Assembly: GCF_014174305.1 (NCBI RefSeq)
Contig: NZ_JABEQH010000016.1
Location: 1 to 64,000, forward strand
DNA from: Gluconacetobacter johannae
Lineage (GTDB): Bacteria > Pseudomonadota > Alphaproteobacteria > Acetobacterales > Acetobacteraceae
Reading direction: 5' to 3'
Length of the DNA: 64,000 nt
Shown in pieces: positions 1 through 64,000 of this stretch (its first letter is position 1; every line of letters begins with the position of its first letter). The notes under the pieces were generated by a model. The model had not been told where the DNA came from, made no database searches, and saw only the letters and a list, made by a program, of their open reading frames with translations. The position numbers and the translations under genes are program-made.

Positions 1-1166
1 ATGCCGGGCTGGGGTCGGCGCTGCACCTGCTGGCCACCCTGACCGAGCAGGGGGCCGGCGTCCCGCGCGATCCGGTCGCGGCCACGCGCCTGTATGGGCA
101 GGCGGCGGAACGCGGCGTCCGTGCCGCCCAGGCCCGGTATGGGCTGGCGCTGCTGGAAGGGCGCGGCGGCCCGCGCGACGCCGTGCGCGGCGAGACCTGG
201 CTGCGGAAGGCCGCACTGGCCGGCGACCGCGAGGCCGCGGCCCTGCTGGGCGATGTCCATGCGCGCGGCGGCGACCTGCCGCCGAATTACCTCGAGGCCG
301 CGCTGTGGTACCGCCGCGCGGCGCAGGCCGGGCATGGGGGGGCGTGCCGGGCGATGGGGCTGCTGTGCCTGACCGGGGCGGGCCTGCCCCGCGACGTGAC
401 CGAAGCCGCGCGCTGGTTCCGGCAGGCGGCGGCGCTGGGCGATGCGCGGGCCGGGGCCGACCTGGGCAACCTGCTGCTGGCCGGCACGGTGTCGGACGAC
501 GACCGCCGCGAACTGGGGCGGTATTTCGCCCGGGCGGCCGAGGGCGGCGACCCGCTGGCGGCCTATAATTTCGGCGTCTGCCTGGCCGAAGGGCTGGGCA
601 TGGAACGCGACGAGCGCGCGGCGGTGGCGTGGATGCTGAAGGCGGCCGACGGCGTGGTCAACGCGCAGTACTGGTACGGGCGCATGCTGCTGGACGGGCG
701 GGGCTGCGCGCCCGACCCGGTCGCCGGGCGGGCCTGGATCGCCCGCGCCGCCACCGCCGGCATGGCCGACGCGCAGGTGGCGCTGGCGCAATTGCGGCTG
801 ACCGGGCGAGGGGGCGCGCGCGACCACGCCGGGGCGGCGGCGCTCTATCGCCAGGCGGCGGCGCAGGGGCAGGTGGACGCCATGTTCTCGCTCGGCGCGC
901 TGCATGGCGGCGGGCACGACATCCCGCCGGACCGGCTCCAGGCCCAACACTGGTTCCGCATGGCGGCGGAACGCGGCAACGCGCTGGGGCAGTTGATGCT
1001 GGGGCGCTATCTGCTGCGGGGGCTGGCCGGCACGACCGATGCGCCGCAGGCGCGGCTGTGGCTGGAACGGGCGCGCGCCCAGGGCGTGCCCGACGCGGCG
1101 GCGGAACTGGCGCGGATGGGGCCTGCGCCGGGCGTGGGCGATGCGGCCGCCGCCGGGCCGGGCTGA
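1..1166 (+). CDS. Sel1-repeat (SEL1-like TPR) protein, 5' end cut off
   Basis: The reading frame is open from base 3 to the TGA at 1164-1166, so the gene begins before the window. An internal ATG at 183 exists but lies inside a repeat. The protein is a series of roughly 36-residue Sel1 units with the usual A-x-Y/W-Y-R-x-A-A-x-x-G spacing, for example ALWYRRAAQAGH, ARWFRQAAALGD, ALYRQAAAQGQ and QHWFRMAAERGN. Such alpha-alpha solenoids are protein-binding scaffolds and have no enzymatic role. The next gene starts 3 bases after the stop, so co-transcription with the glycosyltransferase genes is likely, and a role in surface-glycan assembly is inferred from that. No signal peptide can be judged because the N-terminus is missing. 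Confidence 0.85.
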   Translation, partial: AGLGSALHLLATLTEQGAGVPRDPVAATRLYGQAAERGVRAAQARYGLALLEGRGGPRDAVRGETWLRKAALAGDREAAALLGDVHARGGDLPPNYLEAALWYRRAAQAGHGGACRAMGLLCLTGAGLPRDVTEAARWFRQAAALGDARAGADLGNLLLAGTVSDDDRRELGRYFARAAEGGDPLAAYNFGVCLAEGLGMERDERAAVAWMLKAADGVVNAQYWYGRMLLDGRGCAPDPVAGRAWIARAATAGMADAQVALAQLRLTGRGGARDHAGAAALYRQAAAQGQVDAMFSLGALHGGGHDIPPDRLQAQHWFRMAAERGNALGQLMLGRYLLRGLAGTTDAPQARLWLERARAQGVPDAAAELARMGPAPGVGDAAAAGPG

Positions 1167-1169
1167 CGC

Positions 1170-4115
1170 ATGGCGGGTGGCGTGACGGCGGCCGACCGCG
1201 CGGCATGGCAGGCGTGGGCCGACGCGCGGGCGCAGGCGGCCTTCCGCCATGCCCGGAAACGAGAGGCGGACGACCCGGACGACGCGCTGCGCTGTTACGA
1301 ACGCGCGCACCGCCTGGCCCCCGACAGCCCCAACGTCATGTTCCCGCTGGCGATGGCGCGGCTGCGCGGGGGCGACGCGGCGGGCGCGGTCCGGCTGCTG
1401 CATGTGCTGACGCGCCGGTTCGATTTCCGCGAGGGCTGGCTGGCGCTGTCCGGCGCGCTGCTGGCGGCGGGCGAGGGGGCGCAGGCCGCCGCGACGGCGC
1501 AGCGCGCCCTGTCCCGCCACGCCCCGCCCGACGACATGGACGCCCTGTTCGGCCGGCTGGCCGCCCTGGCGGGGCGTCCGGGCTGGTGCGGCCTGTCGGC
1601 GGCCGGCGGCCTGCGCGTGCGCGGACCGGCGGACGCGCGGCCCGAGGTCGCGTGCGACGGCCGGGCGGTGGCCGGGCGATGGCGCGACGGCGGGTTGCTG
1701 CTGCCCGCCGGTTGGCGCGATGCGGCGCGGATCGACGTGACAATGGCGGGCGCGCCCCTGCTGGGCAGTCCGCTGGACCCCGCCGCCCTGCTGCGGGTGG
1801 AAGGCGTGGTGGACTGCGACGCGGGCGGGCTGGCGGGCTGGGCCTGGCACCCGGCGGATCCCGACCACGCGCCCCGCCTGCGTGTCCTGTCGCGGGACGG
1901 GCGGGTCGTGCTGCGGGTCACGGCCTCGGCGCGCGCCACCGATGTCGACAGCACCGTCCCGCTGGCGCGGCCGCGTCGCTTCGCCGTGGCGGGGGCGCGC
2001 CTGCCGACGGGGCCGGTGCGGGTCGTCGGGCCGGACGGGCGCGACCTGACCGGCAGCCCGGCCGATCCGGCCGTCCTCGCCCTGCCGCCCGTCCTGCCCG
2101 CGCCCGATACCGGCCCGCTGGTGTCGGGCCGGCGCGCGCCGGTCGCCATCGTGGTGCCGGTCCATGGTGCGCGCGCGGCCACCCTGGCCTGCCTGGCCTC
2201 GGTCCGCGACAGCGTGGGGCCGGAGGTGCCAGTCTGGGTGGTCGATGACGCGACGCCGGATGGCGCGCTGGCGGCGGCGCTGGACGGGCTGGCGGCGGCG
2301 GGGAGCATCCGCCTGATCCGCCACGCGCGCACCCTGGGCTTTCCGGTTTCGGCCAACGACGGGATGCGCGCGGCGGCGGGGCACGACGTCGTGCTGCTGA
2401 ACAGCGACACGCTGGTGGCCGGCGGATGGCTGGCCGAGCTGGCCGGGGTCGCCTATGGCGCGCCCGATATCGGCACGGTCACGCCGCTGTCGAACGACGC
2501 CACCATCTTTTCCTGGCCCGGCCCGGACCGGCCGGCCCCGGTGCCCGACCTGGCGCGGGTGCGCCACCTGATGGCGGCGGCGCGGGCAGCCAATGGCGGG
2601 CAGGCGGTGCCGGTGCCCACCGGCCACGGGTTCTGCCTGTTCCTCCGGCACGACTGCCTGGCGCAGGCCGGGCCGTTCCGCGCCGACCTGTTCGCCCAGG
2701 GCTATGGCGAGGAGAACGAGTTCTGCCGGCGCGCGGCGGCGCTGGGCTGGCGGCATGTCGCGGCGGCCGGGGCCTTTGTCGGCCATGTCGGCTCGGCGTC
2801 GTTCGGGGCGGCGCGGCCGGCGCTGCTGCGGCGGAACCTGGCGATCGTGAACCGGCTGCACCCCGGCTACGACGCGCTGGTGGCGGCCCATGTCGCCGCC
2901 GACCCGCTGTTCGCGGCGCGGCGGCGGCTGGACCTGCTGTGCTGGCGGCGGGCCGGGGCGCGGTGGGCGCGCGCCGTGCTGCTGGTCACCCACGCGCAGG
3001 GCGGCGGGGTCGAACAGGTGGTGCAGGCCCGCGCCCGCGCCTGGCGGCGGTCGGGGGTGCGCGCCATCGTGCTGCGCCCCGACGGCGCGGGCTGCCGGCT
3101 GGAAGACGGCGGGGCACGAGATGACGCCGGGGATGACGCCGGGCCTGCCCCGCGCTTCCGCCTGCCGGCCGAATACGACATGCTGCTGGCGGTGCTGCGC
3201 GCCTCGGGGGTGGAGGCGGTGGAATGGCACCACCGCCTCGGCCACCGCGTCGCGGTCGATGCGCTGGCCGCCGACCTGGCGGTGCCGTACGACGTGCATG
3301 TCCATGACTACATCTGGTTCTGCCCGCGCATCGCCCTGGTGGGGCCGGGCGGGCGCTATTGCGGCGAACCCGGCCCCGAAGGCTGCGCGGCCTGCGTCGC
3401 GCGGATGGGCAGCCTGCTGGACGACGGGGCCGCCATCCCCGCCCTGCTGGCGCGGTCGCGGGCGGCGCTGTCGGGCGCGCGGGCGGTGGTGGCGCCGTCG
3501 GACGATGCGGCACGGCGGATGCAACGGCATTTCCCCGGCCTGACGGTCCATGTGACGCCGCTGGAGGACGACCGGCCGGACCTGTCGCTGGCCGCCTTCG
3601 CCCGGCTGGAGGGCGCGCCGGAGCCGCGTCCCGCGCCCGGCGGCCGGGTGCGCGTCGCCGTCATCGGCGCCATCGGGGTGGAAAAGGGCTACGACATCCT
3701 GCTGGCCGCCGCCCGCGACGCCGCCGCGCGCCGGCTGGATCTGGAATTCGTCGTCGTCGGGCACACGCCCGACGACGACGCGCTGATGCAGACGGGCCGG
3801 GTGTTCGTCACCGGCGCGTATCGCGCGGCCGAGTCGGTCTCCCTGCTGCGCGCCCAGCATGCCGACATCGCGCTGCTGCCTTCGGTCTGGCCCGAGACCT
3901 GGTGCTTCACCCTGGGACTGGCCTGGCGGGCCGGGCTGCGGGTGGTGGCCTACGATTTCGGGGCGGTGGCCGAACGCATCCGGCGGACCGGGCGCGGACG
4001 CGTCGTGCCGCCCGGCCTGTCGATTCACCAATTGAACATGATTTTGCTGTCTGCTGGGCGTCCGGGGGCGACCACGGCGCGCGCCGTCGCGACAAAAAGG
4101 AGATCTGGGCCTTGA
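1170..4115 (+). CDS. Bifunctional glycosyltransferase (N-terminal TPR-like, GT2, C-terminal GT4)
   Basis: This 981-residue protein starts at ATG 1170, 3 bases after the Sel1 gene. Residues about 30-110 look like a TPR segment. Residues about 325-560 form a GT2 domain: VAIVVPVHG, the nucleotide-binding VVDDATPDG near 357, and LLNSDT near 410 in the DxD position. A GT4-type domain follows, with VRVAVIGAIGVEKGYDILL near 827 and LPSVWPETWCFTL near 903, the latter containing the conserved Glu of retaining GT-B enzymes. Fusions of this kind build O-antigen, capsule or glycoprotein glycans on the cytoplasmic side. Sugar donor and acceptor cannot be read from the sequence. The last 25 residues after VVPPG are low in family similarity and may be a degenerate tail. 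Confidence 0.85.
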   Translation: MAGGVTAADRAAWQAWADARAQAAFRHARKREADDPDDALRCYERAHRLAPDSPNVMFPLAMARLRGGDAAGAVRLLHVLTRRFDFREGWLALSGALLAAGEGAQAAATAQRALSRHAPPDDMDALFGRLAALAGRPGWCGLSAAGGLRVRGPADARPEVACDGRAVAGRWRDGGLLLPAGWRDAARIDVTMAGAPLLGSPLDPAALLRVEGVVDCDAGGLAGWAWHPADPDHAPRLRVLSRDGRVVLRVTASARATDVDSTVPLARPRRFAVAGARLPTGPVRVVGPDGRDLTGSPADPAVLALPPVLPAPDTGPLVSGRRAPVAIVVPVHGARAATLACLASVRDSVGPEVPVWVVDDATPDGALAAALDGLAAAGSIRLIRHARTLGFPVSANDGMRAAAGHDVVLLNSDTLVAGGWLAELAGVAYGAPDIGTVTPLSNDATIFSWPGPDRPAPVPDLARVRHLMAAARAANGGQAVPVPTGHGFCLFLRHDCLAQAGPFRADLFAQGYGEENEFCRRAAALGWRHVAAAGAFVGHVGSASFGAARPALLRRNLAIVNRLHPGYDALVAAHVAADPLFAARRRLDLLCWRRAGARWARAVLLVTHAQGGGVEQVVQARARAWRRSGVRAIVLRPDGAGCRLEDGGARDDAGDDAGPAPRFRLPAEYDMLLAVLRASGVEAVEWHHRLGHRVAVDALAADLAVPYDVHVHDYIWFCPRIALVGPGGRYCGEPGPEGCAACVARMGSLLDDGAAIPALLARSRAALSGARAVVAPSDDAARRMQRHFPGLTVHVTPLEDDRPDLSLAAFARLEGAPEPRPAPGGRVRVAVIGAIGVEKGYDILLAAARDAAARRLDLEFVVVGHTPDDDALMQTGRVFVTGAYRAAESVSLLRAQHADIALLPSVWPETWCFTLGLAWRAGLRVVAYDFGAVAERIRRTGRGRVVPPGLSIHQLNMILLSAGRPGATTARAVATKRRSGP

Positions 4116-4161
4116 TTCCAATGCAGGACCGTCTTTTTTCGCCCATGGGGACCCGCGTCTG

Positions 4162-5214
4162 ATGCCGGACACCGGCCGGGTGACCGACCTGAAGGTCGCG
4201 GGACACCTGATGACCCTCGATGCGGGTCTGTACTGTATCTTCCACACCGGGCAGGACATGCCCGCCGGGGGCCTGCCGGGGGTGCGGATTTCCCCGCCGC
4301 CCGGCCCGGCCGGCGGGGCGGCCAGCATCGTCACCTTCGACGCCGACGGGTGGCTGGGTGGCGAGCGCAACGCGGCGCTGGTCCGTGTCCCCGCCGGCCC
4401 GGCGCAGGTGCTGATTACCATCTACCAGGATCCGGCGGCCGTGCAGGGCGCGCCCAAATTGCAGGTGGTGCGCCTGGCCGAGGACGCGCGCCCGGCCGCC
4501 CCCGCCCCGAAACCCGCCGCCGGGGTCGCGCCCGGCCCGGCGCCCCAGCCGGCGCCCCAGCCGCCCGCCGGGCCGGGGGCGGCGGAAATGACCGCCCACA
4601 TCCAGCGCCGGGGCGACGTCGCGGCGGCGCTGGGCGAGTGGATGGGCAAGCCGGGCAGCCAGGCGTGGATCGAGGGATTCGCGCTCTCGCCCGCCGGGCA
4701 GGTCGCCGCCGAGGACATCGAATACCAGGCCGTGCTGGGCCGGGGCTGGCTGTCCCCCTGGTCGTCCGGCGGGCAGTTCTGCGGCAGCCGGGGCATGGCG
4801 CTGCCGGTGCTGGGCCTGCGCGTGCGGCTGAAGGGGCCGGCGGCGCGGCACTTCGCCTGCACCGTCACCGCCACCTTCACCGACGGGTCGGCGGTCGGGC
4901 CGGTCGGCGCCGGCGGGGTGGCCGAGGCCGAGAGCCTGGCCCCGCTGGAAGCGTTCCGCATCGACATCGCGCCAGTCGAGCAGGCGGACACCCCCGACGC
5001 GCTGGAGGCCGAACTGCTGGCGGCGGTGTCCGATACCGCGCCCGCCGCCAAAACGCCCCCCAAAGCCAGGGCGGAGAAAGCCGGCAGGAAGGCCGGCAAG
5101 AAGGCCACGCCGCCGCCGGTCGATCCCGTCCGCCCCGGCCGCGGCCGCAAGGCCCCCGGATCGCGGCTGGACCTTCTGAAGGCGCGCCGGCGCCTGGCGT
5201 CCCGCCGCCCCTGA
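4162..5214 (+). CDS. Unknown protein with Pro/Ala-rich linker and basic C-terminus
   Basis: I do not recognise a family for this 350-residue protein. Three parts are visible. Residues 1-110 look beta-rich, with repeated G and V/I alternation. Residues about 112-140 are a Pro/Ala linker (PAAPAPKPAAG, PAPQPAPQPPAGPG). Residues about 145-275 are a second globular part with WIEGFALSP and DIEYQAVLGRGWLSPW. The last 60 residues are strongly basic with KARAEKAGRKAGKK. It lies between two glycosyltransferase genes on the same strand, so a role in the same glycan pathway is plausible. That is inference from position only. There is no signal peptide or membrane segment. Confidence 0.7.
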   Translation: MPDTGRVTDLKVAGHLMTLDAGLYCIFHTGQDMPAGGLPGVRISPPPGPAGGAASIVTFDADGWLGGERNAALVRVPAGPAQVLITIYQDPAAVQGAPKLQVVRLAEDARPAAPAPKPAAGVAPGPAPQPAPQPPAGPGAAEMTAHIQRRGDVAAALGEWMGKPGSQAWIEGFALSPAGQVAAEDIEYQAVLGRGWLSPWSSGGQFCGSRGMALPVLGLRVRLKGPAARHFACTVTATFTDGSAVGPVGAGGVAEAESLAPLEAFRIDIAPVEQADTPDALEAELLAAVSDTAPAAKTPPKARAEKAGRKAGKKATPPPVDPVRPGRGRKAPGSRLDLLKARRRLASRRP

Positions 5215-5262
5215 CCCGCCGTCCCCGCCTTCCGTCCCTGGCCCGCGATGCAGGGAGATCCC

Positions 5263-6516
5263 TTGAAGTATCTCGTTATTCACCAGAACTTCCCAGGGCA
5301 GTTCCTGCATCTGCTGCACCATCTGCGGGCCGAGGACGGCAACGAGGTCGTGTTCATCAGCGAACCGAACGACAACCATCTGCCGGGCGTCCGGCGGGCG
5401 GTCTATCGCCTGCCGCGCGGCGCGACCGAGGGTATCCATCCGGCGGCGCGGGAGTTCGAACTGGCGATGCTGCGGGCCGGGGCGGTCGCCCGCGCCGCCG
5501 TCACCCTGCGCGACCTGGGCTACCGGCCTGACATCATCATCGGCCACCATGGCTGGGGCGAACTGCTGGAACTGGGCGACGTGTTCCCCGGCGTGCCCGT
5601 GCTGGGCTATTACGAGTTCTTCTATCATCTCGACGGGCTGGATGTCGGGTTCGATCCGGAATTTCCGTCGCCCGCCTGCTTCCGCCCGGTCATCCGCGCC
5701 AAGAACGCGGTGAACCTGCAGGCGCTGGCCGGCGGCGGCTGGGGCCAGACGCCCACCCTGTTCCAGTGGAACACCTACCCCGCCTGGGCGCGCGAGCGGA
5801 TCACGCTGGTGCGCGAGGGCGTGGACCTGGCGGCCTGCGCGCCCGACCCCACGGCCTTCCGCCGCCGGCTGCGGATCGGCGATGCCGTCATCGCGCCGGG
5901 CGACAGGCTGGTGACCTACATCGCCCGCGACCTGGAGCCCTATCGCGGCTTTCACGTCTTCATGCGCGCCCTGCCGCGCATCCTGCGGGCCAGGCCCGAC
6001 GCGCGGGTGGTGCTGGTGGGCGGCGACGGCGTCAGCTACGGCGCGCGCCTGCCCTCGGGCACGTGGCGCGACAGGCTGCTGGCCGAACTGGCCGGGCGGA
6101 TCGACCCCGACCGCGTTCATTTCGTGGGCAAAGTGAAGTACGATACGTTCCGCGCCCTGTTGCGCCGGTCCGACGCGCATGTCTACCTGACCTATCCCTT
6201 CGTCGCCTCCTGGTCGCTGCGCGAGGCCATGGCCACGGGCTGCGCCATCGTCGGCAGCGACACCGCGCCGGTGCGCGAATTCCTGTCCGACGGGCGGACG
6301 GGGCGCCTGGTGCCGTTCCTCGACCCCGCGCGCATCGCCGACGGGGTGCTGGAGCTGCTGGACGACCGGGGGTTGGCCACGCGCCTGCGCCGCGCCGTCC
6401 GGCGCGAGGCCGAGCGGACATTGGATATGGAGGACTGCATGACACGGTACCGAACCCTGATCGACAGCCTGGTGCGGCAGGACGCCGCGCCCGGCCCTGC
6501 ACGCCCGTCGGCCTGA
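5263..6516 (+). CDS. Glycosyltransferase family 4
   Basis: I chose TTG 5263 as start. AGGGAG at 5252-5257 sits 5 bases before it, and the protein then begins MKYLVIHQNFPGQF, the usual GT4 N-terminal strand. The ATG at 5248 is in frame but has no ribosome site. The 417-residue product has an N-terminal Rossmann half (IIIGHHGWGELLELGDVFPGVPVLGYYEFFYH). A GT-B C-terminal half starts near residue 215 with YIARDLEPYRGFHVFMRALP and ends with SLREAMATGCAIVGSDTAPVRE near 316, including the two Glu residues of the E-x7-E signature. It most likely adds a hexose to a surface glycan from a nucleotide sugar. The following ynfA-type gene starts 2 bases after the stop. Confidence 0.9.
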   Translation: MKYLVIHQNFPGQFLHLLHHLRAEDGNEVVFISEPNDNHLPGVRRAVYRLPRGATEGIHPAAREFELAMLRAGAVARAAVTLRDLGYRPDIIIGHHGWGELLELGDVFPGVPVLGYYEFFYHLDGLDVGFDPEFPSPACFRPVIRAKNAVNLQALAGGGWGQTPTLFQWNTYPAWARERITLVREGVDLAACAPDPTAFRRRLRIGDAVIAPGDRLVTYIARDLEPYRGFHVFMRALPRILRARPDARVVLVGGDGVSYGARLPSGTWRDRLLAELAGRIDPDRVHFVGKVKYDTFRALLRRSDAHVYLTYPFVASWSLREAMATGCAIVGSDTAPVREFLSDGRTGRLVPFLDPARIADGVLELLDDRGLATRLRRAVRREAERTLDMEDCMTRYRTLIDSLVRQDAAPGPARPSA

Positions 6517-6518
6517 GC

Positions 6519-6857
6519 GTGCGGGCAGGGCTGGCGCCGTTCGCGGTCTATGTCGCGGCGGCGGTCTGCGAAATCGGGGGGTGCTACGCCTGGTGGTGCT
6601 GGCGGCGCGAGGGCGGCGGGGCGTGGCTGCTGCTGCCCGGCATGGCCAGCCTGGCGCTGTTCGGCTGGCTGCTGACCCTGGTGGACAGCCAGACGGCGGG
6701 CCGCACCTTCGCGGCCTATGGCGGCATCTATATCGTCGGCGCCATCGCCTGGCTGCGCGTGGTCGAAGGGCGGCCGGTCACCCCGCGCGACCTGGCCGGC
6801 GTGGCGCTGTGCCTGGCCGGCGCCGCCGTCATCCTGTCGGCGGGGCGCGGCCGGTAG
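6519..6857 (+). CDS. YnfA/UPF0060 family small membrane protein
   Basis: This gene uses a GTG start at 6519, 2 bases after the upstream stop, and encodes about 112 residues. It has four predicted membrane helices: APFAVYVAAAVCEIGGCYAWW, WLLLPGMASLALFGWLLTL, AAYGGIYIVGAIAWL and AGVALCLAGAAVIL. The family signature is visible as EIGGCYAWWCWRR, GRTFAAYGGIYI and DLAGVALCLAGA. YnfA proteins resemble half of the small multidrug resistance fold, and their physiological role is poorly settled. It is the last gene of the rightward block. A perfect hairpin at 6862-6890 follows. Confidence 0.9.
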   Translation: MRAGLAPFAVYVAAAVCEIGGCYAWWCWRREGGGAWLLLPGMASLALFGWLLTLVDSQTAGRTFAAYGGIYIVGAIAWLRVVEGRPVTPRDLAGVALCLAGAAVILSAGRGR

Positions 6858-6861
6858 CGGG

Positions 6862-6890
6862 GGAAGGCAAGGGCAAGGCCCTTGCCTTCC
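6862..6890. terminator. Perfect hairpin between convergent genes
   Basis: GGAAGGCAAGGG at 6862-6873 and CCCTTGCCTTCC at 6879-6890 form a 12-bp perfect stem with a 5-base loop. It sits between the stop of the ynfA-like gene and the stop of ppa, which face each other, so it can act as a terminator in both directions. The GGCAAGGGC core recurs at 23301-23322 and 44981-45002 (module d of the dispersed repeat family). No strong T tract follows. Confidence 0.65.
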
Positions 6891-6900
6891 TCCGCAGACG

Positions 6901-7425
6901 TCACTTCTGCGCGGCGGCCAGCGATTCGCGGATGACTTCGCCCGCTTCCTCGCGCCCGGCCCAGCCGGCCACCTTCACCCACTTGCCCTTTTCCAGGTCC
7001 TTGTAGCGGGTGAAGAAATGCTCGATCTGCTGGATCAGGATCTCGGGCAGGTCCGTAATCTTCTCGACCTTGGAATAGTACGGATTCACCTTGTCGTGCG
7101 GCACGCAGACGATCTTCTCGTCCTGGCCGCTCTCGTCCTCCATCCGCAGCATGCCGATCGGCCGGGCGCGGATCACGGCGCCGGGCACCACGGGGGCGGG
7201 GATCAGCACCAGCGCGTCGGCCGGGTCGCCGTCGGCGGCCAGCGTGCCGGGGATGAAGCCGTAGGCGGCCGGATAGGCCATCGGCGTGAACAGCACGCGA
7301 TCGACGACGACCGCGCCGCTGTCCTTGTCGATTTCGTACTTCACCGACGACCCCTGCGGGATCTCGATGACGACGTTGATATCGAACGGCACGTCGTTGC
7401 CGGGCGAGAGCTTCGAGACATCCAT
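6901..7425 (-). CDS. ppa: Inorganic pyrophosphatase (family I, soluble)
   Basis: The enzyme hydrolyses pyrophosphate to two phosphates in the cytoplasm and so drives biosynthetic reactions. I start it at ATG 7425, giving 174 residues, the usual family length. The upstream in-frame extension is Arg/Pro-rich and unlike the family, and GGAG lies 7 bases before this ATG. Visible family features are IPQGSSVKYEIDKDSGAVVVDR, PAAYGFIPGTLAADGDPADALVL (the Mg-binding D-G-D-P-x-D-A-L signature) and KDLEKGKWVKVAGW. All metal-binding Asp residues of the signature are present. The gene stands alone on the minus strand and faces the ynfA-like gene. Confidence 0.97.
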   Translation of the reverse strand: MDVSKLSPGNDVPFDINVVIEIPQGSSVKYEIDKDSGAVVVDRVLFTPMAYPAAYGFIPGTLAADGDPADALVLIPAPVVPGAVIRARPIGMLRMEDESGQDEKIVCVPHDKVNPYYSKVEKITDLPEILIQQIEHFFTRYKDLEKGKWVKVAGWAGREEAGEVIRESLAAAQK

Positions 7426-7594
7426 GGTGGGGCTCCACACTTCACGGAAGATGAAAGATGCTGCGAACCTATCGACGCGCGCCCGCCTTGCCAAGCACCC
7501 GCCGCCCGCCCGCGCCGGGCGCAGAAATGCCGGCGGGCCCGCGCGCGGGACCTTGCCAAATCGTCGCACATGCGCGAAGTCAGGGGCGGCCTGC

Positions 7595-7668
7595 GCGCCC
7601 GTAGCTCAATTGGTCAGAGCGGGCCGCTCATAACGGCTTGGTTGCGGGTTCAAGTCCTGCCGGGCGCA
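7595..7668 (+). tRNA. tRNA with CAU anticodon, tRNA-Ile2 type
   Basis: A full 74-base cloverleaf can be folded. The acceptor stem is GCGCCCG/CGGGCGC, the D stem GCTC/GAGC, the anticodon stem GGCCG/CGGCT (one G-T pair) with loop CTCATAA, and the T arm GCGGG-TTCAAGT-CCTGC. The discriminator base is A, and CCA is not encoded. The anticodon CAU fits Met or the Ile2 isoacceptor that TilS converts to lysidine. The CTCATAAC stretch and the TTGGTTGCGGG variable/T region resemble bacterial tRNA-Ile2 more than elongator Met, but identity should be tested with a tRNA classifier. Confidence 0.92.
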
Positions 7669-7755
7669 GGCCACAGCACCGGCCCGCGCGCGCCCTTGGG
7701 GGAACGCGGGCAGGCGACATTCTTCTTTCTTACCTCTGATCCGGGAGCCTTCGTC

Positions 7756-9435
7756 ATGGCCGCCACGCAATATGTCTATGTGATGAAGGACCTGACCAAG
7801 GCGTATCCGGGCGGGCGCGAGGTCTTCAAGGGCATCACCCTGTCCTTCCTGCCGGGGGTCAAGATCGGCGTGCTGGGCGTCAACGGCGCCGGCAAGTCCA
7901 CCCTGCTGAAGATCATGGCGGGGATCGAGAAGGAATATGGCGGCGAGGCCTGGGCCGCCGAGGGCGCGCGCATCGGCTACCTGGAGCAGGAGCCCAAGCT
8001 GGACGAGTCGCTGACGGTGGGCGAGAACGTGGCGCTGGGCTTCGGCGACCTGAAGACCGCCGTCGATCGCTTCAACGAGATCTCGATGAAGTTCGCCGAG
8101 CCGATGTCGGACGACGAGATGAACGCCCTGCTGGCCGAGCAGGCCGAACTGCAGGAAAAGATCGAGGCCGGCGACGGCTGGGAGCTGGACCGCAAGATCG
8201 ACATCGCGCTGGACGCCCTGCGCTGCCCGCCCGCCGAAAGCCCCGTGACCCGCCTGTCGGGCGGCGAGCGCCGGCGCGTGGCGCTGTGCCGCCTGCTGCT
8301 GGAAAAGCCCGACCTGCTGCTGCTGGACGAACCGACCAACCATCTGGACGCCGAAAGCGTGGCCTGGCTGGAGCGGACCCTGCGCGACTACGAGGGCACG
8401 GTGATGGTCATCACCCATGACCGCTACTTCCTCGACAACGTCACCAACTGGATCCTGGAGCTGGAGCGCGGCCGGGGCTTTCCGTTCCAGGGCAATTATT
8501 CCTCGTGGCTGGTGCAGAAGCGCAAGCGCCTGGCCCAGGAGGAAAAGGAGGAAAGTGCGCGCCAGCGCGCCCTGGCCGCCGAACAGGAATGGATCGGCTC
8601 CAGCCCCAAGGCCCGGCAGGCCAAGAGCAAGTCGCGCATCGCCCGCTACGAGGAGATGCTGGCCCAGAACGCCGAGCGCGCCACCGGCGTCGCCGACATC
8701 GTCATTCCGCCCGGCCCCCGCCTGGGCGGCACGGTCATCGAGGCCGAGGACCTGCGGAAGGCTTTCGGCAACCGGCTGCTGATCGACGACCTCAGCTTCC
8801 GGCTGCCGCCGGGCGGCATCGTGGGCGTCATCGGGCCGAACGGCGCCGGCAAATCCACCCTGTTCCGCATGATCGTGGGGCAGGAGCAGCCCGATTCCGG
8901 CACGCTGAAGGTCGGCGAGACCGTGAAGCTGGGCTATGTGGACCAGTCCCGCGACAGCCTGGACGACGACAAATCGGTCTGGGAGGAAATCTCGGGCGGG
9001 ACCGACGTGATCTATCTGGGCAAGCGCGCGGTGCCGTCGCGCGCCTATGTCGGCGCCTTCAACTTCAAGGGCGCGGACCAGCAGAAGAAGGTCGGCATCC
9101 TGTCGGGCGGCGAGCGCAACCGCGTGCACCTGGCCAAGATGCTGCGCCAGGAAAGCAACGTCATCCTGCTCGACGAACCGACGAACGACCTGGATGTCGA
9201 TACGCTGCGCGCGCTGGAAGACGCGCTGGCCGAATTCGCGGGCTGCGCCGTCATCATCAGCCATGACCGCTGGTTCCTGGACCGCCTGGCCACGCACATC
9301 CTGGCCTTCGAGGGCGACAGCCATGTCGAATGGTTCGAGGGGAACTTCCAGGCCTACGAAGAGGACAAGCGACGCCGACTCGGCCCCGATGCGACCGAAC
9401 CCGGACGGATCAAGTACCGACCCCTCGCGCGCTGA
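7756..9435 (+). CDS. ettA: Energy-dependent translational throttle protein EttA (ABC-F ATPase)
   Basis: EttA is a soluble ABC-F protein that binds the ribosomal E site and gates the first peptide bond according to ADP/ATP ratio. The start at ATG 7756 gives MAATQYVYVMKDLTKAYPGG, the standard EttA N-terminus, and 559 residues. Cassette 1 has GVNGAGKST near residue 41, LSGGERRRV near 167 and LLLLDEPTNHLD near 188. An arm and linker region follow (ESARQRALAAEQEWIGSSPK). Cassette 2 has GPNGAGKST near 361, LSGGERNRV near 450 and VILLDEPTNDLD near 471. Both catalytic Glu residues are present. There are no membrane segments. Confidence 0.95.
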   Translation: MAATQYVYVMKDLTKAYPGGREVFKGITLSFLPGVKIGVLGVNGAGKSTLLKIMAGIEKEYGGEAWAAEGARIGYLEQEPKLDESLTVGENVALGFGDLKTAVDRFNEISMKFAEPMSDDEMNALLAEQAELQEKIEAGDGWELDRKIDIALDALRCPPAESPVTRLSGGERRRVALCRLLLEKPDLLLLDEPTNHLDAESVAWLERTLRDYEGTVMVITHDRYFLDNVTNWILELERGRGFPFQGNYSSWLVQKRKRLAQEEKEESARQRALAAEQEWIGSSPKARQAKSKSRIARYEEMLAQNAERATGVADIVIPPGPRLGGTVIEAEDLRKAFGNRLLIDDLSFRLPPGGIVGVIGPNGAGKSTLFRMIVGQEQPDSGTLKVGETVKLGYVDQSRDSLDDDKSVWEEISGGTDVIYLGKRAVPSRAYVGAFNFKGADQQKKVGILSGGERNRVHLAKMLRQESNVILLDEPTNDLDVDTLRALEDALAEFAGCAVIISHDRWFLDRLATHILAFEGDSHVEWFEGNFQAYEEDKRRRLGPDATEPGRIKYRPLAR

Positions 9436-9535
9436 GGCCGCACCTGCCCCGCCCGCCGGGCGCGCCCGCGACCGGCACCCCAATCGCGGGCCGTGGGGCT
9501 GGCCCGTCTGGATGGCGGGGCGGGAAGGCCGCGCC

Positions 9536-10078
9536 ATGATCGCGGGCGGGCACATCCGCACCGCGCGGCTGGAGCTGGAACCGGTGTCGTGGCGGGACAT
9601 GGACGACATGGCCCGCCTGAAGGCCGACGCCGGCGCGTTCGGCATGATGCTGGGCGGCGTGCGCTCGCGCCAGCAGAGCGAGATCGAAATGGCCGAGGAC
9701 CTGGCCTGCTGGGCGCGCTGCGGGGTGGGCATCTTCGTCATGCGCGAAGAAGGCCGTTTCATCGGCATGACGGGGCTGCACCAGCGGCCCGACGGCCGGG
9801 GCATGGGCCTGCGCTTCGCGCTCTGGCCGTGGGCGGCGGGGCGCGGACTGGCGCGCGAGGCCGCATCGACGGTGCTGAATTTCGCCCACGACGCCGGGCT
9901 GCGGCGCGTGGTGGCGGTCACGCGCGACACCAACATCGCCTCGCGCACCATCCTGGGCGGCATCGGCATGACGCCGTGCGACAGCTTCATGCGCGACGGG
10001 CACCGGATGCTGGTCTACGAAAGCGTCCGCATGGCCCGGCATGAGGCGCCGCCGCCGCGCCGGCCCGGCGGCGGCTGA
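9536..10078 (+). CDS. GNAT family N-acetyltransferase (RimJ/RimL-like)
   Basis: I start this gene at ATG 9536, which has GGAAGG about 8 bases upstream; ATG 9512 is the in-frame alternative. The 180-residue product begins IRTARLELEPVSWRDMDDM, typical of the RimJ/RimL branch. The acetyl-CoA fold is seen in GIFVMREEGRFIGMTGLH, in RGLAREAASTVLNFAHDAGLRRVVAVT and in NIASRTILGGIGM. Members acetylate N-termini or small metabolites; the substrate here is not predictable. It follows ettA by 100 bases on the same strand and may share its transcript. A poly(C) run follows the gene. Confidence 0.88.
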   Translation: MIAGGHIRTARLELEPVSWRDMDDMARLKADAGAFGMMLGGVRSRQQSEIEMAEDLACWARCGVGIFVMREEGRFIGMTGLHQRPDGRGMGLRFALWPWAAGRGLAREAASTVLNFAHDAGLRRVVAVTRDTNIASRTILGGIGMTPCDSFMRDGHRMLVYESVRMARHEAPPPRRPGGG

Positions 10079-10104
10079 ACCGGCCGGGGCGGCCTGCCGG
10101 CGCG

Positions 10105-10119
10105 CCCCCCCCCCCCCCC
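10105..10119. repeat. Homopolymer tract of 15 C
   Basis: Fifteen consecutive C residues lie 26 bases after the GNAT stop and about 423 bases before the autotransporter start. It is the only homopolymer of this length I see in the window. Tracts of this kind are prone to slipped-strand length change and also to sequencing error. Confidence 0.9.
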
Positions 10120-10542
10120 GAATCGGACCTGCACGGAAGGCGAAAACATTACTGGAGGGTATTGACTTAATCCTGGGGGGTGTTACCGAATATAGGATTT
10201 TTTGATAACATTCATGCGTCTGGTTAAAATGAAGATTAAAAGAAGAAAGCCTTATTTTTTCCAGGCGACAGAAAATTCGTTTTACATAAAAACGTCAAAT
10301 ATCCGCTGTGCATGCCGCGCGGCGGGCAATCCGACCCGGTCCGGGCATTTCTCTTTTCCTACTATTGCCATGGAGCCCGGAGATGGGCATTAAACGCTAT
10401 CTTGTCATGAAACCTGCCTCATCAACTGGCTGTTTCTGCGAAATCCCTGGAGCTGTTGGATAATTCCAAAAACGTGGCTGGATCCATCCAGAAACATCTC
10501 CTTATCTGCTCAAAATGATAGATTCCTGACGGGTGTGTATAG
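10120..10542. other. AT-rich leader region without a convincing gene
   Basis: This stretch is much more AT-rich than its surroundings, with A/T runs around 10190-10290 and 10500-10620. It contains a 63-codon frame at 10202-10393 that I do not accept as a gene. It probably carries the promoter and long 5' leader of the autotransporter gene. No clear hairpin or regulator site was identified. Confidence 0.5.
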
Positions 10543-13500
10543 ATGAAAAAGAAGTTAAATAAAAAAACGCGCACTCTGATGAAATTGAAGAAAATAAGTA
10601 AATCCACAAACAATATTAATGGGGCAAACGATAAAAATGAAAAATATTTTGTCCCGTTGACGAAATACCAGCCGGCCATGGCGCGGGCATTTCGTCTCGC
10701 CCTGGTCACATCTCCGTTTGCGACCCTCTCGCCCGCGGCCTTCGCCCAGACTCTGCCAAGCGATTACCTGTTTGCCATTACGGACGGAAGCGCGCCCAAT
10801 ACTGTCAGCTACACCACGGCAGGTAACTACCAAACCTATACGACCAGCTTCACGGCACAGGAAACGGGCACCAACTATGTCCTTTTCGCTTTCCGGAATG
10901 ATCCGGATTACTGGACCTTCGGCGATGTCAGCCTGACCGCGCAAGGCAGTTCAACCAATCTGCTGAACAACCCCTATTTTCTCAGCGGTGGCGCCATCAG
11001 TGATCTGAATAATCTTCAGGCGCCTGCCGAATGGGGTGTTGTCTATCAAAATGGAACCGTGCCCAACGCTGCCGGCGAGTGGAACGCGCCGACAAGCTCG
11101 GCCGGGCCGTCCACGCCGTCCATTGAAAACAGCACGGCGGGATCATGGTATGATGGCGCGGTAGGCAGTTTCGACGGCATCTACCAAGGCATCAATCTGG
11201 TCGCCGGCGACAGCTATACGCTGTCCTTCACGGCTAGCTCGGGCGAAGCGGCCGACTCGAGCTCCGTCCAGCTCGGTGTCTATACCGGGTCATGTGTGTC
11301 CTTGACATCCGGTACAAGCTGCGTCCCGGACAATTCCGGATTTGCGGTCTCCGCAACACCCGCGGAGGCGGCCAATGCCGGATCTCCCGGAGTGGCGATG
11401 ACGACCCGGCAGAACGCTGCCGGACTGGCGTCAACTCCGGCATCCATTCTGCCTGTGTTTGATGGCGGAACGCTGGTACTCGATGGTACGCCCCTCACTC
11501 CGTATACATTCTCCATCACCGGCAACAATGGCTCGATCGACCTCGCAGGGCAAAGCGCGACGATTTCCAACCCGATATCAGACGCGCTCGTTGGAACTCC
11601 GGGCGGCCTGACCATCACCAATAGTGGAAGTGGCGGCGCCCTGACCCTGAGCGGCGCCAACAGCTACACCGGCGGCACGACCATCGCTTCCGGCGCGGGG
11701 CTGAACCTGTCGGGTTCGGTCGCCGGTGCGGTCGCGAACGCCGGCACGCTGACGCTGGACGGCGGTGCGGTCGGCGGCACGGTGACAAACAACGGCGCGC
11801 TGAGCGTCACCGCCAACGGTGGCTCGGTCGGCTCGCTGACCGGGTCGGGTGCCGGCACGCTCAACGGCAACCTGACGCTGACGAACGCCGCCGACACCTA
11901 CGCGGGTGCGCTGAGCGGCACCGGTGGGCTGACACTGTCGGGCGGCAGCGAGACGCTGACCGGCACGAACACTTACACCGGCGGCACGACCATCAACGCC
12001 GGCACGCTGACGGGGACGACGGCCAGTTTCGGTTCCGGGGCGATCACCAATAACGGGACGCTGGATATCAGCCAGAACACGGACGGCATATTGTTGAATG
12101 CCGTGTCCGGCAGTGGCGCGCTGGTGAAGGACGGCTCGGGCACGGTGACGCTGGCGGGCCCCATGAGCTACACGGGCGGCACCGTGGTCAATTCGGGAAC
12201 GCTGGCGATGTCCGGCTTCCCTAACGTCCTGTCGCCCGGCAGTATGACGGTCAACGGCACGCTCGATGTCTCCGGCGTGTTGGGCGGCATGCCAGTCACA
12301 TCGCTGTCGGGCAGCGGGGTGGTGGCGCTGGGTAGCCGGAACCTGACGTTGAGCCATGCATCGGGCACCTTCTCGGGCACAATAACCGATGGGGGCATCG
12401 CAGGGGGCACGGGCGGCAGCCTGACGCTGTCGGATGGCACCGAGACGCTGACCGGCACAAATACCTATACAGGCGCGACTGCGATCAACGGCGGAACCCT
12501 GGCGCTGTCGGGCTCGGGCAGTATCGCGGCCTCGACCGGCCTGTTGGTTTCTCCGGTCGGTACTTTCGATATTTCCGGCACGACGAACGGCGCATCGGTG
12601 TCTGGTCTTACATCTTTCGGCACGACTGCGCTGGGCGGCAAGACGCTGACACTGACGGGGATGGGGACGGGGACGGCAGGCCCTCCCTTTTCCGGCCCTG
12701 CTATGACACTGGCGGGTGGCGTGACGGCTACCCCGCAAAATATGCTGATAGGCGCCATCACCGATGGCGGGATCGCCGGCGGGACAGGGGGTGGACTGAC
12801 GCTTGCGTCCGGCAGCGCCACCGGCACCGTGGCGACCATCCTCTCCACCACCGGGACCTATACCGGATTGACCACCATCGGCAGCGGCACGGCTCTGATC
12901 GCGGGTCAGGGCTTGGGCGGGTCCCCCATCAGCTTCGCCAGTTCGTCGGGCGTGGTGGATCACGGTATCTTCGATATTTCGATAAATGGCGGGGTAACGT
13001 TCTCCGCCGATGAAAGCACGGCAACATTCGGGGCTGAGACGACCAGCGTCACCTCGTTGTCGGGTGATGGTATCGTGTCGCTGGGCAGCCAGAACCTGAC
13101 CCTGACCGGTGCGTCCGGAACCTTCTCGGGCACCATTACCGACGACAGCCTCGCCAGCCAGGCTGTGGCGTCGTCCTCGGCCTGTCAAAGCGCCTTCGGT
13201 TCCTCGACATGCGTCATGACCGGTGGTGGCAGCCTGACCCTTGCGGGCGGCACCGAAACGCTGAGCGGCACGAACACCTACACCGGCGGCACGACCATCG
13301 CTTCCGGCGCGGGGCTGAACCTGTCGGGCTCGGTGGTCGGCGCGGTCGCGAACGCGGGCACGCTGACGCTGGACGGCGGCATCGTCGGCGGCACGGTGAC
13401 GGACAGCGGCGCGCTGACCGTCACGGGCAATGGCGGCTCGGCCGGGTCGCTGGCGGGCAACGGCACGGCCAGCCTTGCCGGCACGCTGATGCTGACCAAT

Positions 13501-16500
13501 GCGGCCGATAGCTTCAGCGGCGACGCCAGCGGCACGGGCGGCCTGACCATCGCGGGCGGCAACGAGACACTGACCGGCGCCAACAGCTACACCGGCGGCA
13601 CGACCATCGCTTCCGGCGCGGGGCTGAACCTGTCGGGTTCGGTGGCCGGTGCGGTCGCGAACGCGGGCACGCTGACGCTGGACGGCGGCATCGTCGGCGG
13701 CACGGTGACGGACAGCGGCGCGCTGAGCGTCACCGCCAACGGCGGCTCGGCCGGCTCGCTGGCCGGGTCGGGTGCCGGCACGCTCAACGGCAACCTGACG
13801 CTGACGAACGCGTCTGACACCTACGCGGGTGCGCTGAGCGGTATCGGCGGGCTGACACTGCTGGGTGGCACCGAGACGCTGACCGGCACAAATACCTATA
13901 CAGGCCCGACTGCGATCAACGGCGGGACCCTGGCGCTGTCGGGCTCGGGCAGTATCGCGGCCTCGACCGGCCTGTTGGTTTCTCCGGTCGGCACCTTCGA
14001 TATTTCCGGCACGACGAACGGCGCATCGGTGTCTGGTCTTACATCTTTCGGCACGACTGCGCTGGGCGGCAAGACGCTGACACTGACGGGGACGGCAGGC
14101 TCTTCCGACCCTGTTGTGACACTGGCGGGTGGCGTGATGGCTACCCTGCAAAATATGCTGACGGGCGCCATCACCGATGGCGGGATCGCCGGCGGGACAG
14201 GGGGCGGACTGACGCTTGCGTCCGGCAGCGCCACCGGCACCGTGGCGACCCTCCTCTCCGCCACCGAGACCTATACCGGATTGACCACCATCGGCAGCGG
14301 CACGGCTCTGATCGCGGCCCCGACCCTGGGCGGAACTCCGACCAGCTTCGCCAGTTCGTCGGGCGTGGTGGATCACGGTATCTTCGATATTTCGATAAAT
14401 GGCGGGGTAACGTTCTCCGCCGATCGAAGCACGGCAACATTCGGGGCTGAGACGACCAGCGTCACCTCGTTGTCGGGTGACGGCATCGTGTCGCTGGGTA
14501 ACCAGAACCTGACCCTGACCGGTGCGTCCGGAACCTTCTCGGGCACCATTACCGACGACAGCCTCGCCAGCCGGGCTGTGGCGTCGTCCTCGGCCTGTCA
14601 AAACGTTTTCGGTCCCCCGACACCGACATGCGCCATGACCGGTGGTGGCAGCCTGACCCTTGCGGGCGGCACCGAAACGCTGAGCGGCACGAACACCTAC
14701 ACCGGCGGCACGACCATCGCTTCCGGCGCGGGCCTGACCCTGTCCGGCTCGGTGGTCGGCGCGGTCGCGAACGCGGGCACGCTGACGCTGGACGGCGGCA
14801 CCGTCGGCGGCACGGTGACGGACAACGGCGCGCTGACCGTCACCGCCAACGGCGGCTCGGTCGGCTCGCTGGCCGGGTCGGGTGCCGGCACGCTCAACGG
14901 CAACCTGACGCTGACGAACGCGTCCGACACCTACGCGGGTGCGCTGAGCGGCATCGGCGGGCTGACCCTTGCGGGCGGCAACGAGACGCTGAGCGGCGCC
15001 AACAGCTACAGCGGCGGCACCACCATCCGGTCGGGAACGCTGACCGGGACGACGGCGAGCTTCGGTTCCGGCGCGATCGTGGACAACGGCACGCTGGAAC
15101 TGTCGCAGGACCGCGACGGCACGCTGGCCAACACGGTCAGCGGGACGGGCAGCCTGACCAAGTCGGGCACGGGCAACGTGACGCTGGCGGCGGCGAACAG
15201 CTATACCGGCGGCACGAGGCTTGCCGACGGCACGCTGACGCTGACCAACGAATCGGCCATCGGCACCGGGACGTTGAACATGGCCGAGGGCACCAGGATC
15301 GTCCTGGCGGGCAGCGACCTGACCCTGCACAACGCGATCATCCTGAATGGCGACCCGACGATCGACGTCGCCAGCGGCACCGCGACCCTGGCCGGCCAGA
15401 TCAGCGATGGCACGGCGGCGGGCGATATCGTGAAGACGGGCACGGGCACGCTGGTCCTGAACGGCGACAGCACCTACAGCCGTGGCACGGAAATCGCCGG
15501 CGGCACGTTGCAGGTCGATGGCAACCTGGTCAGTCCCGTGGTGGCCGACAGCGGCGCCACCCTGTCGGGCACGGGCTCGGTCGGCGCCACGACCATCAAC
15601 AGCGGGGCGACGCTTTCGCCGGCGGGTAACGGGTCGGTCGGCACGCTGAGGGTCAATGGCGACCTGACGCTGGCGACGGGCTCGAACTACGTCGTCAGCG
15701 TGAACAGTGCCGGCGCTCACGATGCGGTGCAGGTGTCCGGCCATGTCACGCTGGGCCAAGGCACCGTTACCGTCCTTGCGGCCGATGGGGCGTGGAACAT
15801 CACCCAACCCAACACGATCATCAGCGCGGCCGGCGGGGCCAGCGGCACGTTCGGTTCCGTGGTCTCGAACTTCGCCTTCCTCAACTCGGCCGTCACCGCG
15901 GGAACGGGCGGCATCGTCGTGACGCTGCAACGTAACGGGCTGGACTTTTCCGGCGTCGGCACGACACGCAACCAGGTCGCCACCGGCGAGGCGCTGGACG
16001 GCGTGACCTCGGGCGCGTTGTATAACGCCCTGGTGCAGACCGACGCGGCCACGGCGCGTCATGCGCTGACGGCGCTGTCGGGCGAGATCCACGCCTCGGC
16101 GCGCACGGCGCTGATCCAGGACAGCTATTACGTGCGCGATGCGGCGGTCGAGCGGCTGCGCGGGGCCGAATGCGCGCCGGGTGCTGCCAGCGGCATGAAG
16201 ACGGCCTCGGGCAACGGCGCGGGCGCGGCCTGCGGGGCGGAGCAGGTGTCGCTGTGGATGCAGGATTACGGCTCGTTCGGCCATAACGCCGGCAGCGCCA
16301 ACGCCTCGGGCATGGGGCATTCGACCGGCGGCTTCGTGCTGGGGGCGGACGCGCCGGTACTGGGCTGGCACGTCGGCGGCCTGGTCGGCTACGGCCATAC
16401 CTCCTTCGACAGCGGCGCGGTGTCGTCCTACGGGCACAGCAGCAATGTCAGCCTGGGCGGCTACGCCGGCACGCACTGGGGCCGCCTGGCCCTGCGGATG

Positions 16501-17064
16501 GGGGCGAGCTATACGTGGAACATGCTGTCCATGACGCGCAATGTCGGGTTCATGGGCTTCTCGGACCGGCTGAACACCGACTATAACGGCGGCACCGCGC
16601 AGGCCTTCGGCGACCTGGGATATCGCTTCGACCTGGGTCCGGCGATGGTCGAGCCCTTCGCCAACGTCGCCTATGTCAACCTGCACACCAACGGCTACAC
16701 CGAACATGGCGGGGCGGCCGCGCTGGCCGGCCGGGCGACCGATACCGGGGTCACCTATTCGACCTTCGGGGCGCGGTTCGCCAGCACCTTCCGGGTGGGC
16801 GCCGTGGCGCTGACGCCGAATGCGACGCTGGGCTATCGCCATGCCTTCGGCCTGACGGTGCCGACGCTGCACCAGGCGTTCGTGACCGGTGGCGCGGCCT
16901 TCGACGTGGCGGGCGTGCCCCTGTCCACCGACGCGGCGCTGCTGAAGGCCGGGCTGCAGGCGAAGCTGACCGACCGGCTGGATGTCGGCGTCTCCTATAT
17001 CGGGCAGTATGGCGACCATTCCACCGACAGCGGCCTGACCGGCAACGTCAAGGTGAAGTTCTGA
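10543..17064 (+). CDS. Giant autotransporter adhesin with PATR repeats and C-terminal beta-barrel
   Basis: This 2173-residue type V secreted surface protein starts at ATG 10543. It has an extended, Lys-rich N-terminus and a signal region ending in AAFAQT near residue 69, so export by Sec with an extended signal peptide is likely. Residues about 75-260 resemble a galactose-binding-like jelly roll (LLNNPYFLSGG, GSFDGIYQGINLVAGDSYTLSF). From about 345 to 1650 there are at least 11 passenger repeats of the type LTGTNTYTGGTTI, which mark beta-helix turns. A barrel domain runs from about 1900 (VSLWMQDYGSFGHNAGS) to the last residue, Phe, ending GNVKVKF. Two long internal duplications are visible (see repeats). 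The first 50 codons are AT-rich and unlike the rest, which suggests an acquired 5' end. The role is likely adhesion or biofilm. Confidence 0.93.
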   Translation: MKKKLNKKTRTLMKLKKISKSTNNINGANDKNEKYFVPLTKYQPAMARAFRLALVTSPFATLSPAAFAQTLPSDYLFAITDGSAPNTVSYTTAGNYQTYTTSFTAQETGTNYVLFAFRNDPDYWTFGDVSLTAQGSSTNLLNNPYFLSGGAISDLNNLQAPAEWGVVYQNGTVPNAAGEWNAPTSSAGPSTPSIENSTAGSWYDGAVGSFDGIYQGINLVAGDSYTLSFTASSGEAADSSSVQLGVYTGSCVSLTSGTSCVPDNSGFAVSATPAEAANAGSPGVAMTTRQNAAGLASTPASILPVFDGGTLVLDGTPLTPYTFSITGNNGSIDLAGQSATISNPISDALVGTPGGLTITNSGSGGALTLSGANSYTGGTTIASGAGLNLSGSVAGAVANAGTLTLDGGAVGGTVTNNGALSVTANGGSVGSLTGSGAGTLNGNLTLTNAADTYAGALSGTGGLTLSGGSETLTGTNTYTGGTTINAGTLTGTTASFGSGAITNNGTLDISQNTDGILLNAVSGSGALVKDGSGTVTLAGPMSYTGGTVVNSGTLAMSGFPNVLSPGSMTVNGTLDVSGVLGGMPVTSLSGSGVVALGSRNLTLSHASGTFSGTITDGGIAGGTGGSLTLSDGTETLTGTNTYTGATAINGGTLALSGSGSIAASTGLLVSPVGTFDISGTTNGASVSGLTSFGTTALGGKTLTLTGMGTGTAGPPFSGPAMTLAGGVTATPQNMLIGAITDGGIAGGTGGGLTLASGSATGTVATILSTTGTYTGLTTIGSGTALIAGQGLGGSPISFASSSGVVDHGIFDISINGGVTFSADESTATFGAETTSVTSLSGDGIVSLGSQNLTLTGASGTFSGTITDDSLASQAVASSSACQSAFGSSTCVMTGGGSLTLAGGTETLSGTNTYTGGTTIASGAGLNLSGSVVGAVANAGTLTLDGGIVGGTVTDSGALTVTGNGGSAGSLAGNGTASLAGTLMLTNAADSFSGDASGTGGLTIAGGNETLTGANSYTGGTTIASGAGLNLSGSVAGAVANAGTLTLDGGIVGGTVTDSGALSVTANGGSAGSLAGSGAGTLNGNLTLTNASDTYAGALSGIGGLTLLGGTETLTGTNTYTGPTAINGGTLALSGSGSIAASTGLLVSPVGTFDISGTTNGASVSGLTSFGTTALGGKTLTLTGTAGSSDPVVTLAGGVMATLQNMLTGAITDGGIAGGTGGGLTLASGSATGTVATLLSATETYTGLTTIGSGTALIAAPTLGGTPTSFASSSGVVDHGIFDISINGGVTFSADRSTATFGAETTSVTSLSGDGIVSLGNQNLTLTGASGTFSGTITDDSLASRAVASSSACQNVFGPPTPTCAMTGGGSLTLAGGTETLSGTNTYTGGTTIASGAGLTLSGSVVGAVANAGTLTLDGGTVGGTVTDNGALTVTANGGSVGSLAGSGAGTLNGNLTLTNASDTYAGALSGIGGLTLAGGNETLSGANSYSGGTTIRSGTLTGTTASFGSGAIVDNGTLELSQDRDGTLANTVSGTGSLTKSGTGNVTLAAANSYTGGTRLADGTLTLTNESAIGTGTLNMAEGTRIVLAGSDLTLHNAIILNGDPTIDVASGTATLAGQISDGTAAGDIVKTGTGTLVLNGDSTYSRGTEIAGGTLQVDGNLVSPVVADSGATLSGTGSVGATTINSGATLSPAGNGSVGTLRVNGDLTLATGSNYVVSVNSAGAHDAVQVSGHVTLGQGTVTVLAADGAWNITQPNTIISAAGGASGTFGSVVSNFAFLNSAVTAGTGGIVVTLQRNGLDFSGVGTTRNQVATGEALDGVTSGALYNALVQTDAATARHALTALSGEIHASARTALIQDSYYVRDAAVERLRGAECAPGAASGMKTASGNGAGAACGAEQVSLWMQDYGSFGHNAGSANASGMGHSTGGFVLGADAPVLGWHVGGLVGYGHTSFDSGAVSSYGHSSNVSLGGYAGTHWGRLALRMGASYTWNMLSMTRNVGFMGFSDRLNTDYNGGTAQAFGDLGYRFDLGPAMVEPFANVAYVNLHTNGYTEHGGAAALAGRATDTGVTYSTFGARFASTFRVGAVALTPNATLGYRHAFGLTVPTLHQAFVTGGAAFDVAGVPLSTDAALLKAGLQAKLTDRLDVGVSYIGQYGDHSTDSGLTGNVKVKF
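12455..13280. repeat. Long internal duplication in the autotransporter, copy 1
   Basis: About 0.8 kb encoding ALSGSGSIAASTGLLVSPVG through the Cys-containing segment before TGGGSLTLAGGTETLSGTNTY recurs almost base for base about 1.41-1.43 kb downstream. The offset changes from 1431 to 1413 bases near 12660, where copy 2 lacks 18 bases. Confidence 0.85.
13885..14700. repeat. Long internal duplication in the autotransporter, copy 2
   Basis: This is the second copy of the 0.8-kb block at 12455-13280. It has scattered substitutions and an 18-base deletion in the run of ACGGGG units. Near 14610 the Cys-rich loop also differs by a few codons. All indels keep the frame. Confidence 0.85.
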
Positions 17065-17072
17065 TCCTCCAC

Positions 17073-17096
17073 GCCGTGGCCCGAGCGGGTCACGGC
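17073..17096. terminator. Hairpin after the autotransporter gene
   Basis: GCCGTGGCCC at 17073-17082 pairs with GGGTCACGGC at 17087-17096, with one G-T pair and a 4-base loop, 9 bases after the stop. There is no T tract, so it may be a 3' stabiliser or a Rho-assisted terminator. Confidence 0.45.
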
Positions 17097-17117
17097 CTCA
17101 CTGTCTGAAAGTCGGTC

Positions 17118-17780
17118 ATGAAAATTTCCACCCCCGTTTCGCTGGTGGCTGTCGCCGGCGTCGCGGCCGCAACGCTTGCCCTTGGCGTGAAATATTCCGG
17201 CAATCCCGTTTCCCCGGCTCCGGCCCGGGCATCCACCCATGTCGCCGCGCCGGCAGCACCCCCGGCCGCCACGGCGGCGCCTGCCGCCTCGCTGGCGCAG
17301 CTGTCCCAGTCTTCCGGGCAATGGGCCTATCGGTGCCTGTATGCCAAGGCGCCGACCAGCGGCCCGGTTCTGTGCACCGTCGAGCAGCGTCTGGTCGTGC
17401 AGAACGCGCAGAAGCAGGCCGTGCAGGCCGGTGGCGTGGTGTTCAGCCGGAGCCGGACCGCAGGGGCCGGCCTGTCAGCGGCCTATGAGCTGACGGTGCA
17501 GGCGCCCTTGCTGGTCTCGCTGGTCAGGCCGCCCACCATCGCCATTGATGACGGCGCGCCGGTGCCGCTGACATGGCAGGTCTGCGCCGCCAGCGGCTGC
17601 ATCGCCCGTCTGGCGACCCTTCCCGACGCATTTCTGTCGAACGCCCAGCACGGCAAGGTCGGGCATATCCAGATCGGCACGGTTCAGGGGGCAACGGTGA
17701 CGATCAACTTCGACCTCACCGGGCTCGATACCGCCGTGGGCACTCTTGATACGTGGGCACGCCGGCAAAGCCCGTCGTAG
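17118..17780 (+). CDS. Invasion-associated locus B (IalB) family protein
   Basis: The 220-residue product has an N-terminal membrane anchor or signal (SLVAVAGVAAATLALGV) and an Ala/Pro-rich linker. The IalB domain then runs from about residue 70: WAYRCLYAK, PVLCTVEQRLVVQ, TWQVCAASGCIARL and VTINFDLTGLDTAVGTLD. Four Cys residues are in the family positions. IalB proteins are periplasmic or envelope proteins of Alphaproteobacteria with a poorly known molecular role. It lies 53 bases after the autotransporter on the same strand, so it may help its envelope transit. That link is inference. A strong hairpin follows. Confidence 0.85.
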   Translation: MKISTPVSLVAVAGVAAATLALGVKYSGNPVSPAPARASTHVAAPAAPPAATAAPAASLAQLSQSSGQWAYRCLYAKAPTSGPVLCTVEQRLVVQNAQKQAVQAGGVVFSRSRTAGAGLSAAYELTVQAPLLVSLVRPPTIAIDDGAPVPLTWQVCAASGCIARLATLPDAFLSNAQHGKVGHIQIGTVQGATVTINFDLTGLDTAVGTLDTWARRQSPS

Positions 17781-17791
17781 CCCGACATCGC

Positions 17792-17823
17792 GACCGGCCC
17801 GCCCGTCGTCGGGCGGGCCGGTC
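17792..17823. terminator. Strong bidirectional terminator hairpin
   Basis: GACCGGCCCGCCCG at 17792-17805 and CGGGCGGGCCGGTC at 17810-17823 form a perfect 14-bp stem with loop TCGT. It lies between the convergent ialB-like and mlaC genes. Confidence 0.75.
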
Positions 17824-17829
17824 CGGCGT

Positions 17830-18456
17830 TCACTGCGCCCCGTGGGCCGCCACCTGATGGTCCATCGCATGCAGCAGCGCGTCGATGCTGCCGTTGTGGC
17901 GCGCGACGAAAGACGCGTAATCCTGCCGCTGCGTCAGGCGCAGGCTGGTGCCTTCGCCCACCACGTCCACCACCTTGGGCTGGCCGCTGGTGGTGCTGAC
18001 AATCCACTGGGTATTGGCCGACGGCTGCTCGGGGCGGTTGATGATCGTGTCCACCGCCTGGTCTCCGCCGGCCGGCGACGTGCCGGACACGGTGAAGGTC
18101 ACGCCGCGGTAATCGCCGATCTTGTCGGTGATGGAGTTGACCAGCACCTGATGGAACAGCGCCAGGTAGCGCGCCTGCTGCTCGGGCGTCGCGGCGCGCC
18201 AGTAGCGGCCCAGGCAGTAGCGGCCGATCTCGTCCATATCCACATGCGCCTGCAGCAGCGGCAGGATCGCGGCCTTCTTGTCGGCCAGCGTGCGGTCGGA
18301 ATTGACGATCGCGATAAGCTGCCGGCCGAAATCGGTGACGAAGGACCGGGCGCCGGCGGCCGCCGCGTCGGCGGCGCGGGCCGGGCGGACGGCGGGCAGG
18401 GCGAGGGCGCCGGCGACGAGACCCAGCACATGACGACGGGCAAGAACTGTCTTCAT
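17830..18456 (-). CDS. mlaC: MlaC/Ttg2D family phospholipid-binding protein
   Basis: The 208-residue protein has an export signal (RRHVLGLVAGALALPAVRPARA) with an RR pair that could use Tat or Sec. The MlaC/toluene-tolerance Ttg2D fold follows, with LPLLQAHVDMDEIGRYCLGRYWR, FHQVLVNSITDKIGDYRG and QWIVSTTSGQPKVVDVVGEG. MlaC ferries phospholipids across the periplasm between the MlaA outer-membrane complex and the MlaFEDB inner-membrane ABC system. The related HpnM of hopanoid clusters is an alternative name. It lies 14 bases downstream of mlaA on the same strand, so the two form an operon. No mlaFED genes are next to them. Confidence 0.9.
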   Translation of the reverse strand: MKTVLARRHVLGLVAGALALPAVRPARAADAAAAGARSFVTDFGRQLIAIVNSDRTLADKKAAILPLLQAHVDMDEIGRYCLGRYWRAATPEQQARYLALFHQVLVNSITDKIGDYRGVTFTVSGTSPAGGDQAVDTIINRPEQPSANTQWIVSTTSGQPKVVDVVGEGTSLRLTQRQDYASFVARHNGSIDALLHAMDHQVAAHGAQ

Positions 18457-18470
18457 CTCTGCGTCCCTTT

Positions 18471-19286
18471 TCAGTTGTACCAGTCGGGAACGGTGGCCCG
18501 ATGGTCGTTGCCGATGGCTTCGGCCTGCGCCTTGCGCTGCTGCTGGTAGGCGCTGCGGATGGTGGCGTAGGGGTCCAGCGCATCTTTCTGAAGCTGGTCC
18601 AGCGCGTCCAGATGGTCCGCGCGGCCATTAATCACGCCCATGATGTTATAGGCCCAGTTGAAGGTCAGCAGGCCATAGCCGCTGGGCACGTAGTTCCACG
18701 GCGACAGGCCGACGTCGATGCCGTAGCCCGCCCCGTCGCGGAACGACGACGGCCCCATCATCGGCAGGAACAGGTACGGGCCGGAGGGCACGCCCCATGT
18801 CGCCATCGTCAGGCCGGCGTCGTTGTCGTGGTGGGGGTAGCCCGCGTATTTCGCGACGTCGATCAGCCCGCCGACGCCCGCCACCATGTTGACGCACCAG
18901 CGCACGAAGGCGTCGCCGGCGCGCCGCGACTTGCCGGCCCCGACATCGTTGAAGAACACCACCGGCTCGTTCATCGTCTGGACCATGTTGCCCAGCGACT
19001 GGCGCACCCGGTAGGGCACCGCCCAGACATAGGCCTTGGCCACCGGACGCAGGGAATATTTATCCAGCGTCATGCTGATGTCGTACATCTTCCGGTTCAG
19101 GGATTCGTACGGATCGTTGGCCTCGCGGTATTCGGCCAGGGCCTCGGGGTCCTTGGGCGGCGGGGCGGCGCATCCGGCCACGGCCGTAACGCCCAGCCCG
19201 GCGGTGACCAGGGCGATCCGGCGCAGGCGGGCAACGAAAGCGGACGGCGGGGACGGCGGAATGTTCGATCCTGTCACAGCGCGCAT
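18471..19286 (-). CDS. mlaA: MlaA (VacJ) family outer-membrane lipoprotein
   Basis: I start this at ATG 19286, which places a lipobox (TAVAGC, acylated Cys near residue 39) at the end of a hydrophobic segment. The longer frame upstream lacks a signal. The 271-residue product shows the VacJ domain: NDPYESLNRKMYDISMTLDKY, YVWAVPYRVRQSLGNMVQTMNEP, GVPSGPYLFLPMMGPSSFRDGAG and YNIMGVINGRADHLDALDQL. MlaA removes misplaced phospholipids from the outer leaflet and hands them to MlaC, encoded just downstream. The 260-base gap to the divergent epimerase gene holds both promoters. Confidence 0.93.
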   Translation of the reverse strand: MRAVTGSNIPPSPPSAFVARLRRIALVTAGLGVTAVAGCAAPPPKDPEALAEYREANDPYESLNRKMYDISMTLDKYSLRPVAKAYVWAVPYRVRQSLGNMVQTMNEPVVFFNDVGAGKSRRAGDAFVRWCVNMVAGVGGLIDVAKYAGYPHHDNDAGLTMATWGVPSGPYLFLPMMGPSSFRDGAGYGIDVGLSPWNYVPSGYGLLTFNWAYNIMGVINGRADHLDALDQLQKDALDPYATIRSAYQQQRKAQAEAIGNDHRATVPDWYN

Positions 19287-19546
19287 ACTCGTTTCCGTTT
19301 CCCTTGTCTGCCGTTCCTGTTGCCTGACGCGGCAGGAGCCCGATGGATGGAGCGGAAACCGAAGGTGTGTCCGCTGGGTCTTCTCTAGCATGGGATGTCG
19401 GTTGTGCAATCCGCCCCGGTGCCCCCCAGCCCGCCGTTTCATGTCCCGTGCCTGCCCGGATGCAGGCCGGAGGCACGGATTTCGGCCCTTGCCTGCCAAC
19501 AGGGTCTGGTTCACTGTGACTGAAAATCCACAATAGAAGCTGGGAC

Positions 19547-20740
19547 ATGATGTTCAGGACACTCGCAATACGCCGCCTCTCCACATTGCTGCTGGCCGGT
19601 TCGGCCCTGGTCGCCGCCGCCCCGGCGGGCGCCGCGCCGGCCGCCCCCGTCGGCCTGACCCGCGCGTCGTTCGGCACCATGCCCGACGGCCAGCCGGTGG
19701 AAATCCTGACCCTGCGTAATGCCCATGGCGTCACTGTCCGCTTCATCACCTATGGCGGAATCATTACCGCAATCGAAACGCCGGACCGCACCGGGCATGT
19801 CGATGACATCGTCCTGGGCTTCCCCGACCTGCAGGGCTATGTCGTGGACAGCGCGCAGGGCGGCCTGTTCTTCGGCGCGATGATCGGGCGCTACGCCAAC
19901 CGGATCGCCCGCGGCGCCTTCACCCTGGACGGGCAGACCTATCACGTTCCCGTGACCGCGCCCCCGAACGCGCTGCACGGCGGCACCAAGGGCTTCGACA
20001 AGCAGCTATGGCATGTGGACGGCACGGCCTCCGACGCCCATTCCGCCAGCGCCACCCTGTCGATGACCAGCCCGGACGGCGACCAGGGCTTCCCCGGCAC
20101 GCTGAAGGTCGCCGTGACCTACACGCTGGACGATCGCGACCAGCTCAGCCTGCATTACACGGCCACGACCGACCGGCCGACGGTGCTCAACCTGACCAAC
20201 CACAGCTACTTCAACCTGGGCGGCGAGGGGTCGGGCTCGGTCGAAAACCAGATCCTGCAGATCAACGCCGACCGCTACACCCCCACCGACCCGACCTCGA
20301 TCCCCACCGGGGAGCTGGCGCCGGTCGCGGGCACGCCGCTCGACTTCCGCAAGCCCACGCGCGTGGGCGCGCATCTGCGCGATTCGTATCCGCAGCTGAT
20401 GTTCGCGCGCGGCTATGACCAGAACTGGGTGGTCAACGGCCCCTCGGGCGGGGCGCCCCGCCTGGCCGCCCACATCCTCGACCCGAAGACGGGCCGCACG
20501 ATGGAGGTCCTGACCTCGCAGCCCGGCCTGCAGGTCTATACCTCCAACTCGCTGACCGGGGCCTATGCCGGGGTGTCGCACCGCGCCTATCGCCAGACCG
20601 ACGCCATCGCCTTCGAGGCCGAGCATTACCCTGATTCGCCCAACCACCCGTCCTTCCCCACCACCACCCTCAATCCGGGGCAGACCTTCGATTACACGAC
20701 GGTCTTCCACTTCGGCGTGCAGGCCGGGACGCCGCGCTGA
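19547..20740 (+). CDS. galM: Aldose 1-epimerase (mutarotase), exported
   Basis: The enzyme interconverts alpha and beta anomers of aldohexoses. The 397-residue protein has a signal peptide ([21 protein letters not shown]), so it works in the periplasm, unlike the cytoplasmic GalM of enterics. Family motifs are in place: FITYGGIITAIETPDR, GRYANRIARG, NALHGGTKGFDK with the catalytic His, LNLTNHSYFNLGGEGSG with the second His, and AFEAEHYPDSPNHPSFP with the catalytic Glu. Periplasmic sugar chemistry fits an acetic acid bacterium that oxidises sugars with periplasmic dehydrogenases. The MOSC gene starts 3 bases after the stop. Confidence 0.94.
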   Translation: MMFRTLAIRRLSTLLLAGSALVAAAPAGAAPAAPVGLTRASFGTMPDGQPVEILTLRNAHGVTVRFITYGGIITAIETPDRTGHVDDIVLGFPDLQGYVVDSAQGGLFFGAMIGRYANRIARGAFTLDGQTYHVPVTAPPNALHGGTKGFDKQLWHVDGTASDAHSASATLSMTSPDGDQGFPGTLKVAVTYTLDDRDQLSLHYTATTDRPTVLNLTNHSYFNLGGEGSGSVENQILQINADRYTPTDPTSIPTGELAPVAGTPLDFRKPTRVGAHLRDSYPQLMFARGYDQNWVVNGPSGGAPRLAAHILDPKTGRTMEVLTSQPGLQVYTSNSLTGAYAGVSHRAYRQTDAIAFEAEHYPDSPNHPSFPTTTLNPGQTFDYTTVFHFGVQAGTPR

Positions 20741-20743
20741 CGC

Positions 20744-21583
20744 ATGGCGGACCAGGGCCTTCGCGTCACGGCACTGCATGTCTATCCGGTCAAGTCCCTG
20801 GGCATGGTCCCCGTGGCCCAGGGCTGGCTGGGGCCGTGCGGGCTGGATGACGACCGGCGCTGGCTGGTCGTCGACCCCGACGGCGGGTTCCTGACCCAGC
20901 GGCAGATCGCCCGCATGGCCCTGGTCGCGGTGGGGCGGCAGCCGGGCGGGCTGACGCTGGCGCTGCCGGGCCAGGGCACGCTGGCGGTGGACGTCCCGCC
21001 CGCCGACGCCGCGCGCCGGCCCGTGCGCGTCTGGCGCGACACGGTGCCGGCCGTCGATGCCGGCCCGGCTGCGGCCGGCTGGCTCTCGGCCGCGCTGGGC
21101 CGCCCCTGCCGGCTGGTCTATCTGCACGACACCGATGCCCGGCCGGCCGATCCGGCCTATGCCCCGCCCGGCGCCACCGTGGGGTTCGCCGACGGATTCG
21201 CCGCCCTGCTCGCCACCCTGGAATCGCTGGCGGCGCTGAACGACGCGTTGCCCGCCCCGGTGCCGATGGACCGCTTCCGCCCCAATATCGTGGTCTCCGG
21301 CGCCCCCGCCTGGGCCGAGGACGAATGGCGGCTGGTCGCGGTCGGGCAGGCGGTGCTGCGTATCGTCAAGCCGTGCTCGCGCTGCGTCGTGACCACCATC
21401 GACCAGCAGACTGCCCGGATCCCCGACCCGGGCGAACCGTTGCAGACCCTGTCCCGCACCCGCCGGACCAGGGGCGGCGTGATGTTCGGCCAGAACACCG
21501 CCATCATCCGCCCCGGCCGCATCGCGGTGGGCGACCCCGTCACGGTGCTGGAACGCGGCCCGTCGAACCTGCTGCCGGTATAA
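20744..21583 (+). CDS. MOSC domain protein (YcbX-like)
   Basis: The 279-residue protein has the N-terminal beta-barrel domain (LRVTALHVYPVKSLGMV, GLDDDRRWLVVDPDGGFLTQRQ) and a C-terminal MOSC domain (DRFRPNIVVSGAPAWAEDEWR, VKPCSRCVVTTIDQQT, GGVMFGQNTAII). The Cys in KPCSRC is the molybdenum-cofactor ligand position in YcbX and mARC proteins. These act in reduction of N-hydroxylated compounds with a reductase partner, or as sulfur carriers. No N-terminal 2Fe-2S domain is fused here. It is probably co-transcribed with the epimerase, although no functional link is evident. Confidence 0.9.
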   Translation: MADQGLRVTALHVYPVKSLGMVPVAQGWLGPCGLDDDRRWLVVDPDGGFLTQRQIARMALVAVGRQPGGLTLALPGQGTLAVDVPPADAARRPVRVWRDTVPAVDAGPAAAGWLSAALGRPCRLVYLHDTDARPADPAYAPPGATVGFADGFAALLATLESLAALNDALPAPVPMDRFRPNIVVSGAPAWAEDEWRLVAVGQAVLRIVKPCSRCVVTTIDQQTARIPDPGEPLQTLSRTRRTRGGVMFGQNTAIIRPGRIAVGDPVTVLERGPSNLLPV

Positions 21584-21639
21584 AAGGACGGCCCGGCGAT
21601 GCGAATGGAAGCTCCTCGCCCAACTTAAGCGTGTCCGTA

Positions 21640-22053
21640 TCAGGGCCTTGCCATCTTGCGCGGTCGGCCGCCCTTCAGGCCATTGGCCCGGGCGGCGGCC
21701 TGCTTGGCAGCCGAGCGGGATTGGCCGCCTTTGCCCCCCATCTGAGCCGCCATCCAGGACCGACTACCGAAATGTCCTTGCAACAGCCCCGGAACTGACA
21801 GATCGGCGTCGAGCTGGGGCCAGTGCAAGCCAAGGCCGGATGGGGATATTTCAATCTCGGACAGCGCATCGGGCGTGGCATTGTCCAGCCCCTGGGCCAG
21901 ATGGGTCGGGAACGTCACATGCACGCCCGTATTCAGCGCGACCACGACCCGATGGGCACGTCGGTCGTAACGGGCCTTGATAGCATAACCGGCTTGGCGC
22001 GCCTCTTCGCCCTGCTTTTCAGCCTGGGCAAACTGTTCCTCAGTAATGGCCAT
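21640..22053 (-). CDS. DUF2442 family protein (partner of DUF4160)
   Basis: The 137-residue protein has an N-terminal part with KARYDRRAHRVVVALNTGVHVTFP and a central SEIEISPSGLGLHWPQLDADLSVPGLLQGHFG, the typical DUF2442 signature. Its C-terminus is basic and Gly-rich (GGKGGQSRSAAKQAAARANGLKGGRPRK), which could bind DNA or RNA. It overlaps the upstream DUF4160 gene by 14 bases. The order DUF4160 then DUF2442 is a common two-gene unit in bacteria and is often listed as toxin-antitoxin-like. Function is not established, and I infer only that the two act together. Confidence 0.82.
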   Translation of the reverse strand: MAITEEQFAQAEKQGEEARQAGYAIKARYDRRAHRVVVALNTGVHVTFPTHLAQGLDNATPDALSEIEISPSGLGLHWPQLDADLSVPGLLQGHFGSRSWMAAQMGGKGGQSRSAAKQAAARANGLKGGRPRKMARP

Positions 22054-22288
22054 GGATGGTCCTCCAGTGCTGACACAGTGTCGTCAGAAGCGAGGTCAGT
22101 TCCTCGTCGATCCTCGCGACTTCGGCCCGTCTAAACCCGAAGGTTTCCCGCAACTCCGGCGGGCCATCCGGACAGTGCAGGATAAAAATCGCCTCCCCAC
22201 CGTTGCCGCGTACATGGACATGGGCCGGTCTATGGTCGTTGGGGTAGATGACGACACTCAGGCCATCGAAACGGTGCAGGGTCGGCAT
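22040..22288 (-). CDS. DUF4160 family protein
   Basis: The 82-residue protein begins MPTLHRFDGLSVVIYPNDHRPAHVHVRG, the hallmark of DUF4160 (a YxxDHxPxHVH motif). It continues with EAIFILHCPDGPPELRETFGF and AEVARIDEELTSLLTTLCQHW. The HxHVH cluster could bind a metal, but no activity is known. It is translationally coupled to the DUF2442 gene, whose start lies inside its end. Confidence 0.85.
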   Translation of the reverse strand: MPTLHRFDGLSVVIYPNDHRPAHVHVRGNGGEAIFILHCPDGPPELRETFGFRRAEVARIDEELTSLLTTLCQHWRTIHGHY

Positions 22289-22537
22289 CTGCTGTCACAT
22301 ACCATAAATCCAAGCGTTTGGGTGAACCGAAAATCAGCGGCTGGAAGTTCTCTGCGGGCCGTCCTGCCCAAGCTGTCCGATAACATGGCGTCCACGGACA
22401 GGCCTGGCTTCATGCGCGGAATGCATTTCCGGTCCGCAGAATTATTGTACGAAATTCCGATTGTTACACCGCCGTCGAGCCTGCTGCGGTGGGTGAGCCA
22501 TTCCGGTTCCCATACCCCCAACTCGAAAGGTCTTCCG

Positions 22538-23248
22538 ATGACGGTCTCTACCCTTGCCGAGCGCCAGCCCGCTTTCTTGCCGAACCACCATTTTGGGGGG
22601 CCGGGGAATATCGGTAATCCGGCGCATCGCACGCTTTGGCTCTGCGGCATCGAATACGGCGAATCTCCCGATCAGCGTGGTTCGGAAAACGAAATCGCGG
22701 ATTATTCCGTCGCCATGCAGTGGCGCAATTGGACCTACAACCGCAATGCCTTCAAGCTGATTGCCGCCATTGAAGGGCAGGATGTCGCAACCGCCCAGGC
22801 CTATGCCGGGGAGAAGAAAATCTTCGAGAGCAACACGAGCGACTATTTCCAGACCAACCTCTTTCCCGAGGAATGCCGCAACCTGGAGACTTGGTCGCAG
22901 GATGCCCAGCTACGGACAGGCTTCAAGGACAAGCAGGATTATCTCGCCCGCATCCGCTCCACCTGTTTCCGTCAGATGCATGAACAGGTGCTCCATCATC
23001 AGCCCCGCCTGTTCATTGGCGTCGGCCTGACGCACGCAGAGGATTTTTGCCAGGTCGTCCTGGGAAGGGACGTCACGCTGGAGCGGCACGCCTTTAGCGT
23101 CAACGGCCACCCCAAGACGATCCTGCTGCATCCCGGCCCCATTCCGTTTGCCGTCGTGCCGCACCTGTCCGCCCGAAGTGGCCTTAACAGTAACGAAGCC
23201 CTGGCGACGGCAGGTCGGCTTATTCGGGACATGATCCAGAAGTCCTGA
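22538..23248 (+). CDS. Unknown protein, faintly uracil-DNA-glycosylase-like
   Basis: The gene is read from ATG 22538 (236 residues); the frame is open further upstream but without coding character. The sequence is rich in aromatic and polar residues and has no signal peptide. Two stretches loosely recall the UDG fold: an N-terminal strand TLWLCGIEYGESP and a C-terminal LLHPGPIPFAVVPHLSARSGL that sits like the HPSPLS motif. Between them is RLFIGVGLTHAEDF. This resemblance is weak and is inference. The gene stands alone beside the DUF4160/DUF2442 pair, with 250 bases of divergent intergenic DNA between them. Confidence 0.6.
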   Translation: MTVSTLAERQPAFLPNHHFGGPGNIGNPAHRTLWLCGIEYGESPDQRGSENEIADYSVAMQWRNWTYNRNAFKLIAAIEGQDVATAQAYAGEKKIFESNTSDYFQTNLFPEECRNLETWSQDAQLRTGFKDKQDYLARIRSTCFRQMHEQVLHHQPRLFIGVGLTHAEDFCQVVLGRDVTLERHAFSVNGHPKTILLHPGPIPFAVVPHLSARSGLNSNEALATAGRLIRDMIQKS

Positions 23249-23300
23249 CCCTGGCCTGACGGCGCCTGGCAGAGGAAGGCCGGGCGCTGTGCCCGGACCC

Positions 23301-23322
23301 GGCAAGGGCCCAGGCCCTTGCC
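23301..23322. terminator. Hairpin (module d) between convergent genes
   Basis: GGCAAGGGCC at 23301-23310 and GGCCCTTGCC at 23313-23322 form a perfect 10-bp stem. Next to it, CCGGGC and GCCCGG form a smaller hairpin around 23280-23296. Both lie between the unknown gene and the convergent TonB receptor. The stem is nearly the same as 44981-45002. Confidence 0.6.
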
Positions 23323-23351
23323 TTCGCACCCCCGGCGTGGTGCCGCCGTGC

Positions 23352-25715
23352 TTAGAACCGCCCCGTCAGCGTCACGAAGAACTGGCGCGGCGCGACCGGA
23401 TAGGCCGTGAACTGCTTCGAGGCGTTCGTCGCCAGGATGGTCGACCAGTTCCGCGTGTTGGTCAGGTTCGTGACGTTGAACTGGATGCTCCCCTCGCGCA
23501 GCACCGGCAGATGATGGAAGGTATAGCCGCCGTTGAAGCCGAACAGCACCATCGGCGACACCGACAGGTCGTTCAGATAGGTGGCATAGCGGCGGCCGAT
23601 ATAATCGCCGGTGATCTGCGCGAACAGATTGTGGTCGGTATAGGCGAAGATGAACTTGTTCATCCAGTCCGGCACCGCCACGACATTCTTCCCCGCCGTC
23701 GCGACCACCGCGGTGCCCGACAGGTAATTGTTGTCGTAGGTCGATTTATTGTATGACACCGCGTCATACAGCGACAGATGATGCGTGAAATGCAGCGTGA
23801 ATTCCGCATCGGCGCCATTCGTCGTCACGCCGCCCACGTTTTCCAGCAGCGACGCCGCACCCGTCAGGCTGGTGATCTGCGGCGACGAACTGACCGTCAG
23901 CAGGCGGTTGGAAAAATCGACGTGGTAATAGGACAATTGCCCGTCGATGCCCACCAGCGGCCCGGCCGCCAGCGGGTGGTTGAACCGCCACCCGGCCTCG
24001 TAGGTCCATGAGGTCTCGGGCTTGCCGGTCTGGCGGAAATTCTCGAACCCCGCCTGGCTGGGGATGCCCCACGGCGTCGCGTAGCCATAGCCCAGAGCCT
24101 GGTAGCCGCGCATGTTCTTCTGGATATTGGCGAAGAACTGGTCATGCGCCGACAGGCGCCACGTCGCGCCGAAGCCGGGCAGGAACGCATCCACGGCGTC
24201 GATCTGCCCGCCCGCCGCGGTGGTCGAGCCGGCCGGCGACAGCGACGCCGGCAGTCCGGGCACCGTCAGGCGGCCGTTGGTGTATTGCAGGCTGGATTTG
24301 AACCCCGCCTGCAGGGTCAGGTCCCGGGTCACATGCCACCGGTCCTGGATATGGGTCTGGAACGTGTTCGTATGGAAATCGTTGCCGAACTGGTTAATCA
24401 GCGGGTCCGTCGGCCGGTCGTAGGGCGACAGCGGCGAGGTGGCCGAAAACGGATACCACCGCCGCTCGAAGGTGTTGACGTTCCGCTCGTACCATCCGCC
24501 GACCTCGAACTCGTGCTGCCCCAGCCGGTAATTCAGGTTCGAGATCACCCCCTCGCGGCTGATCGAATATTCCGTGGTCCGGTTGGTGAAACCCGACCCG
24601 CCGAACAGGCTGCGGATGTCGCTGTCCGGATAATAGGCCGTCAGGATCTTGGAAATTCCGGATGCGCCGATCGGCGTGGTCACCACGCCCGCCGACGCGT
24701 CGCGGTGGCCGTAGGCCGTCGTCGTCCAGGTCAGCGCGTCGGAAAACCGATGTTCGTCGCGGACATAGCCGATGAAATCCTGGCGCAGCGCCGTGCTGGC
24801 ATAGTCGCGGAAATTCAGGCCCGCCGCCTTCGGGGGCGCCCCCGTCTTGTCCAGATAGGCCATCGCCTGCCCCAGCTCGGGGTAGAAGGACGGGCGCGTA
24901 TAGACGTTCGACGGCAGCACCACCGCGTCTTCGTTGCCCTCGGCCTTGTCCATCCAGCTGAAATAGAAGGTGATCCGATCTTTCCTGCCATCATGCAGGA
25001 ATTTCACGTTCACCTGCTGGCCGCCCTGGTGCTCGTGATAATCCCACGCGCGCGCGTCCTGCCGCAGGAAGCTGATATAGGCCCGGTTGTTTCCGCCGAA
25101 CGTGCCGGTATCGAACCGCCCGAAGGTGCGGAACGCCGCGTAGCTTCCGAAACTCTGCGACACGCGGCCGCCGCGCGTCGTGCTGGGGTCGCTCGACACG
25201 GTCTGGATCGTCCCGCCCAGATTGCTGGTCGACGCCGTCCCCAGGTCGCCCGCCCCGGCCGACAGCGACACACGCGCGACGTTCTCGCTCGAAATCATCC
25301 GCTGCGGCGACAGGCCGTTGTAATTGTTATAGGTCTGGTCGCCCAGCGGTATGCCATCCATCGTGAAGCCAAGCTGGCTCTGGGCAAAGCCGTGGATATA
25401 CAGCGCGGCGTTCTGCTCGGTCGAACCCCAGGGGTCGGCGGTGGTGTAGATGACGCCCGGCAGCACCTCCAGCGCCTGGATGGGCGACGTCCCGGGCAGG
25501 ATCTTCTGGATCAGCGCAGAGCCGACGCTCAGTTCCGAGCGCGTCCGCCGCTCGGTCACCACCACGTCCTCGCCCGCGTGCGGGGCGGGCGGGAGGGCCG
25601 CCTTCTTCGCCACGGGGGCATCGGCCTGCGCGGCGGCGGGGGGCGCCGCGCAGGCCATGCCGGAAAATCCGGAAAGGGCAGAGCAGAAAAGAAGAAAATG
25701 ATAATGATGTCGCAT
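23352..25715 (-). CDS. TonB-dependent outer-membrane receptor
   Basis: I start this at ATG 25715, which gives a clean signal peptide (HFLLFCSALSGFSGMACA) and 787 residues; a TTG further upstream is possible. A plug domain is visible from about residue 45 (EDVVVTERRTRSELSVGSALIQKILPG, ALEVLPGVIYTTADPW, LYIHGFAQSQLGFTMDGIPLGD). A 22-strand type barrel follows and ends in VTLTGRF with the terminal Phe. The N-terminal Glu-Asp-Val-Val-Val stretch fits a TonB box. Substrate is unknown: siderophores, vitamin B12 and sugars are all possible. It lies downstream of a phosphatase gene on the same strand, which hints at phosphate-ester or phytate-type substrates. Confidence 0.92.
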   Translation of the reverse strand: MRHHYHFLLFCSALSGFSGMACAAPPAAAQADAPVAKKAALPPAPHAGEDVVVTERRTRSELSVGSALIQKILPGTSPIQALEVLPGVIYTTADPWGSTEQNAALYIHGFAQSQLGFTMDGIPLGDQTYNNYNGLSPQRMISSENVARVSLSAGAGDLGTASTSNLGGTIQTVSSDPSTTRGGRVSQSFGSYAAFRTFGRFDTGTFGGNNRAYISFLRQDARAWDYHEHQGGQQVNVKFLHDGRKDRITFYFSWMDKAEGNEDAVVLPSNVYTRPSFYPELGQAMAYLDKTGAPPKAAGLNFRDYASTALRQDFIGYVRDEHRFSDALTWTTTAYGHRDASAGVVTTPIGASGISKILTAYYPDSDIRSLFGGSGFTNRTTEYSISREGVISNLNYRLGQHEFEVGGWYERNVNTFERRWYPFSATSPLSPYDRPTDPLINQFGNDFHTNTFQTHIQDRWHVTRDLTLQAGFKSSLQYTNGRLTVPGLPASLSPAGSTTAAGGQIDAVDAFLPGFGATWRLSAHDQFFANIQKNMRGYQALGYGYATPWGIPSQAGFENFRQTGKPETSWTYEAGWRFNHPLAAGPLVGIDGQLSYYHVDFSNRLLTVSSSPQITSLTGAASLLENVGGVTTNGADAEFTLHFTHHLSLYDAVSYNKSTYDNNYLSGTAVVATAGKNVVAVPDWMNKFIFAYTDHNLFAQITGDYIGRRYATYLNDLSVSPMVLFGFNGGYTFHHLPVLREGSIQFNVTNLTNTRNWSTILATNASKQFTAYPVAPRQFFVTLTGRF

Positions 25716-25819
25716 GATGGTAATGGCCCGATGAAAAAATCCATTGCCATCTAGCAACTTTGAGATCGCGAATTTGTGACAGTTTGGAGAAGATTCAAAC
25801 GTTTTCCGTATGGGACATA

Positions 25820-26746
25820 TTATGAAAGATTATTGACACTTTTCGACAGCAGGCACCGCCCGTCGATGCCGATGAAGCGGAACTGGAACACGTCGCGCGA
25901 CAGCGCCACCGTCATGAATCCATGTTCGCCCGGGAAGACGATGCCCCCGTCCTGCGCCGGCGCCACCGGGTCGATCCGCGAACCGGCGCCGTTGTTGATG
26001 TAATGGATGCCGTCTCGTTCGATATATTGCAGGTTGTGGATGTGCCCGTTGATGTAGACATGCACGCCATGCCGCTTCATCACGGGCACCAGTGCTGCAA
26101 TCAGTTCCGGCTCGTCGAAGCGTCGCTCGGCCGTATAGACCGGATGATGCCCGATCACGATCTTCCACCGCGCATCCGACGCGCCCAGCGCCGCGTCCAG
26201 CCACGCGACCTGCGCCGCCGTGTCCTGCCCGGTGATATCGACCTTGGTGCCCCGGTAGCGGCTGATGAACGGCGAGGTATCCAGGAAGAAGGTTTCCGCG
26301 GTGCTGCCGTCGGGCAGGATGTCGCGCATGCTGTAATAGCGGGCGGGCAGGTACCACCGGCTGTCCACCTGCCGGCCGTAGAGCAGTTGCGGCTCCACCT
26401 TGCCGCGATAGTCGTGGTTGCCCAGGATCACCCGCCACGGCGTCTTCAGGCTTTCGGCGCTGTAGATTGATTCGAACGACGTGATCCATTGCCGGTCGGT
26501 CACCGACTGCACCCCGTCGTCATAGAAATTATCGCCGACCGAAACGGTGTACAGGCTGCGATGCTGGGCCGCCACCCGCCCCATGCACGCGGCCAGCCGG
26601 CCCTGTTCGTAATGCCCCTGCCGCCCCCAGTCGCCGATCATGACGCAATTATGCGTGGGCGTGCGCGCCTGCGCCGGCACCGAGGCCAGCAGGGCGCTGG
26701 CCGTGGCGCCGGCCAGGAAATCGCGGCGGGGCAGGATCATGGTCAT
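25820..26746 (-). CDS. Tat-exported metallophosphatase (purple acid phosphatase-like)
   Basis: The 308-residue enzyme carries a twin-arginine signal (LPRRDFLAGATASALLASVPAQA) and so folds before export to the periplasm. The five metallophosphoesterase blocks are all present: GDWG, GDNFYDDG, GNHDY, GHHPVY and GHIHN. It resembles tartrate-resistant acid phosphatase type 5 in the spacing GDNFY..GNHDY. It should release phosphate from organic esters using a dinuclear metal site. A 14-bp hairpin lies in its 5' leader. The TonB receptor lies 105 bases downstream on the same strand. Confidence 0.92.
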   Translation of the reverse strand: MTMILPRRDFLAGATASALLASVPAQARTPTHNCVMIGDWGRQGHYEQGRLAACMGRVAAQHRSLYTVSVGDNFYDDGVQSVTDRQWITSFESIYSAESLKTPWRVILGNHDYRGKVEPQLLYGRQVDSRWYLPARYYSMRDILPDGSTAETFFLDTSPFISRYRGTKVDITGQDTAAQVAWLDAALGASDARWKIVIGHHPVYTAERRFDEPELIAALVPVMKRHGVHVYINGHIHNLQYIERDGIHYINNGAGSRIDPVAPAQDGGIVFPGEHGFMTVALSRDVFQFRFIGIDGRCLLSKSVNNLS

Positions 26747-26768
26747 GGGGCGTCCTTTACGGGTGGTT

Positions 26769-26807
26769 TGGACATGCGCGCCCGATCGCCGCCGGCGCGC
26801 ATGTCCA
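26769..26807. promoter_or_regulatory. Long inverted repeat before the phosphatase gene
   Basis: TGGACATGCGCGCC at 26769-26782 and GGCGCGCATGTCCA at 26794-26807 form a perfect 14-bp stem with an 11-base loop. It ends about 22 bases upstream of the phosphatase ATG on the minus strand. It could be an operator, an attenuator or a leader hairpin that blocks the ribosome site. Confidence 0.55.
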
Positions 26808-27036
26808 GACAGGCTCTTACTCGATCGGCTGCGCCGTCAGCCGACCGGCCCGCCGGAGTGTCGTTGATTATACGCAATGGACGTCGCTTGTGGCACGCAG
26901 GCATGCCCCGCGTCATCCAGGGCGGCCGACATTTCATGAAAACATCATGAACGCCGCCGGTGACGCCGGCATTGCGCCACCTGCAGGCCTCGGTTTCCCA
27001 ACCGGGGCGAGACAAGCGCCAGCCCGGCGGGAAACA

Positions 27037-28191
27037 ATGGACCGTCATCAGAAGCCGGAGCGGACCAGGGCGATGAATCAGATCGGCATCCCGGATCGGG
27101 AGGGACGTGCGGCCGGGCAGCCGGACCTGCGCCGGGTCGATTGCGATCCGGATTTCTGGTACCCGGTGGCCTGGTCGCACGAGCTGAAGCCCGGAAAGAC
27201 GATCGGCGCGCGGTATGCCGGCCAGCCGATCGCGCTGGTCCGCCCCACCGAAGGCGACGTCTTCGCGCTGGAGGACCGCTGCGCCCACCGCCAGGTGCCG
27301 CTGAGCAAGGGCCAGGTGAAGGGCCAGGCCGTTCTGTGCTGCTATCACGGCTGGGCCTATGGCCGGTCGGGCCGCTGCATCGACGTGCCTTATCTGGGCA
27401 AGGGCAAGCTGCCCAACGGCGTGCGGACCTACCCCTGCCGCGAGGTGGGCGGGCTGATCTTCGTCTTCCCCGGCGATCCCGCCCTGGCCGGGTCGGCGCC
27501 GCTGCCCACCCTGGCCCAGGTGGCCAACCCCGGCTACAAGACCCGGCAGTTCGGCCCCCGCGTGGCCTGCCATTACAGCTTCATGCACGAGAACCTGATG
27601 GACATGAACCATCAGTTCCTGCATCGCCGCCAGATGGGCCGGATCCGCGCCCGCCTGCTGGGCCACGACCGGGGCGAAACCTTTGTCGAGGCGCGCTACA
27701 GCTTCGCCCGCACCGGCACCCACCAGCCGCTGGCCGAGGCGCTGATCTTCGGCCGCCACCGCGACCTGAAGGGACGCGAGCAGCCGGTCGAGGAAGTCGT
27801 CACGATCCGCACGGACTATCCGTACCAGACGCTGCGGATCGTCGATAAGGACGGCGACCTGATAATGGACCTGTGGGTGGCCTATGTCCCGCAGAGCGCC
27901 GACCAGCGCACGACCCGCGCCTTCGGCCTGCTGTCAGTCCAGCGCCCGAAGACCCCGTTCCTGATCGACCTGATCTGGCCGGCGCTGGGCGTGTTCACCA
28001 ACCGCATCTTCGAGGAGGACCGCGAGGTGGTGGAACTGGAACAGCAGGCCTGGGACGACCAGGGCGCCGACTGGAACCACGAGGTGTTTCCGGTGGTCAA
28101 TCACCTGCGCGCGCTGCTGGCGCGATGCGGCCGGCCGGGCGGGGCAGGGCGCCCCGAAGCCCGGGCGCCGGAAATCTCTCCCGCCGTCTGA
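27037..28191 (+). CDS. Rieske-type aromatic ring-hydroxylating oxygenase, alpha-subunit-like
   Basis: The protein (about 384 residues from ATG 27037; ATG 27073 is equally possible) has a Rieske [2Fe-2S] domain with CAH and CCYHGW about 20 residues apart. A mononuclear iron site follows as ENLMDMNHQFLH, the E-N-x-x-D-x-N-H-x3-H motif. It belongs to the VanA/phthalate dioxygenase branch of standalone oxygenases. These hydroxylate or demethylate aromatic or terpenoid substrates with electrons from a separate reductase. No reductase gene is beside it. It is divergent from the phosphatase gene. Confidence 0.9.
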   Translation: MDRHQKPERTRAMNQIGIPDREGRAAGQPDLRRVDCDPDFWYPVAWSHELKPGKTIGARYAGQPIALVRPTEGDVFALEDRCAHRQVPLSKGQVKGQAVLCCYHGWAYGRSGRCIDVPYLGKGKLPNGVRTYPCREVGGLIFVFPGDPALAGSAPLPTLAQVANPGYKTRQFGPRVACHYSFMHENLMDMNHQFLHRRQMGRIRARLLGHDRGETFVEARYSFARTGTHQPLAEALIFGRHRDLKGREQPVEEVVTIRTDYPYQTLRIVDKDGDLIMDLWVAYVPQSADQRTTRAFGLLSVQRPKTPFLIDLIWPALGVFTNRIFEEDREVVELEQQAWDDQGADWNHEVFPVVNHLRALLARCGRPGGAGRPEARAPEISPAV

Positions 28192-28214
28192 TCCTGTCCT
28201 TTCCAGGGGGCAAC

Positions 28215-28856
28215 CTACACCAGCGGGCCCAGCGCCCGCGCCAGCAGCAGGCAGGCAAGGGCCAGCATGATGGCCGCCACCAGCCCGTCGAGGATGCGCC
28301 AGGCGACGGGGCGCGCGAACACCGGCCGCAGGATGCGCGCCCCGAAGCCCAGGGCCGTGAACCACACGGCGCTCGCCGTCCCCGCGCCCGCCACGAACGC
28401 CGGCCGCGCGCCGCCGGGCAGCGCGCCCCCCACGGCGCCCATCAGCATCATGGTATCCAGATAGACGTGCGGATTGAGGAAGGTAAACGCCGCCGCCCGC
28501 ATCAGGATGGCGCCCAGGGGGGCGGTCCCGCCCGCCGTTTCCGCAACCAGCGTTCCCGGCGTGACCGCCCGGCGCAACGCACCCACCCCGTACCAGAGCA
28601 GGAAGCCGGCGCCCCCCAGCGTCAGCACCAGCGCCAGCCACGGGATCGCCTTCAGCACCGTGCCGCTGCCGGCAACGCCCGCCGCCACCAGAACGAGGTC
28701 GGCCGCCGCACAGAACAGCACCACCGGGGCGACATGTTCACGGCGCAGCCCCTGCCGCAGGACAAACATGTTCTGCGCCCCGATGGCGGCAATCAGGGCC
28801 GCCGACAGGCCGAATCCGCTGCTGAAACCTGAAAAGTAAGACATGGCGGCTTCCAT
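28215..28856 (-). CDS. argO: LysE/ArgO family amino-acid exporter
   Basis: The 213-residue inner-membrane protein has about six helices and the family motifs GAQNMFVLRQGLRREHV near the N-terminus and FTFLNPHVYLDTMMLMG in the middle. ArgO/LysE exports arginine or lysine with proton exchange. The start ATG 28856 is used; ATG 28844 (MSYFSGF) is an alternative. It is divergent from argP with 63 bases between them, and that gap contains a palindrome. This is the classic argP-argO arrangement in which ArgP activates the exporter. Confidence 0.93.
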   Translation of the reverse strand: MEAAMSYFSGFSSGFGLSAALIAAIGAQNMFVLRQGLRREHVAPVVLFCAAADLVLVAAGVAGSGTVLKAIPWLALVLTLGGAGFLLWYGVGALRRAVTPGTLVAETAGGTAPLGAILMRAAAFTFLNPHVYLDTMMLMGAVGGALPGGARPAFVAGAGTASAVWFTALGFGARILRPVFARPVAWRILDGLVAAIMLALACLLLARALGPLV

Positions 28857-28880
28857 GCCGGGCGGGCCGCGTGTAATCCA

Positions 28881-28906
28881 GCTTAAGATTCTATACTCGA
28901 TTAAGC
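28881..28906. promoter_or_regulatory. Candidate ArgP operator
   Basis: GCTTAA at 28881-28886 and TTAAGC at 28901-28906 are a perfect inverted repeat with 14 bases between, in the 63-base gap between divergent argO and argP. The sequence is AT-rich in a GC-rich region and fits a LysR-type dyad with T-N-A character. Confidence 0.65.
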
Positions 28907-28919
28907 ATAGCTAATTCCC

Positions 28920-29825
28920 ATGCTCGATTACGCCTCCCTCGCCGCCGTGGCGTCCGTCGTGCGCGAAGGCAGCTTCGAACGCGCGGCCGGCGCGCTCGGG
29001 GTCACGCCCTCGGCGATATCGCAGCGTGTGCGGGCGCTGGAAGATCGGCTGGGCACCATCCTGATCGTGCGCGGCCAGCCCTGCACGGCCACGCCGATCG
29101 GCGCCCGGCTGTGCGCCCATTTCGAACGCGTGCATCTTCTGGAAGGCGAGATGATCGCGGCCCTGCCGGTCCTCGCCACCGGGCAGGCGACGGACACCGG
29201 CCCGCCCACGGTCCGCATCGCCGTCAATGCCGACAGTCTCGGCGCCTGGCTCCTGCCTGCCATCGCGGCCTTCGCCCGACGGGGCGACGTGCTGGTCGAT
29301 CTGGTGATCGACGACGAGGGCCATACCGCCGAACGCCTGCGCTCGGGCGAGGTGCTGGCCGCCGTCACCACCGACGCGGCCCCGGTGCAGGGCTGCCGCA
29401 CCATTGCGCTGGGCGCCCTGCGCTACGTCGCGGTGGCCTCGCCCGCCTTCATGCGCCAATGGTTCGCCGGCGGCGTCGACGCCGCCACCCTGGCCCGCGC
29501 GCCCATCCTGCGCTTCGACCGCAGGGACATGCTGCAAGCCCGATGGGCGCGCACCATCACCGGCGCCGAACTGACGGCCCCGACCCACTGGCTGCCGTCC
29601 TCGCACGGCTTTCTCGATGCCTCGATCGCCGGCCTCGGCTGGTCGGTCAATCCGCTGCTGATGGCCGAACCTTATTTGTCCACCGGCCAACTGGTCGAAC
29701 TCGCCCCGCGCCATTACCTGCACGTGCCCCTCTACTGGCAACAGGTCCGCATCGGCACCCGCCTGCTGGGCAAACTGACCCGCGAAGTCGAGGCGGCGGC
29801 ACAGCGCAGTCTGGTCAGTGTATAG
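28920..29825 (+). CDS. argP: LysR-type regulator ArgP (IciA)
   Basis: The 301-residue regulator has an N-terminal winged helix (residues 1-60: LDYASLAAVASVVREGSFERAAGALGVTPSAISQRVRALEDRLG) and a periplasmic-binding-like effector domain (IAVNADSLGAWLLPAIAAF, FLDASIAGLGWSVNP). ArgP senses lysine or arginine and controls argO. Its position beside argO with a shared dyad supports the name. It ends 126 bases from a convergent dehydratase gene with a repeat hairpin between. Confidence 0.92.
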   Translation: MLDYASLAAVASVVREGSFERAAGALGVTPSAISQRVRALEDRLGTILIVRGQPCTATPIGARLCAHFERVHLLEGEMIAALPVLATGQATDTGPPTVRIAVNADSLGAWLLPAIAAFARRGDVLVDLVIDDEGHTAERLRSGEVLAAVTTDAAPVQGCRTIALGALRYVAVASPAFMRQWFAGGVDAATLARAPILRFDRRDMLQARWARTITGAELTAPTHWLPSSHGFLDASIAGLGWSVNPLLMAEPYLSTGQLVELAPRHYLHVPLYWQQVRIGTRLLGKLTREVEAAAQRSLVSV

Positions 29826-29870
29826 CGCGGGAAGGCAAGGGCGTTACCCCGGTCATGAATAAACAGATTT

Positions 29871-29899
29871 GTTTCCAAAGGGCGCAGCCCTTTGGAAAC
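29871..29899. repeat. Dispersed palindromic repeat, module b (copy 1)
   Basis: GTTTCCAAAGGGC at 29871-29883 and GCCCTTTGGAAAC at 29887-29899 form a perfect 13-bp stem with loop GCA. A truncated module-d half (GAAGGCAAGGGC) precedes it at 29831-29842. It sits between convergent argP and the dehydratase gene and can serve as a terminator. Related copies lie at 37138-37165, 42558-42583 and 55123-55149. Confidence 0.8.
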
Positions 29900-29951
29900 C
29901 CACGACTTTAGGAAACGAATGGGGCTGGGACACTGCGCCCGGGCGAAACCA

Positions 29952-30914
29952 TCACCCGCGCGCGATCAGAGCCGTGAACTGCGTGATATCGATATTCCCG
30001 CCGGACAGAATCACGCCGACCTTCTTGCCTGCCACCTCGACCGCGCCCTGCAACGCGGCCGCGGCCGCGAGACATCCTGTCGGCTCGATGACCTGCTTCA
30101 TGCGCTCGGCGATCAGCCGCATGGTCTCCACCAGTTGTGAATCAGTGACCGTGACGATCTGCGAGACGTGTTTCTGCATGAGCGGAAAAGTGAGCGACCC
30201 GAGCGCCGTCGTCTGCGCCCCGTCGGCGATGGTACGCGGGACCGGAATCGTCACGATCTCGCCAAGCTTCAGCGATTGCTGCGCGTCGCTGCCCGTTTCC
30301 GGTTCCACGCCGACAATCTTGCAGCCCGGCGACAGTTCCGCCGCCACCAGCGCCGATCCCGAGATCAACCCGCCACCGCCAACCGGCGCCAGCAGGAGGT
30401 CAAGCGGTCCCGTCTCCTCGAACAGTTCCAACGCCGCCGTGCCCTGACCGATGATGACGTCCAGATGGTTGAAAGGCGGAATCAGCGTCAGCCCTCGGTC
30501 CGCCGCCAGCCCGGCACCAATGATGTTGCGGTCCTGCGTGTAACGATCATAGAGCACCACCTCGGCCCCATAACCCCGCGTGGCTGCAATTTTCATGGCC
30601 GGCGCGTCCTCGGGCATGACGATGACGGCCGGAATGCCTGCCAGAGACGCCGCCAGCGCGATCGCCTGGGCGTGATTGCCGGACGAAAACGCTACCACTC
30701 CCCGCGCCCGCGCCTCGGGATCCAGAGCCGCGATCGCATTCACCGCCCCTCGGAACTTGAACGCTCCAACCCGTTGCAGATGCTCCGCCTTGAAAAACAG
30801 GCCCGCGCCCGTGCGTGTGTTTAGGGCGCGAGAGGTCAGGACCGGGGTGCGATGCGCGATACCGGCCATACGCGCGGCGGCCGTTCGAACAGAGGAAAGA
30901 TTCGGCAAGGGCAT
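29952..30914 (-). CDS. Threonine/serine dehydratase-type PLP enzyme (fold type II)
   Basis: The 320-residue enzyme shows the PLP lysine in FKFRGAVNA near residue 53, SSGNHAQAIAL near 80, the phosphate-binding GGGGLISG near 178 and GVEPETG. It lacks the C-terminal ACT regulatory domain of biosynthetic IlvA and so is a catabolic threonine ammonia-lyase, serine racemase or hydroxyaspartate ammonia-lyase. It converts the hydroxy amino acid to a keto acid and ammonia. Its base composition is slightly lower in GC than its neighbours. It stands alone, facing argP. Confidence 0.88.
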   Translation of the reverse strand: MPLPNLSSVRTAAARMAGIAHRTPVLTSRALNTRTGAGLFFKAEHLQRVGAFKFRGAVNAIAALDPEARARGVVAFSSGNHAQAIALAASLAGIPAVIVMPEDAPAMKIAATRGYGAEVVLYDRYTQDRNIIGAGLAADRGLTLIPPFNHLDVIIGQGTAALELFEETGPLDLLLAPVGGGGLISGSALVAAELSPGCKIVGVEPETGSDAQQSLKLGEIVTIPVPRTIADGAQTTALGSLTFPLMQKHVSQIVTVTDSQLVETMRLIAERMKQVIEPTGCLAAAAALQGAVEVAGKKVGVILSGGNIDITQFTALIARG

Positions 30915-30996
30915 AGCGGTCCTGCGATCGACAGCGGGAGAAGAGAGTATTCATTGGCAGGAGGTGCCGGACGTTCCGTCGGATTCAGACAGCCCC

Positions 30997-31824
30997 TCAC
31001 AACCGCCGGTCGCGCTTGATCCTGTCCCAGGCGGCGTTGATCTGGGCGATGCGGCCGGCGGCGGCGTCCACTTCGCGGGGGGTGGCGCCGCGGGCGGCCA
31101 TGGCGTCGGGGTGGTGTTCGCGCACCAGGCGTCGCCAGATTGCGCGGACTTCGACATCCGTGGCGGTGCGGGCGATGCCCAGTACGGCGTAGGCGTCGAT
31201 TTCGCTGACGCCGGGGCGGGCGCCGCCGTGCTCGGCGCGGTCCCAGCCGCCGGCGCTCAGCCCGAAGGCGCGATGCACCCGCCGCAGGAACTGGATTTCC
31301 GCCGGGTGCAGTTCGCCTTCCGGCCCGGCGTCGGCGCGGGCGATGGCGAACAGGGCGCCCAGGGCGTCTTCCAGCATTTCGGGGCGGTCGGGGAAGGCGC
31401 GGCCCAGTTCGAGGGCGAAGGCCTCGTAATCGTCCACGCGCTGGCGGGCATGGTCGAACAGGCGCCCGACCTCCTTCGCATTGTCGGCCGGCACCTGGAA
31501 GCGGCGCTTGAAGGCGTCGATTTCCGACCGGTTCACCGGCCCGTCGCACTTGGCCAGCTTGGCCGAGAGAATCACGATGACCAGCCCGTAAAGCTGTTCG
31601 CGCTTGCCCATCACGGCGGCCAGCTTGGCGGCCACGAAGGCCGCCGCCCCGTTGGGGTCGGCATTGCCGCGCGGGGCCCAGCGATCGGTCCAGCCGCCTA
31701 CCGGCGTTTGCAGGATCGATCCGTTATCGGCCGCATGCCCCAGCACGGCGCCCAGGAGGCCGCCGACCGGTCCGCCGACCGCAAACCCCGCCACACTGCC
31801 GAACAGCTTTCCCCAGATCGCCAT
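30997..31824 (-). CDS. djlA: DjlA-like co-chaperone (TerB-like plus J domain)
   Basis: I start at ATG 31824 (MAIWGKLFGSVAGFAVGG), giving 275 residues; a GTG at 31845 is possible. A Gly-rich hydrophobic N-terminus (FAVGGPVGGLLGAVLGHAADN) may insert in the membrane. A TerB-like helical domain covers about residues 55-180 (KLAKCDGPVNRSEIDAFKRRF, IARADAGPEGELHPAEIQFL). A C-terminal J domain has DAYAVLGIARTATDVEVRAIWRRLVREHHPD with the HPD triad that stimulates DnaK. This is the standard DjlA layout. Confidence 0.88.
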   Translation of the reverse strand: MAIWGKLFGSVAGFAVGGPVGGLLGAVLGHAADNGSILQTPVGGWTDRWAPRGNADPNGAAAFVAAKLAAVMGKREQLYGLVIVILSAKLAKCDGPVNRSEIDAFKRRFQVPADNAKEVGRLFDHARQRVDDYEAFALELGRAFPDRPEMLEDALGALFAIARADAGPEGELHPAEIQFLRRVHRAFGLSAGGWDRAEHGGARPGVSEIDAYAVLGIARTATDVEVRAIWRRLVREHHPDAMAARGATPREVDAAAGRIAQINAAWDRIKRDRRL

Positions 31825-31851
31825 GGCCTCTGCTTTAGCACGCACGGCCCT

Positions 31852-32130
31852 TCAACCCAAATCACCTTCCAAGGTTGCCCCCGGTTCCGCCCGGGCCGCC
31901 AGCAGGGCCGCCACCCGCAGGGCCGAGGCCAGGGGGCGGGTCGGGTCGCGGGCTGCGTCGATTCGGGCGATCAGCGCCGGCAGGCCCAGGCCGCGCGCCT
32001 GGGCCATGGCCTCCAGCGCCGTCCAGAATTCGGGCTCCAGCGCCACGCTGGTGCGGTGGCCGGACAGGACCAGGCTGCGCTTGGCCAGCGCCCGGCCGCC
32101 GGGCAGGCGGAAGGCCGGCTCGCCGGTCAT
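31852..32130 (-). CDS. Ribbon-helix-helix domain protein
   Basis: The start at ATG 32130 overlaps the queG stop by 4 bases (ATGA), so it is translationally coupled to the queuosine genes. The 92-residue product has [45 protein letters not shown]. This matches the ribbon-helix-helix_4 family, an Arc-like DNA-binding fold with an R-T-S-V-x-L-E-P-x-F-W signature. Its target is unknown. The family is common and conserved in Alphaproteobacteria. Confidence 0.85.
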
Positions 32131-33215
32131 GCCGGCAGCCGCCCGACGGCCCAGCGCGCGGCCTCGGCCACCACGGGGTCGGCATCGTCGCACAGCGCCT
32201 GCGCCGTGGGCCGCAGCGCCGCCAGGCCCGAATTGCCGATGGCGACCAGCACGTTCCGCACAAATCGGTCGCGGCCGATCCGCTTGACCGGCGACCCGGC
32301 GAACAGGGCGCGGAACGCGGCATCGTCCAGACGCGCCAGTTCGGCCAGGCGGGGGGCGGTCAGTTCGTCGCGCGCCAGCAGCTTCATCTGGCGCGACCGG
32401 GTGGCGAAGCGGTTCCACGGGCACACCGCCAGGCAGTCGTCGCAGCCATAGATCCGGTTGCCCATCGGGGCGCGGAATTCCTCGGGGATCGGGCCGGGAT
32501 TCTCGATCGTCAGATAGGACAGGCAGCGGCGCGCATCCATCCGCCACGGTTCGGGAAACGCCCCGGTGGGGCAGGCGTCCAGGCAGCGCCGGCAGGTGCC
32601 GCACCCCCCGCCCGAGGGGGCGGAGCGCGGCAGGGCCAGCGTGGTGTAGACCTCGCCGAGGAACAGCCAGCTTCCGTGCCGGCGCGACACCAGGTTGGTA
32701 TGCTTGCCCTGCCAGCCCAGCCCGGCGCGCGCGGCCAGCGGTTTTTCCATCACCGGGGCGGTATCGACGAACACCTTCACCTCGGCTGCGCCCGGCACGG
32801 CGTGGCGGGCGGCGGCGCGGGCGCCCTCGGCCACCACGAACTGGGCCAGGTGCTTCAGCATCCCCTTCACCACGTCGTGGTAGTCGCGGTTGCGGGCATA
32901 GACCGAGATGTTGCCCCGGTCGGGCCGCCCCACCGTCGCCAGCGGGTCGTCGCCGGGCGCGTAGGACAGGCCCAGCGCGATGACGCTGCGCGCCGCCGGC
33001 CACAGGGCGCGCGGGTCGCCGCGCTGGGCGGCGCGGTCGGCCAGCCAGCCCATCGACCCGTGATGCCCGGCCGCCAGGAAATCGGCCAGGCGGGTCCGGG
33101 CCTCGTCCCCCAGCGCGGCGTCGCAGAACCCCACCGCGTCGAACCCCAGCGCCAGCGCCCGGTCGCGAATCGCATCGCGCAGGGCCAGGGCCGCGTCGGG
33201 CGAGAGGTCCGCCAT
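32127..33215 (-). CDS. queG: Epoxyqueuosine reductase
   Basis: QueG catalyses the last step of queuosine synthesis, reduction of epoxyqueuosine in tRNA to queuosine, using cobalamin. The 362-residue protein has an N-terminal DUF1730 domain. It has two 4Fe-4S motifs, [16 protein letters not shown] near 190 and [14 protein letters not shown] near 240, and HEAT-like repeats at the C-terminus. It lies 3 bases downstream of tgt and overlaps the RHH gene at its end. Confidence 0.95.
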
Positions 33216-33218
33216 GGG

Positions 33219-34382
33219 TCAGGGAACCGGAGGGATGTCGGGGGGCGGCATTTCGTCGGGCGTCCAGTCGTCCATTGCCCACTGGGCGCGCAGCCAGGTG
33301 GCGTGCGCGTCCAGCGTGCCCTCGACGATGGCGGCGCGGATGCCGCGCATCAGGCGCTGGTAATAGGCGATGTTGTGCCAGGTCAGCAGCATCGGCCCCA
33401 GCATCTCGTTCGCGCGGAACAGGTGATGCAGGTAGGCGCGGCTGTGGCGGGAGCACGCCAGGCAGTCGCAATGCGGCGAGATCGGGCGCATGTCGTCGGC
33501 GTGGCGCGCGTTCCGCAGGTTCAGCGTCCCGCGTTCGGTATAGGCGCGCGCGGTGCGCCCCGCGCGGGTGGGCATCACGCAGTCGAACATGTCGACGCCG
33601 CGTTCCACCGCCCCCAGCAGGTCGTCGGGCGTGCCGACGCCCATCAGGTAGCGCGGGTGGTCCTGCGGGATCAGCGGCACCGTCGAGTCCAGCGTCGCGA
33701 ACATCAGCGCCTGCCCCTCGCCGACCGCCAGGCCGCCGATGGCATAGCCCTCGAAGCCGATGTCGGTCAGGGCGCGGACGCTCTCGGCCCGCAGTTCGGG
33801 CTCGGTCCCGCCCTGGATGATGCCGTACTGGGCATAGCCGGGGCGCGGCACGAAGGCCTCGCGGCAGCGGGCGGCCCAGCGCATCGACAGGCGCATCGAC
33901 TGCGCGATGGTCTCGGTGGGCGCGGGCAGGGCCGGGCACTCGTCGAAACACATGGTGATGGTGGCGTCCAGCGCGTTCTGGATGTCGGTCGAGCGTTCCG
34001 GCGTCAGCCGGTGCTTCGACCCGTCGATGTGCGAATTGAACGTCACCCCGTCCTGGTCCAGCTTACGCAGCGCGCCCAGCGACATGACCTGGAACCCGCC
34101 GGAATCGGTCAGGATGGGGCCGGGCCAGTCCATGAACCGGTGCAGCCCGCCCTGGGCGCGCACGCGCTCGGCCCCCGGACGCAGCATCAGATGGTAGGTG
34201 TTGCCCAGCACGATCCCCGCGCCGGTGGAGCGCACGGCGTCCATCGTCATGGCCTTGACCGTGCCCACGGTGCCGACGGGCATGAAGGTGGGCGTGGGCA
34301 CGACGCCATGGGCGGTGTGCAGGTGCCCGGCGCGGGCGCGCCCGGCGCGGGCCTGCGCCACCCAGCGGAAGGCGGTGCTCAT
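33219..34382 (-). CDS. tgt: Queuine (preQ1) tRNA-ribosyltransferase
   Basis: Tgt exchanges guanine 34 for preQ1 in GUN-anticodon tRNAs. The 387-residue enzyme has the active-site [25 protein letters not shown] and [13 protein letters not shown]. It binds zinc through CDCLAC and a His in LLTWHN about 26 residues later. Its start overlaps the queA stop by 4 bases (ATGA). The order queA-tgt-queG follows the pathway order apart from QueA and Tgt being swapped. Confidence 0.97.
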
Positions 34383-35443
34383 GCCGACGCGCCGGGCGAG
34401 GGGGCGCGGTGCAGCAGGCAGGCGTCGCCGTAGGAATAGAACCGATAGCCGTCGGCGACGGCATGGGCGTAGGCGTCACGCATTCTCTGGTATCCGGCGA
34501 ACGCGCAGACCAGCATGAACAGGGTCGAGCGCGGCAGGTGGAAATTGGTCATCAGCATGTCCACGGCCCGGAAGCGGTAGCCGGGGCGGATGAAGATGGC
34601 GGTGTCGCCGTCGAAGGGCCGGATGGTGCCGTCGGGGTCGGCGGCGCTTTCCAGCAGGCGCAGGGTGGTGGTGCCCACGGCGACGATCCGCCCGCCGGCG
34701 GCGCGGGTGGCGTTGATGGCCGCCGCCGTTTCGGCGGTGATGACGCCCCGTTCGGCATGCATGCGGTGGGCGGCGATGCTGTCGCCCCGCACCGGCAGGA
34801 ACGTCCCCGCGCCCACATGCAGCGTCAGCGTCCGCCGTGCCACCCCCGCCGCGTCCAGCGCCGCCAGCAGGCCGGGCGTGAAATGCAGCCCCGCCGTGGG
34901 CGCCGCCACCGCGCCGCGATGCTCGGAAAAGATGGTGCGGTAATCGTCGCGGTCGGCCTCGGTCGGGCCGTGGGGCCGGGCGATATAGGGCGGCAGGGCC
35001 AGGGCGCCGGCCGTCTGCAGGAACGCATCGAAGGCCAGGCCCTCGGCGCTGAAACGCAAAATCACGCCGCCTTCGGCATCGCGCGACACGATGTCGGCCG
35101 TCGTCTCCACCCCCGCGAAGGTCAGCACGTCGCCCGCCCGCAGCCGGCGCGCGTTGCGGGCCAGGGCATGCCATGTGCCGTCGGGCAGGATGCGGTCCAG
35201 CGTGATGCCGATCCGCGCCTCGCCGCGCCGCGCGTCCAGTTGCGCCGGGATCACGGCGGTGTCGTTGGCCACCAGCAGGTCGCCCGGCCGCAGCAGCGAC
35301 GGCAGGTCGCGCACGATGCGGTCGTGGAACGGCCCCGCCGCCGGAATATCCAGCAGGCGCGCGGAATCGCGCGGGCGGGCCGGGTGGTCGGCCACCAGCG
35401 CGGGCGGAAGGTCGAAATCGAAATCGGAGGCAAGATCGGTCAT
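34379..35443 (-). CDS. queA: S-adenosylmethionine:tRNA ribosyltransferase-isomerase
   Basis: QueA transfers the ribosyl part of SAM to preQ1 in tRNA to form epoxyqueuosine. The 354-residue protein shows [23 protein letters not shown] at the N-terminus, [51 protein letters not shown] and [22 protein letters not shown], all family signatures. It is the first gene of the que operon. Its promoter must lie in the 135-base gap to the divergent small gene at 35579. Confidence 0.97.
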
Positions 35444-35578
35444 CGGACGCCCCGTTTACGGAATCCCACGGCCGGTTGCCAGCGTCGCGTGACGGTTGGA
35501 CAACGCGCGCCCCGGACGCCAGAATGGGGCGAACGCATCCGGGGGCCGCCCCCGGACCATGAAACGGGAACGAGACCG

Positions 35579-35800
35579 ATGTCCTATGCCGCACTCGACG
35601 CCGCGCGCGTCGCCAAGGCCTGCAAGGTTGCGCTGAGCGTGCTGGAGGCCAACCCCGAAACGTCCGAGGCGCATGTCCGCAAGACCCTGATGGTCCAGCG
35701 CATCGCCGCCCTGGCCGAGGCCGCGGCCCAGTCGGCGGCCGGCGGCGGCGTCATCACCCTGACGTCGGAGGAATTCTGGCTGGTCAGCAAGAACTGGTAA
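35579..35800 (+). CDS. Small conserved-looking protein of unknown function
   Basis: The 73-residue product (MSYAALDAARVAKACKVALS) is mostly helical. A Gly-rich turn (SAAGGGVITLTSEEFW) leads to a short C-terminal SKNW. GGAACGAG precedes ATG 35579 by a few bases, and codon use is typical of the host. I do not recognise the family. It is divergent from queA and lies 30 bases before the PEBP gene, so it may be co-transcribed with the latter. Confidence 0.65.
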   Translation: MSYAALDAARVAKACKVALSVLEANPETSEAHVRKTLMVQRIAALAEAAAQSAAGGGVITLTSEEFWLVSKNW

Positions 35801-35830
35801 AACCCCTTCCGCGACCGACAGGACACCGAC

Positions 35831-36322
35831 ATGACATTCACGCTGACCAGCCGCGCCTTCACCGAGGGCGGCCGCCTGCCCGACGCGCAGGTGTTCGACG
35901 GCATGGGCTACCGGGGCGGCAACATCTCGCCCCCGCTGGCCTGGAGCGGCGCCCCCGAGGGGACCCGCAGCTTCGTCGTCACCCTGTACGACCCCGACGC
36001 GCCGACCGGCTCGGGGTGGTGGCACTGGGTGGTGGTCAACATCCCCGCCACCGTGACGTCCCTGCCCGCCGGCGCGGGGTCGGGCGACGCCGACCTGCCC
36101 GAGGGCGCGTCGATGACCCGCACCGATTTCGGCGGCAACGCCTACGGCGGCGCGGCTCCCCCGCCGGGACCGGCCCATCGCTACATCTTCACCGTGCACG
36201 CGCTGGACACCGAAACCCTGACCCTGCCGTCCGACGCGTCGGGGGCGATGGTGGGCTTCTTCGTGCACAGCCACGCCCTGGGCTCGGCCAGCCTGACGGC
36301 GACCTTCGGCAAGGCGGGCTAG
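35831..36322 (+). CDS. YbhB/YbcL family PEBP-like protein
   Basis: The 163-residue protein has the phosphatidylethanolamine-binding/Raf-kinase-inhibitor fold. Visible motifs are GGNISPPLAWSGAPEGTRSFVVTLYDPDAP, GWWHWVVVNIPA, YGGAAPPPGPAHRYIFTVHALD and FFVHSHALG. The anion-binding pocket residues DPDAP and GPAHRY are present. The bacterial function is unclear. Its stop and the stop of the convergent HTH gene share the same CTAG (36319-36322). Confidence 0.93.
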   Translation: MTFTLTSRAFTEGGRLPDAQVFDGMGYRGGNISPPLAWSGAPEGTRSFVVTLYDPDAPTGSGWWHWVVVNIPATVTSLPAGAGSGDADLPEGASMTRTDFGGNAYGGAAPPPGPAHRYIFTVHALDTETLTLPSDASGAMVGFFVHSHALGSASLTATFGKAG

Positions 36323-36942
36323 GTCTTCGGTCCAGGCGTCGCGTGACGGACGCTTTGCCTTGGAATGTCCGATGCCTGCGGGAGCGAGGCCTGCAATTCG
36401 CCGGCAACGTTCCGCTGATAGGCCACGCGCACGCCGCCAGGGTCGCTCGCAATCACGCGCAGGTAGCTTTTTGCGGCCGTGTCGGGCGCGCGCACGCCCT
36501 TTTCCCAGCCCTTGATGGTTTCCTCTTCCAGGCCGTATCGCACCGCGAACTGCTCCCGCGTCAGCTTCAGCTTCTTACGGATGGCGGCCACATTCACGTC
36601 CGCCTTCTGATCGACATGGACAGCTTTCACGCCCGCTTCCCGCAGATCGGCAAGCAGCGCGGCCGGGCTCTCCACCTTTGGAACCTGGAGGGAGGCCGAA
36701 CATGTGCTGACACCTGCCTTCTCCGAATCCGCGATCAGTTCGTCGATCAGCTTCTTCGCCGCCGACACCTTCATCCCGCGCTTCGCCAGCGCCATCGTCG
36801 CCGCGATGGCATTCAGGCCCGGCCAGTCGTTCCGGCTGAGGGAGAGGACGAACCTACCGCGTGAACCGGATTGTACGCGTTCGATGTCCCGGATTGGCCC
36901 CAGTCGTTCGAAGCGAGCCCTTAATGACGATTTCATCGACAT
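36319..36942 (-). CDS. XRE-type helix-turn-helix regulator (antitoxin-like)
   Basis: The 207-residue protein has a C-terminal HTH at about residues 118-170 (VNVAAIRKKLKLTREQFAVRYGLEEETIKGWEKGVRAPDTAAKSYLRVI). This is the style of NadS/HigA-like antitoxin proteins: LTREQFA, TIKGWEKG and R-x-P. The N-terminal half includes AAKKLIDELIADSEKAG and is unassigned. It overlaps the small gene upstream by about 89 bases in a different frame, which suggests coupling or a start further inside. A toxin-antitoxin role for the pair is inference. Confidence 0.75.
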   Translation of the reverse strand: MSMKSSLRARFERLGPIRDIERVQSGSRGRFVLSLSRNDWPGLNAIAATMALAKRGMKVSAAKKLIDELIADSEKAGVSTCSASLQVPKVESPAALLADLREAGVKAVHVDQKADVNVAAIRKKLKLTREQFAVRYGLEEETIKGWEKGVRAPDTAAKSYLRVIASDPGGVRVAYQRNVAGELQASLPQASDIPRQSVRHATPGPKT

Positions 36943-37177
36943 CCACCCCTTCCATCACCGCCAGAGCCACGGCCCTCAGATTGGCAGATCCGACCGCGTT
37001 GGCCGCACTTCCGTGAATATTCAAGTCGGACAGCGTCATGGATCTGTCGGCGTCGTCAACCGAGACGACCGCCTGATACCAATTTTCCGAAAGACTGACG
37101 GATGAGATGTCCCCGCAAGGGCGTTGCCCTTGACCCACCAAAGGGCAGTCGCCCTTTGGAAACCCATTCGTTATCAA
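36854..37177 (-). CDS. Small unknown protein upstream of the HTH gene, start uncertain
   Basis: The recognisable part is SENWYQAVVSVDDADRSMTL to TIRFTR. ATG 37039 (MTLSDLNIHGSAANAVGSANL) is the safest start, giving 61 residues. The longer frame from ATG 37177 encodes its first 23 residues from the dispersed palindromic repeat (37104-37226), which is unlikely to be original coding sequence. An insertion of the repeat may have replaced the 5' end. With the overlapping HTH gene it could be the toxin partner, but I see no toxin motif. Confidence 0.45.
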   Translation of the reverse strand: MITNGFPKGDCPLVGQGQRPCGDISSVSLSENWYQAVVSVDDADRSMTLSDLNIHGSAANAVGSANLRAVALAVMEGVDVDEIVIKGSLRTTGANPGHRTRTIRFTR

Positions 37178-37226
37178 ATGATTGGGGTCCAGGGCCTCAG
37201 GCCCTGGTGGGTTCGGGCGAAGCCCG
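37116..37226. repeat. Dispersed palindromic repeat cluster (modules d, b, c)
   Basis: Four hairpins lie in series. CAAGGGC-GTT-GCCCTTG is at 37116-37132 (module d). CCAAAGGGC-AGTC-GCCCTTTGG is at 37138-37159 (b). CCAGGGCC-TCA-GGCCCTGG is at 37189-37207, and CGGGC-GAA-GCCCG at 37214-37226 (c). The cluster ends 12 bases after the aquaporin stop. The same order b then c occurs at 42558-42645. Confidence 0.85.
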
Positions 37227-37238
37227 GGAAAACGCGCC

Positions 37239-38156
37239 TCACGCCCCGGTATTGCGCCGCCAGGGCAACAGGAAGGGCGCGCGGCCGTGGTGGCCGAAAT
37301 GGGCGATGCGGGCTTCGTGCAGGTGCATTTCGCCGAACATCTGCAGGCGCATCATCAGCACCGTCGCCGCGGCCCCCAGGAAGGGGGCGACGCAATAGAT
37401 CCAGAACCCCTGCCACTGGCCGGAGAACAGCGCCGGCCCCAGGCTGCGCGCCAGGTTGGTGCTGTCGCCCGACAGCCAGGCTTCGAACGGGTTCAGGGTG
37501 AAGAACAGCGGCCCGGCCAGCAGCGGCGTCGCCCAGCGCAGGCGGGCATGCCCGCCGGTGAACAGCAGGGCGGTAATCAGCAGCGCGGTGGCGCAGGCCT
37601 CGCCGGTGAAGGCCCAGGACAGCGGCACGCGGTCGTAGGGCACGGTGGCGGCGAAATGCGTGGCGCGGGCCCACCCGCCCCAGCGCGGCCACAGCAGGCC
37701 GGCCAGCGCCACCAGGCCGGTGCCGATGACGGCCCCCGCCAGTTGGGCGGCCATGTAGCCGATCATGTCCCGCCAGGCCAGCCGGCCGGCCAGCGTGAAG
37801 GCCAGGGTCACGGACGGGCTGACATGCCCGCCGCTGACCCGCCCGAAGGGCGACAGCGCCGCGATGGAGCCGCCCATGCCGAAGAACAGCCCCTGCAACG
37901 CGACCTGCAGGGCGGGATAGTCCGCCAGGGCCCGCCCCACCGGGCTGGCCGCCGCCCCCAGCAGCACGTTGGTGACCACCCCGAACACCATCAGCACGAT
38001 GGTGCCCGCGCATTCGCAGGCATACAGGCGCGGATGGACCAGCCGGCCGGGATGGGGCGCGCCCGCCAGCGGCCGGTCCTGCGGATGGGGATAGAGCGCC
38101 GGATTGTCCACCGGCGCCGCGACGGGCGCCGAAGGGGGCGGGGGCATGCCGGCCAT
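37239..38156 (-). CDS. MIP family channel (aquaporin-like) with altered NPA boxes
   Basis: The 305-residue membrane protein has the MIP layout of six helices and two half-helices. The first half-helix motif reads SGGHVSPSVTLAF, so NPA is replaced by SPS. The second reads DSTNLARSLGPALF, so NPA is replaced by NLA while the following R is kept. GGSIAALSPFGRVSGGH and WAFTGEACATALLITALLF support the family. The proline-rich N-terminus and the long C-terminus are extra. Substrate (water, glycerol or another small solute) cannot be told. Confidence 0.85.
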   Translation of the reverse strand: MAGMPPPPSAPVAAPVDNPALYPHPQDRPLAGAPHPGRLVHPRLYACECAGTIVLMVFGVVTNVLLGAAASPVGRALADYPALQVALQGLFFGMGGSIAALSPFGRVSGGHVSPSVTLAFTLAGRLAWRDMIGYMAAQLAGAVIGTGLVALAGLLWPRWGGWARATHFAATVPYDRVPLSWAFTGEACATALLITALLFTGGHARLRWATPLLAGPLFFTLNPFEAWLSGDSTNLARSLGPALFSGQWQGFWIYCVAPFLGAAATVLMMRLQMFGEMHLHEARIAHFGHHGRAPFLLPWRRNTGA

Positions 38157-38165
38157 GGGCGGGCG

Positions 38166-38558
38166 CTACCCCTGGTAGGACCCGATTTCGACCAGGTTGC
38201 CGTCCGGGTCCTGGCAATAGACCGAGGTGATCGGCCCCAGCGCGCCGAGGCGGGCCACCGGCCCCTCGGTCACGGTGACGCCGCAGCCTTCCAGATGCTC
38301 GATCACGTCGCCGCTGGACAGCGCGGTGATGAAGCACAGGTCGTTGGTGCCCGGCAGCGCGTCGTCGGCGGTGGCCCAGCCCTCCGCCCCATGGGGGCGG
38401 AGGTTGATCTTCTGGCCGCCGAATTTCAGCGCCGTGCGGTTGTTGCGGCCGTATTCCTCCCGCTCCATGCCCAGGACCCGCTGATACCAGGATGCCGAAA
38501 CCTCCAGGTTGCGGACAGTGATGACGACATGGTCCAGCCGATCGACGGTAAAGCGCAT
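38166..38558 (-). CDS. VOC family (glyoxalase-fold) protein
   Basis: The 130-residue protein has the vicinal oxygen chelate fold: DRLDHVVITVRNLEVSASWYQRVLGMEREEY, LKFGGQKINLRP, DLCFIT and SVYCQDPDGNLVEIGSY. Metal ligand positions H10 (DHVVIT) and E124 (VEI) are visible. It could be a dioxygenase, a glyoxalase or a fosfomycin-type thiol transferase. It lies 9 bases upstream of the aquaporin stop-to-start gap on the same strand. Confidence 0.9.
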   Translation of the reverse strand: MRFTVDRLDHVVITVRNLEVSASWYQRVLGMEREEYGRNNRTALKFGGQKINLRPHGAEGWATADDALPGTNDLCFITALSSGDVIEHLEGCGVTVTEGPVARLGALGPITSVYCQDPDGNLVEIGSYQG

Positions 38559-38609
38559 GGAACAGGGATCTCCCTAAGCTGTCGGGCCGCCGGGCGCGAT
38601 CGCCCGGCC

Positions 38610-40274
38610 TCAGCCCGTCAGGCCATCGTAGAAATCATTACCCTTGTCGTCGATGACGATGAAGGCGGGGAAATTCTCGACCTCGATCTTCCAGACCGCC
38701 TCCATGCCCAGTTCCGGATATTCCAGAACCTCGACCTTGCGGATGCAGTCCTTGGCCAGCCGCGCCGCCGGGCCGCCGACCGAGCCCAGGTAGAAGCCGC
38801 CGTATGTATGGCAGGCCTCGCGCACCGCCTTCGAGCGGTTGCCCTTGGCCAGCATGACGAACGACCCGCCGGCCTTCTGCAGCATGGCGACATAGCTGTC
38901 CATGCGCCCCGCCGTGGTCGGGCCGAACGAGCCGGTGGGCAGCCCGTCGGGCGTCTTGGCCGGGCCGGCGTAATAGACCGGGTGATTCTTCAGGTAGTCG
39001 GGCAGGCCCTCGCCGCGCTCCAGCCGTTCGCGGAACTTGGCGTGGGCGATGTCGCGGGCCACCACCATCGTGCCGGTCAGCGACAGGCGCGTGCGGACGG
39101 GAAAGCGCGACAGCAGGGCGCGGATCTCGCTCATCGGCTGGTTCAGGTCCACCTGGACCACCTCGCCGTCCAGATGCGCGTCCGTCGTTTCCGGCAGGAA
39201 GCGGGCGGGGTCGGTTTCCAGTTGCTCCAGGAAGAACCCGTCGGCGGTGATGCGCGCCTTGACCTGCCGGTCGGCCGAGCACGACACGCCGATGCCCACC
39301 GGCAGCGATGCGCCATGGCGCGGCAGGCGCACCACGCGCACGTCATGGCAGAAATACTTGCCGCCGAACTGCGCGCCGATGCCCAGGCGCTGCGTCAGCT
39401 TCAAAATCTCCTGTTCCAGTTCCAGGTCGCGGAAGGCGTGGCCCAGGGGGCTGCCCTGGGTGGGCAGGGTGTCCAGCCAGCGCGTCGAGGCCAGCTTCAC
39501 CGTCTCCAGCGTCTGTTCGGCCGACATGCCGCCGATCACCACCGCCAGGTGGTAGGGCGGGCAGGCCGAGGTGCCCAGCGTGCGGACCTTGACGTCCAGC
39601 CATTTCAGCAGGTCGTCCTTGCTGGACAGCAGGGCGCGGGTTTCCTGGAACAGGAAGGTCTTGTTGGCCGACCCGCCGCCCTTGGCGACGAACATCAGGT
39701 CCATCTGTTCGGCGTGATAGTCGCCGGGGGCGGCCGAGATATGGAACTGCACCGGCAGGTTGGTGCCGGTGTTCACTTCCTCGAACATCGACAGCGGCGC
39801 CATCTGCGAATAGCGCAGGCTGGTGCGGGTGTAGGTGTCGTACACCCCGCGCGAGAACGCTTCCTCCTCGTTCCCGTCGATCCAGACGCGCTGGCCCTTC
39901 TTGCCGTAGACGATGGCCGTGCCGGTGTCCTGGCACATCGGCAGCACGCCGCCGGCGGCGATGCAGGCGTTCTTCAGCAGGTCCAGCGCCACGAAGCGGT
40001 CGTTGTCCGAGGCCTCGGGGTCCTTGAGGATGCGCGCAAGCTGCGCCAGATGGCCCGGCCGCAGCAGATGCGCGATGTCGTGGAAGGCGCGGGCCGCCAG
40101 TTCGCTCAGGGCCTCGGGGCGGATGTGCAGCACGGTCCGCCCGTCGCAGACCGTGGTGTGCACGCCCGCGATCTCCAGCTTCTTCCACGGCGTGTCGTCG
40201 TCGTGCAGCGGAAAGAGCGGGCCGTAGGCGAACGGCTTGAGCGCCGGTTTCGGTGGGGTGGTTGAAACATTCAA
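38610..40274 (-). CDS. Fumarate hydratase, class I (iron-sulfur)
   Basis: The 554-residue enzyme hydrates fumarate to malate in the TCA cycle with an oxygen-sensitive 4Fe-4S cluster. It is a fusion of the alpha (TtdA-like) and beta (TtdB-like) domains. Visible signatures include [31 protein letters not shown], the [11 protein letters not shown] stretch and the C-terminal [30 protein letters not shown]. Its length matches FumA/FumB. It is a single gene between sspB and the VOC gene, all on the minus strand. Confidence 0.96.
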
Positions 40275-40374
40275 CGGACGATCTCCCTTGTGCCAGTCTC
40301 CCCCGGATTGGTTCCGGGTGGTAGCGGTTCACGGGACGCCCGGCCGCATCCGGGCGCTCCGGATGACGTGTGGT

Positions 40375-40932
40375 TCAGCCCTGGTTCGGCCCCTTCTTCC
40401 GAAAGGCCGCAAGGCTGACCACCTGCGACGAGGCCGGCGTCTCGGCCGGCTCGTCCCCTGCCGGGGCGGGGGCGGTGGCCCCGGCGTCCGGCGGGGTGGT
40501 CTCGTCGGCCTCCTCCTCCTCATCCGGCTCCGGCGCGGTGAAGCGCAGGGCCAGCCGGACATGGGGGTCGGCGAAGGCCGTGATGGCGGCGACGGGGATG
40601 ACCAGGATCGACCCCACGCCGCCGAAGGACAGGCCGACCGACACGGTCTGCGCCGCGCGGTCCACCTTCAGGTCCCAGAACTGGTGCTGCAGCACGATCG
40701 TGATCTCGTGCGGGTACTGGGCGCGCAGGCGGGCGGGCATGTCCACGCCCGGCCAGTTGGTCAGGAACGTGATGTAGAAATGATGCCCGTCCGGCAGGCC
40801 CTCGGCGCCGACATGGTCCAGCGCGCGCAGCATCACCTCGCGGTACGCGTCCTCGATCCAGGCGTCGTAGGGTATGAGGCTGTCGGGAATCACGGCGTCG
40901 AAGCCGTTTTCCTCATCGTGATCGTCGGACAT
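40375..40932 (-). CDS. sspB: SspB, ssrA-tag adaptor for ClpXP (alpha type)
   Basis: SspB binds the tmRNA tag and delivers tagged proteins to ClpXP. The 185-residue product has the alpha-SspB fold (LIPYDAWIEDAYREVMLRALDHV, HHFYITFLTNWPGVDMPARLRAQYPHEITIVLQHQFWDLKVD, VGSILVIPVAAITAFADP) and an acidic, disordered linker (PEPDEEEEADETTPP). A C-terminal ClpX-binding tail follows (QVVSLAAFRKK). It lies directly downstream of the ssrA gene on the same strand, about 120-150 bases away. Confidence 0.93.
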   Translation of the reverse strand: MSDDHDEENGFDAVIPDSLIPYDAWIEDAYREVMLRALDHVGAEGLPDGHHFYITFLTNWPGVDMPARLRAQYPHEITIVLQHQFWDLKVDRAAQTVSVGLSFGGVGSILVIPVAAITAFADPHVRLALRFTAPEPDEEEEADETTPPDAGATAPAPAGDEPAETPASSQVVSLAAFRKKGPNQG

Positions 40933-41059
40933 GCGGACTACTCCGTACCGTCCGGCCCCCCCCGTGATCGGGCGGCCGGCGCCTGATGGCCTTGCTGCTT
41001 CGCGCCACGCCGTGCCACAGGTTCAAGCCATGCGTCAAACGCCGCGCCCTTGCAAGGGA

Positions 41060-41410
41060 CGGACCCGCGGATCGGCTTCACGAAGCGGACATGATGCCAC
41101 GGCGGGGCGGCAAAGTGGGAGGGCTTCTGTTGCCCGGTGCCCTCCCGAACCGCGCTTGTCACTTATGCAGCGACAGCGAGCACCTCAGAGTTATCGTTGG
41201 CACTTGTGATTTAGCCCGATGACGGTGGTACAATACCGGGCAAAAGGCAGGTCTTTACCATGCGTGTCGAGCCTGTTTCGTCCCCATGGCTCCCTGCCCC
41301 GAAGGGTCGTAGCGGAGAGCGTTCTGGTGGAGACGCCGGGTACCGCCCCCGGGTCCACAACATTTATTCCACGTGCCGTTTATCGCCATAGCCAAGGGGC
41401 GAACCCCTCC
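41060..41410 (-). ncRNA. ssrA: Two-piece, circularly permuted tmRNA (ssrA); outer ends approximate
   Basis: On the minus strand the 3' acceptor piece comes first (about 41410 to 41325) and ends in an encoded CCA at 41327-41325. The T arm is CCGGG-GGCGGTA-CCCGG. After a 39-base intervening segment (41324-41286) the coding piece starts with GGGGACG at 41285-41279. That pairs with CGTCTCC at 41335-41329 to form the 7-bp acceptor stem. The tag frame at 41201-41163 reads ANDNSEVLAVAA followed by TAA. This is the alphaproteobacterial layout, in which the precursor is cut into two RNAs. tmRNA rescues stalled ribosomes and tags the product for ClpXP. Confidence 0.93.
41163..41201 (-). other. ssrA: tmRNA tag reading frame (ANDNSEVLAVAA, stop)
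   Basis: The resume codon GCC at 41201-41199 begins the peptide ANDNSEVLAVAA, closed by TAA at 41165-41163. The AND start and the VAA C-terminus are the SspB- and ClpX-recognised ends. Confidence 0.92.
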
Positions 41411-41534
41411 GGCACCATGGGATATAGGGTTGGCGGCCGCCGTTGGCAAGCGGTGTGGCGCACGCCACGGTCGCGAAGCGGGGGGTTTCGTGATATGCGC
41501 CCCCTTCGGACCACACGGACAGGGCGGGAAGCAG

Positions 41535-42485
41535 ATGTTTTCAACGGACCAGCAATCGGAAATCGACGCCGCCCGCGCCGGCTGGGCCCAGACCCGCCGC
41601 ACCGTCGTCCCCGCCGCCGAGGACGCGCTGTACACCCCCCTGCCGGTGCTGGAGACCGGATTCGTCCGACTGATCGACTATATGGGCGGCGACGCGGCCA
41701 TCGTGCAGGGCGCGCGGGTGTCGTACGGCAAGGGCACGCGCAGCACCTCGGACGACCGGGGGCTGATCCGCTACCTGATGCGGAACCGGCACACCAGCCC
41801 GTTCGAACTGGCGGTGGCCAAGTTCCACGTCCGCGCGCCCATCTTCGTCACCCGGCAGTGGTTCCGCCACCGCACCGCCAGCATCAACGAATATTCCGCG
41901 CGCTATTCGGTGCTGGAGAAGGAATTCTACTTCCCCCGGCCCGAGGACATCGCCCGCCAGTCGTCCAGCAACAAGCAGGGGCGCGGCGACAGCCTGCCCG
42001 CCGACGCCGCAGAACAGGTGCTGGCCCTGCTGCGCGAGGACGCCACGCGCTGCTACGACCATTACCTGGAAATGCTGAACCAGGACGAGGCCGGCAACAT
42101 CGTCGACCCCACGCGCCCGGTGGTGGCGCGCGAGCTGGCGCGCATGACCCTGCCGGTCAATGTGATGACGCAGTTCTACTGGCAGATCAATCTGTGGAAC
42201 CTGCTGCATTTCCTGCGCCTGCGCGCCGACGCCCATGCCCAGTACGAAATCCGCGCCTATGCCGACGCCATCCTGACCCTGGTCGAACGCTGGGTACCGC
42301 AGACCTTCGAGGCCTTCCGCGACTACATGCAGGAAGCCGCCCTGCTGTCCGGCCCCGCGCTGCGCGCGCTGCGCGCCATCCTGGCCGGTGACGGCACGGT
42401 GGACCTGCAGGCGGCCGGCCTGTCGAAGCGCGAGGCGGCGGAACTGATCGCCCTGCTGCCCGAAATCGGGCCGCGCGCCCGCTGA
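41535..42485 (+). CDS. thyX: Flavin-dependent thymidylate synthase
   Basis: ThyX makes dTMP from dUMP with FAD, NADPH and methylene-tetrahydrofolate. I start at ATG 41535 (MFSTDQQSEID) with GGAAG just upstream, giving 316 residues; earlier ATGs lie in the tmRNA control region. The FAD/dUMP motif RQWFRHRTASINEYSARYS near residue 113 contains the family R-H-R-x7-S-x-R signature. SKREAAELIALLPEI closes the protein. A partial copy of its last 190 bases lies at 44810-44980. Confidence 0.96.
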   Translation: MFSTDQQSEIDAARAGWAQTRRTVVPAAEDALYTPLPVLETGFVRLIDYMGGDAAIVQGARVSYGKGTRSTSDDRGLIRYLMRNRHTSPFELAVAKFHVRAPIFVTRQWFRHRTASINEYSARYSVLEKEFYFPRPEDIARQSSSNKQGRGDSLPADAAEQVLALLREDATRCYDHYLEMLNQDEAGNIVDPTRPVVARELARMTLPVNVMTQFYWQINLWNLLHFLRLRADAHAQYEIRAYADAILTLVERWVPQTFEAFRDYMQEAALLSGPALRALRAILAGDGTVDLQAAGLSKREAAELIALLPEIGPRAR

Positions 42486-42534
42486 AGGCGGGGCGCTGCC
42501 TCATAGGCGCGAAGGTCGCATTTCGCAAGAAATC

Positions 42535-42645
42535 TCAGGGCTCTGCCCTGAAACCCGCCAAAGGCCACAGGCCTTTGGAAACCAATCCGTTATCCCTGAT
42601 CGGGGTCCAGGGCCTCAGGCCCTGGTGGGTTCGGGCAGCGCCCGG
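42535..42645. repeat. Dispersed palindromic repeat cluster (modules a, b, c)
   Basis: TCAGGGC-TCT-GCCCTGA is at 42535-42551 (module a). CCAAAGGCC-ACA-GGCCTTTGG is at 42558-42578 (b). CCAGGGCC-TCA-GGCCCTGG is at 42607-42625 and GGGC-AGC-GCCC near 42633-42643 (c). The b stem changes GGGC/GCCC to GGCC/GGCC on both sides compared with other copies, so pairing is kept. It fills the 356-base gap between thyX and the chemotaxis receptor. The rest of the gap is an AT-richer leader with no other feature. Confidence 0.85.
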
Positions 42646-42841
42646 CCTTCCTTTTCCCCTATCGCCCGGCGGGGGCGCCGGCACAAAGCGGCTTCGGCCG
42701 TCACCCGTTAAATATAATCTTCATTATGCGGTCTCCTGGAGATTTCATAGACTCGCGCGGGTGATCTACGCCGCTGTGCGGGCGCAAAATATTGGGTTCA
42801 TGGCATCGGCAGGAAGACGAAAATAATCGAAGGGATACCCT

Positions 42842-44710
42842 GTGCGGTCGGTTGGCATTAAACTCTCTCTGGGTATCATTTTATTACTTATTTCCATTTC
42901 CTGCGTTGTTTCCGGAAAATTTTCGATAGACGGCCTCACCCATGTCAACGGCCGGGTGGAAAAGATCGCCCACCAGTCGCTTGCAAGCCTGAAGATACTG
43001 GCCGCGATCGACAGTCAGATCCGCACGTTCCGCGCGGTCGAGATCCAGCAGCTTACGACGTCGTCGCCCGAGGAATTTGCGACGCTTTCGGCCAGCAGCA
43101 CCGCCATTTCCGAAAAGATCGCGCATGCCATCGACGCCTATGTGCCGTTCATCAATTCGGACAACGACCAGGCCCTGTTCCACAATTTGCAGGAGGAATG
43201 GTCCGAATATGAGGAATATCACGACACGACGTTCAAGAACTGGGTTGTTTCGCAGGACAAGAGCCATGCCCTGCTGAACGAAGGCCAGCAACTGATCGAA
43301 TTGCAGGAGAAAGTGTCCGGCACCCTCACGTCGTTCATGGACGGCAGCATCACGGACGCGGCGTCCTATGCGCTGGACTCCGGGGTGACATACCGGATGA
43401 CGCTCCGGCGGGTCTATGCCGCGTATGTCGCCCTGTTCGTCGTCGTGGTCGTCGCCGTCCTTGTCGTGGTGTACAACATTCTGCGGCCCCTTCAGAAAAT
43501 CAATGCGTCCATCACCAGGTTGGCCGGCGGCCAGACGGACCTGACGTTTCCGCTGGCGCACAGGGGGGATGAGATCGGCGCGATCTCCCGCTCGCTGGAC
43601 GTCTTCCGCGCCGCCGCCATCGCGAAGCGGAAGCTGGAGCAGGACGCCGAAATCCAGCGCCGGCAGGCCGAGGCCGAACGTGTCGCCATTCAGGAGAAAG
43701 CCGAAGCCGAAGCGCGGGAGTGGCTACGCAAGGCCACGGGCGCCCTGGCCGCCGGCCTGAAGCGGATGGCCGGGGGCGACCTGTCCTTCCAGATCGAGAC
43801 CGAATTTTCCAAGGCGTTCGAGCCCCTGCGCCACGATTTCAACCAGTCCCTGGCGCAGCTTGCCGCGACATTTTCCCGGATGTCCGGCGCCATTCACGTC
43901 ATCAGCGACGGCACCCACGGGCTGGCGGCCGGGGCCGACACCCTGGCGCGCCGCAGCGAAACGCAGGCGGCGGCCCTGGAACAGACGGCCGCCGCCGTGG
44001 CGGGCATCGCCCGAAGCGTGGAGGATACGGCAAAACGATCCGAAGACGCCCAGCAGATCGGCGCGCGGGCGCGCCAGTCCGCCGCGACGTCCACCGCGAT
44101 CACGCACGAGGCGGAAGCGGCCATGGGCCGCATCGAACAGGGTTCGGCGCAGATTGCCGCGATCGTCGACGTGATCGACGGCATCGCCTTCCAGACCAAC
44201 CTCCTGGCGCTGAACGCCAGCGTCGAGGCGGCGCGGGCCGGTACGGCCGGCAGGGGGTTCGCCGTCGTCGCCACCGAAGTGCGATCGCTGGCGCAGAAAT
44301 GCGCCGAAGCCGCCCTGGATGTCCGCACGGTGATCCGCCGGACCGCCGCCGACGTGCAGGAGGGCGCGGGCCGCGTCAAGGATTGCAGCGGGGCGCTGCG
44401 GACCATCGCCGCGTTCATCGGCCAAATGGGCCAGCACCTGGACGCCATCGCCATCGCGGCCAGGGAACAATCCTCCAGCCTGGGGGAAATCAACGCCGCC
44501 GTGGGGTCGCTGGACCAGACGACCCAGCAGAACACCGGCGTCGCCGACCAGTTCCACGCCACCTCCCGCAGCCTGGCCGACGAAAGTGGCAGGCTCAACG
44601 GGCTGGTCAGCCAGTTCAGCCTGCCGGAAACCGAGGCCGCCGGGCAGCACGCCGCATTCCCCGACCACGCGGCCTCGGACCGGGTGCTGCTGGCCGCTTA
44701 CGAAGAATAA
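42842..44710 (+). CDS. Methyl-accepting chemotaxis protein
   Basis: The gene uses a GTG start at 42842 with GAAGGGAT upstream. The 622-residue receptor has TM1 (LSLGIILLLISISCVVSG), a periplasmic four-helix-bundle sensor of about 150 residues, and TM2 (VALFVVVVVAVLVVVYNIL). A HAMP domain (LAGGQTDLTFPLAHRGDEIGAISRSLDVFR) and a cytoplasmic signalling domain follow, with VIDGIAFQTNLLALNASVEAARAGTAGRGFAVVATEVRSLAQ at about residues 440-485. It senses an unknown ligand and feeds CheA/CheW. It is a single gene directly before the island. Confidence 0.94.
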   Translation: MRSVGIKLSLGIILLLISISCVVSGKFSIDGLTHVNGRVEKIAHQSLASLKILAAIDSQIRTFRAVEIQQLTTSSPEEFATLSASSTAISEKIAHAIDAYVPFINSDNDQALFHNLQEEWSEYEEYHDTTFKNWVVSQDKSHALLNEGQQLIELQEKVSGTLTSFMDGSITDAASYALDSGVTYRMTLRRVYAAYVALFVVVVVAVLVVVYNILRPLQKINASITRLAGGQTDLTFPLAHRGDEIGAISRSLDVFRAAAIAKRKLEQDAEIQRRQAEAERVAIQEKAEAEAREWLRKATGALAAGLKRMAGGDLSFQIETEFSKAFEPLRHDFNQSLAQLAATFSRMSGAIHVISDGTHGLAAGADTLARRSETQAAALEQTAAAVAGIARSVEDTAKRSEDAQQIGARARQSAATSTAITHEAEAAMGRIEQGSAQIAAIVDVIDGIAFQTNLLALNASVEAARAGTAGRGFAVVATEVRSLAQKCAEAALDVRTVIRRTAADVQEGAGRVKDCSGALRTIAAFIGQMGQHLDAIAIAAREQSSSLGEINAAVGSLDQTTQQNTGVADQFHATSRSLADESGRLNGLVSQFSLPETEAAGQHAAFPDHAASDRVLLAAYEE

Positions 44711-44759
44711 CCGTTCTGCTACGGGACATTTTCGGCGCAGTGAGTGCGCCGCGCGGGCA

Positions 44760-44980
44760 GGTCGGGCGCCACCCGGCCCGTCCTGCGCCACTCGAACGAC
44801 GAGCCGATGCCCCAGACCTTCGAGGCCTTCCGCGACTACATGCACGAAGCTGCCCTGCTGTCCGGCTCCGCGCTACGCGCCCTGCACGCGGTTCCGGCCG
44901 GCGACGGCACGGTGGACCTGCAAGCGGCCGGCCTGTCGAAGCGCGAGGCGGCGGAACTGGTCGCCCTGCTGCCCGAACTC
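44760..44980. pseudogene. Chimeric remnant: rpoN 3' end joined to thyX 3' end
   Basis: Bases 44760-44815 match the 3' end of rpoN at 50510-50590 (GGTCGGGCG, ACCCGGCC, CTCGAACGACGAGCCGATGCCC) in the same orientation but lack about 27 bases. From CAGACCTTCGAGG at 44813 to 44980 the sequence instead matches the thyX 3' end at 42300-42470 on the plus strand. That part still reads QTFEAFRDYMHEAALLSGSALRALHAV through AAELVALLPELG. Neither part can be a working gene. The join lies at a shared GCCCAG. Confidence 0.85.
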
Positions 44981-45002
44981 GGCAAGGGCCTCGGCCCTTG
45001 CC
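44981..45002. repeat. Palindromic repeat module d, left edge of the island
   Basis: GGCAAGGGCC at 44981-44990 and GGCCCTTGCC at 44993-45002 form a perfect 10-bp hairpin with loop TC. Its right part, 44986-45002, repeats at 50491-50507 with one mismatch, on both sides of the accessory island. Confidence 0.8.
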
Positions 45003-45651
45003 TTCGCTTCAATCGGCCCCGCTGGCCTTCTTGGGGGCGACAAGCACCAAGAATCCGAGACTTACCGCGTGATGGAAGCGTCGTTCCTCAAAGAAGAGGC
45101 GATTATACCGCTTGCAACACGGCTGGTTGCGCCTTCTTTTCGGACTTGTTTGCTTGAATGCGGTCATCCCGTAAGCGGACATTGTCATGTAACCCACGAC
45201 AGGCTGCTTCGGGGACGAAACCGTTGTTCGCGTGTCAGATAGCGAAGTGCGGCTTCCGGTTCGAGGCAGGCACAAGGCTTGGTCGCCTGTAAGCTAGGGC
45301 CTAGCCTGTCTCATGCTACACAGCCCTTTGAAAATTAGTGCCCCCTGTATGGCCCGACTTGCCGCCATTGTAGCACTTCGCCACTGGGCAAACTGGCGTC
45401 ATGCTGAACGATCTTGCTCTGCATGTACAGCAAAGCACGCTGTTCAGCATGTCTAGGACGAAGCCTGCTTACGAGCGGCTGTTAGTAACCATGAATGAAA
45501 GGAAATATAGATTTGGTAATGTCATACTACTCCTGCTTTTTTATGACATAAACTGGAATGGAAACCCAAAAATAACACTACACCAACTCGATACACCATC
45601 TGTCCGAAGGGAATAATGGAAACTTATGCTTGGGGAACGGTGGCTTTCATC
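45003..45651. other. Island left part without a convincing gene
   Basis: GC content drops sharply here. Short frames exist (45009-45275 minus, 45401-45616 plus), but neither has a family match that I recognise. A nested inverted repeat lies at 45401-45452: CATGCTGAAC at 45401-45410 pairs with GTTCAGCATG at 45443-45452, and TTGCT with AGCAA inside. This looks like debris of mobile DNA. Confidence 0.5.
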
Positions 45652-46116
45652 TCATTTTTGAGAAGAGGGCTGAAATTTTGTCACCAGGAATTGAAGCAAT
45701 AAAACTGATATTGCAAACATGATAGCATGATATAGAGTCTCCCTCCACATCCCCTTTAGTGCATCAGTTGCCCCTGCATGATAACTATTCGATATAAAAT
45801 ATATTGCTTGGCACCAAAAAAAAGAGACTAGAGACTGAACATTTGTCGAAATCTCATCGAGAGAGAAGGTTCTAACTGTTAAATTTTTCGGTGCAAATAA
45901 AGAAATTATGCCTGTTATAAAAATAACAACTATTAGCACGACAGAAGATTTCATATAAATCCCATTTATAGTTCCCATTATATTTTCTGCTGTACCATAG
46001 TAGAAAAAATCGTTTCTTTGCATTATGGCAACAAGTAGGCCAATTAGTCCCCACAATGCTAATTTATATATTGCTTTGAACCATTTAACATCGAGATTTA
46101 ATAGCCAAGGCGTCAT
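45652..46116 (-). CDS. Small membrane protein of unknown function, AT-rich
   Basis: The 154-residue product has about four membrane helices: IYKLALWGLIGLLVAIM, SSVVLIVVIFITGIISLF, VQSLVSFFWCQAIYFI and LYHAIMFAISVLLLQFLV. No family is recognised. Base composition is far more AT-rich than the genome around it, a sign of recent transfer. It lies inside the island, upstream of and divergent from the helicase operon with 745 bases between. Small membrane proteins are often effectors in defence loci, but nothing in the sequence proves this here. Confidence 0.6.
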   Translation of the reverse strand: MTPWLLNLDVKWFKAIYKLALWGLIGLLVAIMQRNDFFYYGTAENIMGTINGIYMKSSVVLIVVIFITGIISLFAPKNLTVRTFSLDEISTNVQSLVSFFWCQAIYFISNSYHAGATDALKGMWRETLYHAIMFAISVLLLQFLVTKFQPSSQK

Positions 46117-46861
46117 GCTGTTACTCTTCGTTTATTGGATCTGAAAGAATACAATGACACATCTCGCGTAAGGTTGAATAGTATCGAACTGAACCACCGC
46201 GAATTTATCGGAGACGTTCTTCCCACCGATCTAAAAAAGTTCCGACTTCGGAAAGTGAGTCTGTTTTTTCGCGTTCATGCCATCAAAGTCGACTGTCAGG
46301 TTTCCCCCTGATCTGCCTGTCCGCTCAGTGATGCAGGAGCAGACAGGCGGCAGTCGCCTTCATCTCGGACATACTGTTGTCCAGATCACTTTACGCATAG
46401 CGGACATGAAGCATGGGTCGGTAGCGGACAGACGACTTGCGGAATGACCGCGCTATAGCTGCTGTTCTTCCTCTACGACCCGCATTTCCGCCCGATCGCA
46501 GCACTGATCGCGCGGTGGCACGAAGAAGGATGGATCACGGTGCGAAGGTCCGGCTGCGATCGAACTGTGGATCAGGGATGGATTTTTTCGTCGGACGCAA
46601 CTGGCTTTACCCTGCTAGCGAAACGCACGACGCCAGCCCCAATTCAATCTGGTCCGGATGCCCTCGGCTGCGGGAGGCGCTAATGTTGGATAGTGCCAAT
46701 CGACTGCAAGAAAGTCAGCAGGTATTTGGCGGCGGCGTTGCCTAGATCGACTCAGGCGACCCAGTCCCGCTCCTGCCGTTTGGGCTAGAAAGCGTCGCAG
46801 GCTTGAAGGGAAGACGGCGCAGCCCTAGGTTTTAACCCAGCTATCCTGTAGAAAGTGCCCG
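46117..46861. other. 745-base intergenic stretch in the island
   Basis: No intact gene is visible. A fragment near 46458-46680 reads LLFFLYDPHFRPIAALIARW in one frame and then degenerates, so it may be a decayed coding sequence. The promoter of the helicase operon must lie at the right end. Confidence 0.4.
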
Positions 46862-48952
46862 ATGTCGATTTCATATATCCCCACCGTAAGCGGTGACCCC
46901 ATTAATGCCGTAGCCGGCGAAGTCATCCGCAAGATCCGCGCTGGGGATGTCTATGCCGCCGATGACGACATCGTACTCTATGCCGGATGGCCCAAAGTTA
47001 AGGATTACGATGGGCGGCCGCATAGCGCTGATCTCACCATTCTAGGCAAGGATCATGGCCTAAAACTTTTGAAGATATCGCTCGCGGCTAATGCACGCGA
47101 CTTGCGCCGCGATGCGCAGACCATCGCCCAAGTCGCCGCTTCCACCGAATCGCTCATGGGCAAGAGTCTCGCCCTCAAGAAACGCCGGCAGCTGATCTTC
47201 GAAGTCGTCCCTGTCCTCTACGCGCCTAATCTCGGCGAGCCGTACGACAACGAGGAAATCGAAATCGCACGCACCGAGGCTGAGTTCGTTCGCATCCTTA
47301 AGGAAGAAAGCGGCCCCCTTTCCGACGCCCAGCGCAACGAAGTTCGCGCCATCGTCGAAGGAGCTAAGGCGCTCGGCCAACTCTCCGAAGCCGAGGACGA
47401 CGATACACTATCGGACATCGCGCGCGCCTACCGGGAACTGGAAGCGGTCATCTACAACTTCGATGCCGCCCAGCGCTCTGTCGCGCTCACGTCCATCCGT
47501 GGTCCGCAGCGCATCCGCGGGCTGGCCGGCACCGGCAAGACAGTCATCCTCGCCATGAAGGCGGCCCTCGCACACATTGAGAATCCCAATGCCAAGATTC
47601 TCATTACGTACTACACGCGCAGCCTGCGTGACGTCATGGAGCGGATGATCACACGCTTCCATCGCCACTTCGCCGAAGTCGATCCTAACTGGGACAATCT
47701 GCACGTCCGCCATGGCTGGGGCCGCTCTAACCTTACCGGTGTCTATCGCGAGGCCTGCATCCGTGAAGGTCTCGTGCCGCGTTCGTTCAGCGACGTGCGC
47801 AGCGCCGCCGATCCTTTCGGAACCGTCTGCCGCGAACTGGTCGACGCTAAGGTGCTCTCACCCTACTACGACATCATCCTCGTCGACGAAGGGCAGGACT
47901 TTCCCGACGGTTTCTACCAGATGTGCTTCTTTCTGGCTAAGGGCAAGCGCGACCAGAAGCAGATCATCTGGGCCTATGACGAGCTACAGAACGTATTTGA
48001 CGTCAATGTGCGCGAGCCCGAGCAGCTCTTCGGGCAGGACCACGACGGTGAACCACGCATATCGCTTGCACGCAGCCTGCCGGTCGGCACAGATACCAAC
48101 GATTTCGTTCTGCAACGTGCCTACCGCAACCAGCGCGAAATCTTAGTCCTGGCCCACTCCCTCGGTTTCGGCGTCTACGGCAAGACGGTCCAGATGCTCG
48201 AGAACGAGAAGCACTGGGAAGATGTCGGCTACGACGTGATCGACGGGACCTTCACCGCGGGCAGTCTCTGCATTGTCGAGCGGCCGATGGCCAACAGCCC
48301 GACCACGCTCGACAGCCCGCCGGGCGTGAACCTCGTTGAGATCATCGGGGCCGATAACCTTGCGGCGGAAGTCGAACACGCTGTGATCGAGATCCGTAAG
48401 TTCGTGAACGATGGTCTTAAGGCCGACGAGATTCTCGTCGTCTGCCTTGATGATCGGGCCTCTAAATCTTACTTCTCCAAGCTATCAGGGTTGCTGGCGC
48501 AGTCCGACATCGCTTGCAACAACATCTTAAACAATCCCTACAGCGAGCCCGCCTTCCGCATCGATGGGAAGGTGACTCTCAGCACCGTTTACCGGGCCAA
48601 GGGTAACGAGGCCGCTGTCGTCATCGTGTTAGGCGCCGATGCCGCCGTGCTCGAAACGCGCCTGGGCCGCAACAAGCTTTTCGTGGCTTTTACCCGTACC
48701 AAGGGCTGGTTGCGCATCTTCGGATGTAACAACAAAAATTTCGCAAGGCTGAGGGGGGAAGTCGTGATGGCACTCTCCAAGAGTCCACGCATCGAGTTCG
48801 TCATGCCCGACATGACCAACCTCAACACAATCCAGCGGGGCCTTGAAGAGAAGCATGCGCGCCTCCTGGAAGCGAAACGCCGGGTCGATCGCATCAGAAG
48901 CGAGTTCAACCTCTCGCAGGATGACATGGCAAACCTGCTCGAGGAGGAGTGA
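46862..48952 (+). CDS. SF1 (UvrD/DUF2075-like) helicase, putative defence protein
   Basis: The 696-residue ATPase has Walker A GLAGTGKT near residue 220, motif Ia ILITYYTRSLRD, motif II IILVDEGQDFPD near 338, motif V-like STVYRAKGNEAAVVIVLGA near 575 and motif VI FVAFTRTKGWLRI near 605. The order and DEGQ box fit UvrD/Rep-type SF1 helicases. The first 200 residues are an extra domain. The stretch SADLTILGKDHGLKLLKIS recalls the D-x-G-x-ExK hairpin of nuclease (NERD-like) domains, but the ExK is not conserved. It overlaps the downstream DUF2290-like gene by one base (TGATG), with GAGGAGGAG as its ribosome site. The operon lies in a small island, so a phage or plasmid defence role is inferred. 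Confidence 0.85.
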   Translation: MSISYIPTVSGDPINAVAGEVIRKIRAGDVYAADDDIVLYAGWPKVKDYDGRPHSADLTILGKDHGLKLLKISLAANARDLRRDAQTIAQVAASTESLMGKSLALKKRRQLIFEVVPVLYAPNLGEPYDNEEIEIARTEAEFVRILKEESGPLSDAQRNEVRAIVEGAKALGQLSEAEDDDTLSDIARAYRELEAVIYNFDAAQRSVALTSIRGPQRIRGLAGTGKTVILAMKAALAHIENPNAKILITYYTRSLRDVMERMITRFHRHFAEVDPNWDNLHVRHGWGRSNLTGVYREACIREGLVPRSFSDVRSAADPFGTVCRELVDAKVLSPYYDIILVDEGQDFPDGFYQMCFFLAKGKRDQKQIIWAYDELQNVFDVNVREPEQLFGQDHDGEPRISLARSLPVGTDTNDFVLQRAYRNQREILVLAHSLGFGVYGKTVQMLENEKHWEDVGYDVIDGTFTAGSLCIVERPMANSPTTLDSPPGVNLVEIIGADNLAAEVEHAVIEIRKFVNDGLKADEILVVCLDDRASKSYFSKLSGLLAQSDIACNNILNNPYSEPAFRIDGKVTLSTVYRAKGNEAAVVIVLGADAAVLETRLGRNKLFVAFTRTKGWLRIFGCNNKNFARLRGEVVMALSKSPRIEFVMPDMTNLNTIQRGLEEKHARLLEAKRRVDRIRSEFNLSQDDMANLLEEE

Positions 48953-49686
48953 TGAATCTTGCCGATTTCAATACGAGCATTCGGGCGGCGATCGACTTCT
49001 ACACCGCCCAAGGATTGTGGCAGTCGAGTGTCTATACGTGCGCGTTGCCCCGTTCGGCGTCGTTCAACCAGCTTGCGCTGACAACGAGGGATTACGCACC
49101 GGTCTACGAAAAGGGCCTTGCCCTTTCGCACTATAATTTCCTTCTGAGTGATTTGTCCTTCTTCCAATTCTCGCACACAAGCGAGACCGAGTACGCTCTT
49201 GCCTATTACCCGAATCCCCGCCTTAGCGGGTCGCCGGCTGCCCTCGATGAGTACCGCAGCTACGAAAAAGAGCGCGACGAGGGGCATTGGAGCGATGAAG
49301 AGTTTGCAGAACTCGCTTCGGCGATTCCGGTACGCACCTTCATTCCGCGAATCCGCTTCGAATACAGCGAAAAACAATACAAGAACGTGCGCCATCCCGG
49401 CGCTCATTTTCACATCGGTATGTCCGGTGAAGACCGCTGGGCATCGGCTCGCAAGCTCTCGCCCCTTACCTTCGCCCTGCTGATGGCCAAACATTATCAC
49501 CCTGTGAATTGGTGGGCTGGATCGCGTTTTTCGCACCCAGTCGAAGATCAGAACCTCCTCTTCGAAACTTGCCTCGATCGCAAGCTAATCGCGGCACTCC
49601 AAGTCGACGGAGTTTCACAGTTCCTATCCGAAGACGAGCGGATGGGGTTTCATTTCGCCGCACTGCATGGCGCTGTGACTACCTGA
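48952..49686 (+). CDS. DUF2290-like protein, partner of the helicase
   Basis: The 244-residue protein (ATG 48952; GTG 48949 possible) begins with a helical part, ADFNTSIRAAIDFYTAQGLW. A conserved-looking core follows: NFLLSDLSFFQFSHTSETEYALAYYPNPR, FIPRIRFEYSEKQYKNVRHPGAHFHIG and RKLSPLTFALLMAKHYHP. This pattern (PR-x-RFEY, HPxAHFHIG, LSPLTF) resembles DUF2290, a family without known function. The match is from memory and needs an HMM search. HPGAHFHIG could be a catalytic or metal site. Translational coupling with the helicase implies a shared complex or pathway. Confidence 0.75.
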   Translation: MNLADFNTSIRAAIDFYTAQGLWQSSVYTCALPRSASFNQLALTTRDYAPVYEKGLALSHYNFLLSDLSFFQFSHTSETEYALAYYPNPRLSGSPAALDEYRSYEKERDEGHWSDEEFAELASAIPVRTFIPRIRFEYSEKQYKNVRHPGAHFHIGMSGEDRWASARKLSPLTFALLMAKHYHPVNWWAGSRFSHPVEDQNLLFETCLDRKLIAALQVDGVSQFLSEDERMGFHFAALHGAVTT

Positions 49687-49711
49687 TTTCAGCGCATACT
49701 ACGGCGTGTCG

Positions 49712-50300
49712 TCAGTTAAGCAGAATGACGACTGAGGCGAACTGAACGGCTGCGAGGAAAGTGGATTTCAGTTTGTCGTAGCGCGTTGCAATGGCGCGGA
49801 ACCGTTTGAGTTTGTTAATGAAGCGTTCGACAAGATTTCGTTCCCTGTAAAGGGCGAAGTTTGTTTCGCGTTGTGTCGTTCGGTTGCGTTTTGGCGGGAT
49901 AACCGGGGCAATCTCGCGCTTTGTCAGTTTGTCGATCAACCTGTCTGCGTTATACGACCTGTCGGCCAGGAAGGCATCCGGGTCAATGTTTTCCAGCATC
50001 GGTTCAGCCCGGTTGATATCCGCATCCTGTCCCGGTGTAATATCGAGTTCTACCGGGTTGCCCAGAGCATCGCAGATGGTATGGATCTTTGTGGTCAACC
50101 AGACCCGGGATCGTCCGATGGCCTGATCAGCGCCCCCTTTTTCAGGGCTCCCGCACTATGCTGGTGCGCCCGGACAATGGTGCTGTCGATCATCATGTAC
50201 TCATTGTGGTGATCTGCTGCCAGATAATGAAAGATCCTTTCGATCACACCGCTTTCACACCAACGCCGGTCCGACCCCGATTGAATGGCGACTTTTGGAA
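49712..50300 (-). pseudogene. Decayed IS5-family (IS427-group) transposase
   Basis: The C-terminal DDE part is intact (LTTKIHTICDALGNPVELDITPGQDAD, LADRSYNADRLIDKL, RERNLVERFINKLKRFRAIATRYDK) and ends at 49712. The upstream part reads RRWCESGVIERIFHYLAADHHNEYMMIDSTIVRAHQHSAGALKK in another frame. The join is at an A5G5 run (50133-50142), as in IS427-type programmed -1 frameshifting. Upstream of about 50300 the usual N-terminal half is missing or scrambled. The left end near 49700 (GGCGTGTCGTCAGTTAAGC) looks like an IS terminal repeat, and no matching right end is found. The element is therefore truncated and inactive. Confidence 0.8.
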
Positions 50301-50468
50301 TTTCACGGCAAAGCGTTGAATGACTGAGATTGGCGCGTAGCTGTTATGAACGTCGACGGTACGAATGGCCGCTTTTCTAATATCCCCGCCTAACAGCCGA
50401 CATTCTGTTTCCCCCCGCCAATCAGCCGTTTTTTCGAACGGCATAATCTCCTCCCAAGGCCTCGGACT

Positions 50469-51869
50469 TTATGAATGTGATGGGATGCGCGGGCCTCGGT
50501 CCTTGCCGGGGTCGGGCGACACCCGGCCTGTCCTGCGATGGTCCGCCGCGCGGTACGTCTTGCGCCGCTCGAACGACGAGCCGATGCCCAGCACCTCGCG
50601 GTATTTGACCACCGTGCGGCGCGACAGGGCGAAGCCGATCTGGTGCAGTGCCTGGACGATCCGTGCGTCGGACAGCACCGCGTCGGGCGATTCCTCGTGG
50701 ATCAGGCGGCGGATGTGGGCGCGGGCGGCCCCGGCTGCGCGCAGTTCGCTGTCCGTGCCCTCGACGCCCGCCGAAAAGAAGAATTTGAGGGGAAACAGCC
50801 CGAACGGCGTGGCGATATGCTTGTTGGCGACGATGCGGCTGATGGTGCTGTCGTGCAGGCGCACGTCGTCGGCGATGCGCCGCATGGTCAGCGGGCGCAG
50901 CGCCTCGGGCCCGCGCGTCATGAAATCGGCCTGGCGAAACAGGATATGTTCGCCCACCACCATCAGGCTGTGCTGACGCCGCGCCAGCGCATGCACCAGC
51001 CAGCGCGCGCCCGACAGCCAGCCGGCGACACGCTTGCGTTCGTCCTCGTGGCGCAGGGACCCCAGCCGGTCCGTCAGGGCGGTGTTCAGCCCGACCGTTT
51101 CGGACAGGTCCTGCGCCGCCGCCACGCGCCACGTGCCGTTGGGGCCTTCCTGCACCATCAGGTCGGGGATGCGCGTCTGGACGGGTTCGGCCACGTCCTC
51201 GGCCCACGGGCGCGGGTTCAGCGCGCGCAGTTCGGCGATCATCTCGGCCAGGTCGTCGGCGTCCACGCCGCAGGCCGCGCGCAGCCGGCTCCGCTCGCCC
51301 CGCGCCAGCAGGTCCAGGTTCGCCAGCAGCGCCGCCATGGCGGGGTCGAACCTGTTGCGCGCCTGCAACTGCACCGCGAAGCATTCCGCCAGCGACATCG
51401 CCGCCACCCCCACCGGGTCGAAGCGCATCAGCCGCTGGCGCACCGCCTCGATGCGTTCGGGCGTGACGTTCAGGCGGCGGGCCAGTTCCGCCCTGTCGGC
51501 GGCGAGCCGCCCCGCTGCGTCCAGCTCGTCGATCAGCGTTGCGCCGATCCGCCGGTCGGCGCCGTCGGGCATCGCCCGCATCATCTGCCGCAGCAGCCGT
51601 TCGCGGATGGTCATGGGGCCGGCCGGCACGCGCAGGGTGGCATCGTCCAGCCCCCCGGCTTCGGCGCGGGCCGGGCCTTCGCGCGCGTAGGCCGGCGGGT
51701 CGAAGCGTTCCAGAAGGGGGTTACCATCGACCTGGGCGGCGATGAAACGTTCCAGGTCGGTCTGCGACATCCGCAGCACGCGCAGCGTCTCGCGCATGCG
51801 CGCGGTCATGGCCAGCCCATGGGCCAGCCCCTGGCGCTGGCCGAGTTTCTGCCCTAGCGCGACGGGCAC
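50469..51869 (-). CDS. rpoN: RNA polymerase sigma-54 factor (divergent, hydrogenase-linked)
   Basis: I start at GTG 51869 (VPVALGQKLGQRQ), 13 bases after the nickel-permease stop, giving 466 residues; ATG 51810 is an alternative. Region I is short and unlike the Gln-rich canonical one (ARMRETLRVLRMSQTDLERFIAAQVDGNPLLERF). The core-binding region has NPRPWAEDV. The HTH (LHDSTISRIVANKHIATPFGLFPLKFFFS) and RpoN box (SRRTVVKYREVLGI) are intact, so it can bind -24/-12 promoters. The last 25 residues after RRKTYRAAD are extra and partly encoded by repeat DNA. It closes the hup-hyp run that encodes the sigma-54 activator HoxA. Confidence 0.93.
   Translation of the reverse strand: MPVALGQKLGQRQGLAHGLAMTARMRETLRVLRMSQTDLERFIAAQVDGNPLLERFDPPAYAREGPARAEAGGLDDATLRVPAGPMTIRERLLRQMMRAMPDGADRRIGATLIDELDAAGRLAADRAELARRLNVTPERIEAVRQRLMRFDPVGVAAMSLAECFAVQLQARNRFDPAMAALLANLDLLARGERSRLRAACGVDADDLAEMIAELRALNPRPWAEDVAEPVQTRIPDLMVQEGPNGTWRVAAAQDLSETVGLNTALTDRLGSLRHEDERKRVAGWLSGARWLVHALARRQHSLMVVGEHILFRQADFMTRGPEALRPLTMRRIADDVRLHDSTISRIVANKHIATPFGLFPLKFFFSAGVEGTDSELRAAGAARAHIRRLIHEESPDAVLSDARIVQALHQIGFALSRRTVVKYREVLGIGSSFERRKTYRAADHRRTGRVSPDPGKDRGPRIPSHS
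50491..50507. repeat. Right-edge copy of the island direct repeat
   Basis: GGGCCTCGGTCCTTGCC at 50491-50507 matches 44986-45002 with one change (T for C). It is a half copy of module d that overlaps the 3' end of the rpoN frame. Confidence 0.75.
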
Positions 51870-51882
51870 GGGCGGACGGCGT

Positions 51883-52896
51883 TCACGGACGCCGCGCGGG
51901 CGCCAGCCGGTCCAGCCCGGCGGACACCGCCCAGATGGCCAGGAACAGGGCGGCGATGCCCAGCCCCACCGCCGGGAAATGATCGCCCAGCACCCGCGCC
52001 GCCCGCACCGCCAGCCCGGCCGGGGCGGCCCCGTCGTCACCCAGCATCTGCACGGCCTCGACCAGCCCCACCGCGACGGCGGCCATGACCGAGGCCAGCG
52101 TGACGACCAGATTATAGACCATGCGCCGCCGGCCCGACCGCGCGCTCCAGCCGAAGGCGCGGATCATCAGCATGGCGTCGATGCTGTCCACCAGCGCCAT
52201 CCCCGCCGTGAACAGCAGCGGAAAGACCATGACGCCCGCAAGCCCCAGCCCGTGCGCCGCATGCGCCGCCGTCAGCCCCAGCAGGCCGATTTCGGTCGCG
52301 GTGTCGAAGCCCAGCCCGAACAGGAAGCCCAGCGGGTACATCTGCCACCCCCGGCTGACCAGGCGGAAGGCCGGGTGGAACAGCCGCACCAGCAGCCCGC
52401 CGGGCACGGAGGGTTCCGCGCCCGCCCCCGCCCCCGCGCGCAGGGCCCGCCACTGGGTCAGCGCCACATCCATGTTCGCCAGCGCCATGACCAGCAGGAA
52501 GGAGATCGAGACCACCGACCCCACCGTGCCGCCGATCAGGTGCCAGCGGTCCAGCCACCCGTGCGCCGGCACCACCGCCAGCAGCAGCGTCGCCAGGATG
52601 ACGACGCTGGAATGCCCCAGCGAGAACGACAGCCCCACCCACAGCGGCCGCCGCCCCTGCGTCATCAGCTTGCGCGTCACCACGTCGATGGCCGCGATAT
52701 GGTCGGCGTCCATCGCGTGGCGCAGGCCGAAGGTCCACGCCAGCAGGGCCGAGGCCATCAACACGGGCTGCGCGCCCAGCGCGTATTCGGCCCAGCCCCA
52801 GGCGGCGATGTTGACCGCCGCCAGCCCCGCCAGCAGCGCGCGCATCGCCCCCGGCGCCGTGGCGGGCGACCCGGCGTCCATGTCGGCAGACCTCAT
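51883..52896 (-). CDS. hoxN: Nickel/cobalt permease (NiCoT family, HoxN/NixA-like)
   Basis: The 337-residue inner-membrane protein has about eight helices and all NiCoT signatures: GLRHAMDADHIAAIDVVTRK (the R-H-A-x-D-A-D-H motif that selects the metal), FSLGHSSVVI, LGFDTATEIGLLGLT and GMALVDSIDAMLM. It imports Ni(II) for the hydrogenase active site. It lies 1 base after hypE on the same strand, and its position in the hup run supports nickel over cobalt. hupE, the usual permease of this operon type, is absent. Confidence 0.92.
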   Translation of the reverse strand: MRSADMDAGSPATAPGAMRALLAGLAAVNIAAWGWAEYALGAQPVLMASALLAWTFGLRHAMDADHIAAIDVVTRKLMTQGRRPLWVGLSFSLGHSSVVILATLLLAVVPAHGWLDRWHLIGGTVGSVVSISFLLVMALANMDVALTQWRALRAGAGAGAEPSVPGGLLVRLFHPAFRLVSRGWQMYPLGFLFGLGFDTATEIGLLGLTAAHAAHGLGLAGVMVFPLLFTAGMALVDSIDAMLMIRAFGWSARSGRRRMVYNLVVTLASVMAAVAVGLVEAVQMLGDDGAAPAGLAVRAARVLGDHFPAVGLGIAALFLAIWAVSAGLDRLAPARRP

Positions 52897-52897
52897 C

Positions 52898-53956
52898 TCA
52901 GCAGATCCTCGGCAGTTGTTCGCCCGAGGGCATGGTCACCACGCGCTGTCCGCCGAACCGGTTGGCCAGATGCACCGCCCCGCGCCCCGATGCGGGGGCC
53001 TCCAGTCGGCCGATGACCGCCGCCTCCCGCCCCAGGGGGTGGGCGCGCATCGCCGCCAGGGCGGCATCGGCGGCGGCGGCCGGCACCACGGCGGCCAGCT
53101 TGCCCTCGTTGGCCAGATAGAGCGGGTCCAGCCCCAGGATCTCGCACACGCCGGCGACCTCGGGGCGCACCGGCAGGGCGGCCTCGTCGATCCGCACGGT
53201 GACGCCGCTGGCCTCGGCCAGTTCGCTCAGCACCCCGGCCAGCCCGCCCCGCGTGGCGTCGCGCATGCAGCGCACGTCGGGCGCCGCATCCAGCAGGGCG
53301 TCGGTCAGCCCGTTCAGCGGCGCGCAGTCGCTGCCCAGGGCGACATCCAGCGCCAGGTCGCCCCGCGCGCACAGGATGGCGGCCCCATGGTCGCCCAGCG
53401 TGCCGTTCACGATCACCACGTCGCCGGGGCGGCCGGCGGCGATGCTGATGGCGCACCCCGGACGGATGACCCCGATGCCGGTGGTGGTGACGAACAGCCC
53501 GTCGCACGCGCCGCGCGGCACCACCTTGGTGTCGCCGGTCACGATCCGCACCCCCGCCGCGCGGGCGCACGCCGCCATCGAGGCCGAGACGCGCCGCACC
53601 AGGGCCAGGTCCAGCCCTTCGGCCAGGATGAAGGCCGCCGACAGCGCCACCGGCCGCGCGCCGCCCACCGCCAGGTCGTTCACCGTGCCGCAGACGGCCA
53701 GCGTGCCGATGTCGCCGCCGGGAAATTCCAGCGGATCGACCACGAAGGAATCGGTGGTGAAGGCCAGCCGGTCGCCCAGCGCGGCCAGGTCGGCCAGGGC
53801 GAAGCGCGCCTGGTCTTCCTGGGGGGCCGCGGGGTCGTCCGAGAAGGCGCGCAGGAACACGCCGTCGATCAGCGCGCGCATCGCCGTGCCGCCGCCGCCA
53901 TGGGCCAGGGTGATGCGCCCGTCGGACCCGATGCCGGGGATGGTGTGGTCGTTCAT
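52898..53956 (-). CDS. hypE: Hydrogenase maturation protein HypE (carbamoyl dehydratase)
   Basis: HypE dehydrates the thiocarbamate on its C-terminal Cys to thiocyanate, the source of the CN ligands. I start at ATG 53956 (MNDHTIPGIG), overlapping the hypD stop by 4 bases; 352 residues. The signatures are LAHGGGGTAMRALI, FTTDSFVVDPLEFPGGDIG, VCGTVNDLAVGGARP, GDTKVVPRG and RDATRGGLAGVLSE. The C-terminus is PRIC, ending in the essential Cys. Confidence 0.96.
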   Translation of the reverse strand: MNDHTIPGIGSDGRITLAHGGGGTAMRALIDGVFLRAFSDDPAAPQEDQARFALADLAALGDRLAFTTDSFVVDPLEFPGGDIGTLAVCGTVNDLAVGGARPVALSAAFILAEGLDLALVRRVSASMAACARAAGVRIVTGDTKVVPRGACDGLFVTTTGIGVIRPGCAISIAAGRPGDVVIVNGTLGDHGAAILCARGDLALDVALGSDCAPLNGLTDALLDAAPDVRCMRDATRGGLAGVLSELAEASGVTVRIDEAALPVRPEVAGVCEILGLDPLYLANEGKLAAVVPAAAADAALAAMRAHPLGREAAVIGRLEAPASGRGAVHLANRFGGQRVVTMPSGEQLPRIC

Positions 53957-55074
53957 GCCGCGCCTTTCAGGCCCTGATACTGGTAATAGGCCGCGCACGC
54001 GCCCTCGGACGAGACCATCAGCGCGCCCGAGGGGCAATCGGGCGTGCAACTGGCGCCGAACGCCGGGCATTGCGGCGGGCGGATGCGCCCCGTCAGCACA
54101 TCGCCGCAGCGGCAGGCCCCCGGATCGGCCACGTGATGCGGCGTGACCGCGAACCGCTGCTCGGCATCGAACGCGCGCCATGCGGGCCGCAGGCCCAGCC
54201 CCGACCCCGCGATGCTACCCAGCCCCCGCCATTCGCACGTCGGCCGCGTTTCATAGACCCGGTCGATCGCCGCCATCGCGGCCGGATTGCCGCCTTCGGG
54301 CACCACGCGGGCATACTGGTTTTCGATGCGGGCCTCGCCGGCCGCGACCTGGCGCAGCACCATCAGCAGCGCCTGCAGGATATCCAGCGGCTCGAACCCC
54401 GCCACCACCAGCGGGCGATGGAAGTCGGTGGCGATGAAATCGTAGGGCCGGGTGCCGATCACCATCGAGACATGGCCGGGGCCGATGAATCCGTCCACCG
54501 CGAAATCGTCCTGCGACAGCAGCGCGCGCAGCGTCGGGATGATGGTGATATGCTGGCACATGATCGAGAAATTCCCGACCCCCTCCGCCGCTGCGCGCAG
54601 CACCGTCAGCGCGGTCGAGGGCGCCGTGGTCTCGAACCCCAGGGCGAAGAACACCACCTGCCGGTCGGGATTGGCCCGCGCCAGCGCCAGCGCGTCGAGC
54701 GGCGAATAGACCATCCGCACATCGGCCCCGGCGGCGCGCGCCTGCAACAGCGTGCCCTTCGCGCCGGGCACGCGCATCGCGTCGCCGAAGGTGGTGAAGA
54801 TCACCTCGGGCCGCCGCGCGATCGCGATGGCGTCGTCGATGCGCCCCATCGGCAGCACGCACACCGGGCAGCCCGGACCATGCGCGAATTCGACATTCCC
54901 GGGCAGGCGGGCATCCAGCGCGTAGCGGAAGATGGTGTGCGTATGGCCGCCGCACACTTCCATGACCGTCACGGGCCGCGCGCGCGTGCGGCCGATACGC
55001 TCGGCGACGCGGGCGATTTCGGAAAACAGGCGATCGGCCAGGGCAGGATCGCGGAATTCGTCGACAAATCTCAT
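53953..55074 (-). CDS. hypD: Hydrogenase maturation protein HypD
   Basis: HypD is the 4Fe-4S scaffold where Fe(CN)2CO is built together with HypC. The 373-residue product has EVCGGHTHTIFRY near 40, GPGCPVCVLPMGRID near 68, FALGFETTAPS, FIGPGHVSMVIG and Cys-rich GACRCGDVLTGR and CPAFGASCTPDCPSGALMVSSEGACAAYY for the cluster. It is preceded by a 271-base gap containing repeats and a MITE-like insert, so its coupling to hypC is interrupted. Confidence 0.96.
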   Translation of the reverse strand: MRFVDEFRDPALADRLFSEIARVAERIGRTRARPVTVMEVCGGHTHTIFRYALDARLPGNVEFAHGPGCPVCVLPMGRIDDAIAIARRPEVIFTTFGDAMRVPGAKGTLLQARAAGADVRMVYSPLDALALARANPDRQVVFFALGFETTAPSTALTVLRAAAEGVGNFSIMCQHITIIPTLRALLSQDDFAVDGFIGPGHVSMVIGTRPYDFIATDFHRPLVVAGFEPLDILQALLMVLRQVAAGEARIENQYARVVPEGGNPAAMAAIDRVYETRPTCEWRGLGSIAGSGLGLRPAWRAFDAEQRFAVTPHHVADPGACRCGDVLTGRIRPPQCPAFGASCTPDCPSGALMVSSEGACAAYYQYQGLKGAA

Positions 55075-55099
55075 CGGCTGTTCCTTGGGGCAATCTGCC

Positions 55100-55180
55100 T
55101 CAGGGCTCCGCCCTGAAACCCGCCAAAGGGCAGCGCCCTTTGGAAACCCAGTCGTTTATTCATGATCGGGGTCCAGGGCC
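55100..55180. repeat. Dispersed palindromic repeat cluster (modules a, b and left half of c)
   Basis: TCAGGGC-TCC-GCCCTGA is at 55100-55116, CCAAAGGGC-AGC-GCCCTTTGG at 55123-55143, and GGGGTCCAGGGCC ends at 55180. The right half of module c resumes at 55346, after the inserted element. Confidence 0.85.
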
Positions 55181-55183
55181 GCA

Positions 55184-55345
55184 GAGGCCGGCATGAACTG
55201 TGGCCTGTTGAGCGAGAGTGCCGCGCAGCGGCACGCCCGGCGTGTGGTTCCGAGCATCGGAGCGGAGCGGCCTTCATGGCCGTGAGCACCGAAGCACAGG
55301 AAACGCGCGTCGGATCGCCAACAGGGCGCAGTTCATGCCAGCCTC
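55184..55345. mobile_element. 162-bp MITE-like insert with 17-bp terminal inverted repeats
   Basis: GAGGCCGGCATGAACTG at 55184-55200 and CAGTTCATGCCAGCCTC at 55329-55345 are inverted repeats with one mismatch. They bracket 128 bases with two inner palindromes (GTGCCGC-GCA-GCGGCAC and CGGCCTTCATGGCCG). The element splits module c of the palindromic repeat exactly at its loop: CCAGGGCC lies to the left and TCAGGCCCTGG to the right. No clear target duplication beyond CA is seen. It has no coding capacity. Confidence 0.75.
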
Positions 55346-55375
55346 TCAGGCCCTGGTGGGTTCGGGCGATGCCCG
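55346..55375. repeat. Right half of palindromic repeat module c, inside hypC
   Basis: TCAGGCCCTGGTGGGTTCGGGC with GAT and GCCCG continues the split module. The first three bases are the hypC stop on the minus strand, so the hypC tail is encoded by the repeat. Confidence 0.85.
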
Positions 55376-55654
55376 ATCTGGGTCACTGGCGCGCATGATC
55401 GCAAGTTCGCCGTCCAGTTCGCCGATTTCGGCCAGCAGGCGCAGGGTTTCGCGGGCTTCGTCTTCCTCGATCCGGCTCATGGCGAAGCCGACATGCACCA
55501 GCACCCATGCGCCCACCAGCGACGACAGCGGGCGCCCCGTCTCGGCCACGCACAGCACATCGACCGCGCGCCGGACGCCCGAGATCTCGACCTCGGCCAT
55601 TGTCGCGTCCTCGTCGAGGATGGCCATCACCTGGCCGGGAATGCCCAGACACAT
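55346..55654 (-). CDS. hypC: Hydrogenase maturation chaperone HypC
   Basis: The 102-residue protein starts MCLGIPGQVMAILDEDATMAEVEISGVRRAVDV. The N-terminal Cys (after Met removal) carries the Fe(CN)2CO unit from HypD to the HupL precursor, and WVLVHVGFAMSRIEEDEARETLRLL is the usual C-terminal helix. The last 10 or so residues (DRASPEPTRA) are encoded by the palindromic repeat. They make this HypC longer than the usual 75-95. It lies 12 bases after hoxA. Confidence 0.95.
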   Translation of the reverse strand: MCLGIPGQVMAILDEDATMAEVEISGVRRAVDVLCVAETGRPLSSLVGAWVLVHVGFAMSRIEEDEARETLRLLAEIGELDGELAIMRASDPDRASPEPTRA

Positions 55655-55666
55655 TGCGTCGGTTCC

Positions 55667-57139
55667 TTACTGTATCGTCCGTTGTCCGGCATTCGGCACG
55701 ATGCCGTACCGATCCAGCTTCGCCCGCAGCCCGACGCGCGACAAGCCCAGTTCGCGCGCGGTCAGGCTCTTGTTCCAGCCGCAGCGCACGATGGTTTCCA
55801 TCAGGATCTGCGCTTCCAGCACGTCCATGCGCTGTTGCAGGGGGCCGGTGTGCGGAATGCTGTCCATCGGCCCCACGCCGTGCCGCGCGCCGTCGCCGTC
55901 GCCGGTCGCGCGCAGGCCCGGCGACAGCAGTTCCACCCCCAGCGCGTCCTGTTCGGCCAGCACCAGCATCCGCAGCACCTCGTTCTGCAATTCGCGGACG
56001 TTGCCGGGCCAGTCGTGGCGGATCAGCGCGGCCATGGTGTCGGGCGTGAAGCCCCGGACGTGCCGCCCGTGGCGCAGGCAGGCGGCGTCCAGCAGGTGGT
56101 TGGCCAGCACGCGCACGTCGTCGGGCCGGTCGCGCAGCGGCGGGATGGTCAGGACCATGGCCGACAGGCGGAAATACAGGTCCTCGCGAAACCGGCCGGC
56201 CCGCACCTCCTCGCGCAGGTCGCGATGGGTGGCGGCCAGGACGCGCACATCCACCCGCGTCGTCTCGTTGGTGCCCAGCGCGCGGAATTCGCCTTCCTGC
56301 AGGAAGCGCAGCAGCTTGACCTGGAAGGCCGCCGAGATGTCGCCGATCTCGTCCAGGAACAGGGTTCCGCCGTCGGCTTCCTCCACCAGCCCGCGCCGGT
56401 TGGCGTGCGCGCCGGTAAAAGCCCCTTTCCTGTGGCCGAACAATTCGGATTCCAGCAGTTCGTCGGGGATCGCGCCGCAATTGACGGCGACGAACGCCCC
56501 GGTGTCGCGCTGGCTGGCGTAATGCAGCGCGCGGGCCATCAGCTCCTTGCCGGTGCCGGTTTCGCCCTGGATCAGCACCGGGATGTCGAAGGCCGCCGCC
56601 TTGGCCGCCTGGCGGCAGGTCTCGTTCAGCGGGCTGGTCGGCGTGCGGATGATGGATTCGAAATGATAGCTGCCGCGCACCCGTTCGCGCTGGCGCACCA
56701 GCCGCCCTTCGGCTGCCGGGGGCGCCAGGCGCAGTTCCAGCGACAGGCGTTCGTGGTCGCGCTGCATCGCGAACAGATGCGTGGCGTTGCGCGCCGCCAG
56801 CAGCAACTGGTCGGGATGCCAGGGCTTGGTGATGTACTGGTAGATGCCGGCGGCGTTGATCGCGTCGATCATGTCGTCGGGTTCGGTGTAGCCGGTGACG
56901 ATCATCCGCACGATGTCGGGCCAGCGGTCGCGGACCTCGGACAGGAACTGCACGCCGGTCAGGCCGGGCATCCGCTGGTCGCAGAAGATCGCCTGGATCC
57001 AGTTGGCTTCGAGAATGCCCCGGGCCTCCGCCGCGCCCGAGGCGACATGGACGTCGAATTCCTCGCGCAGGATGCGGGCCATGACCTCGACCGAACGCGG
57101 CTCGTCGTCGATGACCAGGACGGAGGGCGGGGTGCTCAC
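55667..57139 (-). CDS. hoxA: Sigma-54-dependent response regulator HoxA/HupR
   Basis: This 490-residue activator of hydrogenase genes has three domains. A receiver domain has D11, D12 and the phospho-acceptor D54 (CDQRMPG), with ITKPW after it. An AAA+ domain has GETGTGKE near 197, ELFGHRKGAFTGA near 250 (the GAFTGA loop contacts sigma-54) and GGTLFLDEIGDI. A Fis-type HTH follows at the C-terminus (WNKSLTARELGLSRVGLRAKLDRYGI). In relatives the unphosphorylated form activates hupSL and HupT is the kinase; no hupT is in view. It sits between hypB and hypC as in Rhodobacter and Rhizobium. Confidence 0.95.
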   Translation of the reverse strand: MSTPPSVLVIDDEPRSVEVMARILREEFDVHVASGAAEARGILEANWIQAIFCDQRMPGLTGVQFLSEVRDRWPDIVRMIVTGYTEPDDMIDAINAAGIYQYITKPWHPDQLLLAARNATHLFAMQRDHERLSLELRLAPPAAEGRLVRQRERVRGSYHFESIIRTPTSPLNETCRQAAKAAAFDIPVLIQGETGTGKELMARALHYASQRDTGAFVAVNCGAIPDELLESELFGHRKGAFTGAHANRRGLVEEADGGTLFLDEIGDISAAFQVKLLRFLQEGEFRALGTNETTRVDVRVLAATHRDLREEVRAGRFREDLYFRLSAMVLTIPPLRDRPDDVRVLANHLLDAACLRHGRHVRGFTPDTMAALIRHDWPGNVRELQNEVLRMLVLAEQDALGVELLSPGLRATGDGDGARHGVGPMDSIPHTGPLQQRMDVLEAQILMETIVRCGWNKSLTARELGLSRVGLRAKLDRYGIVPNAGQRTIQ

Positions 57140-57146
57140 GGCCCGG

Positions 57147-58058
57147 CTACTCCGCCGCGCGCAGCAGGGCGGCGCGGGCCTCGGCCTCGGCGGCCAGGCC
57201 GGACAGCAGGGCGTGGCGTTGCGCCGACAGCCAGTCCAGCCAGTCGGCCATCCCCTCGCCGGTGCGGGTCGAAACCCGCAGCACCCGCGCCGTGGGGGCG
57301 ACGCGCGTCACATTGGCCTCCAGCGTGGCCATATCCACCTCCAGATGAGGCAGCAGGTCGGTCTTGGTCAGCAGGACCAGGTCGGCATTCTGGAAGATGT
57401 CCGGATATTTAAGGGGTTTGTCCTCGCCCTCGGTCACCGACAGCAGGGTCACGCGGCAATGCTCGCCCAGGTCGAACGCGGCGGGGCACACCAGATTGCC
57501 GACATTTTCGACGAACAGCACGCCGCCGGGCGCAAGATGCAGATGCTCCATCGCATGGCCGACCATATGCGCGTCCAGATGGCAGCCCTTGCCGGTATTG
57601 ACCTGCACGGCGGGCACGCCGGTGGCGCGGATGCGTTCGGCGTCGTTGCTGGTCTGCTGGTCGCCCTCGATCACGGCGGCGGGCATGGCGCCGTCGATGC
57701 GGCGCAGCGTGTCCACCAGCAGCGTGGTCTTGCCCGCGCCCGGCCCGGCCAGCAGATTCAGCGCCAGCACGCCGTCACGCGCCAGGCGGGCGCGGTTGGC
57801 GGCGGCGAACCCGTCGTTCTTGGACAGGATGCTGCGTTCGATCTCGACCATGCGGGCCTGCGACAGGCCGGGCGCATGCGCGCGCGCCGGGCCGGCCCCG
57901 TAGTCCAGCAGGCCGTCGGCGTGCCCGTGGGCATGGTCATGGCCGTGTCCGTGGTCATGCCCATGATCGTGTGCATGACCGTGGTCGTGACCGTGGCCGT
58001 GGCCGTCCGCCGCGTCGATCGTGGCCCCGTCGCCGGCGCATCCGCATGTCGTGCACAT
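57147..58058 (-). CDS. hypB: Hydrogenase maturation GTPase HypB (nickel insertion)
   Basis: HypB stores nickel and, with HypA, inserts it into HupL using GTP. I start at ATG 58058 ([11 protein letters not shown]); 303 residues. The N-terminal CxxCxC high-affinity nickel site is present. A His-rich stretch at about residues 19-46 with more than a dozen His acts as a nickel store. The G domain has [10 protein letters not shown] near 103, IEGDQQT, and the metal site [12 protein letters not shown], with KTDLLPHL as the GTP base motif. Its ATG overlaps the hypA stop by one base. Confidence 0.96.
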
Positions 58059-58399
58059 CAGACTACCTCCATATCCCTGATCCTGATTTCCATCCCGCCC
58101 GAGGGCTGAAGCCGCACGCCGCCGCAGCGGGGGCACGGGTCCAGCCGGTTGTCCAGGCTGACGGTCTCGCAACAGTCGAAACACCACGCCGTGCCCGGAA
58201 CCTCCAGGATCTCCAGTTCCGCGCCCTCGGCCACGGTGCCGCGTGTGACCGCGTCGAAGCCGAAGCGCATGGCCGACAGTTCCACCCCGGCAAAGCGCCC
58301 GACCTCCAGCCGGATCCGCCGCACGCGGGTGAACTGCTCCCGCCGGGCGGAGTCCTCGATCACATCGACCAGGCTTTCACATAGCGACATCTCGTGCAT
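58058..58399 (-). CDS. hypA: Hydrogenase/nickel metallochaperone HypA
   Basis: The 113-residue protein begins [14 protein letters not shown]. Met1, His2 and Glu3 form the nickel site, which is fully conserved. A zinc site follows as CFDCCET and CPRCGG. It passes nickel to the hydrogenase large subunit together with HypB, whose gene starts on its last base. Confidence 0.95.
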
Positions 58400-58404
58400 C
58401 CGGC

Positions 58405-59382
58405 CTAGTCCTCCGCCACCGTTACGGGGATACAGGGATTGACGCCGGACAGCATCATGCCCGTCAGCACCGGCCGCCGCCGGTCCACCGGCAGGGTGGC
58501 CGCGATCCGTTCCATCAGCCCGCCCGGCGCGGCATGCCAGACGGTGGGCGACAGGACGGTGTACGCCACCACCCGCCCGTCGCGCACCACCGCGCGATGC
58601 GCCAGGATGCCCCGCGCCGCCCGCGCGATGCCGACCCCCGGCGCGCAGGAGGCGGCCAGCCGGCGCGACCGGGCGAACAGCTCGGCCCCCGACGCGCCCA
58701 GGCAGGCCAGCAGGTCCAGCACGCGCGCCAGCATCCGCGCGAACAGCGACACCCCCTCGTGCGCGACCAGCGCGCGCAGGGCGGGACGGTCCAGATGGTC
58801 GGCCAGGATGCCCGCGTCCCGCGCCGCCTCGGTGCGGCTGTCCAGGGCCGCCGCGATATCGGGGGCCGCCAGCGGGGGCAGGGCGGCGCGGCCCCAGGCG
58901 GCGGGCGTGTCGCGCAACTGGGCCAGGACGCGCGGCAGGACGGGGGCCGTGGCGTCGCGCCCCAGTTCCAGCCAGTCGCGCAGGCCGGCGGCATCCAGCG
59001 CGCCGATCGCGGCGTCGGTGCCGGTCAGGTCGCGATGCAGCGTCGCCGGGTCGTCCTGTCGGGCGACCAGCCGCGACAGCAGCGCCCGCGCCGGCGGCAG
59101 GCCCAGCCGGGCCGGCCAGTCCAGCAGCAGGGCGATGGCGTGATCGCGCAGGATTTCCCCGCGCATCGCACCCTCGGCGGCCTCGTCGTGTGGCAGGCCC
59201 ATCGCCCCGGCCGCCGCCACGCCATGCGCGGCGCCGCACAGGCTGAACAGGCCGGACACGCGGGCCAGGGCGTCGGCGGGCGACAGGCCGAGGCAGACCC
59301 GGCCGGCATCCACCGGCGCCTGCACCGCCATCCGCCAGGGCCGGCCCCCGGCGCCGCCCGAAAGGGTGAGGTGGCCGATCAT
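58405..59382 (-). CDS. hupK: Hydrogenase assembly protein HupK (HoxV-like)
   Basis: HupK is a degenerate paralogue of the large subunit and is thought to serve as a scaffold during Fe(CN)2CO transfer. I start at ATG 59382 (MIGHLTLSGGAGGRP), overlapping the hupJ stop by 4 bases; 325 residues. GLFSLCGAAHGVAAAGAMG and LLDWPARLGLPP near the N-terminus and TVWHAAPGG with SGVNPCIPVTVAE at the end mimic HupL motifs. The DPCxxC site is reduced to NPC, so it cannot hold a NiFe centre itself. Confidence 0.9.
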   Translation of the reverse strand: MIGHLTLSGGAGGRPWRMAVQAPVDAGRVCLGLSPADALARVSGLFSLCGAAHGVAAAGAMGLPHDEAAEGAMRGEILRDHAIALLLDWPARLGLPPARALLSRLVARQDDPATLHRDLTGTDAAIGALDAAGLRDWLELGRDATAPVLPRVLAQLRDTPAAWGRAALPPLAAPDIAAALDSRTEAARDAGILADHLDRPALRALVAHEGVSLFARMLARVLDLLACLGASGAELFARSRRLAASCAPGVGIARAARGILAHRAVVRDGRVVAYTVLSPTVWHAAPGGLMERIAATLPVDRRRPVLTGMMLSGVNPCIPVTVAED

Positions 59383-60185
59383 GCGCCCGGCTGCGACGCC
59401 CCCTGCGGTGCGCCGAACAGCAGCCCGCGCCGCCCCATTGCGGCCGGGGGCGCAGGGGGCGGCGGGGCCACGTACTCGGGGTGCAGCGTCGGGTCCAGCA
59501 GGCCGCGCAGCGTGGCCTCGGCCGTGTCCGTGGCCTGCAGCATCGTGGAAAATTCGAACATCGGCGAAAACAGCGCGCACGCCTTGTACGGCGGCAACTC
59601 CGCCCCCTGCGCCGTGCGATTGACGGCGGTGAATTCGTAGGTGCCCGACGGGAAGGCGATCAGCTCCTTGGCGCCCGAGGCCAGCGCCGACCAGTCATCG
59701 TCCGCGCCGGGCGCCAGGATCAGGTTCATGAACCACGGCGTGACCAGCACGCCCAGCAGATGCCCGTCGTAGGCGCGAAACCCCACGGCCTTGACGCCCA
59801 GGGCCTCGTTCAGCAGGGGGATGCCCCGCATCTTCCCGACATGGATTTCGCGAAACGCTTCCTCCAGCCGGGCCGCCAGCAGCGCGGCGGGGGTCCGTTC
59901 GGCCTCGGGGCGCGGGGCGGCCGGGGCAGGGGCGGGCTGGACCGGGCCGGAGGCGACCGCGCCGTGGACGACCATGAACTGGTCGCGCGCGCCGTCGCAG
60001 GTGGGGCAGCGCCAGTGTTCCGGCAGGGCGGCGAACGGCGTGCCCGGCGGCACCTGCCAGGTGTCGCAGCCCTGCGCCGGGTCGTAGACCGACCAGCAGA
60101 TCTTGCATTCCATCACCGCGTCGGGCGTCAGCCGCGTGGCGTCGCCCAGGTACGAGCCTTCGAAGCCGTGGAACGTGCCGCTCAT
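59379..60185 (-). CDS. hupJ: Rubredoxin-HupJ fusion (hydrogenase assembly)
   Basis: The 268-residue protein starts MSGTFHGFEGSYLGD and contains a rubredoxin domain at about residues 25-75, with MECKICWSVYDPAQGC and HWRCPTCDGARDQF (two CxxC pairs holding one Fe). An Ala/Pro-rich linker and then a HupJ/HybE-type chaperone domain follow (LEEAFREIHVGKMRGIPLLNEALGVKAVGF, VLVTPWFMNLIL, LPPYKACALFSPMFEF). In Rhizobium these are two genes, hupI and hupJ. Rubredoxin protects or reduces the maturing small subunit under oxygen. The start overlaps the hupH stop. Confidence 0.93.
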   Translation of the reverse strand: MSGTFHGFEGSYLGDATRLTPDAVMECKICWSVYDPAQGCDTWQVPPGTPFAALPEHWRCPTCDGARDQFMVVHGAVASGPVQPAPAPAAPRPEAERTPAALLAARLEEAFREIHVGKMRGIPLLNEALGVKAVGFRAYDGHLLGVLVTPWFMNLILAPGADDDWSALASGAKELIAFPSGTYEFTAVNRTAQGAELPPYKACALFSPMFEFSTMLQATDTAEATLRGLLDPTLHPEYVAPPPPAPPAAMGRRGLLFGAPQGASQPGA

Positions 60186-61054
60186 GCGTCGGGTCCGGCC
60201 AGGGCCGCGCAGATCTCGGCCAGGCGGGTGGCGGAATCGGCGATGTCCTCGCGGGCGGCGCAGGCGATTTCGGGCACCTCGGCCACTTCGATGGTGTCGA
60301 GGATCAGCGTGTCCATCGAATTGAAATAGCGCACGCGCCAGACATGCGGCGTGGCCGTCGCCTCGATCCGGCAATTGCCGTAGCCGCGCGACAGGATGGT
60401 GACGCCGCCCCGGCCCAGCACGCGGGCGATCAGCTCCAGATCCTCGGGCGTGTGGGGCAGCAGGCTGAGGTTGACGACATGCGCGGCGCGACCGGGGTGC
60501 CAGGCCGCGCTGCGGTCCAGAAGCTCGGTCAGGATAGCGGGCGCGTTCACCACGCCCTCGGTCGCCAGCGCGGCGAGGTCGGGCGCTGCCGCCGGCCGGG
60601 CGGGAAAGGCCCGCGCCAGCACGGCGCGGGGAAAGGCGCCGATTTCCATCTGCTCGCGCGCCGGCTGGGTGGGGTCGGGCGACAGGGCGCGCAGGGTCCA
60701 GACGCCCGCGAACACCGTTTCCTGCACCTCGATCCGCCCGGCGGCGTCTTCCAGCAGTACCGACACCTCGCCCTCGCCCAGCGCGTCGTCCGCCACCGCG
60801 CGGGTGGCCGCGTCCAGCCCGTCGCGCTTCAGCAGCATCGACAGGCCCGGCACCCACTGGCTCGCCATGTCGCGCAGCCCCGTCAGGAAGGCCAGGGCCG
60901 GGCGCACCTGCGCGGGGTCGTCGATTTCGGGCAGGTGGGCGGCATAGACGCTGACCCCGGACGGCATGGCCAGATATTGCAGCCCGTCCTCGCCCTCCGG
61001 CGGGGTGGAGCCGGGGCCGAAGCCGATGGGGGGGAAGGCGAAGGACGCGCTCAT
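60182..61054 (-). CDS. hupH: Hydrogenase expression/formation protein HupH (HoxQ/HyaF)
   Basis: The 290-residue protein shows the HupH family pattern: YLAMPSGVSVYAAHLPEI, GEGEVSVLLED, GRIEVQETVFAGVW, LSLLPHTPEDLELIARVLGRGGVTILSRGYGNCRIEATATPHVWRVRYFNSMDTLILDTIEVAEVPEIACAA. It is needed for small-subunit iron-sulfur maturation in oxygen-tolerant systems. Overlaps at both ends (ATGA with hupG and hupJ) show tight translational coupling. Confidence 0.94.
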   Translation of the reverse strand: MSASFAFPPIGFGPGSTPPEGEDGLQYLAMPSGVSVYAAHLPEIDDPAQVRPALAFLTGLRDMASQWVPGLSMLLKRDGLDAATRAVADDALGEGEVSVLLEDAAGRIEVQETVFAGVWTLRALSPDPTQPAREQMEIGAFPRAVLARAFPARPAAAPDLAALATEGVVNAPAILTELLDRSAAWHPGRAAHVVNLSLLPHTPEDLELIARVLGRGGVTILSRGYGNCRIEATATPHVWRVRYFNSMDTLILDTIEVAEVPEIACAAREDIADSATRLAEICAALAGPDA

Positions 61055-61467
61055 GCCGGTTGATCCGTCAGCGTGGGGTGGGCAAAGGGGGCCAGCAGCG
61101 CACTCAGGCGGCGGCCGTATTCGTCCCAGTCGCGCATGCGCGAAATGGCGCCCGCCGGCCGGCCGTCATGCAGCAGCACCAGCGCCGGCAGGGACAGGTC
61201 GTCGATTTCGGCCAGCAGGGCGGATTCCAGCGCCGCGTCCGCCACCGCGCCCGCCGGCGCCGCGCCGGGCGGCACCAGCCCGGCGCAGGCCCGCAGCAGG
61301 TCGGGCAGCACGGCGGCGATATCGGGCGTTTCCAGATGCGGCCGCGCGTGGCTGGGCAGGAACAGCAGCACCAGCCCGCGCGGCGCGTCCGCCGCATCGT
61401 GCAGCAGCGCCATGCCGTGGCGGGTCATCAGCCCCGCCACCAGGGGCGAGTCATGTAGAACGGACAT
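61051..61467 (-). CDS. hupG: Hydrogenase accessory protein HupG (HyaE/HoxO, thioredoxin-like)
   Basis: The 138-residue protein (ATG 61467) has a thioredoxin-like fold without the CxxC pair: GLVLLFLPSHARPHLETPDIAAVLPDLL, SLPALVLLHDGRPAGAISRMRDWDEYGRRLSALL. HyaE/HoxO proteins bind the Tat signal of the small subunit and hold it back until the clusters are in place. The ATG overlaps the hupF stop by one base. Confidence 0.92.
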   Translation of the reverse strand: MSVLHDSPLVAGLMTRHGMALLHDAADAPRGLVLLFLPSHARPHLETPDIAAVLPDLLRACAGLVPPGAAPAGAVADAALESALLAEIDDLSLPALVLLHDGRPAGAISRMRDWDEYGRRLSALLAPFAHPTLTDQPA

Positions 61468-61829
61468 CAGGCTTCCTCCAGACCGGCGGCCAGCGCCGCT
61501 TCGAGATGCGGGGGCAGGCGCGGCGGCGCGTCGCACAGGTCGGCGAAGCCGCGCGCCACCACGTCCTGCACATGGGCGGCGTCCCCGCCGGGTGCGGCCA
61601 GCGCGGCCAGCGCCGCCAGGGCGGCGCGGATGCTGCGGGCCTCCTCCGCGCCCAGCCGGCTGCGGGCCAGCCCCATGAACACCAGCAGCTCGTCGCCGGG
61701 CCGGGCGTCGGGCACCAGCGCGATATCCACCTGTTCGCGGCGCGCCGGGACGCCTTCGGGCTGGTCGGCCTCGCAGTCGGCCATTGCGCCGTGCACCGCG
61801 CGCACCGTCATCGGAATGCCCACGCACAT
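61467..61829 (-). CDS. hupF: HypC-like chaperone HupF
   Basis: I start at ATG 61829 (MCVGIPMTVRAV), which puts the essential Cys at position 2; the longer upstream frame is not needed. It has 120 residues with the HypC/HupF domain and an extended Ala-rich C-terminus. HupF protects the large subunit under oxygen and helps Fe(CN)2CO delivery. It lies 4 bases after hupD. Confidence 0.92.
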   Translation of the reverse strand: MCVGIPMTVRAVHGAMADCEADQPEGVPARREQVDIALVPDARPGDELLVFMGLARSRLGAEEARSIRAALAALAALAAPGGDAAHVQDVVARGFADLCDAPPRLPPHLEAALAAGLEEA

Positions 61830-61833
61830 GCGC

Positions 61834-62484
61834 CTACGCCCCCAGCCGCGCCAGCAGGCGTTCGTCGCCATGGCGGCAGGCCGCCTGTTCGTCCGGGCGG
61901 CCGGCCTCGTAGGGCGCGCGGGCCACCGCCGGGGTCATCAGCCCGGCCCCCATCTCGGCCCGGCCCGGCAGGGGCAGGGGGCGCACCCCGTACTCGCGCG
62001 CCAGCAGGTCCAGCACGGCCTGGGCGGCGGGGGCCACGCAGGCGGCGACGCGCTCGGTCAGGCCCCCGCCGTAATCCTGCATGGTCACCGGCTGCACCCC
62101 GATCAGCGAGACCCGGCGCGGCGCGTGGCCCCGCAGGTCCAGCAGGGCCAGCACCTCCTGGAAGCCGGTCTGGTGCAGGCTCATCTTCCGCGCGCCGATG
62201 GTGGCGGGCACGTCGGCGCCGTGCACCTGGTGCAGGGTGGCGGGCGGCAGGCCGAAGTCGATGGCGTCCACGATGACCAGCCCGGCCAGGTCTTCGAGAT
62301 GCGGCAGCAGGTACAGCCCCTGCGTGCCGCCGTCCATCAGCTCGACCGGGGGCGGGAAAGCGTGGCGCGCGGCCAGATGTTCCACCACGCGCACCCCGAA
62401 GCCCTCGTCCGCCCACAGGATGTTGCCGATGCCCAGCACCAGCACCCTGCCGCCCGTCTGTTCCGCTGCGCGATCGGCCGTCAT
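61834..62484 (-). CDS. hupD: Hydrogenase maturation endopeptidase HupD
   Basis: HupD cleaves the C-terminal tail of nickel-loaded HupL. I start at ATG 62484 (MTADRAAEQTGG); 216 residues. VLVLGIGNILWADEGFGVRVVEHL has the nickel-sensing Glu27, LVIVDAIDFG the Asp, and GARKMSLHQTGFQEVL the His, the three ligands known from HybD. Its C-terminus is somewhat extended. A hairpin 129 bases upstream separates it from hupC. Confidence 0.95.
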   Translation of the reverse strand: MTADRAAEQTGGRVLVLGIGNILWADEGFGVRVVEHLAARHAFPPPVELMDGGTQGLYLLPHLEDLAGLVIVDAIDFGLPPATLHQVHGADVPATIGARKMSLHQTGFQEVLALLDLRGHAPRRVSLIGVQPVTMQDYGGGLTERVAACVAPAAQAVLDLLAREYGVRPLPLPGRAEMGAGLMTPAVARAPYEAGRPDEQAACRHGDERLLARLGA

Positions 62485-62612
62485 CCGCCTGTCCTGCCTT
62501 CGTTCCTGCTGCCGGCGCGTCATTGTGCAGCGCGGCAAATCCTTACGAAAATTAACCGAAGCAGATTCCGTGCCAACTTCCGGTCTGGTCATGCGATGAC
62601 CGTTTTCAAAGC

Positions 62613-62648
62613 AAAACCCGCCATCACGGAACCGTGATGACGGGTTTT
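62613..62648. terminator. Intra-operon hairpin between hupC and hupD
   Basis: AAAACCCG at 62613-62620 plus CATCACGG at 62622-62629 pair with CCGTGATG at 62632-62639 plus CGGGTTTT at 62641-62648, with one mismatch and a 2-base loop. The loop region is symmetric, and both strands have a short T run after the stem. It may reduce read-through from the structural genes to the accessory genes, or protect the hupSLC mRNA 3' end. Confidence 0.7.
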
Positions 62649-62693
62649 TTGGAAGGCTGGCTTCCAGTTCGGGCCGAACTGGATAGATGTCGA

Positions 62694-63455
62694 TCAGTCG
62701 GGGCGGTCGTCGCGGAAGGTGCGATAGCCGTTGGTCATCGCCGAGATCAGCGACTGGCGGGACATGATGTCCTCGCGCGAGACCGTATAGACATGGATCA
62801 TCACGAACAGGATGATGACCCACATGCCCCAGTGATGCAGGAAGTGCGTCGAGAGGTTGCCCCCCAGCCAGGGCATGACCCAGCCGAACACATGGCCTTC
62901 CCAACTGTCGATGCCGGTGCCGTCGGAATAGAGCGCGAAGCCCGTCACGATCATGAACAGGCCCGTCAGCGTGAAGCAGAAGAACAGCGCCGTGCGGGCC
63001 AGCGCGTTGTGGCCCACCACGGTCTTCACATGCTTCTTGAGGAAGGCGTAGACCAGCACCTCGTCCAGAAGCTCCTTCCAGTACGCGGGCTTCCAGAAGG
63101 GGATGAAGAACAGTTCGCGCGCATAGACATTGCCCAGGAAGGCCCAGGCCACCCGGCCCGCGAACCCCACGGCGAAGATCCACGCCGCGGCGAAATGCAG
63201 GTAGCGGATCCAGCCCATCTGGAAATGGCTGCTGGCCTCGCCCGACAGGCTGGGGGGCGGCGAGCCGATCAGATAGCCGGTCGCGGCCAGCACCACGATC
63301 GAGGCCGCCGTCATCCAGTGCCACAGCCGCACCGGGGCCTCGTAGACATAGACCGTGGTCAGCCGGCGCGCCCGCAGCGGACGGGCCTTCAGCCCGTCCA
63401 GGTTGGTGCCCTTCAGGTCGTCATCCGTCAGGATGGCGGAATCCGGTGCGCTCAT
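62694..63455 (-). CDS. hupC: Hydrogenase b-type cytochrome subunit HupC (HoxZ/HyaC)
   Basis: The 253-residue membrane subunit anchors HupSL and passes electrons from H2 to the quinone pool. It has four helices: WHWMTAASIVVLAATGYLIG, YLHFAAAWIFAVGFAGRVAW, TALFFCFTLTGLFMIVTGFAL and HHWGMWVIILFVMIHVYTV. Heme ligand His residues lie in RLWHWM, YLHFAA, FLHHWG and MIHVY. The N-terminal ALTTVYVYEAPVRLWHW-like start is the family signature. The start lies 12 bases after hupL. Confidence 0.96.
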   Translation of the reverse strand: MSAPDSAILTDDDLKGTNLDGLKARPLRARRLTTVYVYEAPVRLWHWMTAASIVVLAATGYLIGSPPPSLSGEASSHFQMGWIRYLHFAAAWIFAVGFAGRVAWAFLGNVYARELFFIPFWKPAYWKELLDEVLVYAFLKKHVKTVVGHNALARTALFFCFTLTGLFMIVTGFALYSDGTGIDSWEGHVFGWVMPWLGGNLSTHFLHHWGMWVIILFVMIHVYTVSREDIMSRQSLISAMTNGYRTFRDDRPD

Positions 63456-63467
63456 GGTCCTGCCCCC

Positions 63468-64000
63468 TCAGCGCACGGTGACGCGGGCGAGTTCCTCGCC
63501 GTCGGGCGCCATCACATGGGTGGCGCAGGCCATGCACGGGTCGAAGGAGTGCAGCGTGCGGAGGATTTCCACCGGCTGTTCCGGGTTGCTCATCGGCGTG
63601 CCCAGCAGGGACGCCTCGAACGCGCCGATATTGCCCCGCGCGTCGCGCGGGCCGCCGTTCCAGGTGCTGGGCACCACGCACTGGTAGTTCTCGATCCGCC
63701 CGTCGCGGATGCGGATCCAGTGCCCCAGCCCGCCCCGGGGCGCCGCCACGATGCCCACGCCCTTGGCTTCCTTCGGCCAGGTGGACGGGTCCCATTTCGA
63801 CACGTTGGCGGTCGCCAGGTCGCCGTTGCGGATGTTGGTTATCAGCGCGTCGTAATCGTCCAGAAGCTGCTGGGCGCAGTAATGGGCTTCCAGCGCGCGG
63901 GCCAGGGTGCGGCCGATGGTCGTCGGCAGGGCCTGCTGCGGCGTCAGCGCCGTGCCCGCCAGGCTGTTGAAGCGGCCCAGCGCGTCATCGACCTGCGCCT
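63468..64000 (-). CDS. hupL: Uptake [NiFe]-hydrogenase large subunit HupL, C-terminal part
   Basis: The gene runs off the window at 64000; about 177 C-terminal residues are visible. The fragment includes [62 protein letters not shown] and the end LARVTVR. DPCMAC provides two Cys ligands of the NiFe site. HupD should cut after the His of DPCMACATH and release a 15-residue tail starting VMAPDGEE. The start is outside the window. Confidence 0.97.

What the first reader, a model, noticed from the sequence alone, without database searches (positions are those of the whole stretch)
46862..49686. Candidate two-gene defence module: SF1 helicase plus DUF2290-like protein
A 696-residue helicase with a 200-residue extra N-terminal domain is translationally coupled (TGATG) to a 244-residue protein with an HPGAHFHIG core. 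The pair lies in a short AT-shifted island with IS debris. Seen: motifs, coupling and context. Known: SF1 helicases are frequent in phage-defence islands, and DUF2290 has no known function. Inferred: that the pair is a defence or plasmid-control unit. This is the strongest candidate for an undescribed system in the window.
Basis: partly seen in the sequence, partly recalled or inferred. Interest (0 to 1): 0.78.

Follow-up and report, generated by a model that had tools for sequence, protein, structure and literature searches.

The report
Known helicase–DUF2290 defence gene pair
This is an intact, apparently recently acquired copy of a two-gene bacterial defence system already published as Helicase+DUF2290; the system is known, how its second protein works is not, and this copy belongs to a distant branch of it.

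Summary
An intact 696-residue SF1 helicase (46862-48952) overlaps by one base an intact 244-residue DUF2290 protein (48952-49686) in a low-GC island. PADLOC models named 'Helicase' (2.3e-118) and 'DUF2290' (3.2e-13) match. Helicase+DUF2290 is published: it inhibits phage T7 in E. coli (PMC9122126), and the PAO1 pair PA1372/PA1371 is assigned to it, where helicase loss removes a plasmid's cost. Linkage is recurrent: in 398 sampled genomes the same 9 carry both families, 8 of 9 side by side; also 11 of 11 plasmid records opened, of 17 matched. The trees mirror each other (r=0.98, n=17). New here: the helicase's N-terminal domain is NERD-like but lacks the catalytic E-x-K in 17 of 17 sequences, which points to DUF2290 as effector (inference). 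DUF2290's predicted fold has no clear PDB match; a TumE-toxin-like core is a lead that sequence tests do not support. Verdict: divergent, mobile member of a known defence system.

The parts
46862..48952 (+). SF1 (UvrD-like) helicase of the Helicase+DUF2290 system; residues 1-190 a degenerate NERD-like domain, then the helicase core with motifs from 220 to 615
   Evidence: PADLOC PDLC03002 2.3e-118; Pfam UvrD_C_2 1.1e-10; motifs; NERD profile match without E-x-K
48952..49686 (+). DUF2290 partner protein, 244 aa, proposed effector; D67, P89, R135, H148, H152, R162 and F174 conserved
   Evidence: PF10053 1.1e-9; PDLC02998 3.2e-13; these seven and M1 are the 8 invariant columns of 310 in an alignment of 21 sequences, the window's included; AF2 model pTM 0.71, mean pLDDT 69
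49699..50268 (-). IS5-family transposase fragment next to the pair; shared in part with the Gluconobacter relative
   Evidence: DDE_Tnp_1 1.1e-16 for the 128-aa ORF; 83-87% identity over this stretch to IS5 transposases on four Acetobacter/Komagataeibacter plasmids; L018 match runs to 50016, and a second piece covers 50277-50417
44739..50398 (.). island occupied by the pair; an unrelated 3.7-kb stretch stands between the same flanks in sister species G406
   Evidence: 39001-44738 and 50399-51720 align in pieces at 91-96% to L084, the middle does not apart from the thyX-like copy at 44808-44983; content of the sister stretch

Best explanation
The locus is a horizontally acquired, apparently intact copy of the known Helicase+DUF2290 anti-phage system, from a divergent clade that among the loci sampled is mostly alphaproteobacterial. 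Most likely mechanism: the SF1 helicase, using its nuclease-dead NERD-like N-terminal domain as a DNA-binding or docking module, senses abnormal replication or recombination intermediates made by phages and some plasmids. ATP-driven movement then activates or releases the DUF2290 partner, the effector, which damages nucleic acid or stops growth. Shown here: identity, intactness, linkage, mirrored trees, loss of the cis nuclease motif by alignment, signs of mobility. Shown by others for other members: T7 inhibition; helicase-dependent plasmid cost with SOS induction. Inferred: the division into sensor and effector, and the effector's activity. My confidence: identity as a Helicase+DUF2290 member 0.93; sensor-helicase plus DUF2290-effector mechanism about 0.5; DUF2290 specifically a nuclease about 0.35.
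For: Family models. Published anti-T7 activity of such a gene pair in E. coli MG1655. PA1372/PA1371 assignment, and PA1372 loss-of-function relieving pNUK73 cost, rep over-expression and SOS. Linkage: the same 9 of 398 genomes have both families and none has one alone at the thresholds used (PF10053 E 0.001, helicase E 1e-40); 8 of 9 adjacent, the ninth on the ends of two contigs; 3 of 3 further class hits adjacent; 11 of 11 plasmid records opened, of 17 matched. Mirror-tree r=0.977, 0 of 9999 permutations as high, n=17. NERD-like domain with E-x-K absent in 17 of 17. PADLOC hits beside relatives: Hachiman HamB (L020), PglX and PglZ of BREX (L031), type III R-M (L037), LmuB-like (L017, with an annotated SIR2 gene), AriA/Old-like (L022). 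Mobility: 90.7% DNA identity to Gluconobacter thailandicus over 46800-50016; other content at the same site in sister G406.
Confidence: 0.6

Rival explanations
1. The helicase is the effector (it strips or remodels phage or plasmid replication complexes) and DUF2290 is its regulator or safety catch.
For: Helicase mutations alone abolished the plasmid cost in PAO1. Both genes are strictly paired in the sample, as for a toxin and its control.
Against: DUF2290 keeps an invariant polar set (D67, R135, H148, H152, R162) across phyla, more like a catalytic or binding site than a regulator.
Confidence: 0.2
2. The pair is mainly an anti-plasmid or plasmid-replication interference module, with phage defence secondary.
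For: PA1372-dependent pNUK73 cost with rep over-expression; helicase mutants kept pNUK73 at 33.7% against 0.57% for the ancestor after 10 days.
Against: T7 inhibition was shown in E. coli. The pair is itself carried on plasmids, including small Acinetobacter plasmids and an E. coli plasmid typed as conjugative, so it is not incompatible with plasmids in general.
Confidence: 0.15
3. The copy is a decaying passenger in IS debris with no current function.
For: IS fragment adjacent; broken helicase genes in two of six genome-contig relatives, L020 and L021, and a DUF2290 without its first 39 residues in L020; DUF2290 in two frames in L036.
Against: Both window frames are full-length with all helicase motifs. 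The closest relative, 91-93% identical in protein, is also whole in both genes.
Confidence: 0.07

Closest known systems
Helicase+DUF2290 (Rousset et al. 2022, PMC9122126; PADLOC models PDLC03002, PDLC02998, PDLC02999)
   Same: Same two families, same order, adjacent genes, mobile setting; helicase matched from model position 27 to 680 of 707
   Different: The window pair lies in a separate, well-supported clade. Its DUF2290 core reads H-P-x-x-H-x-H, as in 10 of 21 aligned sequences; the other 11 have Thr in place of the third His. No test of this clade was seen in the passages read.
PA1372/PA1371 of Pseudomonas aeruginosa PAO1 (PMC4410645, PMC4208098)
   Same: UvrD-C-type helicase with adjacent DUF2290 gene in a small low-GC island near a transposase
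   Different: Sequences not compared here; known for plasmid cost, not phage
Hachiman HamAB (PMC12278908)
   Same: Two-gene helicase sensor plus partner effector; a model for the mechanism (start of abstract and one methods passage seen)
   Different: Window helicase hits no HamB model at E up to 1; DUF2290 has not been shown to be a nuclease
Gabija GajAB
   Same: UvrD-like helicase; GajB models match weakly (best 9.2e-8)
   Different: No GajA model among the three proteins scanned; the helicase scores 394 bits with PDLC03002 against 29 with the best GajB model
TumE toxin family PF20126 (PMC10584680)
   Same: A collinear DG-x-x-x-[EQ], R-[YF]-D, H-x-H reading and a similar order of strands, judged by eye
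   Different: Profile comparisons not significant; the second His of H-x-H is Thr in 11 of 21 DUF2290 sequences; Pfam does not call TumE in the 7 DUF2290 proteins scanned

Membership tests
Helicase+DUF2290 system | Helicase of the system's family | tested here: met
   PDLC03002 2.3e-118, residues 34-680
Helicase+DUF2290 system | DUF2290 protein | tested here: met
   PF10053 38.5 bits against cut-off 25; PDLC02998 3.2e-13
Helicase+DUF2290 system | Adjacent genes, helicase then DUF2290 | tested here: met
   TGATG overlap; same order in relatives
Helicase+DUF2290 system | Protection against phage | not testable with these tools
   Published for another member against T7
Gabija | GajA OLD-like nuclease next to GajB | tested here: not met
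   Helicase, DUF2290 and the 154-aa neighbour scanned; no GajA model at E up to 1; downstream neighbour is an IS5 transposase piece. Only these near neighbours were tested
Hachiman | HamB-type helicase with HamA | tested here: not met
   No HamA or HamB model at E up to 1 among the three proteins scanned
STM2767 family helicase (NF053713) | Score over the curated cut-off of 550 bits | tested here: not met
   126.4 bits
NERD nuclease domain (PF08378) in the helicase N-terminus | Sequence-profile relationship | tested here: met
   hhalign of 17 helicase N-termini against 20 NERD sequences: score 29.2, probability 39%, 35 columns, 0 of 150 column shuffles as high (max 16.5). Against it: Pfam's own NERD model calls neither the window helicase nor 9 relatives
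NERD nuclease domain (PF08378) in the helicase N-terminus | Catalytic D ... E-x-K | tested here: not met
   E-x-K absent in 17 of 17, the first D kept in 15 of 17 (read from the alignment in the register)
TumE toxin (PF20126) | Pfam or profile-profile match | tested here: not met
   No TumE call in 7 DUF2290 proteins; hhalign probability 0.2; cut-down core 39 of 150 shuffles as high in local mode, 150 of 150 in global mode; own aligner 7 of 52 unrelated segments as high
TumE toxin (PF20126) | Shared fold | tested here: inconclusive
   Only the element order of the AF2 model was compared with the published verbal description; no TumE model superposed; no PDB chain found for one TumE sequence

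The most novel reading that the evidence does not exclude
Helicase+DUF2290 is a 'caged toxin' system: a UvrD-type helicase whose own NERD nuclease has died holds in check a TumE-like translation- or RNA-targeting toxin domain (DUF2290) and releases it when it meets phage or plasmid replication structures. DUF2290 would then be a helicase-gated member of the TumE superfamily.
Probability: 0.12. Interest if true: 0.75.

Novelty: new member of a known kind. Interest (0 to 1): 0.33.

Why it matters
The system itself is known, but no mechanism for DUF2290 was seen in the papers looked at. The comparative facts here (strict pairing in sampled genomes, mirrored trees, a NERD-like domain without its catalytic pair in the helicase, an invariant D/R/H set in DUF2290) turn the question into a few point mutants. 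They also bear on a published case of plasmid fitness cost in PAO1.

Tried and rejected
Undescribed system: rejected by PADLOC models and the 2022 paper.

Housekeeping helicase: rejected by rarity, 9 of 398 phylum genomes and 4 of 385 class genomes, and by absence of a close match in the 13 other genomes of the genus searched (G398 gave 25-36% pieces and G404 a weak 34% piece).

TumE homology of DUF2290 by sequence: not supported. hhalign probability 0.2 (one search was a first try with two wrong rows in the TumE set, dropped afterwards, and gave the same). Cut-down core: local mode 39 of 150 shuffles as high, global mode 150 of 150. A home-made aligner with cheap long gaps scored 19.0 against a mean of 14.0 for unrelated segments, with 7 of 52 as high (51 overlapping helicase segments and one NERD profile, so not independent); 1 of 60 column shuffles was as high and reversed TumE scored 14.5.

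Presence in phages: no tblastn match of the window or a canonical DUF2290 in the phage collection. Four viral-contig scans with DUF2290 queries found nothing. The helicase query found 5 viral contigs: L037 and L039 have DUF2290 next door, L038 is cut off inside the helicase, and L040 and L041 are distant helicases without a DUF2290 match.

Rows dropped before counts: of 31 DUF2290 sequences in hand, 21 went into the alignment (not L004-L006, L008, L009, L017, L020, L022, L026, L036). The 17 helicases and the 17 pairs leave out broken ones (L020, L021), those cut by the locus end (L001-L009, L024-L026, L038), the near-copy L036 and the distant L040, L041 and L011-L016. Plasmid records not opened: 6 of 17.

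Not done: helicase structure prediction, and plain Foldseek against the PDB and the viral library, because the machine stayed busy.

Full report
Observation. The helicase (46862-48952, 696 aa) has the recognisable SF1 motifs. The second gene starts inside the helicase stop codon (TGATG). The region is low in GC against its flanks and carries an IS5-family transposase piece downstream. The nearest DNA and IS relatives are Gluconobacter, Acetobacter and Komagataeibacter, so the host is probably an acetic-acid bacterium; that it is Gluconacetobacter-like is my inference and was not looked up.

What it is. Pfam names UvrD_C_2 and DUF2290. PADLOC-DB has models named Helicase (2.3e-118 over residues 34-680) and DUF2290 (3.2e-13) for the two proteins; that these models belong to one PADLOC system entry is recalled, not from a call. 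The published system is Helicase+DUF2290, one of the anti-phage systems of P4-like satellites, which specifically inhibited T7; the systems of that study were cloned under native promoters in E. coli MG1655 and tested against eight phages (PMC9122126, passages read). A 2024 paper assigns P. aeruginosa PA1372/PA1371 to it (PMC11637435, passages). There, inactivating mutations in the helicase abolish the fitness cost, rep over-expression and SOS induction caused by plasmid pNUK73, and the helicase sits in a small low-GC island near a transposase (PMC4410645 and PMC4208098, passages). A full-text search for DUF2290 found 8 papers, and one for HelicaseDUF2290 found 3. I read passages of six of these 11 and saw no mechanism for DUF2290; the other five were seen only in the listing. 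This is a statement about that library only.

Linkage and distribution. In the same sample of 398 genomes of the phylum, PF10053 is found in 9 and the helicase model (E up to 1e-40) in 9, and they are the same 9. In 8 of 9 the helicase gene directly precedes DUF2290; in the ninth (G253) the two lie on different contigs, the helicase match starting at base 134 of one. In 385 genomes of the class, 4 have DUF2290 including the window's own, and the other 3 all have the helicase adjacent. On plasmids, 17 records matched over two searches. I opened 11 of them and 11 of 11 have the helicase directly upstream, one of these (Proteus, L035) by ORF comparison only. Hosts span Cyanobacteriota, Actinomycetota, Bacillota and Pseudomonadota. 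In 6 named genome-contig relatives, 4 have both genes whole; L020 has a helicase match that ends at residue 413 and a DUF2290 match that begins at residue 40; L021 has a whole DUF2290 but only the helicase tail. Trees of the two proteins from 17 loci correlate at r=0.977 with 0 of 9999 permutations as high. They split into two clades; the window lies with the alphaproteobacterial, Exiguobacterium and Proteus sequences and two viral contigs, apart from the E. coli plasmid, Acinetobacter, Nostoc, Thioflavicoccus and actinobacterial ones.

Mobility and context. The closest relative found is in Gluconobacter thailandicus (helicase 93%, DUF2290 91% protein identity). DNA identity is 90.7% over 46800-50016, beyond the genes and into the IS piece, with a second piece (50277-50417) at 82%. 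In sister species G406 the flanks align in pieces at 91-96% but another 3.7 kb stands between them, and no close helicase relative exists in the 13 other genomes of the genus searched. In relatives the pair neighbours Hachiman HamB, BREX PglX and PglZ, a type III R-M system, a LmuB-like ATPase with an annotated SIR2 gene, and an AriA/Old-like ATPase. For this I scanned 10 proteins chosen by eye from 6 loci, so it is not a rate, and 3 of the 10 (the SIR2 protein, a 179-aa protein of L022 and the L027 protein) had no PADLOC hit at 1e-10.

Mechanism. The 190-residue N-terminal extension matches a NERD profile built here (hhalign score 29.2, probability 39%, 35 columns, 0 of 150 shuffles as high). 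In that register the catalytic E-x-K reads K-x-S in the window and is absent in 17 of 17 sequences; the preceding Asp is kept in 15 of 17. Pfam does not call NERD in these proteins, so the domain is best called degenerate and NERD-like. Since the nuclease in cis appears dead, the natural candidate for the active part is the obligate partner. DUF2290 keeps D67, P89, R135, H148, H152, R162 and F174 in all of 21 aligned sequences and Y52, Y61, Q72, A84, P87, P149, Y183, E229 and H234 in at least 90%. By analogy with HamAB (abstract seen) and Gabija (described in PMC10952713, passage), I propose that the helicase senses abnormal replication structures and DUF2290 acts. The PAO1 plasmid data fit a sensor of replication intermediates, but they can also be read as a direct effect on rep expression.

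Verdict. An intact, apparently recently transferred member of a distant clade of a known defence system; not new as a kind. Interest is modest, held up by the unsolved function of DUF2290 and by tests that are now simple.

Noticed in passing
window 44767-44982: A hybrid scar at the left edge of the island: a 53-nt copy (83%) of the rpoN-type gene's 3' part (50544-50596) next to a 173-nt copy (91%) of the thyX 3' end (42297-42469); in sister G406 this stretch aligns only to the place of the thyX original.
   Followed up: partly
   Followed up: no
window 46301-46374: A 63-69 bp stretch 91-93% identical to DNA without a listed gene on 15 of the 20 plasmid records matched (Acetobacter, Komagataeibacter, Kozakia, Gluconobacter).
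   Followed up: no
window 45652-46116 (-): 154-aa ORF, hydrophobic by eye, in the island with no family hit above cut-off.
   Followed up: partly
window 41072-41417 (-): tmRNA gene next to and partly overlapping the mechanically called thyX frame, near the island.
   Followed up: no
L031 1-8576: In Thioflavicoccus mobilis plasmid pTHIMO01 a helicase-DUF2290 pair sits between PglX- and PglZ-type (BREX) genes.
   Followed up: partly
L029 and L030: Small Acinetobacter plasmids (about 11.4 kb) devote about a quarter of their length to the pair, beside BrnT/BrnA.
   Followed up: no
L020 4671-6615, L021 5789-6738: Two relatives with a broken helicase gene: L021 keeps a whole DUF2290, L020 one without its first 39 residues.
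   Followed up: partly
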